NCBI GenBank assembly: GCA_021845685.1
Contig: JAJZVN010000018.1
Location: 1 to 44,100, forward strand
From: a bacterium
Lineage (GTDB): Bacteria > SZUA-79 > Acidulodesulfobacterales > Acidulodesulfobacteraceae
Length of the DNA stretch: 44,100 nucleotides
Reading direction: 5' to 3'
Shown: piece after piece, positions 1 through 44,100 of the stretch
Position numbering within the stretch: the stretch's first letter is position 1
Layout of the letters: every line of letters begins with the position of its first letter
Program-made: the position numbers and the translations under genes
Notes under the pieces: generated by a model
The model's input: the letters and a program-made list of their open reading frames with translations, nothing else
The model's database searches: none
What the model was told of the DNA's origin: nothing

Positions 1-96
1 ACACTTGCAGAAGTAGGCGAGGAAATAAAAAATAAAATATCTCATAGAGCAAGAGCTTTCAAGAAAGTTATAGATTTCATATCAAGTAAAAGCTAA
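1..96 (+). CDS. rdgB: XTP/dITP diphosphatase C-terminus (partial, 5' end outside window)
   Basis: The first 31 codons, read in frame 1, form the tail of a protein that stops at TAA 94-96. The stretch KNKISHRARAFKKV matches the conserved C-terminal SHR-A motif of the RdgB/HAM1 family, which hydrolyses non-canonical purine nucleoside triphosphates (XTP, dITP) to keep them out of DNA. In the family the SHR motif contributes to the nucleotide-binding pocket. The N-terminus lies before the window, so length and start cannot be judged. The call rests on one short but characteristic motif. Confidence 0.7.
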   Translation, partial: TLAEVGEEIKNKISHRARAFKKVIDFISSKS

Positions 97-280
97 AACT
101 TTTTTGAATAATGCTAAAATTTTTTAATTTATAACAATTAAACTTTAAATTATTATTATAGTTTTATATTATGGTTTTATGCAAATTATTTATTCTTTGT
201 AAAAAGAATAAATTTAATAAAGTATTATAAATATATTTAAATATTTGTTCTAACAATTTTTTTATTAAAACTAAAATTAA

Positions 281-1000
281 TCAATAGACTTTATAAATCA
301 TAGAACTTAAAGCGCTTAATCCGTTATTAATTTTTAATGTAGCTTGGTAAACATAAACGCCCGGTTTTGTCGCAGGCGGAATTTTTACGTTAAGTTTGGT
401 TCTATAGACGCCTTCTCTATTAATGTTAGTTTTAGAAGTATGGCTATAATAAACTTTACCGTTTAAACCTTCCAATATCCTGTTTTCTACAATAGAAGCA
501 TTCTGTATACTTTTTCTGGTTCCAAGAACATTGTAATTCATTATTAAACTTATATTGTTTCCGGGTTTAATTTTTTTTTGGCTAATTGATATTTTTAAAT
601 TTGAAACTAAAACCCCTTTTATTTGTTTAAAATTAAATTTAAAATTGCTGGACGGGTCATATATAGCTTTATTGCTGGCTAATTGATAAGGAAGATTAAG
701 CATAGACAATCCTCTTATTTTTCCTTCTCTTGTGACGACATATTTTCCGGTTGCATAACCTACGCCATAACCGATAGATATACCGGCTGCCGTTCCAATA
801 ATAGCTCCGATAGGACCTCCTGTTAAGGCGCCTATAACAAATCCTGTACCGCCGCCGAAAATAGCGCCTGTTGTTCCGCTAGCCGCAGTAGATCTTGATG
901 TTGCGCATCCGCTTAAAGAAGATGAAACAATAAAAATTGATAAAACTAATATTAAAATCAGAGATAATTTTTTTTTTAAAATCTTTTTTTTAAAATTCAT
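281..1000 (-). CDS. Glycine-zipper outer-membrane lipoprotein
   Basis: The 239-residue product begins with a lysine-rich n-region and a hydrophobic stretch ending in a lipobox (LSGC, Cys about residue 32), so it should be lipidated and anchored to a membrane. Residues about 40-88 are a glycine zipper with regular Gly/Ala spacing (GGGTGFVIGALTGGPIG and following), typical of small membrane-inserting domains such as those of SlyB/YMGG-like lipoproteins. The remaining ~150 residues look like an extracytoplasmic beta domain. Residues ~135-235 have alternating hydrophobics and a PPATKPGVYVY stretch seen in Ig-like sheets. The precise role is unknown. A GGGGA run about 12 bases upstream of the ATG could serve as ribosome binding site. 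The gene is divergent from the methyltransferase gene. Confidence 0.75.
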   Translation of the reverse strand: MNFKKKILKKKLSLILILVLSIFIVSSSLSGCATSRSTAASGTTGAIFGGGTGFVIGALTGGPIGAIIGTAAGISIGYGVGYATGKYVVTREGKIRGLSMLNLPYQLASNKAIYDPSSNFKFNFKQIKGVLVSNLKISISQKKIKPGNNISLIMNYNVLGTRKSIQNASIVENRILEGLNGKVYYSHTSKTNINREGVYRTKLNVKIPPATKPGVYVYQATLKINNGLSALSSMIYKVY

Positions 1001-1369
1001 TTATTATGTCCCCATATTACAAATATTTTATATTTTATATTATATATTATTAAGTATTTAATAATTGCATAAAATTATTATGGATAGTCAAAATAAAGCA
1101 CATTGCAATTATATATATATTAATTTAAAGTATTTTTTAATTAAATAAATAAAAATAAATATTTAAAAAATTATATATTATATAAAAATATATTAAGAAT
1201 TATATATTAAATTTAATAATAGCAATATAATTATATATATAATAATTCATAAAATGTTAAAATGCAAGACCTTAATAATTTCCAAAATTGTCGATAGGGA
1301 TTGTTAAATATATAGTAATACGTTAATAACTAATATTTAAATTTTTATGCTCATGGTAAAATAAAAATT
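1001..1369. other. Divergent AT-rich intergenic region with a degenerate element end
   Basis: About 370 bases of nearly pure A/T between two divergent genes, so promoters for both are expected here, but no convincing -35/-10 pair stands out. At 1283-1310 a stretch beginning CAAAATTGTCGATAGG and continuing ATTGTTAAATA resembles the left end of the inverted-repeat element at 33297-33464 (CAAAATTGCCGATAG... ATTGTTGAATA). No matching right end was seen, so this looks like a solo or decayed end. No gene is supported. Confidence 0.5.
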
Positions 1370-2971
1370 ATGAAAAAAAATAGCAAAGAAAATAATTTTG
1401 CATTATTAAAAATAGTCGGATTAGCTTACAACGGTTTTGGTATAGGCAAATTTATAAAATCGGAAGAATCCGATAAAATAACATTTGTTGACTATGCCTG
1501 CGCTGACGATTTGTTAAGAGTTAAAATATATGAGGAACATAAGCGTTATAATTTTGGAAAAATTGATGAAATAATTGCTCCTTCGCCTGTTAGAATAAAA
1601 CCTGTTTGTCCGCATTTTACAATATGCGGAGGATGCAATTATCTTAATATTCCTTATGATTATGAGATTTATTGGAAGAAAAAAATTTTTGAAAATGAAT
1701 TTAAAAAAATGCTGTCATCTATTAAATCTGAAAATGGTAAATCTGAAAATGAGCATAAAAAACAAGAAAATTATAATAATCATAAAAATTATGTAAATCA
1801 AAATCATGAAAACATTTGTAATAATGAAAACGTTGAATTTTCAAAATATTTGCCTGAAAACTTGCAGAAAAGTTTAACGGAAAAAATAGATATAATAAAA
1901 TCAGATGATTTTTTACATTACAGACAAAAAATAAGTTTAAAAGTTTATTCAGATGAATCAATAGGTTTTTTTAAGAAAAATTCTCATTATGTTGTAGATA
2001 TTGATTATTGTTATCTTGCAAGCAATGAGATAAATATAATGATAAAAAAAGTCAGAAATTTTTTTCTTAAAAATAATCAAAATTTATTAAAAAAGATTAA
2101 ATCTATAATATTGACTTATACGGGAATTGAAAATGCAATATTTCAGTTGAAAGAAGAATTGTCGGACAAAGAAAAAAAATTACTATTAAATTTGGATATA
2201 AATAAAATCTATGTAGAATTTAACAAAAAAATTACTAAGAATACTAAGAATACTAATAAAAATACTGATACTGATACTGATACTGATACTGATACTGATA
2301 CTGATACTGATACTGATAAAGATTATTTTGCAATTAACGAAGTTAAATTTGCCTATGAAGTTTTATCGTTTATACAGGTAAATAAAAAACAAAATGAATA
2401 TTTAATAAATTTTATAGTTGATTATTTAATTAATTATTTAAAAACTTATAACAATAATTATAAAAATAATAAAAATGATTATAAATTTGAAAGCGTCCTT
2501 GATTTATATTGCGGGTACGGAAATATAACTTTTTCTACAATACCTTTTGCGTCAAATGTTACGGGAGTAGAATTTAATCCTTACTCTATTGAACTTGCAA
2601 ATAAAAATATAATTTTAAATAATGATTTAATTGAATATTGCAAGTCAAACAGACAAGAAAAAAAATTAAATATATCATTTATAAATGACAATGCTGAAGA
2701 CTTTTTAAGAAATTCAGTGAAAAATAATTCAATTTATGATTTAATAATAATAGACCCGCCTAGAGCAGGCATTAAAGGTTTAGTTCCGCATATAATTAAA
2801 TTAAATCCTGAAGTAGTTATTTATGTTTCATGCGACCCCTTAACATTGTTAAGAGATTTAAAAGTATTTATTCATGGGGGTTATTTTATAGACGATATAA
2901 AGTTGATAGATATGTTCCCGCGTACTTACCATATGGAAACGGTAGTTTGCCTTAATAGAAAACATATCTAA
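1370..2971 (+). CDS. rlmD: 23S rRNA (uracil-5-)-methyltransferase, RlmD/RumA type (TrmA family)
   Basis: SAM-dependent methylation of C5 of a uridine in 23S rRNA is the expected reaction. The N-terminal ~70 residues fit a TRAM RNA-binding domain. Cys80, Cys86 and Cys89 (CPHFTICGGC) plus Cys214 (DYCY) match the four [4Fe-4S] ligands of RumA. The methyltransferase core shows the SAM loop LDLYCGYGN (~377-385), IIDPPRAG (~460-467) and the catalytic Cys488 in YVSCDP. The 533 residues exceed the usual ~400-450. The excess is two low-complexity inserts: an Asn/Lys/Glu-rich stretch (~118-158) between the cluster and the central domain, and a (Thr-Asp)9 run (~300-317) encoded by a hexanucleotide satellite. 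All core motifs remain, so the enzyme is probably active. The exact target uridine (U1939 or U747 type) cannot be read from sequence. Confidence 0.85.
   Translation: MKKNSKENNFALLKIVGLAYNGFGIGKFIKSEESDKITFVDYACADDLLRVKIYEEHKRYNFGKIDEIIAPSPVRIKPVCPHFTICGGCNYLNIPYDYEIYWKKKIFENEFKKMLSSIKSENGKSENEHKKQENYNNHKNYVNQNHENICNNENVEFSKYLPENLQKSLTEKIDIIKSDDFLHYRQKISLKVYSDESIGFFKKNSHYVVDIDYCYLASNEINIMIKKVRNFFLKNNQNLLKKIKSIILTYTGIENAIFQLKEELSDKEKKLLLNLDINKIYVEFNKKITKNTKNTNKNTDTDTDTDTDTDTDTDTDKDYFAINEVKFAYEVLSFIQVNKKQNEYLINFIVDYLINYLKTYNNNYKNNKNDYKFESVLDLYCGYGNITFSTIPFASNVTGVEFNPYSIELANKNIILNNDLIEYCKSNRQEKKLNISFINDNAEDFLRNSVKNNSIYDLIIIDPPRAGIKGLVPHIIKLNPEVVIYVSCDPLTLLRDLKVFIHGGYFIDDIKLIDMFPRTYHMETVVCLNRKHI
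2264..2317 (+). repeat. In-frame hexanucleotide satellite (ACTGAT)9
   Basis: Nine perfect head-to-tail copies of ACTGAT encode (Thr-Asp)9 inside the RlmD-type methyltransferase, preceded by a degenerate AATACTAAG-type repeat. The unit is a multiple of three, so copy-number change would alter length without shifting frame. Confidence 0.95.
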
Positions 2972-3119
2972 AAGGCTGATATATGTTAAATAATTTAAAA
3001 TTAATAATTTATAATCAAAATAAAATATGGAGACACCAAATTCTTCTTTAAAATCCTTTTTTGTTTTTAACTTTTTATTTTATTGCAGAGATTTTATAGA
3101 TTTAATTTGATGATTGTTT

Positions 3120-4052
3120 ATGAAAATATTTGTTACAGGCGGAGCAGGATTTATCGGCAGCCAAGTTGCCGATATACTTATTGCAAAAAAACATGATGTC
3201 ATTATAATTGATAATCTTTCAAGCGGTTTTGAATATAATGTTAATCATGAAGCAAAATTAATAAAGGCGGATATTACCGATTTCGGTATAGTTGAAAAAA
3301 TATTTACGGAAGAAAAACCGGAAATAATATATCATTTCGCAGCGCAGATCGATGTCAGAAAATCAGTTTCAGATCCATTATTTGACGCAAAAACAAATAT
3401 TATGGCAACTTTAAATTTAATTAAGCTTTCTAATGATTTTAAAGTCAAAAAATTTATATTTTCTTCAACAGGCGGAGCTATTTACGGAGATACCGACGAC
3501 AGACCGACAAAAGAAAATCACCCGGAATGGCCGCTATCTCCTTATGGAATTGCAAAACTTGCAACCGATAAATTTTTAAATTACTATTTTGAAATTTTTG
3601 GGCTTAAATATGTATCTTTGCGTTATGGCAATGTTTACGGTCCAAGACAAAATCCTCATGGGGAAGCAGGGGTTGTAGCTATATTTTTAAATAAGATGCT
3701 TAATAATGAACAGCCGATTATTAACGGAGACGGCAATCAAACCCGTGATTATGTTTATATAGAAGATGTGGTAAAGGCAAATATTTTAGCTTTAGAAAAC
3801 TTTGATAAAGTTGGAATATATAATATTGGAACATCATTGGAAATTAACGTAAATGATTTATTTAAAGAAATTAACAAAAATTTTAATTATAAATTTAAAG
3901 AAATTCATGGTTCTGTGAAGCTCGGAGAACAAAAAACAAGCTGTCTAAGTTATGAAAAAATTGAAAAAGAGATGAGCTTTAAACCGGAAACTAATTTTAG
4001 CGAAGGTATTAAAAAAACATACGAGTGGTTTAAGAAAATGAATAGCAAATAA
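3120..4052 (+). CDS. NAD-dependent sugar-nucleotide epimerase (UDP-glucose 4-epimerase type)
   Basis: A 310-residue extended short-chain dehydrogenase. The N-terminal Rossmann motif is GGAGFIG (residues 7-13). The catalytic set is the SST at ~115-117 with Tyr142 and Lys146 (SPYGIAK), followed by RYGNVYGPRQNPHGEAG and the substrate-side NGDGNQTRDYVYIEDV stretch typical of GalE-like epimerases. The expected reaction is C4 epimerisation of a UDP-hexose for surface polysaccharide or LPS. The specific sugar is not determinable. A TTG six bases upstream would add two residues (MF); the ATG at 3120 gives the normal MKIFVTGG start and is preferred. No other sugar genes are adjacent, so the pathway is not clear from context. 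Confidence 0.85.
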   Translation: MKIFVTGGAGFIGSQVADILIAKKHDVIIIDNLSSGFEYNVNHEAKLIKADITDFGIVEKIFTEEKPEIIYHFAAQIDVRKSVSDPLFDAKTNIMATLNLIKLSNDFKVKKFIFSSTGGAIYGDTDDRPTKENHPEWPLSPYGIAKLATDKFLNYYFEIFGLKYVSLRYGNVYGPRQNPHGEAGVVAIFLNKMLNNEQPIINGDGNQTRDYVYIEDVVKANILALENFDKVGIYNIGTSLEINVNDLFKEINKNFNYKFKEIHGSVKLGEQKTSCLSYEKIEKEMSFKPETNFSEGIKKTYEWFKKMNSK

Positions 4053-4103
4053 ATATGACAAACAATTATATAATATAAACGATAATCATAATAATTCGTG
4101 ATA

Positions 4104-5492
4104 ATGACTACAAACGAACGAAAAACAATTTCCCTCTTAAGCTTGTCCCATTTTTTTTGCCACGTTGCGATACTTACATTCCCCGCAATTTTAATTCTTT
4201 TAAAGGAAAAATTTCATGTGAGCTTTGCAACTCTCGGCATTATTGCAGGAATATATCTGTTTTTATTTGGAGCAGGGTCCTTACCCGTCGGTTTTATCGC
4301 AGATAAGATAAATAAAAATTTTCTGCTTAAGGTTTATTTAATTGGAATGTCGTTAAGTGCATTTTTAGCAGCTTTATCCGGAAATTTTTATATTTTCGCT
4401 GTTTTTATTATATTAATGGGTTTAATTGCGAGTATTTACCACCCCGTCGGTTTAAGCATTATGTCTTTTGTGAAAACCGATAAATTAAGAGGTTTTGCTA
4501 TTCATGGGATAGCAGGGACATTAGGAGTAGCATTAAGCGCCGCATTTGCAGGATTTTTAGGCTATTATTACGGTTATAATGCGCCTTATTTAGTATTGGG
4601 TTTGATTTTTTTATTTATATTTGTTTACTCTTTTTTTGTAAAAATTGAGTCAAACAAAATAGAAAATGTTAATAATAGAAACAATAATTTAAATAATATA
4701 AATAGAAACAATACAATAAATAATATAAATAGAAACAATACAATAAATAATATAAATTCAAACAATAATAGAAACAATAATTCAAATAATAATATAAATA
4801 TAAAAAATAAGATAAATTCAAATAGTGATAATAACTATGAAAATTATTCAGAAAGCAAAAATGCCAATTTACTTACAAATATTAAAAGTTTCTTTAATGA
4901 CTTTTTTCACAGGAATATAGTATTTATTTTTATAGTTGAATTTCTAAACGGTTTTGTTTTTCAAGGCGTATTTTCATTTTTGCCGGCTTACACGGGAATA
5001 GAATTGAAAAATTTTTTATTTTTTCATAATCAAACTGTTGCGGCAGGCAGTTTTTATGTGACGATAGCATTATTAGTCGGAGTTTTATTTCAATATTCAA
5101 GCACTTATATTACAAAAAGATATAAACCAAACAGGGTATTTTCCGTTTTAGTTTTAATATCGGGAATATTCATTTTAATTTCAGGTTTTACGGGAGGTTT
5201 AATTTTATTTCTTTCTATACTGCTTTTTTCAGCATTTGATTTTTCTATAAATCCTATATCAAACCTTTTAATAAGTAGAAATGCCAAAGAATATTACAGG
5301 TCTACAGCTTACGGAATATTTTTTTTCGCAGGATTTGGCATTGGCTCTATAGCTGCGCCTATAGGCGGGTCTATAGCCAGTAGTTTTAAATTAAGCGATG
5401 CTTTCGTATTTTATGGAATTATAGCGTTGATTTCATTTGTTATATCTATTGCTATTACTAATTATAATGTTGATGAAGCCAAGACGAATTAA
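4104..5492 (+). CDS. Major facilitator superfamily transporter, Fsr-like
   Basis: About 460 residues with roughly twelve hydrophobic segments in two blocks (N-terminal half to ~residue 185, C-terminal half from ~270), the usual MFS layout. The first loop contains GxxxD-type cytoplasmic motif sequence (LPVGFIADKINK). The N-terminal region resembles fosmidomycin-resistance-type exporters, but the substrate is unknown. The central cytoplasmic loop (~190-255) is replaced by an Asn-rich stretch made of imperfect 27-base tandem repeats (4690-4760). Such a loop tolerates insertions, so function is probably kept. A GTG at 4098 is possible; the ATG at 4104 (MTTNERK) is preferred. The gene is co-directional with the epimerase, 51 bases downstream. 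Confidence 0.75.
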   Translation: MTTNERKTISLLSLSHFFCHVAILTFPAILILLKEKFHVSFATLGIIAGIYLFLFGAGSLPVGFIADKINKNFLLKVYLIGMSLSAFLAALSGNFYIFAVFIILMGLIASIYHPVGLSIMSFVKTDKLRGFAIHGIAGTLGVALSAAFAGFLGYYYGYNAPYLVLGLIFLFIFVYSFFVKIESNKIENVNNRNNNLNNINRNNTINNINRNNTINNINSNNNRNNNSNNNINIKNKINSNSDNNYENYSESKNANLLTNIKSFFNDFFHRNIVFIFIVEFLNGFVFQGVFSFLPAYTGIELKNFLFFHNQTVAAGSFYVTIALLVGVLFQYSSTYITKRYKPNRVFSVLVLISGIFILISGFTGGLILFLSILLFSAFDFSINPISNLLISRNAKEYYRSTAYGIFFFAGFGIGSIAAPIGGSIASSFKLSDAFVFYGIIALISFVISIAITNYNVDEAKTN

Positions 5493-5518
5493 ATCAATAA
5501 TGAATAATAATGAATATA

Positions 5519-5672
5519 TTAACCCGACTTCACCATAATTAACAGCAGCATATTGATATTACTATATTTATGGGGACAATAAAATGTCTATGGGGACTAT
5601 AAAATAAAAAATAAAATGCAACAATATCAAGGTTATAATTTTATAATAATAAAAACGGTGAAGTTGAGTTAA
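5519..5672. mobile_element. Short inverted-repeat element flanked by TTAA (MITE-like)
   Basis: Left end CCCGACTTCACC (5523-5534) and right end GGTGAAGTTGAG (5657-5668) are inverted repeats with two mismatches. Each is bounded outside by TTAA (5519-5522 and 5669-5672), which looks like a 4-bp target duplication. The ~150-bp interior has no transposase. It contains ATGGGGACAATAAAATG, which looks like the leader and start of a lost gene followed by a 7-codon reading frame. The left 68 bases recur at 35016-35083. Confidence 0.65.
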
Positions 5673-5820
5673 GAGATAAGTCAATTAAGCTGAGGCAATT
5701 TTAATAAATAATAAATAACAAATAATTTTTTGTCTTTTTTCTCTTTTTACATAATGTTTTTATGATATAATTTTGATAAATAATTACTAATTATTAATTA
5801 TTATTGTAAAATAAAATATT

Positions 5821-7143
5821 ATGCATGGAAGCCACTATATAGTAATTACTGCAATAATTTTACTTTCAATTGCTTCTATCGGAGGAATTTTAACAAATTA
5901 TTTGAAAATTCCTTATACTTCAATGCTTGTCTTGATAGGTCTTGTTGTAGGTATTTTTCATATTTTTCCATATTTAAAGATAACGCCTTCTTTAATATAT
6001 TATGTATTTCTTCCTATTATTATTTTTGAAGGGGCTGTTAACATTAAAATTGGTCCTTTGATAGCCAATGCTCTGCCTATAAGTATATTATCGATATTCG
6101 GAACGATTTTTTCCGCAATTTTTATAGGCGTTTCATTTCATTTCATTTTAGATTTTCCGTTAAAACAATCTTTAATTTTTGGCGCTATTATAACTCCTAC
6201 AGACCCTATTTCAATACTTGCTTTATTGAAAAACAAGATAATAAAAAAATTAGGTTATAATAATAATTATAACGATAATGATAGCAATAATAGCGGCTAT
6301 AGCTTTGGCGACGGTATTAAAACAGTTTTAGAAGGCGAAAGTTTATTTAATGACGGAATAAGCCTTGTTTTATTCGAAGTTTTTTTAGGTTTAAACTTGC
6401 ACAATGCAGGATTAATTTTTTTAAAAGGGGATGTTTTAAATATCTTCAAATATATTTTTGGAATCATCGGAACTTCAACATTGCAGTTTTTGTATGAAGC
6501 GTTAGGAGGTTCTATATTGGGAGTTTTACTCGGTTATTTAGTATCGTTTATATTGTCTCTTACAGTGGATTATTTAACTGAAATTATGATATCTCTTCTT
6601 TTAGCTTATGTATCTTTAATAATAGCATATTATTTAAATGTATCTTTTATTATGGCGATTATATTTGGCGGAATAGTTCTTGTAAATTACGGGTTTAAGA
6701 AAAAAGTTTCAAGTCATACATTGGAAGTTTTCCCCGTTGTTATTGAATATATGACTTTTGTAATTAATTCTATTTTATTTTTAATCATAGGAATAGAAAT
6801 GAATTTGTTTAAAATTTTAAATTTATGGATTATTTCTATATTTATTATAATAATTGTAATATTATCGCGATTCATTGCGATATATTTGTTTTCGCCTATG
6901 ATAAACAAAATTCAAAATAAGTTTAAAATATTTTCAAAAAGCATAAAATTAAATAAGCAGTATAAAAGATTTCTTGTTTTTGGCGGTTTAAGAGGGGCGT
7001 TGCCGATTGCAATGGCACTGTCATTGCCATTAAATTTATATATGAGGTCTACGATAATTACTTATGTTTTTATTACGGTTCTTTTTTCACTAACAGCTCA
7101 GGCAATAATATTTGATATTTTTTCAAAAAAAGCGTTAAAATAG
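5821..7143 (+). CDS. Na+/H+ antiporter, CPA1/NhaP family
   Basis: A 440-residue membrane protein with about 12 hydrophobic helices. Family marks are the TPTDPI motif (residues 125-130) with the ion-binding aspartate and EGESLFNDGI (171-180) with the paired acidic residues. A later GGLRGALPIAMAL motif (~393-405) contains the conserved Arg of CPA1 exchangers. It should exchange cytoplasmic Na+ (or K+) for protons at the inner membrane. No C-terminal TrkA or large cytoplasmic domain is present. A short Asn/Asp-rich insert (147-158) lies just after the TDP motif loop, another example of the low-complexity inserts seen across the window. It appears monocistronic. The antiporter, the K+ channel and the ClC protein in the window would all affect ion and pH balance. 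Confidence 0.85.
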   Translation: MHGSHYIVITAIILLSIASIGGILTNYLKIPYTSMLVLIGLVVGIFHIFPYLKITPSLIYYVFLPIIIFEGAVNIKIGPLIANALPISILSIFGTIFSAIFIGVSFHFILDFPLKQSLIFGAIITPTDPISILALLKNKIIKKLGYNNNYNDNDSNNSGYSFGDGIKTVLEGESLFNDGISLVLFEVFLGLNLHNAGLIFLKGDVLNIFKYIFGIIGTSTLQFLYEALGGSILGVLLGYLVSFILSLTVDYLTEIMISLLLAYVSLIIAYYLNVSFIMAIIFGGIVLVNYGFKKKVSSHTLEVFPVVIEYMTFVINSILFLIIGIEMNLFKILNLWIISIFIIIIVILSRFIAIYLFSPMINKIQNKFKIFSKSIKLNKQYKRFLVFGGLRGALPIAMALSLPLNLYMRSTIITYVFITVLFSLTAQAIIFDIFSKKALK

Positions 7144-7295
7144 TAAGCTGTTATTGTTATAGACAAACATATATTGTCGCCGATGTATAATGAGTATAAT
7201 ATAAATTAACTTTATAATAATAAAAATAAAGTAAAATAATTATGAGAAATACGCCTAAGACATTATTTAATTTAATTTTTTGAGACAAACAATTT

Positions 7296-9572
7296 ATGAT
7301 TATGAAAGATATGAAAACTTTTGAAACCGCGGGATTTCTTTTAGATAAACTTCATTTGATACAAGATGAACAAGGTTGTATAGATGAAAAATCTATAGAA
7401 TTAATTGCAGATGAATTAAATATGTCAAAAGCCGAAATATACGGCGCTGCGACATATTATAAGGATTTTAAGATAAAAAATTTAACCCCTGATAATAATA
7501 ATTTTACTAATCATAATCTTAATCATAATCATAATCATAAAATTTCTAGCGCCAATATTCCTGACGATAGTGTTTCTCATTTTGATATACGCAATGTTAG
7601 TGGCGCAAATAATTCAGTTAAAGCTGAAAATTGCAAATTAAATAATTTAAATAATAATAATAATAAATTAAACGATGATTATAATTTAAACGAAAATCAC
7701 AATAATAATAATAAAGATACAATAAATAAATCTTTAAATTTAAATTCAATTAACATTAAATCTGATTTTGTTTTTAAAAGAATCGGCAAAATAAATCCGG
7801 ATTCTTTGGATGATTACAAAAATAAAGGCGGATTTAAAGCAATAGAAAATGTTTTATATTTAATTAAGAATAATAATATTGCAAATGATGTAATTGCTGT
7901 AAATGATATAAACGGTGCAATAAATAATACAATAAATAATGCGAATAATACAATTTATGCAAATGATGCCAAAAATAATAATAATAAAAAAAACGATAAA
8001 AATATTATTATTGATATTTTAAAAAAATCTGGATTGAGAGGCAGAGGCGGAGCAGGTTTTCCTGCAGCCATAAAATGGGAAACGGTTTTTAACACCCGAA
8101 GTATTGATAAATATGTTGTATGTAATGCAGATGAAGGTGATAAGGGTACTTTTATAGATAGATTAGTTATGGAAAATGACCCTTTTATGCTGATAGAGGG
8201 CATAATTGTTTCAGCAATTACTGTAGGAGCCAAACAAGGTTTTATTTATGTCAGGTCTGATTATCAAAATGGGATAGAAAGATTAAAAAATGCAATAAAT
8301 TTATGTTATCAGGCAGGTTATCTCGGAAATAATATATTTAATTCAGATAATATTTTTGATTTAAAAGTAATAGCGGCAGGCGGAAATTATGTTTGCGGAG
8401 AAGAAACCGCTCTTTTAGAAAGTATTGAGAATAAAAGAGGAATGGTGAGAGTTCGTCCGCCTGTTCCTGCTGTTTTAGGTCTTTACGGTAAACCTACTAT
8501 TTTAAGCAACGCTACCACTTTTGCTTCGGTTGCATATATTTTTGGTAATCTGGATATTAATAATAATGATATTAATAATAATTTGGATATTAATATAAAA
8601 AATACCTTCAAAAACAATATAAACGAAAATAACGATAAAGAAATTAATGGCAAAAATAATAAAAATAAACACAGTCGATGTATTATCAATAAAAATTATA
8701 AAGATAATAATAATTTTATTAATTTAGATAAGTCATTTAAGTCAGATAAGTCAGATAAGTCAGATAAGTTAGATAAGTCAGATAATTTAAATGATTTAAA
8801 AATAGAACAGCTGCCGTTTCCTTTTCAATTATCGGGGGCAGTTAAAAATGCAGGTATTTACGAGTTAAGTAATGAAATCACTTTAAAATATCTAATTTAC
8901 GATATGGGCGGCGGTTCTGCAGATAAAGGAAAAAAATTAAAAGCAGTGCAAATCGGCGGTCCTCTGGGAGCATTTTTCCCGTTAGCCGATGCCTATGGCG
9001 ATGAATTTTATAATATAAAACTGGATTACGAAGATATAGCTGATAAAGGAGGTATGTTAGGGCATGGAGGTGTGGTAGTTTACGATGAAGATGCTTCTAT
9101 GAAAGATTTATTAAAAGACACATTAAATTTTTGCGTTGAAGAATCATGCGGAAAATGCTCTCCGTGCAGGATAGGTTCTATAAGGCTAAAAGAATTATTT
9201 GAAAGAATTTTTAAAGAAAATATTTCTAATAAAATCAAAACCGATAAGGGCAATCAAGACGGAAAAGATAACCAATATAATCAAAATAACCAAGACAATC
9301 AAAATGTTCAAGATAATAAAAATAAACAAGACAATCAAAATGCTCAAGATAATAAAAATAAACAATATAATCAAGATAATAAAAAAGATAATAAAGTTGA
9401 AAATATCGGGGTTATAAGTGAAATTAAATCTAAAATAACAAAGGATAATTTAGATATAATATATGAAATACTTGATGCAATGAAAAATTTATCTCTTTGC
9501 GGCTTTGGCAGCGGGATATGTCTTCCCATAGAAAGTCTTTTAAAATATTTCGGCGATGAAATATTGAGTTAA
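7296..9572 (+). CDS. fdsB: NAD-dependent formate dehydrogenase, NADH/FMN subunit (FdsB/NuoF-like) with N-terminal NuoE-type helical domain
   Basis: 758 residues. Residues ~8-60 resemble the N-terminal helical domain of NuoE/FdsG (LNMSKAEIYGAATYYKDFK), but the following thioredoxin-like [2Fe-2S] domain is absent and replaced by an Asn-rich linker (~62-155). The NuoF core follows: FMN/NADH loop GLRGRGGAGFPAAIKW (246-261), CNADEGDKGTF (276-286), YVCGEETALLES (366-376), SLBB-like LPFPFQLSGAVKNAG (506-520), and the N3-type [4Fe-4S] ligands Cys618, Cys621, Cys624 and Cys735. Further low-complexity inserts interrupt it at ~191-237, ~418-503 (including five 9-base repeats at 8739-8783) and ~645-702 (including a 36-base-spaced repeat). 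In this family the subunit takes electrons from the catalytic subunit and reduces NAD+ on FMN. It precedes fdsA by 159 bases in the same direction. Confidence 0.85.
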   Translation: MIMKDMKTFETAGFLLDKLHLIQDEQGCIDEKSIELIADELNMSKAEIYGAATYYKDFKIKNLTPDNNNFTNHNLNHNHNHKISSANIPDDSVSHFDIRNVSGANNSVKAENCKLNNLNNNNNKLNDDYNLNENHNNNNKDTINKSLNLNSINIKSDFVFKRIGKINPDSLDDYKNKGGFKAIENVLYLIKNNNIANDVIAVNDINGAINNTINNANNTIYANDAKNNNNKKNDKNIIIDILKKSGLRGRGGAGFPAAIKWETVFNTRSIDKYVVCNADEGDKGTFIDRLVMENDPFMLIEGIIVSAITVGAKQGFIYVRSDYQNGIERLKNAINLCYQAGYLGNNIFNSDNIFDLKVIAAGGNYVCGEETALLESIENKRGMVRVRPPVPAVLGLYGKPTILSNATTFASVAYIFGNLDINNNDINNNLDINIKNTFKNNINENNDKEINGKNNKNKHSRCIINKNYKDNNNFINLDKSFKSDKSDKSDKLDKSDNLNDLKIEQLPFPFQLSGAVKNAGIYELSNEITLKYLIYDMGGGSADKGKKLKAVQIGGPLGAFFPLADAYGDEFYNIKLDYEDIADKGGMLGHGGVVVYDEDASMKDLLKDTLNFCVEESCGKCSPCRIGSIRLKELFERIFKENISNKIKTDKGNQDGKDNQYNQNNQDNQNVQDNKNKQDNQNAQDNKNKQYNQDNKKDNKVENIGVISEIKSKITKDNLDIIYEILDAMKNLSLCGFGSGICLPIESLLKYFGDEILS

Positions 9573-9731
9573 AATTATAAATTCTATTGAAAAAATTATA
9601 AAATAAAGAATAAATCAATAAATTATAAATTCAAGTATATTTTTATTAAAATTATTTTAAATATTAGTATCAATATATATAAGTATAAATATAATAAAAT
9701 AAAATAAAACATATATAAGTATAAGGCAAAA

Positions 9732-12700
9732 ATGGTATCTATCGAAGTTGACGGGCAAAAAATTATTGCTAAAGAAGGTATGACTTTGCTTGATGCGGCA
9801 GCAGCGGCAGGGCTCGCAATACCGTCTTTATGCGCTTCAAAAAATCTTTTGCCTTATGGGGCATGCAGAATATGCGCCGTTGAAATGGAAGGCAAAAAAG
9901 GTTATATTTACGCTTGTTCCGCTTATGTCAGCGAAGGTATGAAAATAAAGACAATTTCCGAAAAACTTTTTTCTTTAAAACGGACATTAATGGAACTTTA
10001 TCTTTCAGACCATCCTAATGATTGTTTAACCTGTCCTCAAAATCTTGATTGCGAATTGCAAAAATGGGCTTCATATTTCGGCGTTAGAAAAATTAGATTT
10101 AGAGGTAAAAGTCATCTTTTAAGTACCGTTGACGAATCAAACCCATATTTCAGATTTGATCCTTCGCGTTGCATCGTTTGCGCAAGATGCGTCAGAGCAT
10201 GCAATGAAATTCAAGGCAATTTTGCTTTAACAATTGTCGGCAGGGGTTTTGATTCGGTTATTAAACCCGTCAAAAAAAGCTCTAAAAATTTAAATTTATT
10301 TAAAATTAATAAAGTTAATAAGATTACTAAGGTATATAAGACAGACAAGACAGCAGATAGCATAGATAAGACAGTTAAAAGTAATATTATAAATAATGTT
10401 AACAATATAGAAGATATAAGCATTGCCGATGACGCAGATAATTTTTTAAATTCCGAATGCGTTTCATGCGGGGCATGCGTAAAAGAATGTCCTACCGCCG
10501 CATTGACCGAAAAAAATTTATTTGAATCGGGAAAAACTTTTTCAAAAACAAGAACAACTTGTGCATATTGCGGAGTGGGATGTTCGTTTGAGGTTCAATA
10601 TAAAGGCGATAATATAATAAGAATGATCCCGAATGAAGATAGTTTGTCAAATTACGGTCATTCTTGTCTTAAAGGGCGTTTTGCGTGGAGCTATGTTAAA
10701 AGTAAAGACAGATTAACCGTTCCGCTTTTAAGAGATAATTTAAACGAAGAATTTAAAGAAGTTTCATGGGAAGAAGCATATAGCTATATTGCAAAAAAAT
10801 TTAAAGAAATACAATCTAAATACGGCATTAATTCAATAGGCGCAATAAGTTCGTCAAGATGCACAAATGAAGAAAATTATTTGATGCAAAAAATGGTAAG
10901 AGCTGCGTTTCAAAACAATAACATAGATACTTGCGCAAGAGTTTGCCATCAGCCGACAGGTTATGCTCTCGGAGCTGCATTTGGAGCAGGAGCCGGAACT
11001 CAGGATTTAAGTTCAATGTTTGAATCCGATTTGATTATGATTATAGGCGCAAATCCCACCGAGGCTCATCCTGTAGTAGGTGCATTTATAAGAAAAATGG
11101 CAAGAAAAGGGGCAGATTTAATAGTAATAGACCCGCGTATAACAGAAGTTGCAAAATCTCCGCATGTAAAAGCAAAATTTCATTTAAGACCGAAACCTGG
11201 AACAAATGTAGCTCTTTTAAACGCTTTTGCATACACGATAATTAAAGAAGGACTTTTAAAGCAGGATTTTATAAAAAATAGATGCGATATTGAAAGTTTT
11301 AATTTATGGGAAGATTTTATTTTAAACGATAATAATTCTCCGGAAGCGGCTGAAGTTATAACGGGAGTTGCCGCAAATGAAATTAAAGAAGCGTCGATGT
11401 TATACGCAAGAGCTAAAAATGCGGCTATTTTTTACGGGCTCGGCGTAACTGAACATTTACAGGGTTCAACAGGAGTACTTGCAATAGCTAATCTTGCAAT
11501 GTTGACGGGCAATATTGGAAGAAAGGGCGTAGGAGTTAGTCCTTTAAGAGGGCAGAACAATGTTCAGGGAGCCGCCGATATGGGCGCAGAACCTGCAACG
11601 CTCCCCGGTTATCGCCATATTTCAGACGATAATATAAGAAACTTATTTGAAAATGAATGGAATGTAAAAATTGATAAAGACCCAGGAATGCGTCTTCCCG
11701 ATATGCTAAGAAACGCTTTGGCAGGAAAATTTAAAGGATTATATGTTTTAGGAGAAGATATTGTTCAAACAGACCCTGATTCAAATCGTATAATAGAATC
11801 TTTAAAAGCAATGGATTTAGTCATAGTTCATGATTTATTTAAAACTGTAACGTCCGAATATGCGCACGTTATACTTCCGGGTTCTTCATTTCTTGAAAAA
11901 GACGGAACTTTTACAAATTGGGAAAGAAGAATTCAGAGAGTCAGAAAGGTTTTAGAACCTGCGGGAGGAAAGCAGGATTGGCAGATTATCGAAGATTTAA
12001 GCAGGTATTTGACAGAACATGCAGCAGAAGATAAATCAGCAGAAGATAAACCAGACAGTTTTACAGCTGTTTTTACAAAATCTACGAAGGCTGCGGCAGA
12101 AGGAGGCTATAGACAGACGACGCCGCTGTCAGCGACCAACACTAACAATAATGGCTCCGGTAAGCATAAGGCAGGTTTGACAGGTTTAAATTATGCCCAT
12201 CCTTCCGAAATTATGGATGAAATAGCAAGACTCACGCCGTCTTTTGCATCCGTAAGTTATGAAAAATTGAATAAAAAACCTTATTCTATTCAATGGCCCT
12301 GCAATGAAAATACCCGGAATGGAGCCGATATTTTACATAAAGACGCTTTTATCAGAGGAAAAGGAAGATTTATTATTACTTCTTTTATTGGTTCTAAAGA
12401 TTATACAACTGCAGAATATCCTTTTATACTCACTACGGTAAGAAACTTGTTTCAATATAATTGTTCAAACAATACAAGACGAACAGAAAATAGCACATGG
12501 TATGACGAAGATTATTTAGAAATAAACGAAGAAGATGCAAAAAGATTAAATATAAATAATGGCGATATTGTTTTAATTAAAAGCAAAAAAGGAAAAATTA
12601 CTTTAACGGCTAAAATAAGCGAAAGAGTAATGAAAGGCATTGTTGCTACCACATTCCATTTTCCTGAATTTAAAACAAATATACTGACAAGCGATTACTC

Positions 12701-12944
12701 CGACTGGTCAACGGAAACACCGGAATATAAAGTAACCGCCGTAAATATTAAAAAGGTTGAAAAAAATAAAAAAGAAGCAAGCACAGAATATAAATTTACA
12801 GAATCATATAATGATGAAGTTTTAAGAATGTTTAAAGATATTGTTTTAATATTTAAAGATTATCCTGAAGATATTGCAGTCCAAGAAATTACAGCTCACA
12901 TTAAGAAATATTGGGAACAAAATCTTATAGAATTTTTTGAGTGA
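9732..12944 (+). CDS. fdsA: NAD-dependent formate dehydrogenase catalytic subunit (FdsA-like) with fused C-terminal FdsD-like domain
   Basis: 1070 residues. Cofactor ligands visible in order: [2Fe-2S] Cys34, 45, 48, 62; His94-Cys98-Cys101-Cys107; two ferredoxin clusters Cys147/150/153/157 and Cys243/246/249/253; and the [4Fe-4S] of the molybdopterin domain Cys277/280/284/312. The active site is TCARVCHQPTG with Cys405 (TGC codon, so not selenocysteine) and His406. SPLRGQNNVQGAADMG and the C-terminal dinucleotide-binding domain (~900-1010) complete the bis-MGD fold (Mo or W). The enzyme should oxidise formate to CO2 in the cytoplasm, passing electrons to FdsB. Residues ~1025-1070 (EVLRMFKDI ... 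ITAHIKKYWEQNL) resemble the separate FdsD subunit. Low-complexity inserts occur at ~180-235 (between the ferredoxin clusters) and ~770-820. There are no FdsC-type neighbours. Confidence 0.9.
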   Translation: MVSIEVDGQKIIAKEGMTLLDAAAAAGLAIPSLCASKNLLPYGACRICAVEMEGKKGYIYACSAYVSEGMKIKTISEKLFSLKRTLMELYLSDHPNDCLTCPQNLDCELQKWASYFGVRKIRFRGKSHLLSTVDESNPYFRFDPSRCIVCARCVRACNEIQGNFALTIVGRGFDSVIKPVKKSSKNLNLFKINKVNKITKVYKTDKTADSIDKTVKSNIINNVNNIEDISIADDADNFLNSECVSCGACVKECPTAALTEKNLFESGKTFSKTRTTCAYCGVGCSFEVQYKGDNIIRMIPNEDSLSNYGHSCLKGRFAWSYVKSKDRLTVPLLRDNLNEEFKEVSWEEAYSYIAKKFKEIQSKYGINSIGAISSSRCTNEENYLMQKMVRAAFQNNNIDTCARVCHQPTGYALGAAFGAGAGTQDLSSMFESDLIMIIGANPTEAHPVVGAFIRKMARKGADLIVIDPRITEVAKSPHVKAKFHLRPKPGTNVALLNAFAYTIIKEGLLKQDFIKNRCDIESFNLWEDFILNDNNSPEAAEVITGVAANEIKEASMLYARAKNAAIFYGLGVTEHLQGSTGVLAIANLAMLTGNIGRKGVGVSPLRGQNNVQGAADMGAEPATLPGYRHISDDNIRNLFENEWNVKIDKDPGMRLPDMLRNALAGKFKGLYVLGEDIVQTDPDSNRIIESLKAMDLVIVHDLFKTVTSEYAHVILPGSSFLEKDGTFTNWERRIQRVRKVLEPAGGKQDWQIIEDLSRYLTEHAAEDKSAEDKPDSFTAVFTKSTKAAAEGGYRQTTPLSATNTNNNGSGKHKAGLTGLNYAHPSEIMDEIARLTPSFASVSYEKLNKKPYSIQWPCNENTRNGADILHKDAFIRGKGRFIITSFIGSKDYTTAEYPFILTTVRNLFQYNCSNNTRRTENSTWYDEDYLEINEEDAKRLNINNGDIVLIKSKKGKITLTAKISERVMKGIVATTFHFPEFKTNILTSDYSDWSTETPEYKVTAVNIKKVEKNKKEASTEYKFTESYNDEVLRMFKDIVLIFKDYPEDIAVQEITAHIKKYWEQNLIEFFE

Positions 12945-12971
12945 AATTCGTATTAAATTAAAATAAAATTA

Positions 12972-13148
12972 TTTAATAAAAAACAGGTTTTATTTTTATT
13001 GCGATTAATTGCCCCGCCGCATTCTTAGTTGCCGTTATGTTCACAGTTTGCCCCTTTTTCAAAGTAGAGCATGAGGTTTTCGGCATATTTGCGGCATTGC
13101 TTGTCATTGTCATCATACCGTTCTGGACGGCAAGACAGGAAGTAGAGC
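12972..13148. repeat. 177-bp direct repeat, distal copy
   Basis: Matches 14162-14338 at 173 of 177 positions with no gaps (constant offset 1190). It corresponds to the last ~58 codons plus stop of the small secreted-protein gene at 14163-14564. The two copies bracket the vapBC module. Confidence 0.95.
12973..13148 (-). pseudogene. 3' gene fragment duplicating the end of the 14163-14564 gene
   Basis: On the minus strand this copy keeps the reading frame and stop of the small secreted-protein gene (STSCLAVQNGMMTMTSNA... to AIKIKPVFY) but lacks signal peptide and N-terminal half. The open frame running upstream to 13239 enters unrelated sequence and is not credible as a gene. Of the four substitutions relative to the intact copy, three are synonymous and one changes Thr to Lys near the end. 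The fragment therefore carries a trace of coding constraint rather than random decay. Confidence 0.8.
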
Positions 13149-13219
13149 TTTTGTTATAAATAAATCGGATACCCCTTCTTTTTCTTAAATTATTACAATT
13201 TAAATAAAAATAGGAAATT

Positions 13220-13636
13220 TTAAGGATTTCTGACGTCAAGCCCTTTTATTCTTTTAAAGTCTTTATTGTCATAGGTATATACAACAGATATTCCTATATT
13301 AAATCCCCAATAAGACATCAGGGCATCGCCAAATTTAATATTGCTGCCTGCATATTCGGAAATAGCATTTCTAAAAATATCCTCCGATTCTATTTTAAAC
13401 TCTGGAGTATTTAAAATAGCCTCTACCAGTTCTTTTATTGTTTCTTTCGGAAGCTTATAAACTTTTTCCAGAACAAATACCGTTTCTATAAGAGCAATTG
13501 GTAATATATATAAAGACAAACCGTTATTTTTTGACTCTTTAATCAATGCGATTGAATTTTTTCTTTTATTGTCATCGTCTTTAACTAATATCCTCAATAT
13601 AACGCTTGTATCAACGAATGCTTTATTTGTAGTCAT
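13220..13636 (-). CDS. vapC: VapC-family PIN-domain ribonuclease toxin
   Basis: 138 residues from the ATG at 13636. PIN-domain acidic residues are visible: Asp9 in FVDTSVILR, Glu51 in LIETVFVLE, Asp104 in KFGDALMSYWG, and Asp123/Asp126 in TYDNKDFKRI. These coordinate Mg2+ for endoribonuclease activity, and VapC toxins typically cut tRNA or rRNA. A TTG at 13648 is an alternative start. The ATG is preferred because it gives the usual short N-terminus before the first Asp. It overlaps the stop of vapB by 14 bases, so translation is probably coupled and the pair forms one operon. The RNA target cannot be told from sequence. Confidence 0.85.
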   Translation of the reverse strand: MTTNKAFVDTSVILRILVKDDDNKRKNSIALIKESKNNGLSLYILPIALIETVFVLEKVYKLPKETIKELVEAILNTPEFKIESEDIFRNAISEYAGSNIKFGDALMSYWGFNIGISVVYTYDNKDFKRIKGLDVRNP

Positions 13637-13856
13637 TTGCAGCCTCAACTGTAGCCTTTTCTATCATCTTATCTATGCTTATGCCAAGATTCGGCAATAT
13701 ACCTGCATAATCCAATATAGTTTTAGTTTTTTTTAAAATTATCTCGTTGTTTTTTTCTTCAAGTATAAGAGGGTCTCCGACATCTATGCCAAGTCTTTCC
13801 CTGACATTTTTAGGAAGAGTAATTTGCCCTTTAGGTAAAACCTTAATAGCTTGCAT
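13623..13856 (-). CDS. vapB: VapB-type antitoxin with AbrB/SpoVT DNA-binding domain
   Basis: 77 residues. The N-terminal ~45 residues (KVLPKGQITLPKNVRERLGI and GDPLILEEKNNEIILKK) are a clear swapped-hairpin AbrB domain, which dimerises on operator DNA. The C-terminal ~30 residues should wrap the PIN toxin and block its active site. It is the first gene of the vapBC operon. As in known systems, antitoxin and complex would repress their own promoter, which should lie in the AT-rich region just upstream (13857-13960), where repeated TAATTAATTTAA-like words occur. Together with vapC it is the whole cargo between the 177-bp direct repeats. Confidence 0.85.
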   Translation of the reverse strand: MQAIKVLPKGQITLPKNVRERLGIDVGDPLILEEKNNEIILKKTKTILDYAGILPNLGISIDKMIEKATVEAANDYK

Positions 13857-14162
13857 AATTTTAAGTTTATCCTTTTGAATTTTGAATTAATTTAACTAAC
13901 TAATTAATTTAATTACTAATTATATATAAGATAGCACTAAATTATTTATATGTCAATTTATTTTTTTACTACCGATAATTAATTTCGGAAATTATAAAAT
14001 AATAATACCGTATCTGAATTTACTATTCTAATTCACTTAATTTAAGGTATATATTAATGGTGCAAAAAAATTTATTAAAATATATACAATATACAAATTT
14101 ATTATTTACGAAATTGTTTTAGAAACAAACAATAAAAAATTTAGAAAACAATTAAAATAGTT
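13857..14162. other. AT-rich intergenic region upstream of vapB
   Basis: About 305 bases. It holds the probable vapBC promoter/operator close to 13860-13940, with repeated AATTAATTTAA words. Nothing else recognisable was seen before the second 177-bp repeat copy begins at 14162. No open frame is credible. Confidence 0.4.
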
Positions 14163-14338
14163 TTAATAAAAAACAGGTGTTATTTTTATCGCGATTAATT
14201 GCCCCGCTGCATTCTTAGTTGCCGTTATGTTCACAGTTTGCCCCTTTTTTAAAGTAGAGCATGAGGTTTTCGGCATATTTGCGGCATTGCTTGTCATTGT
14301 CATCATACCGTTCTGGACGGCAAGACAGGAAGTAGAGC
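14162..14338. repeat. 177-bp direct repeat, copy inside the intact gene
   Basis: Partner of 12972-13148. It covers the 3' end and stop codon of the small secreted-protein gene. Homology ends abruptly at 14338 inside the coding sequence and at 14162 just past the stop. Confidence 0.95.
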
Positions 14339-14564
14339 CGGTTATAATGCAAGTTACGCCATGATATAATTTTATAGATGAACTATTTATGTTTACAATG
14401 GTGCCGGTGTAAAAATAAGTATCGGCAGGTATATTAGAGGGTTTAAGCTGAGGAGCGCTGTTATTGGCAGAAGCGTTTTTAATGCTGATAAGTGATAACG
14501 ATACAAATAATGATAATGCAAGCAAAAATAAAATAATTATAAAATTATTAAATTTTATGTACAT
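14163..14564 (-). CDS. Small secreted protein of unknown function, pilus-cluster neighbour
   Basis: 133 residues. A signal peptide is clear: a hydrophobic stretch of ~20 residues ends at about KNASA (residue ~33). The mature ~100 residues form short beta-type strands: FYTGTIVNINSSSIKLYHG, then a pair of cysteines around TCIITGSTSC and a third in KTSCSTLKKGQ, ending AGQLIAIKITPVFY. This layout (short beta domain with TGTI-type first strand and GQxVxIxA turn) is reminiscent of DUF5666/OB-like periplasmic domains, but I do not recognise a function. It follows pilY1 by ~180 bases on the same strand and could be co-transcribed with it. Its 3' end is duplicated beyond the vapBC module. Confidence 0.65.
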   Translation of the reverse strand: MYIKFNNFIIILFLLALSLFVSLSLISIKNASANNSAPQLKPSNIPADTYFYTGTIVNINSSSIKLYHGVTCIITGSTSCLAVQNGMMTMTSNAANMPKTSCSTLKKGQTVNITATKNAAGQLIAIKITPVFY

Positions 14565-14742
14565 TTTAATATCCTTCGTCAGTTTAAATTTATAAAAGTT
14601 AAATTTGTAAAAGTTAAATCTACAAAAATTTATAAATTAAAACTTAAACGCCTCCATAATTAAAAGTTAAATTATTAAACATACTCTACAATAATGCTAT
14701 TTAGCAAACCTATTAACTCACATGATTATTAATCTTAAGACA

Positions 14743-17700
14743 TTAAGGTTCTTGAAACCATGAAGTCGGCGTTACTTTTGAAGGCAAAGACGGAATTTGT
14801 TGTGTAAATACATTTCCTGTTGATGTTGTTATGTCAAGATAGCCATTATTTGTTATGACAGGAGCAGATGCCACGCCTGAACCAATAGTCGTTGATTGAA
14901 CAGCTCCGCTTAAAGTTGAAGCCGCAGCATTAATAGTAATTCCTGAAGATGAAACTAAAATAGTACCTCCTCCATTAAGATAGTTTAAGGCATATAATTT
15001 TGAAGTTCCATAACCGCAGGCATTTGTCGCTGATGAAGGCGTAAATGTAGTAAAATAAATAATATCGTCGTATACTATCGGAACCGAGGTTACTTTTTCT
15101 CCCCCGGAGTATTTTCCGTCCGGCAAAAGTATGCCCCGCAAAGTTATATACCATCCGTCCGCAGATTGTACATCAGTTAAGTTTTCCGTTGAGCCGCTAA
15201 CGCCGGTCTGATTGACCAAATCCGATTCGTTAATCGGACCGCCTGAAGGGCAAGTCAATGGTCCGCCTATCGCAGTCGTATTTATTGCGATAAATTCATT
15301 ATTTCTTGAAGTTATGACTTCATTTAAATCTTCCCTGTTTCCTGTTCCAAAATAGACCCAGAAGTTTCCTGAAGTATCTGTTGACGTTGCGGGTGAAAAG
15401 AAGATATTTAACGGAGGATATTCAGATGCAGGATAGGTTGCAGTGTTTCCGTATTCCGAAGCAAAAATTCTGCATGCGTCCCAGTTTGAAGCCCCCGAAG
15501 GTTTATAAGGCGCAGAGCCGTCAGGGATATTTACTGACCACATTTGCCCGCCTAAATCTCCGGCATAAAAACCTTCTATTCTAAAATTTTGACTTAAAAC
15601 AGGTGTGACAGCCGAAGGTATTGAATATTTCATGTTTGAGTTTAGGTCTTTTGCCGAAGGGAACTCCCATAAAATTTGTTCATCGGTATAATTTGGAGCT
15701 GCAGATGTTCCGGTGTTTACAGGATTCGGTTCAACATACAACGCGTATAAAGCATTGCCAAGACTATTAGTTGACGAATAGCCTCCGCCGATAAAAGCAG
15801 CATATGTTTTTATAAATTCAGGCGCTAAAGAACTGTCGGGAGTCTCCGGATTATTTCCGCATACATTTGCCGTAATGCTATTTCCATTTTTATAATAAGG
15901 ATTAGGCAAACATACATAAGAAACATACGGCTTAGACCATGTATTGCCCATAGAACTGTCTGTAATATTCCATAACGGGTCAGGATATGAAGAACTTGAA
16001 GGATTTGTAATTCCTAAAGCGTAATAATAATTTCCCCCGTTTCTTTCACCCCCGACTAATACTGTATGCCAGCTATTCTGTAAACTGCTCTGATTTAAAG
16101 GGTAATTAGAACCGTCAATAGAATTTGGCGTGGTTTCACCTGTAGAGGTTCCATTATTTACATATTCATTAAATATATTGCTAAAAAATACATCCGATGC
16201 TACCGGTGTTGAATCTACGAATTCCGGAAAATTTAATTTTGTTCCTACGCCTATTGAACTGTCATACCATGAAGTTATTTTTGGAAGCAGATTTGGTGGA
16301 ATATAGCCGAAAACTTCAGCTCCCGTTCCATATGTATATGAATTTGTAGAACTGTCCCAGCTTCCTGCGTTAAAAGCATGAAGCATGCCGTCATTGGCGC
16401 CTACGTAAAGCACTACATTTCTGGGGTTTGTTGTAGTATATTCCTGTTTAAATAATTGATATGAGCTGCTTGAATATGGAAACGCCGGAGGACCGACTAT
16501 AACAGGGCTGGAATGGAAAATAGCCCCTAATTTCCATTTATCTGTTGATGAATCAGGATCAAGCACAAAATTTAAAATATCGGCTGTGCATGCCGTAACT
16601 TCTGCCGATGTAGCGGGATTCGCAGTTGTTACGCTTGGGCAGATAGTAGAAGTATTGGCGGCGGTAACGCCTAACAATGTCTGCAATACTGAATTTCCGC
16701 TGCTTGAACTGACGGCGGTGTTTGAAGAGTTTATAGTTTCTGTATCTTGCGACCCTGAAGATGGATTTAAATAGGAGGATAAAACATATCTTGAAGAGCC
16801 GGAATTGGATTGAAGCAAACCTCCTGCTCCGTTTCCGTTGTCCCAGTATGAATCGCCGGTAAGTATTTGACCGTTTGCTCCAACGGCGGAACCGTAAGGA
16901 CCACTTAAAGTATAAGGCGGCGCAATACACTCGGTTCCTAAACTATTTAATGTAGATCCGCTCGGACAGGTTGCGGGAACAGGAGCAGGTTCAACGCATT
17001 CATTTCCTGAACTATTTAACGTAAATCCGCTCGGACAGGTTGAGTTTAGCTTAAATAAAAATATGTTGCCCTCTCCCCATAACGGCTGGTTTAGCGATTT
17101 AAAATCGGTGTAATACACATACTGCCCTGTTGATGTTTCATTAGCTACGGGGGAAGTAAAGGAAGCCGTTTGTTTTTCTATTTGATTAAAAATAGTCGTT
17201 AAAGAAGATTCAAGATCTGTTAAATTATAAGCAAGATAAACTGTGCCCGATAATGTTAATGTTAGATCACTAGGTGTCTTAGCCAGCGAATTTGATAAAA
17301 GAATTTCATTGCTGTTTGGGTAGACGGCGGTTATAGTGGCGCAATCCTTAGTATATGAATCGCTATAATTATTATTTACTTCGCAATCTGAAGACTGCCA
17401 TCCGTTATCTGAAATTGTATCGCCTACTAAAACACTATTTTTTGTTCCAAATAATGTTGTCGGAATTTCAAGCAAAGTTCCTGCGCTGTTCTGAACCGTT
17501 GCAGAGATTTTAGTTATTCCGTCAGGATTTGCTTCAGGATTGATGCCCGCTCCCGCATTCGCCATTCCCTGAATATAAGTTCCGCTCCCTACGGCATTGC
17601 TATAACCGAACCCTATCATAAAAAGTTCAATAGGATACTTGCTTTTACTTAAGCTTAAATTATATAAATCGTAAACTTCGTATGGAGTATAGGCTGATGG

Positions 17701-19038
17701 AACTCCGTTAGGATTATTAATATTGTCGGGAGTAGAACATGAAGGAATTGCTAAAGGTGAGTTTGGAATAGTTAAAGCGTTTTCATTGCATCCGGCATTG
17801 GCTTCCCCGTCCGTAATTATAATGGCAAAATTTTTTCTTCCGCATGTCTCGGCAGAATCAGCATTTAAAGAATTTTGAAAATACCCGTACATATCTCCGA
17901 CAGAATCTGCCATAGGAGTTCCGCCTCCGGCTTTTAATCCCGTAACGGGATTTCCATCCGGATTTTCAACATTTCTGGTAGAAAGTGATGAAGAACATTC
18001 TATTCTTTTTCCAAATGTTGTATCAATAATTTGACAATTTTTGATATTATTGTTATATATTGGAGCATCCCATAAAAGCCAGTCTAAAGCAGGAGATGCT
18101 ACATTTTCAGGGTCAAAGTAAGGGTCTGTAGAGTTAGAAGAATTTGAAGAAACGGTTATTGACTGAGATGCCGATAAATTACCCGAGCCGTTGATGTAAG
18201 TTGTGTTAGGAATATATAAATTCCAGGGATAATCGCCAAATGTACCTATCCCTGTGTAATTATTCACGCCGCTATAGTCGTACGATATAAAATAATATGT
18301 AGAATCATTATAAGTGATAGTATTCGGACACGTGTAGGGGGAACTTGAAATTTCATAATTTGGAACGGATATAAAAGGATAATCAAGATTTACTGGGCAA
18401 CTATTTGGATTTGTTGCGCAGGCATTTGACCCATCCTTCGTAAAACTTCCGTTTTCATCAGGAATACCTGTCGCGGTTGTTCCTGAAACCGCATAATGAG
18501 GTGCGTCAGCTGAATTTTGAAAAGACTCGTCGGCAGAATAGATACACCAGTTCTCCTGAGTTTTCCCGTTAAGCGCATACCATGGCTGATAAAATGATGC
18601 AAAAGCAAAATTAAGATTTGAAAAATTAGAATCGCTTACTATTTTTTCTATTGCCACTTTAGCGTTATATATTTTTGAAAACATAGAATTTGAACCGGGA
18701 GACCAAGACTTATAATATCGTTCAAAGTGATTATTATAATAATAAGCGTTTCCGCTTGCAGCCCAGCTTTCAGGAGGATTCGGATCTACTCCTGCGCTGT
18801 TGTCATATTCAACAGCTTTATTCCACATCATTGAGCCTGACGAGTCTAAAAATATTAAGACATTGGGATTGTTGACATTAGTTAAAAATGAAGTATCGGT
18901 TGCATAAGCCGATTTTATATTTTGTATTCCCGTTATATACGCCAAGCCGATGTTTATTGTAAATATCAACAATAAAAGTATAAAAACGTTTTGAAGTAAA
19001 GACAAAAAATTTTTAATTTTTGCTTTATTTTTTTGCAT
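14743..19038 (-). CDS. pilY1: PilY1/PilC-type type IV pilus tip adhesin with N-terminal VWA domain
   Basis: 1431 residues. A signal-anchor-like N-terminus (~15-35) precedes a von Willebrand A domain whose MIDAS starts NVLIFLDSSGSM (Asp65, Ser67, Ser69). A later DGEANAG stretch lies in the same domain. Residues ~700-760 contain two copies of a small Cys repeat (CPSGxTLNSxGxEC). The C-terminal ~550 residues are the PilY1 beta-propeller, marked by YVGANDGMLHAFNAG and VLVGGERNGGNYYYALG. PilY1 proteins sit at the pilus tip or in the priming complex with minor pilins and bind surfaces, and the VWA domain is linked to surface sensing. It is the last gene of a pilV-pilW-pilX-pilY1 set transcribed leftwards, 43 bases after pilX. 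The length is in the usual range. Confidence 0.9.
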   Translation of the reverse strand: MQKNKAKIKNFLSLLQNVFILLLLIFTINIGLAYITGIQNIKSAYATDTSFLTNVNNPNVLIFLDSSGSMMWNKAVEYDNSAGVDPNPPESWAASGNAYYYNNHFERYYKSWSPGSNSMFSKIYNAKVAIEKIVSDSNFSNLNFAFASFYQPWYALNGKTQENWCIYSADESFQNSADAPHYAVSGTTATGIPDENGSFTKDGSNACATNPNSCPVNLDYPFISVPNYEISSSPYTCPNTITYNDSTYYFISYDYSGVNNYTGIGTFGDYPWNLYIPNTTYINGSGNLSASQSITVSSNSSNSTDPYFDPENVASPALDWLLWDAPIYNNNIKNCQIIDTTFGKRIECSSSLSTRNVENPDGNPVTGLKAGGGTPMADSVGDMYGYFQNSLNADSAETCGRKNFAIIITDGEANAGCNENALTIPNSPLAIPSCSTPDNINNPNGVPSAYTPYEVYDLYNLSLSKSKYPIELFMIGFGYSNAVGSGTYIQGMANAGAGINPEANPDGITKISATVQNSAGTLLEIPTTLFGTKNSVLVGDTISDNGWQSSDCEVNNNYSDSYTKDCATITAVYPNSNEILLSNSLAKTPSDLTLTLSGTVYLAYNLTDLESSLTTIFNQIEKQTASFTSPVANETSTGQYVYYTDFKSLNQPLWGEGNIFLFKLNSTCPSGFTLNSSGNECVEPAPVPATCPSGSTLNSLGTECIAPPYTLSGPYGSAVGANGQILTGDSYWDNGNGAGGLLQSNSGSSRYVLSSYLNPSSGSQDTETINSSNTAVSSSSGNSVLQTLLGVTAANTSTICPSVTTANPATSAEVTACTADILNFVLDPDSSTDKWKLGAIFHSSPVIVGPPAFPYSSSSYQLFKQEYTTTNPRNVVLYVGANDGMLHAFNAGSWDSSTNSYTYGTGAEVFGYIPPNLLPKITSWYDSSIGVGTKLNFPEFVDSTPVASDVFFSNIFNEYVNNGTSTGETTPNSIDGSNYPLNQSSLQNSWHTVLVGGERNGGNYYYALGITNPSSSSYPDPLWNITDSSMGNTWSKPYVSYVCLPNPYYKNGNSITANVCGNNPETPDSSLAPEFIKTYAAFIGGGYSSTNSLGNALYALYVEPNPVNTGTSAAPNYTDEQILWEFPSAKDLNSNMKYSIPSAVTPVLSQNFRIEGFYAGDLGGQMWSVNIPDGSAPYKPSGASNWDACRIFASEYGNTATYPASEYPPLNIFFSPATSTDTSGNFWVYFGTGNREDLNEVITSRNNEFIAINTTAIGGPLTCPSGGPINESDLVNQTGVSGSTENLTDVQSADGWYITLRGILLPDGKYSGGEKVTSVPIVYDDIIYFTTFTPSSATNACGYGTSKLYALNYLNGGGTILVSSSGITINAAASTLSGAVQSTTIGSGVASAPVITNNGYLDITTSTGNVFTQQIPSLPSKVTPTSWFQEP

Positions 19039-19081
19039 AATTTTATTCCTTATTAATATTATCTTTCATAATTAATGTTTA

Positions 19082-19711
19082 TCATGGTGTAGAAGAATAT
19101 CCAATTTTCATAGGTCCAACATTAAAATTCATTCCTGTTGTTGTATTTGAAGAATTGATATTTTTATTTGCGATAGAATAGATAATTCCTTTATAAAACA
19201 CATATTGATTTAGGCTAAATCCCGGTACGGGTCCATATTGTCCGGTATATTCAAATCCTGCATTTCCTTGAAATCCTAAATTTTGAGAAATGGTTGTATT
19301 AATAGAAAATTGCGGAGGAGGAGGACAATTTGCCTGCAGCGGTGAACAGGACGGAGCTGTCTGTATCAACGGACCTCCCGCCGGAGGGTTTGCCACGGTA
19401 TAATAATAATAACCTATAGCCGGAGGGTTTACAATAACGAGATTTGTTGCGGGAGCGCCTGGAGATGGACTGATTTCCTGTGTGACTAAATTCATCATAG
19501 AATCAGCCGTATTTAAAGTATAGCTTGCTTTATAATTTTGTCCTGCGTTGATTACGTCCGTTCCGGTGGTCTCAATGGCAACTGCAGCTAAAAGACTTAA
19601 AATTAAAGTAATAAGCAAAACGGTAATAAGGGCTACGCCGTTTTCATCTGCCGTAATTTTTCTTTTTACGTTTAATACATTTTTTTTAAATGCAGTAGAT
19701 AAATTTTTCAT
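19082..19711 (-). CDS. pilX: PilX-like minor pilin / pilus assembly protein
   Basis: 209 residues. It has a PilX N-terminal pattern: basic leader, then NGVALITVLLITLILSLLAAVAI (~24-46), a single hydrophobic helix after the GVAL cleavage-like site, followed by TGTDVINAGQNYKASYTLNTADS, typical of PilX_N proteins. It lacks the classic Phe+1/Glu+5 pair, as PilX homologues often do. The rest is Pro/Asn-rich and variable. Minor pilins of this type form the priming complex with PilV, PilW and PilY1 at the inner membrane and cap the fibre. It lies 9 bases from pilW and 43 from pilY1 in one operon. Confidence 0.8.
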   Translation of the reverse strand: MKNLSTAFKKNVLNVKRKITADENGVALITVLLITLILSLLAAVAIETTGTDVINAGQNYKASYTLNTADSMMNLVTQEISPSPGAPATNLVIVNPPAIGYYYYTVANPPAGGPLIQTAPSCSPLQANCPPPPQFSINTTISQNLGFQGNAGFEYTGQYGPVPGFSLNQYVFYKGIIYSIANKNINSSNTTTGMNFNVGPMKIGYSSTP

Positions 19712-19720
19712 GATTATTTT

Positions 19721-20962
19721 TTAGCTTCCATAATACACATTTCTTAAAAACACATTTGAATTAAGGGTTTCGTCTATGTTATATCCTCTAGAGCTATTTG
19801 AATTGGCATTATATTTTGAATTTACGCTGTAATTTGGCGAACTAGATATTACCGTATTTGTTTCTCCTTGAATCAGTAAGTTATAAAGATAAATGGAGGG
19901 TGGCGTAGATACAGGGAGAAAAGCTGCCGAACCTCCTTGAATCAGTGAGTTAGTTAATGTTAAGTTAGTCGTCAGAGGATTAACGGAAAACTCTGTTATA
20001 TAATTATCAAGCCTCATAGTAGTATTAGGATAGCAGGCAGGTGCTTCACCTGAAAGAGAAGCAGGGGAAGAAACGCTAAATTGATAGTAGCCTGCCGTCG
20101 GTCCGGACAGAAGAACCGGAGGGTTGATTTTACATTCATATAATCCACCGTTAGGTTGTTTAGTGAGCGAATTAATTCCGTTAAAAGGTGCGTTAAAGCT
20201 ATATGCCGCATTGCCCCAGTAAAACATGGTCTGAGTTAGAATAGAAACGTTTCCTCCTTCTACCCCTTTAGGAGGAATAGGATTGGGATTATTTGGACAA
20301 ACTCCGAGTCCGTTTCCGGGGCTTAGCTGAATTTTACCTCCTGTACCTGTAGCCTGCACATTTGTTATGCAGAATATCATGCTGCCGGACGGAAGCGATT
20401 TTCCATTGACCGGGGTAGGATTTTGAAAACTCAAAAGCTGACCGGTTTGGAAATTTGATATATTGCAATTTTGACCAAGATTGAACTCTGCACTTGTCGC
20501 GGCAGCCTTTGCTATATTAGCCGTTGGTGTTAAAGTGCATGGCGCACCGTTATTTATGACGGAAAAATGGGTAATTAATACGGCAAACGGATTATTCGGA
20601 TAATTTGCTGATACTATTTGCACAGGCGGAATGACCTGCGTCGTTGGTACTCCTTGAGAAGCGTAAAAATAATTAGAACCATAGTCGAAACCTGCCAGTC
20701 TAAAAGAGTACTTTAGCTTGTTGTATGCAACGTTAAGATTTTGCTGTTCAGCCGATATTGAATTTTGAGACCTGAAAACTCCTGATTGGGACAAAAGAAT
20801 AAATGACGCTGCGGCTAATACTAATAAAGATATAACTACGGCAATAATAAGTTCTATTAAAGTCACGCCTTTATCGTTAAATAAAAGTTCTAATGCCTTA
20901 CTTTTATTTTTACTTAATTTTCTTCTTAATCTTAATCTTAATCTTAATCTTAATCTTGACAT
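19721..20962 (-). CDS. pilW: PilW-like minor pilin with Arg-Leu repeat leader
   Basis: 413 residues. A type III prepilin signal is clear: NDKG^VTLIELIIAVVISLLVLAAASFILL with Glu+5 after the processing Gly (~residue 34), followed by the PilW-type helix continuation (QNLNVAYNKLKYSFRLAGFDYG). The globular C-terminal part is long, Pro/Asn-rich and poorly conserved, as usual. The leader is odd: MS followed by five Arg-Leu pairs and RRK, encoded by an AGATTA hexanucleotide satellite (20925-20957). The resulting ~33-residue leader is far longer and more basic than usual. No other ATG/GTG/TTG lies between the satellite and the processing site, so the start is forced unless a rare codon is used. PilD-type peptidase would remove the leader. 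Confidence 0.8.
   Translation of the reverse strand: MSRLRLRLRLRLRRKLSKNKSKALELLFNDKGVTLIELIIAVVISLLVLAAASFILLSQSGVFRSQNSISAEQQNLNVAYNKLKYSFRLAGFDYGSNYFYASQGVPTTQVIPPVQIVSANYPNNPFAVLITHFSVINNGAPCTLTPTANIAKAAATSAEFNLGQNCNISNFQTGQLLSFQNPTPVNGKSLPSGSMIFCITNVQATGTGGKIQLSPGNGLGVCPNNPNPIPPKGVEGGNVSILTQTMFYWGNAAYSFNAPFNGINSLTKQPNGGLYECKINPPVLLSGPTAGYYQFSVSSPASLSGEAPACYPNTTMRLDNYITEFSVNPLTTNLTLTNSLIQGGSAAFLPVSTPPSIYLYNLLIQGETNTVISSSPNYSVNSKYNANSNSSRGYNIDETLNSNVFLRNVYYGS
20925..20957 (-). repeat. Hexanucleotide satellite coding (Arg-Leu)5 at the pilW start
   Basis: CTTAAT repeated about 5.5 times on the plus strand (AGATTA on the coding strand) immediately after the pilW start codon. Slippage by whole units would change leader length and charge in steps of two residues without shifting frame. 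Confidence 0.9.
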
Positions 20963-21026
20963 TATTGTTTGTATAAGTTTATATAAATTTTTGTTAATTT
21001 AATTTTTACTTTTTTTATTTTTATAA

Positions 21027-21133
21027 TGAACCCATAAATCTGAACAGAACTTTTAAGTTTCTTATTCCATGAACCCGAAAATCTGTTAAAATTTAGAGTA
21101 AGAAAACTTAAAAAAACATCTTGACAATGGGTG
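21027..21133. other. Nested inverted repeats between pilV and pilW
   Basis: Within the 247-base gap, TTTTAAGTTTCTTATTCC (21050-21067) pairs imperfectly with GAGTAAGAAAACTTAAAA (about 21096-21113), and an outer ACCCAT (about 21029) faces ATGGGT (about 21127). GAACCCATAAATCTG and GAACCCGAAAATCTG also repeat directly. It could fold as RNA or be a decayed element. It carries no gene and no clear terminator T-run. Confidence 0.4.
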
Positions 21134-21209
21134 CAGAATATTTTTTATCATAATTTTTATTTTTATAATTATGATTTTATAATAATATAAATAATAAATA
21201 GCTATACTA

Positions 21210-21704
21210 TTATACTGAATTTACTATTACTGAATTTAAAGTTATTTCATTAGCCTCGTTGTTCCAGTAAATTTCAATCTTTGCGCCGATAATTGCAGGA
21301 TAGTTCGGATTTGGCAGCGAAAAATATACGTTTACGGTATAATTATCGTTTATTCCCTGTATAGGCGCTGGCATTGAACAGCTTTGACCAAGGGGGCCGT
21401 TAATGCTATTAAAGCTGTTATTATTGGCGGTTTGGGTTACTGTATATATTACAGGCGAACCGCTGCTTATATTGCCCGCGTAATCGGTAGATAAATTTGT
21501 AGCGCCTATGCATTGTAACTGAGTTGCTTGCATCTGAGCTATATTAGTTGCCTGATTTGTGCGGGATGCCATAGCATTTCCGTTTATAAAACTTAAAGAT
21601 AATGCCATAATTCCCATAAAGACAAATGTCAATATCAGCATAGATATCAAAACTTCTATGAGCGATGCTCCTTTATTATTGTTTATATTTAATACGCTAT
21701 GCAT
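21210..21704 (-). CDS. pilV: PilV-like type IV minor pilin
   Basis: 164 residues. The prepilin cleavage site and helix are clear: NNNKG^ASLIEVLISMLILTFVFMGIMALSLSFINGN with Glu+5, close to the PilV pattern (GASLIEVL). One or two cysteines in the C-terminal domain (QLQCIG, GQSC) could form the pilin disulphide. PilV participates in the minor-pilin priming complex and, with PilW, PilX and PilY1, initiates pilus assembly. It is the first gene of the leftward cluster, 247 bases upstream of pilW. The promoter is likely within the AT-rich tandem-repeat region 21705-21860. A fimU/gspH-type pilin that often begins this operon is not seen here. Confidence 0.8.
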   Translation of the reverse strand: MHSVLNINNNKGASLIEVLISMLILTFVFMGIMALSLSFINGNAMASRTNQATNIAQMQATQLQCIGATNLSTDYAGNISSGSPVIYTVTQTANNNSFNSINGPLGQSCSMPAPIQGINDNYTVNVYFSLPNPNYPAIIGAKIEIYWNNEANEITLNSVIVNSV

Positions 21705-22007
21705 AATTTATTTATTTTAATTAAGTATAATCTTAATTTTAACAATAAAATAATATAACTAAGAGTATAACTAATACAACTTAATAATTTATATTATATT
21801 AATTTATATTATATTAATTTATATTATATTTGTAAATATTAATTTATATTATATCTTAATAATAATTTATTATTAATTAACAATAACTTTTTAAAGTTAT
21901 CCGATTTATTTTATTTCTTACTGCCTATTGCGTTTTATGGCATTATACATACTCTTCTTTTTTAAAACTGCGTACGATTAATTTTCTGATTAATTTTCTG
22001 CATAGTT
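21705..22007. other. Intergenic region with 15-base tandem repeats and one copy of a ~40-base direct repeat
   Basis: Four copies of TAATTTATATTATAT (three adjacent, one after a short spacer) span about 21785-21855, just upstream of pilV and likely overlapping its promoter. At 21888-21925 lies TTTTTAAAGTTATCCG..., the first copy of the direct repeat that brackets the nucleotidyltransferase pair. The remaining bases hold nothing recognisable. Confidence 0.6.
21888..21925. repeat. ~40-bp direct repeat, copy A (downstream of nucleotidyltransferase)
   Basis: TTTTTAAAGTTATCCGATTT followed by an A/T stretch and CTTACTGCC. Copy B at 22961-23001 is identical except for a 3-base insertion (TTA) and one C/T change. 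The two copies bracket the two-gene AbiEii-like module. Confidence 0.85.
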
Positions 22008-22703
22008 TTACTTTTGTTTTAATTTGTTGTTATAATTAGTAAAAATATTTATTGCGACATTCTTAGAATATTCTTCTATATTTAGCCAATTCTGCCATTT
22101 TTTATCAAGATTTTTATATTTAGTCAAATCAGTTTCTTTTAAATCGTAAGGCAGCGGTTTTGTTAATTGGACAATTAATTGTCTTAAAGCTGAAGCATTA
22201 TTTTCTTGAGGGTATAATTCATCTAAATTTTTTAAAGCTTCATTAGTTTTATTGACGCCTAAATGATCGGCTAATGCTATAAAGTCGATATAATCCCGTG
22301 TTGCATTCCTTATAAGTATTAAAAAACCCTTAATTCTTAAAATTTCCGCCGCTGTCGGAACGGTCAATTTTTGACCTTTATATTCTATTTCAGTCGTTTC
22401 TAACGGCATAGTTCTTCTAAGCTGTCTTATACCTGTTTCAATGCCGTTAAGATTACCAAGAATCAATACCGGCGGTTTTATTCTTGAAGTTTGCCAGCCC
22501 GTTACGGCTTCAAGAGTCGATAAAATATCGTTAAATCTCTCTTTTAGATCTTTAACGACAAAATCCGTATCATATGATGTTCTGTGTTCAGAATATAAAG
22601 CTGATGCAGTCCCTCCTACTATAATAGCATCAGGCAAAATATCGTTAATTCTCGCTATATTTGAAATAACATTTTCCCATTCTTCTTTATCTTTATCTTT
22701 CAT
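22008..22703 (-). CDS. Nucleotidyltransferase-fold protein, AbiEii/MNT-like toxin candidate
   Basis: 231 residues. The N-terminal part has the polymerase-beta-like signature: hydrophobic strand, GG (residues 30-31, IIVGGTASALYSEHRTSYDTDFVV) and the metal-binding Asp45-x-Asp47 pair. After ~100 residues, TAAEILRIKGFLILIRNATRDYIDFIALADHLG fits the helical substrate region of AbiEii-type (formerly DUF1814) proteins. Such enzymes add nucleotides to tRNA or proteins and act as toxins or as antitoxins in two-gene modules. It overlaps its upstream partner by 11 bases, so the two are translated together. Both lie between ~40-bp direct repeats, suggesting a mobile defence/stress cassette. Toxin versus antitoxin role is inference. 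Confidence 0.7.
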   Translation of the reverse strand: MKDKDKEEWENVISNIARINDILPDAIIVGGTASALYSEHRTSYDTDFVVKDLKERFNDILSTLEAVTGWQTSRIKPPVLILGNLNGIETGIRQLRRTMPLETTEIEYKGQKLTVPTAAEILRIKGFLILIRNATRDYIDFIALADHLGVNKTNEALKNLDELYPQENNASALRQLIVQLTKPLPYDLKETDLTKYKNLDKKWQNWLNIEEYSKNVAINIFTNYNNKLKQK

Positions 22704-22944
22704 TAAATCCGCCTGTTTTCATTAAATATAAACTTAAGTTATACCAAAATTGATATTTTTGTTCATAAGTATCAATCGTGTAATGATTGCAAATTTTTAT
22801 AATGTCATCTAATATTTTAGGATTATTCATAGCGTAATCTCTTAATTGCAGCCATTCGGACATATCACCCCTTGATATAATATCGTCTATTGCCTCGAGA
22901 GGAAGACCTTTTTTAATATCTACATTTATATGCCGATGTTCCAC
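22693..22944 (-). CDS. Small partner protein of the nucleotidyltransferase (antitoxin-like)
   Basis: 83 residues from a GTG at 22944. A strong AGGAGG lies 8 bases upstream of this GTG, whereas the in-frame TTG at 22950 would leave only 2 bases of spacing, so GTG is chosen. The sequence is short, helical and charged (KKGLPLEAIDDIISRGDMSEW, then a Leu/Ile-rich helix and a Tyr-rich tail). I recognise no DNA-binding motif. Small proteins with this GLPLEAIDDIISRGD pattern are, from memory, often encoded just before nucleotidyltransferase genes. The 11-base overlap and order (small first, enzyme second) match a toxin-antitoxin layout. Function is not proven. Confidence 0.6.
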   Translation of the reverse strand: MEHRHINVDIKKGLPLEAIDDIISRGDMSEWLQLRDYAMNNPKILDDIIKICNHYTIDTYEQKYQFWYNLSLYLMKTGGFNER

Positions 22945-22950
22945 GCCCAA

Positions 22951-23319
22951 ATCCTCCTGTTTTTTAAAGTTATCCGATTTATTATTTTATTTCCTACTGC
23001 CGATGTTTATAATAATTATATCATCATTATATTATAAGTATATTATAAGTCGTAAAATAATTTTACGGAATTATGCACTTGATAAAGCACCTCTTTAAAG
23101 AAATTAAAATCTTTATCTTTATATTGATATTGCAGTATTAAGGATAATGGTTGCATTTTTTTTATTTATTATATATTATTATATTATCGTAAATATATAT
23201 ACTCAAAGCTAAATTAAAGCCGAACGCTTAATATTTACGATAATTTTTGGCAAAATGATTGCATCATAAAAAATTATAACAATTTATAATAAAATAATAT
23301 TAAGCCGATATTAAAAATT
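22951..23319. other. Intergenic region with direct-repeat copy B and a palindrome
   Basis: Holds repeat copy B (22961-23001) and a near-perfect palindrome CGTAAAATAATTTTACG (23051-23067) that could be an operator or a weak hairpin. The remainder is AT-rich. A TATAAT-like word is common by chance in this composition, so no promoter is called. Confidence 0.45.
22961..23001. repeat. ~40-bp direct repeat, copy B (upstream of the antitoxin-like gene)
   Basis: Partner of 21888-21925. It begins about 11 bases outside the AGGAGG of the small gene, so the pair of repeats encloses the module almost exactly. Confidence 0.85.
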
Positions 23320-23574
23320 ATGAATATAAAAAATATTAGTAAAAAATTGAATAAAATTAATAAATTAAATAAATTTGCAATTTTGTTTTTTATAGGGTGC
23401 GGCATATTAATATTATCGGGATGTGCGGGAACTAATAGACAGTTAGAGAAAGACCATGTAATGAACAATGGCTGTTTTATAACATGCCGAAACAATATTA
23501 AAATTGAACGCCCGCCGTTTTCTAACCATAATAAAATCACTGCAAATAAAAAAATAAACGGCCCCATAGTCTAG
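23320..23574 (+). CDS. Small putative lipoprotein (84 aa)
   Basis: A Lys/Asn-rich n-region and a hydrophobic segment end in a good lipobox (ILSGCAG, Cys ~36). The remaining ~48 residues have two cysteines (GCFITCRN) and no recognisable domain. The frame runs 15 bases into the tRNA-Glu gene before stopping, which is unusual for a real gene. Either the 3' end has been altered by events at the tRNA, or the frame is fortuitous. No clear ribosome binding site precedes the ATG. The lipobox is the only positive evidence. Confidence 0.4.
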   Translation: MNIKNISKKLNKINKLNKFAILFFIGCGILILSGCAGTNRQLEKDHVMNNGCFITCRNNIKIERPPFSNHNKITANKKINGPIV

Positions 23575-23634
23575 CGGTCAGGACGTTGCCCTCTCAAGGC
23601 AGTAACACGGGTTCAAATCCCGTTGGGGCTACCA
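23560..23634 (+). tRNA. tRNA-Glu (anticodon CUC)
   Basis: A 75-base cloverleaf: acceptor GGCCCCA/TGGGGCT (one G-U pair), D-stem GTCT/GGAC, anticodon arm TTGCC-CTCTCAA-GGCAG with anticodon CTC, T-arm ACGGG-TTCAAAT-CCCGT, discriminator A and encoded CCA (23632-23634). It reads GAG codons. Its last 49 bases are repeated exactly at 24231-24279, marking it as an integration site. Confidence 0.95.
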
Positions 23635-23832
23635 TTATAAAACACGCAGTAAATAAGCCTTTTAGACCTACAAACGGCAGTAAAATAATTTTATTTTTAA
23701 ACAATTTTAAAAGCATTATATCAGGGGCTCGCTTTTGTTGCCAAAAGCTATCCCTAAAACCCAAGCAAAAGCGGGAATGGTAGAAACTGCACCGGAAATA
23801 AAAAAACTCTTTATTATTTTAAATATCGGTTG

Positions 23833-23838
23833 TATAAT
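23833..23838 (+). promoter_or_regulatory. Possible -10 box of the mini-element gene
   Basis: TATAAT preceded by TG-like context (GGTTGTATAAT) lies 28 bases before the ATG at 23866. A strong ribosome binding site (AGGGGG) sits between them. No good -35 hexamer was seen. In this AT-rich sequence the box could be chance. Confidence 0.35.
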
Positions 23839-23865
23839 TTAAGAAAAGGATTAATAGGGGGTATT

Positions 23866-24138
23866 ATGGCAGGCGATTATATAAATTTAGGCGGATTTAT
23901 AGCTTTAATTGCGCTAATCATAGGGCTTTATGTTCATACCGATAAAAAAAACGATAAGCTGTCGGGTGAGATTAGAATTCTCGACGATAAATTATCCAAC
24001 AGAATCGATAAATTATCCGACGAGATTAAGGAAAATAATAAATCTTTAAATGACAGAATAGATAGATTATACGATATACTTGTACATATGGGATTCAGGG
24101 AAGAAAGAATTCATCGTGATAAAGCCGCAAACGAATAA
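23866..24138 (+). CDS. Small membrane-anchored coiled-coil protein carried by the tRNA-Glu segment
   Basis: 90 residues from the ATG at 23866, chosen because AGGGGG precedes it by about 6 bases; a TTG 36 bases upstream lacks this. One N-terminal hydrophobic helix (LGGFIALIALIIGLYV, ~8-23) is followed by ~50 residues of heptad-like charged sequence with repeated DKLSxxI/DRI units (DDKLSNRIDKLSDEIKENN...), a predicted coiled coil facing the cytoplasm or periplasm. The tail is FREERIHRDKAANE. No domain is recognised. Short TM-plus-coiled-coil proteins are common near toxin-antitoxin and phage-defence loci, but no function can be assigned. Confidence 0.6.
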   Translation: MAGDYINLGGFIALIALIIGLYVHTDKKNDKLSGEIRILDDKLSNRIDKLSDEIKENNKSLNDRIDRLYDILVHMGFREERIHRDKAANE

Positions 24139-24230
24139 GCCTTTTGTTCTAAATTATAACAAAAACGTACTCAATGTTTTTTTAAGTATTACATTTTGTT
24201 AATTATATTAATAACTTATACATTAGGTTT

Positions 24231-24279
24231 TTGCCCTCTCAAGGCAGTAACACGGGTTCAAATCCCGTTGGGGCTACCA
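24231..24279 (+). repeat. 49-bp copy of the tRNA-Glu 3' end (att-like)
   Basis: Exact duplicate of 23586-23634: anticodon stem/loop, variable region, T-arm, 3' acceptor strand and CCA. It lacks the 5' acceptor, D-arm and promoter half, so it is not a functional tRNA. Confidence 0.95.
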
Positions 24280-24362
24280 AACATTATTATTGTGCAAAAG
24301 CTTTATTTACTCACTACAATATTAAGATTTTATTATATTAAATATTAGTCCTATTATTTATT

Positions 24363-25352
24363 ATGTTCGTAATATTATTTAATCTGTATCGCAAGTTTAA
24401 TATTATTACATTAAAGCACCGTTCCGAACTCCTAAGGATATTAATTATTTTATTGGCAATTCTCCTTATTTTTGCCTTTCTGTTCAGTCATTACGAAAAA
24501 ATTTCATATTTTAAGGCCTTTTACTGGGCGGTAACTACCGCTTCTACCGTCGGCTACGGAGACGTGATTCCGACTAACAATATAGGAAGGGTAATAGCAA
24601 TGGGTCTTATGCTCGTCGGCATTGGAATGCTGGGGGTTTTTTTGGCTACCCTTTCTTCTATTATGTTTGAATTTAAACTCGGGAGGATTTTTGGATCTAT
24701 GGAAAGCCATTTTGTTGAAAAGCATGTTGTTATTCTCGGCTATAGTAATTTAATTAAACAATCGTTAGATGAAATCTTAAATGAAAAGGATAATATAACA
24801 TTAGTTGCCGATATTGATAAAAGTCCTTCAAACGACATTAATTTTGTATTTATTAAAGGCGATATTACAGAGAACAAAAATATTGAAAAAGCTAAAATAG
24901 ATAAAGCTAAACTTTGCATAATTTCAGACGATGATGACTCCAAGACTTTAATATCCGCAATTACGGTAAGAACAAAATACAAAGATACATACATTATAGC
25001 TCTTGTCGTAAAAAAAGAAACAGCCGGAGCTTTAAAAGAAATCGGGGTCAACGAAGTATTTGCCACAGGCTCGTTTTCAAGCAAATTACTTGTTAAATCA
25101 GTAAAAATAAGGGGGGCGTCAAATTTTTTCAGTCAGCTAATGAATGAAGATTTTGAAGAAGGTTTGATTGAAAAAAATATTCCGTCAAGCATTATCGGTA
25201 AATCATTCCATGATGCGTTGTTTTTTATAAAAGAAACGACGGACGAACTTTTTGTGGGCGTAAAAAGAGACGGCAAAATGATAGTAAATCCTGACGGAAA
25301 AGCTTTTATTCTTGATAAAAACGATAAAATGATTTTAATAGGCAAAAAATGA
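24363..25352 (+). CDS. Two-TM potassium channel with RCK/TrkA domain
   Basis: 329 residues. Two hydrophobic helices (~25-42 and ~75-100) flank a pore loop with the K+ selectivity filter TVGYGD (62-67). A cytoplasmic RCK domain follows from ~115 (VEKHVVILGYSNLIKQSLDEI, then a beta-alpha Rossmann pattern with VAD and IKGD) and a TrkA-C-like domain at ~255-329. The nucleotide loop is GYSNLI rather than the textbook GxGxxG, so ligand preference may differ from NAD(H). The protein should form an inner-membrane K+ channel gated by nucleotide or Ca2+ binding. It stands alone, just past the tRNA-Glu mini-element, and is followed by a hexanucleotide satellite. Confidence 0.85.
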   Translation: MFVILFNLYRKFNIITLKHRSELLRILIILLAILLIFAFLFSHYEKISYFKAFYWAVTTASTVGYGDVIPTNNIGRVIAMGLMLVGIGMLGVFLATLSSIMFEFKLGRIFGSMESHFVEKHVVILGYSNLIKQSLDEILNEKDNITLVADIDKSPSNDINFVFIKGDITENKNIEKAKIDKAKLCIISDDDDSKTLISAITVRTKYKDTYIIALVVKKETAGALKEIGVNEVFATGSFSSKLLVKSVKIRGASNFFSQLMNEDFEEGLIEKNIPSSIIGKSFHDALFFIKETTDELFVGVKRDGKMIVNPDGKAFILDKNDKMILIGKK

Positions 25353-25368
25353 TTTTATCAAAATAATT

Positions 25369-25450
25369 AAATATAAATATAAATATAAATATAAATATAA
25401 ATATAAATATAAATATAAATATAAATATAAATATAAATATAAATATAAAT
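25369..25450. repeat. Hexanucleotide satellite (AAATAT)~13.7
   Basis: An unbroken run of about 82 bases starts 17 bases after the K+-channel stop and grades into degenerate AATATGGAT-type units to ~25495. The same unit recurs right behind hslV (33204-33243). Confidence 0.95.
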
Positions 25451-25590
25451 AAATATGGATATGGATATAAATATAAATATGGATATGAATATTTAAGATA
25501 ATATAATATAATTAGTGTCGTATTTTTAGTATTTGAATTTTATATTTTAAAAAATAAAAAAATTTTCAAATATATTATATATCTTATGAT

Positions 25591-27441
25591 ATGGCAGGCA
25601 AAATAAAAAGCCGATTTAAAAAGAGCTTAAAAAGACCTTTAGTTAATATAAAAAGATACATGATAAAGTTTCAAGATAACCGATTCATGTATTTTTCCCG
25701 ATGGATTTTTTTCGGACTCTCAATAGGTATTGTTGCCGGCGTAGGAGCAATTATTTTCAATGCTCTCATAAGATTATTCAGATTTATATTTCAAAATACT
25801 CTTGAAGGCTATTATTCTCCCCGCCCCGAATTAATGGGACAGACGGGAGCTCCTCCGCATATTATTTTAGTTCGCTGGCTGTTTTTGATAATTCCTGCCG
25901 TAGGCGGGTTATTATCAGGTATTTTAGTTTATACTTTCGCTCCTGAAGCGGAAGGTCACGGAACCGATGCCGCTATAGATGCGTTTCATAATAAAGAAGG
26001 TTTTATAAGAGGCAGAGTGCCGATAATTAAAACATTGGCATCTGCAATTACTTTAGGTTCCGGAGGTTCAGGAGGCAGAGAAGGTCCTGTTGCGCAAATA
26101 GGCGCAGGTTTTGGTTCTGTTCTTGCCACATTTATGGGACTTCCTGTTCCTGAAAGAAGAAAAATGCTTGTTGCAGGTATAGGCGCAGGTATAGGAGCAA
26201 TATTTAAATCTCCTTTAGCAGGGGCAATGTTCGGCGTTGAAGTTTTATATTCCGATATGGACTTTGAAAGCGGTTCGCTAATGCTTGCAATTATTTCTTC
26301 TATAGTTGCCTATTCTATTTATGCATATTTTTACGCCGGTTTTAAACCAGTCGTGTTAGTTCCTATGTTTACTTACACCAAACCTATCACGCTTGTTTTT
26401 TACGCTATTATGGGTGTTGCCCTTGCATTTATAGGAAGTTTTTATATTAGATTCTTTTACGGCGTGCATAGCGCTTTTAAAAAAATAAAAATTAAACCGC
26501 ATTTTAAGCCGATGATCGGAGGTCTTGCGGTAGGAGTTATAGCTTATTTTCTTCCTGAAATTATGGGGGTCGGCTATGGATGGCTCCAGCTTGCCGTTCT
26601 TGGGAAGTTAAGCATACTGATGTTAATTTTGATAGGTTTTTTTAAAATTATAGCAACTTCTTTTACCGTCAGTTCAGGCGGTTCGGCAGGCGTTTACGCA
26701 CCGTCTCTTATAATAGGAGGAATGTTTGGCGGAGCATTCGGAGCTATATTTCATATACTTTTGCCGCATATTATCCTTCAATCAGATATTGCTCCGTTTG
26801 TGCTTATAGGAATGGGAGGGTTTTTCGCCGGCGTTGCGAAAACTCCTATTTCTTCACTTTTAATGGTTTCCGAGATGACGGGAAGCTATGGACTTTTGCC
26901 GCCGCTAATGCTTGTTAACGCTATTACATTCATTGTAAGCGGAAAAAGAAGCATATATTCTAAACAGAAAAAAAACAGAATGGATTCGCCTGCCCATTCT
27001 AAAGATTATTTTATAGAGCCTCTTAAAAAGTATTCAGTTAAAGATATAATGGAAGAAGAAAATTATGCAAAATCAATAAAACCGGAAGCTACCCTGTATG
27101 AGATGATCACGATTTTTTTTAATTCAAGTTTTACAATACATCCTGTTGTTGCGATAGACGGAAAAATTATAGGGTTCGTAAAATACGATACTATAAAAAA
27201 TATGATGATGAATACTCCAGATGATAGCAGATTAGCTAAAGATATAATGGAAACTAAAAAAATACCTAAAATAAAAATAACGGAAACTCTAGACATTGTC
27301 GTGCATAATTTTTTTAGGAAAAAAACAGACGAACTTTTTGTTATAGAGGGAAAAACTGAAAAATATGTCGGTATAGTTAGAAAAAGAGATGTTCTGCTTG
27401 TAATTAACAGAGCCGAAAAAACTTTTAAAAGCAATAAGTAA
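25591..27441 (+). CDS. ClC-family chloride channel/transporter with C-terminal CBS pair
   Basis: 616 residues. Membrane core ~35-465 with ClC signatures: GSGGSGGREGPVAQIG (157-171, gating glutamate Glu164), the KSPLAGAMFGVEVLY helix (206-220) and SSGGSAGVYAPSLIIGG in the second half. Residues ~485-605 hold two CBS units (VKDIMEEENYAKSIKPEATL... and AKDIMETKKIPKIKITETLD...), which bind adenine nucleotides and regulate transport in other ClCs. At the position of the internal proton glutamate the sequence is GVEVLY. Whether it is a channel or a 2Cl-/H+ antiporter is not decided here. Likely roles are acid resistance and charge compensation. Confidence 0.9.
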   Translation: MAGKIKSRFKKSLKRPLVNIKRYMIKFQDNRFMYFSRWIFFGLSIGIVAGVGAIIFNALIRLFRFIFQNTLEGYYSPRPELMGQTGAPPHIILVRWLFLIIPAVGGLLSGILVYTFAPEAEGHGTDAAIDAFHNKEGFIRGRVPIIKTLASAITLGSGGSGGREGPVAQIGAGFGSVLATFMGLPVPERRKMLVAGIGAGIGAIFKSPLAGAMFGVEVLYSDMDFESGSLMLAIISSIVAYSIYAYFYAGFKPVVLVPMFTYTKPITLVFYAIMGVALAFIGSFYIRFFYGVHSAFKKIKIKPHFKPMIGGLAVGVIAYFLPEIMGVGYGWLQLAVLGKLSILMLILIGFFKIIATSFTVSSGGSAGVYAPSLIIGGMFGGAFGAIFHILLPHIILQSDIAPFVLIGMGGFFAGVAKTPISSLLMVSEMTGSYGLLPPLMLVNAITFIVSGKRSIYSKQKKNRMDSPAHSKDYFIEPLKKYSVKDIMEEENYAKSIKPEATLYEMITIFFNSSFTIHPVVAIDGKIIGFVKYDTIKNMMMNTPDDSRLAKDIMETKKIPKIKITETLDIVVHNFFRKKTDELFVIEGKTEKYVGIVRKRDVLLVINRAEKTFKSNK

Positions 27442-27657
27442 GTAATATAATAAGTAAGTGGTCTTCTAACACCCATATTGTTGGAGTAGATCAAGACACT
27501 TTTTGATTATAATTTACCTTTTGACTTAATTATTTAATTATAGTGTCTTATTTTATTCCAGTCAATTAGGGAGCTAATACAATAATAATAAGTAATATAA
27601 TAAATATATTAAACAATACAATAAATAATAAAATATTAATAATATAATAAAAACATT
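27442..27657. other. Intergenic region with a possible short inverted-repeat remnant
   Basis: AAGACACT (about 27493-27500) faces AGTGTCTT (27542-27549), with weaker similarity extending outward (TTGGAGTAGATC versus the complement of ATTTTATTCCAGTCAA). This would bound a ~85-base segment at 27481-27566. It may be a decayed insertion-sequence end or a hairpin behind the ClC gene. No gene is seen. Confidence 0.35.
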
Positions 27658-28689
27658 ATGAAAGAAGCCCTGTATTATAGCAATAACGATATAAAAATTA
27701 TAAAAAAACCGATTCCCGAGATAAACAATAATGAAATATTGATTAAAGTGGAAGCTGCGGGTATTTGCGGCAGTGATGTTATAGAATGGTATAGACGGGA
27801 TAAAGTTCCTCTGGTTTTAGGACACGAAGTTTCAGGAACTATTGTAAAAATCGGCGACTATGTAGAAAAATTTAAAATCGGCGATAGGGTTGTTGCCGCC
27901 CATCATGTCCCATGCAATACCTGCAAATATTGTTTAAGCGGTCATCAAACAGTTTGTGATACTTTACGGTCAACCAATTTTGATCCGGGCGGGTTTGCGC
28001 AATATTTAAGATTACCCGAAATTAATGTTAAAAATGGACTTTATTTATTGCCGGATTCCGTCAGTTTTGAAGAAGGTACTTTTGTAGAACCGTTAGCCTG
28101 CTGCGTTAGAGCTCAAAGACTTGCAGGCGTTAAACCTGCTCAAACAATTATTGTTATAGGAAGCGGACTATCAGGGCTCTTACATATTGATCTTTTAAGG
28201 GCTTCAGGAGTGACGACAATTATAGCGACGGATATTAACGGGTTTAGGCTTAATGCCGCCAAAAAATTCGGGGCTGATTATGCAATAAATGCTAAAGAAA
28301 ATGTGCCTGAAACAATTAAAAACATAAACGGCGGTTTTCTTGCAGATATTGTAATAATTTCTGCAGGAGCCGACAGCGCAATAGAACAGGGATTAAAATC
28401 GGTCAGAAGAGGAGGAACCGTGTTGTTTTTTTCGGCTGCAGGAGAAGGCGCTAAACTACCTTTTTCAATAAATGAAATATTCTGGAGAACAGAAGTAAGC
28501 CTAATCAGTTCTTATGCAGGCTCAATTGCAGACCATACAAATGCTCTGGAGCTCATAAAAACAAAAAGGATAAACGTTAAAGATATGATCACGGACATAT
28601 TACCTCTTTCTGAAATATCGCAAGGTTTCAAACTTACTGCCGAAGCGCAAAATTCTCTTAAAATTATAATAAAACCGGGTGAAAAGTGA
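27658..28689 (+). CDS. Zinc-dependent medium-chain alcohol/polyol dehydrogenase
   Basis: 343 residues of the medium-chain dehydrogenase family. Catalytic zinc ligands are at CGSD (Cys38) and GHEV (~60), and four structural-zinc cysteines lie in PCNTCKYCLSGHQTVC. The nucleotide fold has VIGSGLSGLLHIDLLRASG with a TDIN acidic/uncharged end, so NAD(H) is likely. It is closest to sorbitol/threonine-dehydrogenase-type members with the FVEPLACCVRA stretch. The substrate is unknown: an alcohol, polyol or amino alcohol. It is a stand-alone gene convergent with uspA. Confidence 0.85.
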   Translation: MKEALYYSNNDIKIIKKPIPEINNNEILIKVEAAGICGSDVIEWYRRDKVPLVLGHEVSGTIVKIGDYVEKFKIGDRVVAAHHVPCNTCKYCLSGHQTVCDTLRSTNFDPGGFAQYLRLPEINVKNGLYLLPDSVSFEEGTFVEPLACCVRAQRLAGVKPAQTIIVIGSGLSGLLHIDLLRASGVTTIIATDINGFRLNAAKKFGADYAINAKENVPETIKNINGGFLADIVIISAGADSAIEQGLKSVRRGGTVLFFSAAGEGAKLPFSINEIFWRTEVSLISSYAGSIADHTNALELIKTKRINVKDMITDILPLSEISQGFKLTAEAQNSLKIIIKPGEK

Positions 28690-28741
28690 AATAGTTTGCG
28701 GATAGAGAGCGTGCTTTGAGGTTATATTTTACTATAATATA

Positions 28742-28850
28742 TAATTTGCCGATAAAAAAGTATTGTTAAGCAATCACAATGCTTTAAGAATGATAAGAAT
28801 GAATAGAATGCTGGCCGGATTCCCGCTTTCGCGGGAATGACATCCAAACC
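28742..28850. repeat. Copy of an interspersed hairpin-bearing element between convergent genes
   Basis: Begins AATTTGCCGATA, continues ATTGTTAAGC...CAATGC, and contains GGATTCCCGCTTTCGCGGGAATGACATC, a 10-bp perfect hairpin (CATTCCCGC-type arms). The same succession of words in the same order occurs at 33299-33381, so both belong to one element family. Its hairpin may terminate both the dehydrogenase and uspA transcripts, although no T-run follows. Confidence 0.6.
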
Positions 28851-28864
28851 TGCTATGAATATAT

Positions 28865-29299
28865 TTACTGTTTCCTGAATAGAAGCACCGGCAAATCGGT
28901 ATGCCTGACTATAGATTCTGCTACCGAGCCTAATAATACTCTTGAAAGACCTGTTCTGCCGTGTGTACCCATTACTATTAATTCGCAGCTTTCATTTTTT
29001 GCCGTTTCATGTATAATTTCATGGGGTATTCCATGGGTTAATATAGTTTTGGCTACGATTCCTTTAGATATTGCAAGCTGTTCTAACTTTTTTAGCAATC
29101 CTTTTTCTTCATCAGCCAATGTTTCATACATGTCAATTGATCCAAAAGATAAGTCCCCCGCATTTTGCATAAGATTTATATCTATAATATGAATAAAAAT
29201 AATTGTGGATTTTAACTGTTCCGCAAGTTCAATAGCTTGATTTGAAGCATTAATTGAAGTTTCGCTAAAATCAACCGGACATAAAATTTTTTTAAACAT
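28865..29299 (-). CDS. Universal stress protein (UspA family)
   Basis: 144 residues, the typical single-domain length. It starts KILCPVDFSETS and ends with the ATP-binding signature GTHGRTGLSRVLLGSVAESIVRH (G-2x-G-9x-G-S), then a DLPVLLFRKQ tail. Such proteins bind ATP and support survival in stress and starvation. The ATG has a strong GGAGGGGA ribosome binding site 2-9 bases upstream. It is monocistronic and convergent with the zinc dehydrogenase. Confidence 0.9.
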   Translation of the reverse strand: MFKKILCPVDFSETSINASNQAIELAEQLKSTIIFIHIIDINLMQNAGDLSFGSIDMYETLADEEKGLLKKLEQLAISKGIVAKTILTHGIPHEIIHETAKNESCELIVMGTHGRTGLSRVLLGSVAESIVRHTDLPVLLFRKQ

Positions 29300-30042
29300 T
29301 TCCCCTCCAGTAAAATAATTAAATTTTTTTTAATGAACAAACCTTAATAATTTCTTAATTTTATATTTTTAATATCGTTTTATTAATTATATCACTATAT
29401 TACCTTAATTCTGCAATAGAATTTTATATACTGGATTCCTGCTTTTGCAGGCATACAGAGTTATTTAGCATTAGAACTTATAATTATAAATAGTTTCTAA
29501 TGCAGTCCTTTTGTCCTTTTAAGATTTATAAATTTAATTTATTTTACCATACTTAATAAAACTAATTTTTAGAATTCATTAATATGAGAGGGGTTTAATG
29601 CAAAGGCGCCCCCCTAACCCCCGCAAGCAATATATATAAATATATTATATAATAATTCTCCGTAGTCCGTAGGAGGATTAAGGTAATAATTATATCTATT
29701 AATTACGCTTATTATGTGTTATATATTGTTATATATTATTATAATATTTATAATAATATAATTACGTTACACAGGTTATTTGAGATTTAACTGTTTATTA
29801 CTTATTATACAATAGAACTTCAGAACTTCACATTATTGAAAAATACAGATTTAACTTGGCATTATATATAATTCATACAATATTTATATAATATCTTTAG
29901 TAAATATTCAACAGTATTTTCAAAAAAAAATAAAAATCAAAATTTATTTATTATATATATCATAATATTTTAAAAAATTGTATAATTTTATCAATTTTAA
30001 ATTTAATACGCAAAAAATTAATAAGGAGATTATGTATTAATT
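29300..30042. other. 743-bp intergenic region with a hairpin repeat and a GC-rich island
   Basis: At 29431-29458 lies CTGGATTCCTGCTTTTGCAGG, a third copy of the interspersed hairpin word, here with a decayed right arm. At ~29600-29632 an isolated GC-rich stretch (GGCGCCCCCCTAACCCCCGC) stands out, giving G-runs on the minus strand. About 30 bases later comes TTCTCCGTAGTCCGTAGGAGGA, an imperfect hairpin. No credible open frame was found; the longest starts with an ATG near the GC island and has 13 codons. The uppP promoter and an AAGGAG (about 30022-30027) lie at the right end. Confidence 0.5.
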
Positions 30043-30891
30043 ATGATAAATATTTCAATGCTGCACGGCATAATTTTAGCTATAATTCAAGGCATAAGCG
30101 AACTTTTTCCTATATCCAGTTTAGCTCACGGGGTAATAATACCAGCTCTTTTGGGGTGGCATATAAACAGGCAGTCGGAAGGGTTCCTGCCTTTCCTTGT
30201 AGTGCTGCATCTCGGGACTGCTCTGGCTCTTATTATATATTTTTATAAAGATTGGATTAATCTATTTAAAGGATTTTTTAAAGGGGTCGTTAAAGGAAAT
30301 CTTAACATAAATGAAGATTCTAAAACATTATATTTGTTAGCTTTGGCTACAATTCCAGCAGGTCTTATAGGGTTAATTTTTGTTCATAAGCTTAAAAAGT
30401 TATTTGGTTTTACCGATATAGCAGCTTTTTTTCTAATAATAAACGGCATTATTCTGTATCTTGGCGAACAAAGAAGGAGAAAACAAGGTATATCTAAGAT
30501 AGCAGATATGACAATATTAGCAGCGCTGACGATCGGTTTTTTTCAATCTTTCGCTTTAATTCCGGGTATATCGCGCTCGGCAATAACTATGGTTGCCGCT
30601 TTATATCTTGGATTTAAACATGAAGCGGCGGCAAAATTTTCCTTTCTTTTGGCTACCCCTATTATATTTGCAGCAGGACTGTTAGAAGTGCCTAAAATGA
30701 TTAAACTTCATCTTATCAGCTTTGATGCCGTTTCTATCGTAAGCGGTATTGCCGCAGGGATTGCAGCATATTTCAGTATATGGTTTTTAATGAAATATTT
30801 TCACAAGTATGAAATAAATGCTCTTTATCCATTTGCATTTTACTGCGTAATATTTGGTTCGTTTGTTCTTGTATATAGAATTATTTTTTAA
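30043..30891 (+). CDS. uppP: Undecaprenyl-diphosphatase (UppP/BacA)
   Basis: 282 residues, multi-pass membrane protein. It removes a phosphate from undecaprenyl diphosphate so the lipid carrier can be reused for peptidoglycan and surface polysaccharides. Motif 1 is QGISELFPISSLAHG (~16-30), the variant with SELFPxSSLxH rather than EFLPISSTGH, known in a subset of the family. Motif 2 is PGISRSAITM (~184-193) with the catalytic-region Arg/Ser. The ATG at 30043 lies 15 bases from an AAGGAG. A closer ATG at 30032 gives only a two-codon frame, and an in-frame ATG at 30058 (MLHG) is also possible. A tetranucleotide satellite follows the stop directly. Confidence 0.85.
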   Translation: MINISMLHGIILAIIQGISELFPISSLAHGVIIPALLGWHINRQSEGFLPFLVVLHLGTALALIIYFYKDWINLFKGFFKGVVKGNLNINEDSKTLYLLALATIPAGLIGLIFVHKLKKLFGFTDIAAFFLIINGIILYLGEQRRRKQGISKIADMTILAALTIGFFQSFALIPGISRSAITMVAALYLGFKHEAAAKFSFLLATPIIFAAGLLEVPKMIKLHLISFDAVSIVSGIAAGIAAYFSIWFLMKYFHKYEINALYPFAFYCVIFGSFVLVYRIIF

Positions 30892-30908
30892 TAATTTAAA
30901 ATTTAAGC

Positions 30909-31075
<167 letters not shown>

Positions 31076-31078
31076 TAT

Positions 31079-31195
31079 CTATTTTTCAAATCTTGCTATA
31101 ATATATTTTTCCTGATTTTCAAATCTTGAATCAAAATATTTTTCGGCAGATACAGAAAATTCCATAACCTCTTCTTCCTTTGCTTGATTTTGCAT
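31079..31195 (-). CDS. Possible small ORF (38 aa), charged helix
   Basis: On the minus strand an ATG at 31195 opens 38 codons ending TAG at 31079: MQNQAKEEEVMEFSV followed by SAEKYFDSRFENQEKYI and ARFEK. It has codon-like structure, is strongly amphipathic and charged, and resembles the N-terminal part of coiled-coil proteins with YFDSRFE-type heptads. Only a weak AGAGAAA precedes it. The rest of the 31196-31452 gap is plain AT-rich sequence. It could be a gene remnant. Confidence 0.3.
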   Translation of the reverse strand: MQNQAKEEEVMEFSVSAEKYFDSRFENQEKYIIARFEK

Positions 31196-31452
31196 TATTA
31201 TTATTTTCTCTTTATAATAGTATAACATTAATTTTTTGATGCATTTAAAAAATTATATATAATTATTAAATAATTATGAAGCAAATGTTAAAAATTGATT
31301 AAATTTATATATTTTTAATTATTATTTGTGATATAATTCTAATTTAACTTTTTATTAGTTTGTTTTTATATTAATAATTAATATATAGCTATCAAAAATT
31401 ATATTATTCGTTAATTATTTTTATATTATATTTGTATTTATATAACTAAATT

Positions 31453-32376
31453 ATGGAAAATCAGCTTGATTATATTGAGGATTTTAAAAACTATCTAAGA
31501 CTTGATAAAAATTACTCCATAAATACGGTTATGGCATATTCCTCAGATGTAAAAGAATTATTTGTATATTTAAGAAATATTTTAAAAATTAATAATGTTT
31601 CAGAAATTACCGAAATAGACATTAGAGGATTTTTAAGCAAAGAATATGATAAAATTAAAAAAACAAGCCTTGCCAGAAAAATAGAATCTATAAAATCTTA
31701 TTTTAATTTTCTTGAAAAAAGACATATTATTAGCCAAAATCCTGTATTTCTTTTAGAATTGCCAAAGATAGAAAAGAAATTACCGTTTTTTTTAACCGTA
31801 AATGAAGCAGAATTTCTTCTAAATAATTATTATTTTTTATCTTCGCAAAAAAAAGGCAAAAAATATGAATTTGAAATTTTAAGAAATGATTTGATTTTAG
31901 AATTTTTATACGGAAGCGGTTTAAGAGTGAGTGAAATAATATCCGTAAAATATAAAGATTTAGAACTTAAAGAAGGTTACGTTAAAGTTATAGGTAAGGG
32001 TTCTAAAGAAAGAATAATACCTTTAACTTTTCAAACGATTGATAAGATTAAAAAATGGAAAGATTACATTGCTAAGGCTAATTTAAATTTTAAAAATGAA
32101 TTTTTAATTATTAATAGAAAAGGAAATCATTTAACTCGCAGAACGGTACACAGGATTGTTCATGAATCAATGATAATTACAGGTCAGTACAAAAATATAT
32201 CGCCACACAGCCTAAGACATTCTTTTGCTACACATTTGCTTGATAACGGCGCAGATTTGCGGTCTATTCAGGATATGCTCGGGCATTCCAATCTTTCAAC
32301 AACTGAAAAATATACGCATTTAAGTTTAAAAAAACTGCTTGATGTTTATAAACAAGCTCATCCTCATTCTAAATAA
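31453..32376 (+). CDS. xerC: Tyrosine recombinase XerC/XerD
   Basis: 307 residues, the normal length. The N-terminal SAM-like core-binding domain is ~1-95. The catalytic domain has all active-site residues: Arg158 (GSGLRVSE), Lys182 (GKGSKER), His252-x-x-Arg255 (PHSLRHSFATHLL), His278 (MLGHSNLSTT) and nucleophile Tyr287 (KYTHL). It should resolve chromosome dimers at dif with a partner Xer protein. Its position directly before hslVU and the arg genes is the usual deltaproteobacterial/firmicute context of xerC, which decides the name. XerC and XerD are not separable by motifs alone. It is not linked to the tRNA-Glu mini-element 7 kb away. Confidence 0.85.
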   Translation: MENQLDYIEDFKNYLRLDKNYSINTVMAYSSDVKELFVYLRNILKINNVSEITEIDIRGFLSKEYDKIKKTSLARKIESIKSYFNFLEKRHIISQNPVFLLELPKIEKKLPFFLTVNEAEFLLNNYYFLSSQKKGKKYEFEILRNDLILEFLYGSGLRVSEIISVKYKDLELKEGYVKVIGKGSKERIIPLTFQTIDKIKKWKDYIAKANLNFKNEFLIINRKGNHLTRRTVHRIVHESMIITGQYKNISPHSLRHSFATHLLDNGADLRSIQDMLGHSNLSTTEKYTHLSLKKLLDVYKQAHPHSK

Positions 32377-32642
32377 ATCTAAATAAATGTTTTAATAAAT
32401 AATAAATAAATTTATTAAATTGTTGAAATTAAAAATTAACACATAACATATATTTATTATATAATGATAAAAACTTAGGAATTATAATACCCCTTTAATT
32501 ATCTAATATTTCACCGACATATATTATGTAATGATAGATAAAAAATTTATTAAATTATTAAAATTAAAAACTATATATTACATATATGGTGTATAACATA
32601 AATTTTAAAAATTAGCTTATTGTTAAGGAGAAAAGTTAAAAT

Positions 32643-33209
32643 ATGGATAATCATAGTTATGACGATAGAAGCGCTAAGCTTCTCGGTACTACTATAATCG
32701 GCGTCAGAAGAAACGGACGTATCGCCGTCGCAGGGGACGGACAGGTTACATTAGGAAATACCGTTATGAAAAATACTGCAAAAAAGGTTAGAAGGCTTTA
32801 TGACGATAAAGTTGTAGCGGGTTTTGCAGGTGCAACAGCCGATGCTTTTACCCTTGTCGAAAAATTAGAGGAAAAACTCTCAAAGTTTAACGGCAATGTA
32901 AGAAGAGCCAGCGTAGAGCTTGCTAAAGATTGGAGAACCGATAAAATTTTGCGCAGGCTTGAAGCTATGCTGATAATTGCCGATGCTAAGGATTTATTTA
33001 TAATTTCAGGAGCAGGAGATGTTATTGAACCTGATGAAAACGAAAATATTTTATCTATCGGTTCAGGAGGACCATATGCTTTAGCGTGCGCCCTTGCTTT
33101 AATGGAAAATACAAAAATGGAAGCAAAAGAAATAGCCGAATATTCAATAAAAACAGCTTCAAGAATATGTATTTATACTAACAATAATATTATAGTTGAA
33201 GAAATATAA
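32643..33209 (+). CDS. hslV: ATP-dependent protease proteolytic subunit HslV
   Basis: 188 residues. N-terminal-nucleophile protease: after a 15-residue propeptide-like leader ([15 protein letters not shown]) comes [23 protein letters not shown], so the catalytic residue would be Thr16 after processing. Many HslV proteins have only one to a few residues before this Thr. [10 protein letters not shown] and [12 protein letters not shown] are family motifs. It forms the double-hexamer core with HslU. A GGAG lies ~14 bases before the ATG. The stop codon is embedded in an AAATAT satellite. hslU follows after an unusually wide 358-base gap that holds the satellite and an inverted-repeat element. Confidence 0.9.
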
Positions 33210-33243
33210 ATATAAATATAAATATAAATATAAATATAAATAA
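33204..33243. repeat. Hexanucleotide satellite (AAATAT)~6 over the hslV stop
   Basis: The same unit as 25369-25450. It includes the hslV stop codon, so the last codons of hslV (EEI) are continuous with the repeat. Confidence 0.9.
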
Positions 33244-33296
33244 TTAAAATAAATAAGTAAAATTAATTAAATAAAAGTAAATAAATACTAAGGTCT

Positions 33297-33464
33297 CAAA
33301 ATTGCCGATAGATGATAGATATTGTTGAATATACCTCAATGCATTAATGACGCTGGATTCCTGCTTAAGCAGGAATGACATCTAACGAGTGAACTTTTAA
33401 AATCCATCAAAGTCATTACCGCGTAAGCGGAAAACTAGAATAAAATTTTCTATCGGCAATTTTG
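33297..33464. mobile_element. 168-bp inverted-repeat element between hslV and hslU (MITE-like)
   Basis: Perfect 16-bp terminal inverted repeats: CAAAATTGCCGATAGA (33297-33312) and its exact complement ending at 33464. Inside, CTGGATTCCTGCTTAAGCAGGAATGACATC forms a perfect hairpin and ACCGCGTAAGCGG a smaller one. No coding capacity for a transposase. Diverged relatives of its left half occur at 28742-28850 and 1283-1310. A target-site duplication was not obvious. It separates two genes that are normally adjacent. Confidence 0.75.
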
Positions 33465-33567
33465 GGAAGATTAAGTATAAATTATAAATGTATGATATAT
33501 TGTAATAAATATTTTTTAATTTTATTATCATAAACTAAAATTTAACGGTGAGGGGAAATAACTTAAT

Positions 33568-34932
33568 ATGGCAGGTAAAATTGATTTTTTGACACCTAAA
33601 GAAATAGTAAAAGAACTTAATAAATACGTCATTGGTCAGGATAAAGCCAAAAGAGCGGTTGCAATTGCGTTGCGAAGCCGCTTTAGAAGACATAACGTTC
33701 CTGTAGATATAATGGAAGATATATCTCCTAAAAATATTTTATTGATAGGACCTACTGGAGTAGGTAAGACTGAAATAGCAAGAAGAATTGCTAAGCTTTC
33801 CGATTCTCCTTTTATTAAGGTGGAAGCTTCTAAATTTACCGAAGTAGGGTATATGGGCAGAGATGTTGAATCAATGATAAGAGATTTATCTGAAATTTCC
33901 GTTATGAGCGAGAGGGCTCAGGAAATGGATAATGTAATTGAAAAAGCTCAAGAAAATGCGGAAGAAATGCTGCTGGATTTATTAGTTCCTCCTCCTAAAG
34001 TTTCTAAAAAAAACGTAAGGGAAATTTCTGCCGATACTCATATAAATACAAGAGAAAAGTTCAGAAAAATGTTTAAAGAAGGTAAGCTTAACGACAGAAC
34101 AGTTGAAATGGAAGTTAAATCGTTCAATAAGCAATCGTTTCCCGTTATAGAAGTTTTTTCAGGACAGGCGGGGTTTGACGATATAGGACAGGATTTAAAA
34201 GAAATGTTTTCGGGTATGTTTCCCAAACAAAAGAAACTTGAAAAAGTTAAGGTTTCTGAAGCGTATGAAATACTTATACGTGAAGAAAGCGAAAGGCTTG
34301 TAGATACAGATAAAGTAATTAAAAATGCGATAGAAAAGTTAGAAAATTCAGGATTAGTTTTTATAGATGAAATTGATAAAATTGCTTCTCGCGAAAAATC
34401 ATACGGACCTGATATTTCGAGAGAAGGCGTCCAAAGAGATTTGCTCCCTATAATAGAAGGTTCAAATGTAATGACGAAATACGGAGTTGTGAAAACTGAT
34501 CATATATTATTTATTGCAGCAGGAGCTTTTCATGTGTCAAAACCTTCCGACCTTATACCTGAACTGCAGGGAAGATTTCCAATACGGGTTGAAATGGAGT
34601 CTTTGAGCAAAAATGATTTTGTAAGAATATTAAAGGAGCCTAAAAATGCATTAATAAAACAATACTTTGAACTTTTAAAAACTGAAAAGGTAAATCTTGC
34701 TTTTACGGAAGACGGTATAGAACGTGTTGCCGAAATAGCCGAGGAGGTTAATCTTAAGACTGAAAATATCGGCGCAAGGAGACTTCAAACTATATTAGAA
34801 AAAGTAGTTGAAGATATATCGTTTGATGCGCCGTATAAAACTGCTAAAAAATTTATTATTGATGCTAAATATATCGATGCTAAATTAAAAGATATAGTTA
34901 AAAATGAAGACCTTTCAAGATATATTTTGTAA
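33568..34932 (+). CDS. hslU: ATP-dependent protease ATPase subunit HslU
   Basis: 454 residues, the usual length. AAA+ unfoldase with Walker A GPTGVGKT (61-68), [13 protein letters not shown] pore-region motif, intermediate domain (~105-240), Walker [12 protein letters not shown] (~270) and sensor-2 region [12 protein letters not shown] near the C-terminus. The C-terminal DLSRYIL inserts into HslV and activates it. It unfolds substrates and feeds them to HslV. The ATG has a GAGGGGA ribosome binding site about 11 bases upstream. It lies downstream of the inverted-repeat element and may have its own promoter in 33465-33550. Confidence 0.95.
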
Positions 34933-35015
34933 TTTAACTAATTATATTATAGTTATCATTTAATTAAAATTATAATAGAAGTTTTTATCTAATTAATTTA
35001 ATATACTATACTTAG

Positions 35016-35083
35016 CCCGACTTCACCATAATTAACAGCAGCATATTGATATTACTATATTTATGGGGGCAATAAAAATGTCT
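35016..35083. mobile_element. Left-end copy of the TTAA-type element upstream of argB
   Basis: From CCCGACTTCACC through CATATTGATATTACTATATT to ATGTCT this matches 5523-5589 almost base for base (one G/A change in the GGGG run and one extra A). The right inverted repeat of the 5.5-kb copy is missing, so this copy is truncated. It ends 44 bases before the argB ATG and could supply or disturb the argB leader. Confidence 0.75.
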
Positions 35084-35127
35084 TTAGTTATTAGTTATTA
35101 GTTTATAAATTTTTAATAAACAAAAAT

Positions 35128-35976
35128 ATGGAAGAGTACATAAAAAAAGCTAAAACTCTGCTTGAAGCTCTGCCTTATATTCAGGAGTTTTATTCAAAAA
35201 CATTTGTAATAAAATTTGGCGGTTCTATCGCGTCTTCCGACGAGCTTAAAGAAAATTTTGTAATGGACATAATATTATTAAAATTAGTAGGAATCAATAT
35301 CATTGTCGTTCATGGGGGCGGTAAAGATATTGACAATCTTTTAAGCCGTCTCGGGATAAAAAGCAGTTATCATAACGGGTTTCGTTTAACCGATGCGGGA
35401 ACTATGGAAGTTGTAGAAATGGTTCTATCTGGTAAGATTAATAAAGACCTTGTTGCTTTAATCGGCAAATTTGGAGGCAAAGCCTGCGGTATATCAGGTA
35501 AAGACGGAAATTTGATAATTGCGGAAAGAATAAAAAATGACAATGTAGATTTAGGAAGTGTAGGAATTGTAAAAAAAATAAACAAAGAAATATTAGAAAC
35601 ATTAGATAAAACTTTCATCCCTGTCATCGCTCCGGTCAGTATGGATGAGTCCGGTATTACATTAAATATTAACGCGGACGTAGCCGCTTCGGCTATAGCT
35701 TCTGAACTTAAAGCCGAAAAACTAATTATGCTTTCGGATCAGGACGGGCTTTTAAACGGTGAAGGGCAGCTTATAGAATCTGCCAAAGAAGCAGATATTG
35801 AAAAAATGCTGAAAGACGGGATAATATACGGGGGAATGATACCTAAGGTAAATTCCTGCATAAATGCCGTGAAAAACGGAGTTAAAAAAGTACATATAAT
35901 TAACGGTTCTATTTCTCATGCAGTTTTATTGGAGATATTTACCAAAAAAGGTATCGGAACTCAGATAACACCTTAA
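35128..35976 (+). CDS. argB: Acetylglutamate kinase
   Basis: 282 residues. It phosphorylates N-acetylglutamate, the second step of arginine synthesis. Amino-acid-kinase motifs: VIKFGGSIASSDELK near the N-terminus, VVHGGGKDIDNLLSRLG (~56-72), the GFRLTDAGTMEVVEMVLSGK substrate loop, and the C-terminal MLSDQDGLLN plus YGGMIPKVNSCINAVKNG. The N-terminal helix (YIKKAKTLLEALPYIQEF) before the GG motif is the kind found in arginine-sensitive hexameric forms, so feedback inhibition by arginine is plausible. It is first of argB-D-F-G-H, preceded by a truncated mobile-element copy. Confidence 0.95.
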   Translation: MEEYIKKAKTLLEALPYIQEFYSKTFVIKFGGSIASSDELKENFVMDIILLKLVGINIIVVHGGGKDIDNLLSRLGIKSSYHNGFRLTDAGTMEVVEMVLSGKINKDLVALIGKFGGKACGISGKDGNLIIAERIKNDNVDLGSVGIVKKINKEILETLDKTFIPVIAPVSMDESGITLNINADVAASAIASELKAEKLIMLSDQDGLLNGEGQLIESAKEADIEKMLKDGIIYGGMIPKVNSCINAVKNGVKKVHIINGSISHAVLLEIFTKKGIGTQITP

Positions 35977-36117
35977 TATTATTTATTGATTTATTTTAAT
36001 TTTAATTAATATAATGATTCAGGCATATTAATTAGATTAATAGTCGGCTATTATAAACAATATAATTTTATTTATTTCTTTTAATTTTATTTATTATTTG
36101 AGGATTAATATAACGCA

Positions 36118-37305
36118 ATGAATACAAAAGAACTTACCGCTAAATATATAATGAATACTTATTCAAGATTTGATATTGAATTGACAAATGGCAGCGGAAT
36201 AGAACTTTTTGACGAAAAAGGAAAAAGTTATATTGATTTTGCTTCAGGCATTGCGGTAAATAATCTCGGTTATAACAATGAAGCTGTTAATAATGCGATT
36301 ATTAATCAATTAAAAAAATTGATTCATGTTTCAAATTATTTTTATACCGAACCGCAAGCTTTGCTGGCGCAAAAATTGGCAGAAAATTCATTTGCTTCCA
36401 AAGTGTTTTTTTGCAATAGCGGAGCCGAAAGCATAGAAGGAGCTATTAAACTTGCAAGAATTTATTCTAAAAAGGTTTCAAAAAGGGGATATAAAATAAT
36501 CTCTATGAATAATTCGTTTCACGGCAGAACATTCGGAGCATTAACGGCAACAGGGCAGGAAAAATATCGCAAAGGCTTTGAACCGCTTTTACAGGGTTTT
36601 GATTATGTCAATTATAACAATATAAAAGAAATAGAAAGCCTTGTAGACGGCAATGACGATTATTGCGCGATATTGATTGAGCCTGTTCAAGGAGAAGGCG
36701 GAGTCAATATAGCTTCTCAAAATTATATAAAAAAAATCAGGGAAATTACAGAAAAAAACAATATGATGCTGATATTTGACGAGGTACAGGTAGGACTTGG
36801 GAGGACGGGGAAACTGTTTGCATATATGAATTTTGATGCAGAACCGGACATTATGACTCTGGCGAAGCCGCTTGCAGGCGGTTTGCCTATCGGCGCTATA
36901 CTTGCCTCTGAAAAAGCAGCCGATGCATTCGAACCCGGAAACCATGCATCTACTTTTGGCGGCGGACCATTAGTTTGTTCTGCGGCAAATGCTTTTATGG
37001 ATGAAATTTTAAAAAAAGGTTTTCTGGAAAATGTTGCCGAAACAGGTTTGTATTTGAAAGAAAGATTAATCAAATTAAAAGAAAAATTTTCCGATAAAAT
37101 TAAAGAAATACGTTCTATAGGATTGATTAGCGCAATTGAATTTTATGATATAAAGGCAAAAGATATAGCTATAAAATTAATAGAAAAGGGGTTTCTTACG
37201 ACTATGGTTCAGGAAAAAACATTAAGATTGACACCTCCTTTGATTATCGGCAAAAAAGAAATTGATTTAATTTGCAGCGCATTAGACGAAATTTTAAGCT
37301 ATTAA
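36118..37305 (+). CDS. argD: Acetylornithine aminotransferase
   Basis: 395 residues, class-III PLP aminotransferase. Visible: FASGIAVNNLGYNN near the N-terminus, phosphate-binding FFCNSGAESIEGAIKLAR (~97-114), SFHGRTFGALTATGQ, the Asp pair partner FDEVQVGLGRTG (~218-229), and PLP lysine in LAKPLAGGLPIGA (~248-260), with HASTFGGGPLVC closing the site. It converts N-acetylglutamate semialdehyde to acetylornithine. Members often also act on succinyl-diaminopimelate in lysine synthesis. It lies 141 bases after argB and has a GAGG ribosome binding site. Confidence 0.95.
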   Translation: MNTKELTAKYIMNTYSRFDIELTNGSGIELFDEKGKSYIDFASGIAVNNLGYNNEAVNNAIINQLKKLIHVSNYFYTEPQALLAQKLAENSFASKVFFCNSGAESIEGAIKLARIYSKKVSKRGYKIISMNNSFHGRTFGALTATGQEKYRKGFEPLLQGFDYVNYNNIKEIESLVDGNDDYCAILIEPVQGEGGVNIASQNYIKKIREITEKNNMMLIFDEVQVGLGRTGKLFAYMNFDAEPDIMTLAKPLAGGLPIGAILASEKAADAFEPGNHASTFGGGPLVCSAANAFMDEILKKGFLENVAETGLYLKERLIKLKEKFSDKIKEIRSIGLISAIEFYDIKAKDIAIKLIEKGFLTTMVQEKTLRLTPPLIIGKKEIDLICSALDEILSY

Positions 37306-37407
37306 AAATTAATATTAATATGAAGCATAATAAGTAAGCTTAAGACTCAAAATTGTTATAAATTATAAGGAACTAAAACTTTTGGAAACTTTTTGAAAAC
37401 TTTATTA

Positions 37408-37471
37408 AAGGAGATAACTTGCTCATCCCATGCTTGAAGTTAGCGGCATCCGCAAGTTAGAAGTTTTATGA
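37408..37471 (+). promoter_or_regulatory. argF leader with strong ribosome binding site and overlapping short leader frames
   Basis: AAGGAG at 37408-37413 is followed 5 bases later by TTG (37419), opening a 13-codon frame to TAG at 37460. An ATG at 37430 opens another 13-codon frame whose TGA overlaps the argF ATG (ATGA, 37468-37471). TAACTTGC and GCAAGTTA (about 37415-37461) form an inverted repeat, with GCGGCATCCGC inside. The stretch is clearly richer in G+C than its surroundings. Translational coupling or an attenuation-like leader is possible. Confidence 0.4.
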
Positions 37472-38376
37472 ATAAAATAAAAAATTTTCTTTCAGTATTA
37501 GATTTAAACGAAGAAGAGATTTATTCTATTTTTGAAAAAGCGTTTTATTTTAAAAAAAATAGACTTAATAATCATATAAAACCTCTTGCAGACAAAAAAA
37601 TCGGAATGATATTTGAAAAATCATCTACAAGGACAAGGGTGTCTTTTGAGGTAGGAATAATTGAACTCGGAGGGTCGCCTTTATTTATGTCTTCTCAAGA
37701 TCTCCAGCTTGGAAGAGGAGAACCTATAAAAGATACGGCAAGAGTGCTTGCTAAATATTTAGACGGAGTTGTTATCAGAACTTTCGGACAGGACAGGATA
37801 AAAGAATTCGCCGATTTTTTTGAAAAACCAGTTATAAACGGTTTAACCGATATGTATCACCCTGCGCAGATTTTGGCGGATTTATTTACAGTTTATGAGA
37901 TAAAAAAAGATATAAAAAAACTTAAAGTAGTTTATTTCGGCGATCCTAATAATATGTCAAATTCATGGATTAATCTCCAGGCTATTATGGGTTTTAAACT
38001 TGTTCTTGCGATTCCTGAAGGTTTTAAAATAAATAAAGTTGTTGAAGATAATTCCAAAAAATATGGAGGCTCTTTTGAAATAACCCATGATACAATAAAA
38101 GCTTCCGAAAATGCAGATGTAGTAACTACCGATGTTTTTATAAGCATGGGACAGGAAAGCGACGAAATAAAAATTAATAAACTTAGACCTTATATAATTG
38201 ACGAATCTGTTGTAAACAGTGCAAAAGACGATGTTATTGTTCTACATTGCCTGCCTGCCCACAGAAATGAAGAAATTGCCGAAACCGTTTTTGAAAGATT
38301 TTCAAAAAATATTTTTGATGAAGCAGAAAACAGGCTTCATGTTCAAAAAGCAATAATGGAAAAAATATTTATATAA
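37468..38376 (+). CDS. argF: Ornithine carbamoyltransferase
   Basis: 302 residues, the usual length. Carbamoyl-phosphate loop SSTRTRVSFEVG (~51-62), HPAQILADL (~131-139) and the ornithine-side HCLPAHRNEEI (~253-263) identify the OTCase branch rather than aspartate carbamoyltransferase. It condenses ornithine with carbamoyl phosphate to citrulline in the cytoplasm as a trimer. The start ATG has no good ribosome binding site of its own. It overlaps the stop of a short leader frame, so coupled translation is plausible. Confidence 0.95.
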   Translation: MNKIKNFLSVLDLNEEEIYSIFEKAFYFKKNRLNNHIKPLADKKIGMIFEKSSTRTRVSFEVGIIELGGSPLFMSSQDLQLGRGEPIKDTARVLAKYLDGVVIRTFGQDRIKEFADFFEKPVINGLTDMYHPAQILADLFTVYEIKKDIKKLKVVYFGDPNNMSNSWINLQAIMGFKLVLAIPEGFKINKVVEDNSKKYGGSFEITHDTIKASENADVVTTDVFISMGQESDEIKINKLRPYIIDESVVNSAKDDVIVLHCLPAHRNEEIAETVFERFSKNIFDEAENRLHVQKAIMEKIFI

Positions 38377-38531
38377 CGTTTCGGCGCAATATTTATATTT
38401 ATAATGATATTTTTATATTTATAATATTTATTTTTTTATGTAATATAGTTTATTATATTTAACTTTTAATTTTTATATAATTTTTTACATAATTTTCTAT
38501 TTTAATTATTAAATATTATAAGGAATAAAAA

Positions 38532-39731
38532 ATGGCTGATAATACAAAAAAACCCAAAATTGTTCTTGCTTATTCGGGAGGTCTTGATACTTCGGTTATA
38601 TTAAAATGGCTTATTAATACTTACAATGCCGAGGTTATAGCTTATTGTTCCGATGTAGGGCAAAAAGAAGATTTAGAAGCCGTTAAAGAAAAGGCATTTA
38701 AAACAGGCGCCATTGGCGCCGTTATTGAAGATTTAAAAGAAGAGTTTGCTTGGAATTATATTTTTCCGGCATTAAGAGGAAACGCCCTATATGAAGGTAT
38801 ATATTTGCTCGGAACGTCAATTGCAAGACCTTTAATAGCTAAAAGACAGATTGAACTTGCTTCTGAAATCGGAGCAGACTATGTAGCCCACGGAGCTACA
38901 GGCAAAGGTAACGATCAGGTCCGTTTTGAACTTGCTTACGCCGCAATTAATCCTAAAATTAAAGTTATAGCTCCATGGAGGGTATGGGATATATCATCAA
39001 GGACGGAACTTATAGATTATGCGGGCAAAAACGGCATTCATGTTCCCGTTACCAAAGAAAAACCTTATTCGAGCGATAGAAATCTTTTTCATATAAGCTA
39101 TGAAGGAGGCATACTGGAAGATTTAAACAATTCGCCTGACGAAAGCATGTTTGAAATTACTGTTTCTCCTGCAAATGCTCCCGATAAACCTGAAAAAGTT
39201 GAAATTTCTTATGAAAACGGAAACCCTGTATATTTAAACGGACGTCAAGAAACTCCGTTTAATATGATAGAAAAATTGAATATTATTGCAGGAAGAAACG
39301 GCATAGGAAGGGCAGATGTGGTAGAAACTAGAATTACCGGAATGAAATCAAGAGGCATATATGAAACTCCTGCGGGGACTTTGTTGCAATTTGTACATAG
39401 AGCTCTGGAAGCTATAACATTAACAGGCGAAGAAATTGAATTAAAAGACGGTCTTTTGCCTAAATATTCAAAACTTATTTATGAAGGAAACTGGTTCAGT
39501 CCTGAATTTAAAGCGCTGCAGACGATGATAGATTCAACACAGCAAAACGTTTTCGGAGTTATAGGATTAGAATTATACAAAGGAAATATGAAAATATTAT
39601 ATAGGAAGTCCGATAAAAGCTTATACTCGGAATCCATTGTAACGTTTGAAGACGATAAGGGTTCGTATTCTCAACAGGATGCAACCGGTTTTATTAATTT
39701 AAAAGCATTAAGATTCAAATTGAGAAAATAA
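38532..39731 (+). CDS. argG: Argininosuccinate synthase
   Basis: 399 residues, the typical length. N-type ATP pyrophosphatase loop VLAYSGGLDTSV (11-22), then YVAHGATGKGNDQVRFELA (~117-135) and APWRVWDISSRTELIDYA. The central SYEGGILEDLNNSPDESMF and GRNGIGRADVVETRITGMKSRG regions are standard. It joins citrulline and aspartate using ATP. It has an AAGGA ribosome binding site, lies 155 bases after argF and carries no low-complexity insert. Confidence 0.97.
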   Translation: MADNTKKPKIVLAYSGGLDTSVILKWLINTYNAEVIAYCSDVGQKEDLEAVKEKAFKTGAIGAVIEDLKEEFAWNYIFPALRGNALYEGIYLLGTSIARPLIAKRQIELASEIGADYVAHGATGKGNDQVRFELAYAAINPKIKVIAPWRVWDISSRTELIDYAGKNGIHVPVTKEKPYSSDRNLFHISYEGGILEDLNNSPDESMFEITVSPANAPDKPEKVEISYENGNPVYLNGRQETPFNMIEKLNIIAGRNGIGRADVVETRITGMKSRGIYETPAGTLLQFVHRALEAITLTGEEIELKDGLLPKYSKLIYEGNWFSPEFKALQTMIDSTQQNVFGVIGLELYKGNMKILYRKSDKSLYSESIVTFEDDKGSYSQQDATGFINLKALRFKLRK

Positions 39732-39833
39732 AATAATAATTAAATATTGCAATAAATAATTAAATAATATATATATGAAAAAAATTTATTGAATTTAATT
39801 TTATTAAAATTAATAAACATATAATATATAATA

Positions 39834-41285
39834 ATGCCCCCAAAAAAAATAAATAAAGAAAACGAAAAAAATAATAATAAAGAAAATTTTGTACGCGGCA
39901 GATTCAAAGAAGATATATCGGATTTAACTGCTGATTTTACCGCTTCATTAGATATAGATAAAAAATTTGCTGAATTTGATATTGAAGGCAGCTTAGCCCA
40001 TCTTGAAGCGCTATTTAAAGCAGGACTTATCAAAGAAAATGAAAAAGATAAAATAAAAGAAGGTTTTTTTATTATAAGTAAAGAATTAAAATTAAATAAA
40101 TTTAATTTTGATAAAAGATATGAAGATATTCATATTAATATTGAAAAAAGACTTATTGAACTTATCGGCGCAGCAGGCGAAAAATTGCATACCGGCAGGT
40201 CAAGAAACGATCAGGTTTCAGTAGATTTCAGGTTATATGTTAAAAATGAAATAAAAATAATAGGAGAAGCATTAATTGGTTTGAGAATTGAACTTGTAAA
40301 AAAAGCGCAAGGCAATATTGAAACTTTTTTACCGGGATATACGCATTTACAGCATGCTCAACCTGTTTCATTAGCTCATCACCTGTTAGCTTATTATGAA
40401 ATGTTTACAAGAGATTTTATTAAATTAAATAATGCTTATATTTCGGCAGATTGGTTAACTCTCGGCAGCGGCGCTCTTGCCGGAGCCGATTTTAATATAG
40501 ACAGAGAATTAGAGGCTAAGATATTGGGTTTTGGAAAGGTATCTCGAAACAGCATAGATTCTGTTTCCGATAGAGATTTTGCTATTGAATTTAATTTTGC
40601 TTTGTCTATGATAGCTCTTCATTTATCTAGATTTTGTGAGGAATTAATATTATGGAATTCCCAAGAATTTGATTTTGTAGATATTAAAGATGAGTTTACA
40701 ACAGGATCAAGCATAATGCCGCAAAAGAAAAATCCGGATGTTTTAGAGCTTATAAGAGGAAAAACAGGTTCGGTAATATCGGGTTTATTATCCCTTTTTA
40801 TTATGATAAAGTCTTTGCCCCTTGCATACAATAGAGATATGCAGGAGGATAAAAAGCCCGTTATGGATAACTCGGAAACTGTTTATAAATCTTTGGAAAT
40901 ATTTAAAGATATAATTAAAACAATTGAATTTAAAAAGAATAACATGATTTTGCAATTAGACGATGACGCAATATATGCAACCGATATGGCTACCTATCTT
41001 GTCAATAAAGGGCTGCCGTTTAGAAAATCTCATGAAATAATCGGCAATGTCGTAAGCTATTCTAAAGATAAAAATAAAAAATTATCAAAAATTAAAATTA
41101 ATGATTACAAAAAATTTTCCAATCTTTTTGAAAATGATATTTATGATTTATTTGACGCCAAGCATTCTATAAACTCTAAAAAAACTTACGGCAGCACATC
41201 ATTAGACAGTATAGGAAAGATGATAAATGATTATAACGATGAAATTAAACAAGACGAAAATAATAAAATGTTTTTTGTAAAATAA
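39834..41285 (+). CDS. argH: Argininosuccinate lyase
   Basis: 483 residues against the usual ~460. Signature GSSIMPQKKNPD (~291-302, fumarase/lyase superfamily loop with catalytic Ser), LHTGRSRNDQVSVDFRLY (~122-139) and GYTHLQHAQPVSLAHHLLAYYE. It splits argininosuccinate to arginine and fumarate. The N-terminus has a ~20-residue Lys/Asn-rich extension (MPPKKINKENEKNNNKEN) before the normal family start near RGRFKEDISDLTADF, another low-complexity addition in this genome. The final enzyme of the pathway present here. Confidence 0.95.
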   Translation: MPPKKINKENEKNNNKENFVRGRFKEDISDLTADFTASLDIDKKFAEFDIEGSLAHLEALFKAGLIKENEKDKIKEGFFIISKELKLNKFNFDKRYEDIHINIEKRLIELIGAAGEKLHTGRSRNDQVSVDFRLYVKNEIKIIGEALIGLRIELVKKAQGNIETFLPGYTHLQHAQPVSLAHHLLAYYEMFTRDFIKLNNAYISADWLTLGSGALAGADFNIDRELEAKILGFGKVSRNSIDSVSDRDFAIEFNFALSMIALHLSRFCEELILWNSQEFDFVDIKDEFTTGSSIMPQKKNPDVLELIRGKTGSVISGLLSLFIMIKSLPLAYNRDMQEDKKPVMDNSETVYKSLEIFKDIIKTIEFKKNNMILQLDDDAIYATDMATYLVNKGLPFRKSHEIIGNVVSYSKDKNKKLSKIKINDYKKFSNLFENDIYDLFDAKHSINSKKTYGSTSLDSIGKMINDYNDEIKQDENNKMFFVK

Positions 41286-41436
41286 AAATAGTTTAAAGAT
41301 TAAAACAACTTAAGTATGCTAAATAATTTAAACAACTAAATAAATAATTGATTAAATAATTAAATAAAATAAAATAATTGATTAGATAAATTAACTAAAT
41401 AATTAACTAAATAATTAATTTAAATAAATTTTATGT

Positions 41437-41931
41437 ATGTTATTGATTAATATTAATATTGTTAAGAAAAATGATTTAATTTTATTTTTTTTATTAATAC
41501 TGTTGATTTTTTTCTCTGCTTTAATTTTATCAGGATGCGCAAAAACAGGATATCCGATAGCCCCTGTTATTCCGCCTCCTCCTGCTCCGCATATAATTTC
41601 AATTAAAAAAAATACAGACAGCCTTATTGTCATTTACAAATATAAATTTAATCCCGAAGATATTAAAGAATTTTTAATATATGAAAAAAGATTTAAAAAT
41701 AAAACAAAAAAAAATCTATCGTGCTCCCAAGCAAAACTTTATTCAATCCAAAATTTAAAATTTGCGGACAAATTTAGATTAAACAAAAAAAAAGAGAGGG
41801 ACTTATTTTTTTATAAAATAAATAAATCTGTATTAAAAGGAGGTTATTATTATATATTATGTGTTAAAAGCAAAAATTATTTTAATATTAAATCCTCTTT
41901 TTCAAATTTTATCACTTTACATATTAATTAA
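41437..41931 (+). CDS. Lipoprotein following argH (LptM-like position)
   Basis: 164 residues. Hydrophobic N-terminal segment ends in lipobox LSGCAKTGYP (Cys ~35), then a Pro-rich linker (PVIPPPPAPHI) and a ~110-residue domain with KYKFNPEDIKEFLIYEKR and C-terminal GGYYYILCVKSKNYF, which looks like a fibronectin-type fold (strand-rich, Tyr at the usual positions). A short lipoprotein between argH and lysA is common in proteobacteria (LptM); this one is longer and no lysA follows, so it may be different. 15 bases separate it from the NHL protein, so the two are probably co-transcribed. Confidence 0.65.
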   Translation: MLLININIVKKNDLILFFLLILLIFFSALILSGCAKTGYPIAPVIPPPPAPHIISIKKNTDSLIVIYKYKFNPEDIKEFLIYEKRFKNKTKKNLSCSQAKLYSIQNLKFADKFRLNKKKERDLFFYKINKSVLKGGYYYILCVKSKNYFNIKSSFSNFITLHIN

Positions 41932-41946
41932 TACGGGGGCAAGTTC

Positions 41947-42936
41947 ATGACCTTTAAAGAAAAAATAAGTAAAATAGGTTTTATCCTAAGCCTTGTCATA
42001 ATAATAATTCTTGCAGTTCTCATTTTTCAAAAGAAGTTTATTAAAAACTTTCAAAAAGTTAAATTCTCAATAAAATTAATTAAGATAATAGGAACTAAAT
42101 ACGGTTTAAAAGGACCTGCCGATGTATTTTTTCAGGGTAATAAAATTATTTATATTGTAGATTCTGGAAATTCGAGAATTTTGAAGTTTAATATTCTGGG
42201 AAAATATATTAGACAATGGGGACTGCAGGGAAGCGCGACAGGTGAATTTATGGTGCCTCTTTATGGCGCCGTGCATAATTTCAATGAAGGAAATCCGGAG
42301 ATTTACATTGTAGATTCAGGCAATTCAAGAATTCAGGTTTTTACTCCTCAAGGGAAATTTATAAAAGAGTTCGGCAGATCCAAAAATGCTAAAAAAATGC
42401 TTGTTGAACCTACATATATCGGTTTTGCAAACGGCAAGATTTATATTGCGAATTCAGGAGCTAATGATATTTTAATTTATTTTAAAACTGGTCAATTTTA
42501 TGAAAAAAAAGACCCGAAAGATAAAGCTAAGCATAATATTTTAAAAAAACCGGTCAGCATTGCATTTTCTAAAAAGTATATTTATGTTTCAGATTATAAA
42601 CTTTCAAAGATATTAGTATTTGATAAAGAATTTAATTTGATAGGAACTATAGGGACAAAAGGCGAAAACGGACATAAACTTTTTCATCCTGTCGGTATTG
42701 TTTACAAAGACGGTTATTTATTTGTTGCAAATTACGGAAGAAGCATAATAACGGTTTTTAAGCTTTCAAAAGGATTTAATGTTATTAAATCTTATAATTT
42801 TGGAACTCCTGGAATTGGCGGCAGAAACTTTAATGCTGAATCAAACATTTCAATATCTAAAAACGGAAAATATCTTGCAGTAGCAGATACTAATAATAAT
42901 AGAATAATTTTATACAGAATTTTTGGTCTAGATTGA
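41947..42936 (+). CDS. Membrane-anchored NHL-repeat beta-propeller protein
   Basis: 329 residues. One N-terminal transmembrane helix (FILSLVIIIILAVLIF, ~12-27) is followed by NHL repeats: ADVFFQGNKIIYIVDSGNSRILKFN, IYIVDSGNSRIQVFTPQGKFIKEFG and further copies with YVSDYKLSKILVFD, LFVANYGRSIITVF and LAVADTNNNRIILYR. Five to six blades make a propeller, likely facing the periplasm and binding a protein or polysaccharide. Specific function unknown. A GGGGGC precedes the ATG. It follows the lipoprotein closely. Confidence 0.8.
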   Translation: MTFKEKISKIGFILSLVIIIILAVLIFQKKFIKNFQKVKFSIKLIKIIGTKYGLKGPADVFFQGNKIIYIVDSGNSRILKFNILGKYIRQWGLQGSATGEFMVPLYGAVHNFNEGNPEIYIVDSGNSRIQVFTPQGKFIKEFGRSKNAKKMLVEPTYIGFANGKIYIANSGANDILIYFKTGQFYEKKDPKDKAKHNILKKPVSIAFSKKYIYVSDYKLSKILVFDKEFNLIGTIGTKGENGHKLFHPVGIVYKDGYLFVANYGRSIITVFKLSKGFNVIKSYNFGTPGIGGRNFNAESNISISKNGKYLAVADTNNNRIILYRIFGLD

Positions 42937-43135
42937 ATTGGCAATAAATTTATATAGCAATAAAATTGATAATTTTTAATAATAATAGGCAATTTTGTTT
43001 TTAAATATTAAATATTAAATATTAAGTATTAAGTATTTAAAATTTAAAATAAATTAATGCTGTTTTGATATAGTATTTAAATAATAATAAATAAATTTTA
43101 ATTAAATTTTGTGATGATTTTTTGATTAAATAAAT

Positions 43136-44100
43136 ATGAAAATAGATGTTGTTATTATAGGTGCAGGTCCTGCGGGAAGCTCTTGCGCTTATGAATTATC
43201 AAAGCGTGGCATCGGCAATATACTTATAGAGAAAAAGGAAAAACCTGGAACTCCTGTTCAATGCGCCGAATTCATCCCTCTTAATATTAACCAGTATATT
43301 GATTTGACCGACAAGCCTGAAGCTATTTGTCAGAATGTTGAATATATGGAAGTTGATACTGTAAAAGAAAATTATAAATTTGACGGCAAAGGATATATAC
43401 TAAACAGAGATATTTTTGATTATTATATTGCCGAACTTGCAGCAGGCAAAGGAACTAAATTACTTACAGATACTTTTGCGGAAACGATAATAGAATCCGA
43501 AAATAAATTAATTGTCAGGACCAAGACCGATAATAACAATAGAATAGAAATAAATTATAAGTATTTGGTGCTGGCATCGGGAGCAAAAGATTTTATAGAT
43601 TTTAAAGATAAACATAAATTAATATGTAATAAAAGTTATATATACGGTATTCAGATTAAAACGAATCTCTTAAAACGTTTAAATTCCGCGCTGATCTATT
43701 TTAGAAATTACATTCCTTATGGATACGGCTGGGTTTTTCCTAAGCTTAATTTTGCAAATGTAGGAATAGGTATAGAAAAAAATATTAATAATAATATTAA
43801 TTTAAGAAAAGCTTTTGATATTTTTTTAAATGAAATTAAAAATAAAGGTATAATAAGCGGAAAAACAATATCTAAAGCATCGGGATTAGTGCCTATTTCT
43901 GCTTTAAACGACGCTGTATACGGAAATATTGCGTATTGCGGCGATGCCGCGGGTCTTACGCACCCTATAACAGGAGCCGGCAATTTAAGCGCCGTCATTT
44001 CTGGAACTCTTCTTGGAGACTTTATATATGAAAGTTTAAAAACAGGAAGTAATTTATTGGAAGATTACAAAGAAGAACTGTTTTCTATTTTTTATAAACC
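43136..44100 (+). CDS. Geranylgeranyl reductase family FAD-dependent oxidoreductase (partial, 3' end outside window)
   Basis: 321 complete codons run open from the ATG at 43136 to the window end. Residues 1-30 carry the FAD dinucleotide motif VVIIGAGPAGSSCAYELSKRG and IEKK. VQCAEF is the conserved family Cys region, NRDIFDYYIAELA the next helix, and YCGDAAGLTHPITGAGN the second FAD motif (GDAAG-xxx-P). Members reduce double bonds of isoprenoid chains or quinone/lipid precursors, and some act in archaeal-type or menaquinone metabolism. The substrate is not predictable here. No partner gene is visible because the window ends. Confidence 0.8.
   Translation, partial: MKIDVVIIGAGPAGSSCAYELSKRGIGNILIEKKEKPGTPVQCAEFIPLNINQYIDLTDKPEAICQNVEYMEVDTVKENYKFDGKGYILNRDIFDYYIAELAAGKGTKLLTDTFAETIIESENKLIVRTKTDNNNRIEINYKYLVLASGAKDFIDFKDKHKLICNKSYIYGIQIKTNLLKRLNSALIYFRNYIPYGYGWVFPKLNFANVGIGIEKNINNNINLRKAFDIFLNEIKNKGIISGKTISKASGLVPISALNDAVYGNIAYCGDAAGLTHPITGAGNLSAVISGTLLGDFIYESLKTGSNLLEDYKEELFSIFYK

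Follow-up and report, generated by a model that had tools for sequence, protein, structure and literature searches.

Unstable tandem repeats and an in-frame filter as the probable source of asparagine-rich enzyme inserts in one genus of the Acidulodesulfobacteraceae

We propose that the asparagine-rich inserts interrupting conserved enzymes in one uncultured genus of the Acidulodesulfobacteraceae are explained by tandem arrays that are unstable across the whole genus, through slippage or unequal exchange, and that pass an in-frame filter within genes; we put the probability of this reading at about 0.8. It draws directly on the distribution of the inserts, on array lengths that differ between species, on the filter itself, on missing repair genes and on the predicted disorder of the inserts in FdsB. 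The gene content of the window (the whole stretch of 44,100 nucleotides that was analysed; 30.6% GC) is unremarkable, and Asn/Lys/Asp-rich stretches occur in several of its genes. The genomes searched comprised that of the window (G000, 3.04 Mb), those of six congeners and of another 23 members of the family, and others that share only the domain. The candidate phylum, SZUA-79 (Ca. Acidulodesulfobacteriota), spans 0.88-3.04 Mb and 28.2-43.6% GC (PMC11382960); the metagenome-assembled genomes AP1 (2.46 Mb, 47 scaffolds), AP2 (2.22 Mb, 5 scaffolds, 32.7% GC) and AP3 (1.87 Mb, 7 scaffolds, 37.4% GC) come from a paper whose main text contains neither the term "repeat" nor "mismatch repair" (PMC6776010).

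The most extreme carrier in the window is fdsB (7296-9572, plus strand), which encodes the beta subunit of an NAD-dependent formate dehydrogenase, a protein of 758 residues and 15.8% Asn. It has the features of its class, an FMN/NADH-binding 51K domain and a 4Fe-4S domain (Pfam Complex1_51K and NADH_4Fe-4S), and the core of its AlphaFold2 model matches C. necator FdsB (6vw7/6vw8) and also, at a target-normalised TM-score of up to 0.87, A. aeolicus NuoF. The original prediction gave this protein four inserts of roughly 280 residues in all; homologue alignment and the AlphaFold2 model bear this out, with non-homologous stretches at residues about 64-158, 195-237, 418-499 and 644-714 that total about 290. 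These Asn/Lys/Asp-rich stretches are extra with respect both to the protein's own family and to 47 FdsB/NuoF-type homologues from many phyla. Conservation of the inserts in distant homologues, which the prediction had named as one of two findings that would count against it, was not seen: none of the 47 homologues of other phyla has an Asn-rich stretch of this type (at most six Asn in any 30 residues).

Insert 1 (7485-7769, plus strand, as are all four) replaces most of the thioredoxin-like [2Fe-2S] domain; insert 2 (7878-8006) lies at the junction of the N-terminal region with the FMN domain, as a gap in at least 80% of non-genus homologues. Inserts 3 and 4 are likewise gapped in non-genus homologues, the former (8547-8792) at the FMN/SLBB domain junction and carrying the 9-bp unit AGATAAGTC repeated 6.7 times (8726-8785), the latter (9225-9437) within the 4Fe-4S domain and carrying a 36-bp repeat (x2.8 at 9273-9374 by TRF). 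The model was built on a 61-sequence alignment, replacing one on 11 sequences that gave a pLDDT of 42.7. Its core has 301 residues at pLDDT of at least 90, and, the first 12 residues aside, the segments below 50 (64-146, 218-231, 440-495 and 653-697) all fall within the four inserts, which are thus predicted to be disordered loops outside the fold; the insert-bearing enzymes presumably stay active. At the N-terminus (7296-7770) the helical start of the [2Fe-2S] thioredoxin-like (FdsG/NuoE) domain is kept, while insert 1 occupies the place of its missing cluster-binding part: the PF01257 match covers only profile positions 10-62 of 145, whereas a sister-genus homologue (L009) retains the entire domain.

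Elsewhere in the window, the gene for an RlmD-type methyltransferase (plus strand) has an Asn/Lys-rich insert (1721-1843) and a (TD)n insert made of ACTGAT repeats (2233-2318; ATACTG x9.5 at 2262-2318 by TRF). An MFS transporter gene carries an insert (4647-4862, plus strand) with the 27-bp repeat AATAGAAACAATACAATAAATAATATA (x3.9 at 4674-4779 by TRF), and the insert of FdsA (10257-10445, plus strand) sits within its 4Fe-4S ferredoxin region, with Pfam Fer4-type matches on both sides. The original prediction listed seven insert-bearing proteins. FdsB apart, those in RlmD, MFS and FdsA are clear, and the hexamer repeat in the PilW leader (20913-20957, minus strand, by TRF), which encodes (Arg-Leu)n ahead of the prepilin N_methyl motif, is real; the Asn/Asp insert of the NhaP-type antiporter (6241-6291, plus strand) is present, yet only about 15 residues long, and ArgH is a weak case, with an N-terminal tail of 20 residues rich in K/N/E, in a protein whose whole length differs by 2 residues from that in the nearest relative. 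All the tandem repeats that it named at the DNA level (the hexamer of RlmD and the 27-bp, 9-bp and 36-bp units) could be located.

Several other features of the window were noted in passing. The C-terminus of FdsA (9732-12944; residues 1031-1064) gives a weak FdsD match (PF11390, below the curated cut-off), which suggests an FdsA-FdsD fusion. A PilY1-like protein (14743-19038), a fast-evolving pilus-tip protein, is 69% identical to its counterpart in the nearest species, against 96-98% for nearby core enzymes. Two minus-strand ORFs, one PIN-domain-like (13220-13648) and one nucleotidyltransferase-like (22008-22703), are possibly, as judged by eye, parts of toxin-antitoxin or defence systems.

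The closest species, G002, has core enzymes 96-98% identical to those of the window and a pooled core dS of 0.165, and arrays differ between the two at many sites. Of the 27-bp unit, the MFS gene holds three near-identical copies against one in G002, a difference of exactly two units (54 bp); the 9-bp array of FdsB insert 3 is missing there (63 bp, or seven units), and insert 4 is 57 bp longer in the window. In RlmD the ACTGAT unit is present nine times, at a site where only a degenerate remnant, 27 bp shorter, is left in G002; the other RlmD insert differs by a 51-bp (17-codon) indel and that of NhaP by 15 bp, while the PilW leader repeat is of equal length in G002, though rearranged. Outside genes, a (TAAATA)24.5 microsatellite between the potassium channel and ClC genes (25368-25511) measures 144 bp in the window and 56 bp in G002, between almost identical flanks. 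A further microsatellite, of CTAT type (30908-31084 by TRF, between uppP and xerC), is long and unusual in a bacterium. The XerC of the window (31453-32376) has no insert, unlike that of the congener G003 (L060:13203-14231), in which the N-terminal SAM-like domain is split by some 45 Asn-rich inserted residues (53-97).

Taken over the whole comparison with G002, 12 of the 26 arrays in genes and 10 of the 16 between genes had changed in length, against 10 of 111 array-free coding segments. Every one of the 12 coding changes was a multiple of three, compared with 2 of the 10 intergenic ones, and several were of whole units. The same filter is seen in array periods, which, pooled over the genus, are divisible by three in 134 of 160 coding and 92 of 327 non-coding arrays (Fisher p about 2e-32). 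Asn-rich segments were also more repetitive than 100 codon shuffles (p<=0.05) in 22 of 66 cases, where about 3 were expected. Replication slippage or unequal exchange, which would leave identical traces, is therefore well supported as a source of the inserts, and the array length differences, the shuffle test and the period filter together uphold the original suggestion of slippage; we infer that it is still ongoing. The remaining 44 of the 66 segments were not significantly repetitive, and no tandem copy was found beside the largest inserts when these were compared with the nearest relative, so not every insert is demonstrated to be made by slippage. When all indels were tested for a copy in the flanking sequence, mean identity was 0.49, modestly above the 0.38 of shuffled sequence, the excess being small in part because the non-Asn indels of PilY1 were included. 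The non-repetitive segments may be arrays of greater age whose repeats substitution has obscured.

The original prediction of a genome-wide bias holds for the genus. Asn-rich ORFs, defined by 11 or more Asn in 30 residues among ORFs called by a simple greedy procedure in sampled stretches (598 kb of the window's own genome; the samples of G002 and G005 overlap in part with the region syntenic to the window), number 52 of 721 in the genus (31/464 in the genome itself and 3/82, 10/74, 6/72 and 2/29 in four of its congeners), against 2 of 507 in sister genera (1/85, 1/97, 0/102, 0/105, 0/60 and 0/58) and 0 of 208 in two outgroups (0/98 and 0/110). Across whole genomes, runs of five consecutive AAY occur 45-196 times per genome in the genus, 0-17 times elsewhere in the family and 0-3 times in 31 genomes from outside it, and four-Asn runs in the genome's own ORFs reach 2.1 per 10,000 residues, where composition predicts 0.34. 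Non-coding DNA follows the same pattern: per 100 kb, the genus has 160-250 tandem arrays and 39-85 strict microsatellites, while the other genomes have 0-70 and 0-10. The hosts are mostly enzymes: 19 of 20 insert-bearing ORFs scanned have a Pfam family match and, as named from their domains, include PurL, a PolX-type protein, DnaG, a class I aminoacyl-tRNA synthetase, GlmS, FtsK, UvrD, GlmU, a flavoprotein-type enzyme of the fumarate reductase/succinate dehydrogenase kind, a Mg-chelatase-type ATPase and a GatA-type amidase. PolA, RecJ and XseA, which had been picked for another reason, are also lengthened in the genus, PolA by inserts, and PolA and RecJ count among the hosts of Asn-rich stretches. 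The place and length of inserts vary between close species.

The composition of the inserts (Asn 35%, Phe 1.8%, Leu 4.1%) is unlike that of translated intergenic DNA (7.4%, 9.1% and 12.3%), which rules out captured spacer as their source; their codons have A at 63% of first and 61% of second positions and T at 54% of third positions. Against G002, dN/dS is 0.31 in Asn-rich stretches and 0.12 in cores, and dN 0.094 against 0.020, with the caveat that misalignment within repeats may raise both rates. Judged from their sequences, the inserts look translated, fast-evolving and under weak purifying selection, in a pattern which fits loops where nearly any hydrophilic, in-frame sequence will do; weak selection was among the suggestions of the original prediction. 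It might also be that disordered Asn-rich loops are themselves selected, for assembly, condensates or tolerance of acid or stress, with slippage supplying raw material; a dN/dS below 1 and the strongly non-random composition speak for such adaptation. However, constraint against hydrophobic residues yields an equal signal, unrelated classes of enzyme carry inserts whose place and length vary among close species, and a similar excess of repeats is found in intergenic DNA, so we consider adaptation unlikely.

Still less probable is that base composition alone, in an AT-rich genome of about 30% GC, produces Asn-rich stretches with no unusual mutation process. The genus does have the lowest GC of the genomes sampled, but four-Asn runs exceed expectation about sixfold, array lengths vary between species and microsatellites in the genus lie 2-4 fold above an order-3 Markov expectation; sister genera with an intergenic GC of 0.265-0.274 have none in the stretches sampled, whereas 39 per 100 kb were counted in the congener G003, whose intergenic GC is 0.262. 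For the clade studied, this explanation is largely refuted. That conserved enzyme domains are interrupted might suggest removal of the inserts before or during translation, as intron, intein or ribosomal bypass, to leave normal mature enzymes. We regard this as very improbable: 292 insert codons contain no in-frame stop (a chance of about 8e-15 at the base composition of the inserts), whereas the two remaining sense frames hold 19 and 94; this lack of stops, together with the dN/dS below 1, argues against removal at the RNA level, and every coding array change observed preserves the frame. Although repeats are a weak point of metagenome assembly from short reads, an origin as artefacts of assembly, the second finding that the prediction had named against itself, or as spurious ORFs deserves almost no weight, because independent assemblies of six congeners, one of them in 5 contigs, show open, frame-preserving inserts of species-specific length in conserved genes.

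No match to MutS1 (TIGR01070) or to the MutS ATPase domain (PF00488, which also catches MutS2) was found in any of 25 family genomes (G000-G024), which include genomes in 5 and 7 contigs, and the few matches to MutL (TIGR00585) in these 25 were short and weak (E 1e-3 to 5e-8) and fell well short of the cut-off; in outside genomes MutS1 and MutL were each above cut-off in 15 of 16. NucS is absent from the genus. This is possibly a candidate phylum without mismatch repair. The loss of mutS and mutL suggested by the original prediction is thus confirmed, but as a family-wide trait shared with sister genera, while repeats and inserts belong to one genus only; mismatch-repair loss is not the whole cause and at most permissive. 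Mismatch repair acts on loops of a few bases and hardly corrects units longer than 4 bases, and the majority of repeat units here are longer than that.

Among polA, recJ, xseA, sbcD and DnaQ-type exonucleases, no missing gene separates the genus from its sisters: the first three are all present in the genus, sbcD gives weak matches all through the family and DnaQ-type exonucleases are sporadic in it, with no split between genus and sisters. Nor is HSP20, the chaperone family counted in view of the prediction's suggestion of a tolerant chaperone system, expanded in the genus, with 2-3 copies against 2-4 in sister genera. The family PolA (L242:287-3352 and relatives) shows a weak 3'-5' exonuclease-like match (PF22619, E 1e-8 to 1e-10), and on this sequence evidence DNA polymerase I of the family may have lost proofreading; as family traits, this weak match and the sporadic DnaQ cannot alone explain a trait of the genus.

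We therefore favour, for the instability of tandem arrays and the in-frame filter, the following course of events. AT-rich arrays would form, lengthen and shorten frequently across the genome, by slippage or unequal exchange. In intergenic DNA arrays of any period could persist; in genes, a change would be retained only if it keeps the frame and yields a hydrophilic, disordered loop that spares the enzyme core. AT-rich codons, together with selection against hydrophobic residues, would turn such loops Asn-rich (AAT/AAC), and point mutation would then erode the arrays, leaving Asn-rich sequence that is no longer repetitive. The lack of MutS, MutL and MutS2 throughout the family probably contributes by being permissive for short units, and a genus-specific factor would also be needed. 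More tentatively, at a little short of even odds, this free-living genus may have a genome-wide insert-generating regime that combines mismatch-repair loss, a second, genus-specific change in replication or repair, and a proteostasis that tolerates Asn-rich loops.

The nearest parallel is Plasmodium falciparum, also an AT-rich genome, with Asn-rich inserts in all classes of protein and indels in AT-rich repeats (PMC3749963, PMC5389722), where exonic indels are mostly multiples of three (13/15) and non-exonic ones are not (PMC5389722, PMC3749963), and where the inserts are likewise confined to one lineage and missing from equally AT-rich relatives. By analogy the present system appears to work like that of Plasmodium, the likeness being established for repeat instability only. 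The two differ in that this is a bacterium with MutS and MutL absent, that pure poly-Asn runs are few and short mixed repeats (ND, NI, TD, SDK, DNQ) more common, and that about 24% of P. falciparum proteins have homorepeats against about 7% of sampled ORFs here by the criterion of at least 11 Asn in 30. Dictyostelium discoideum resembles it in Asn-rich low complexity throughout a poly-Asn/poly-Gln proteome, but with runs of at least 20 residues rather than mixed inserts in the loops of bacterial enzymes (PMC3749963). In the bacterium Ehrlichia ruminantium tandem repeats also actively expand and contract, as described there for non-coding DNA, whereas here they lie also within conserved enzymes, Asn-rich and filtered in multiples of three (PMC10710844). 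Low-complexity segments do occur in bacterial proteins, and a survey of more than 1500 prokaryotic and phage proteomes described them as conserved, with Asn heavily under-represented (PMC6821194); here, by contrast, Asn dominates and the stretches turn over among close species. In the open-access literature searched, we found no bacterial precedent for the present combination.

Annotation, alignment and structure pipelines may stumble on genes with such inserts, which are at the same time natural insertion maps of essential enzymes. Whether mutation or tolerance causes Asn-filled proteomes has been debated mostly on Plasmodium and Dictyostelium, and this genus provides an independent bacterial case. 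Its sister genera share the loss of mismatch repair, and some a similar intergenic GC, without having inserts, so that composition, repair loss and a third factor become separable. This uncultured acid-mine genus is a bacterial variant of the phenomenon known from Plasmodium and Dictyostelium.
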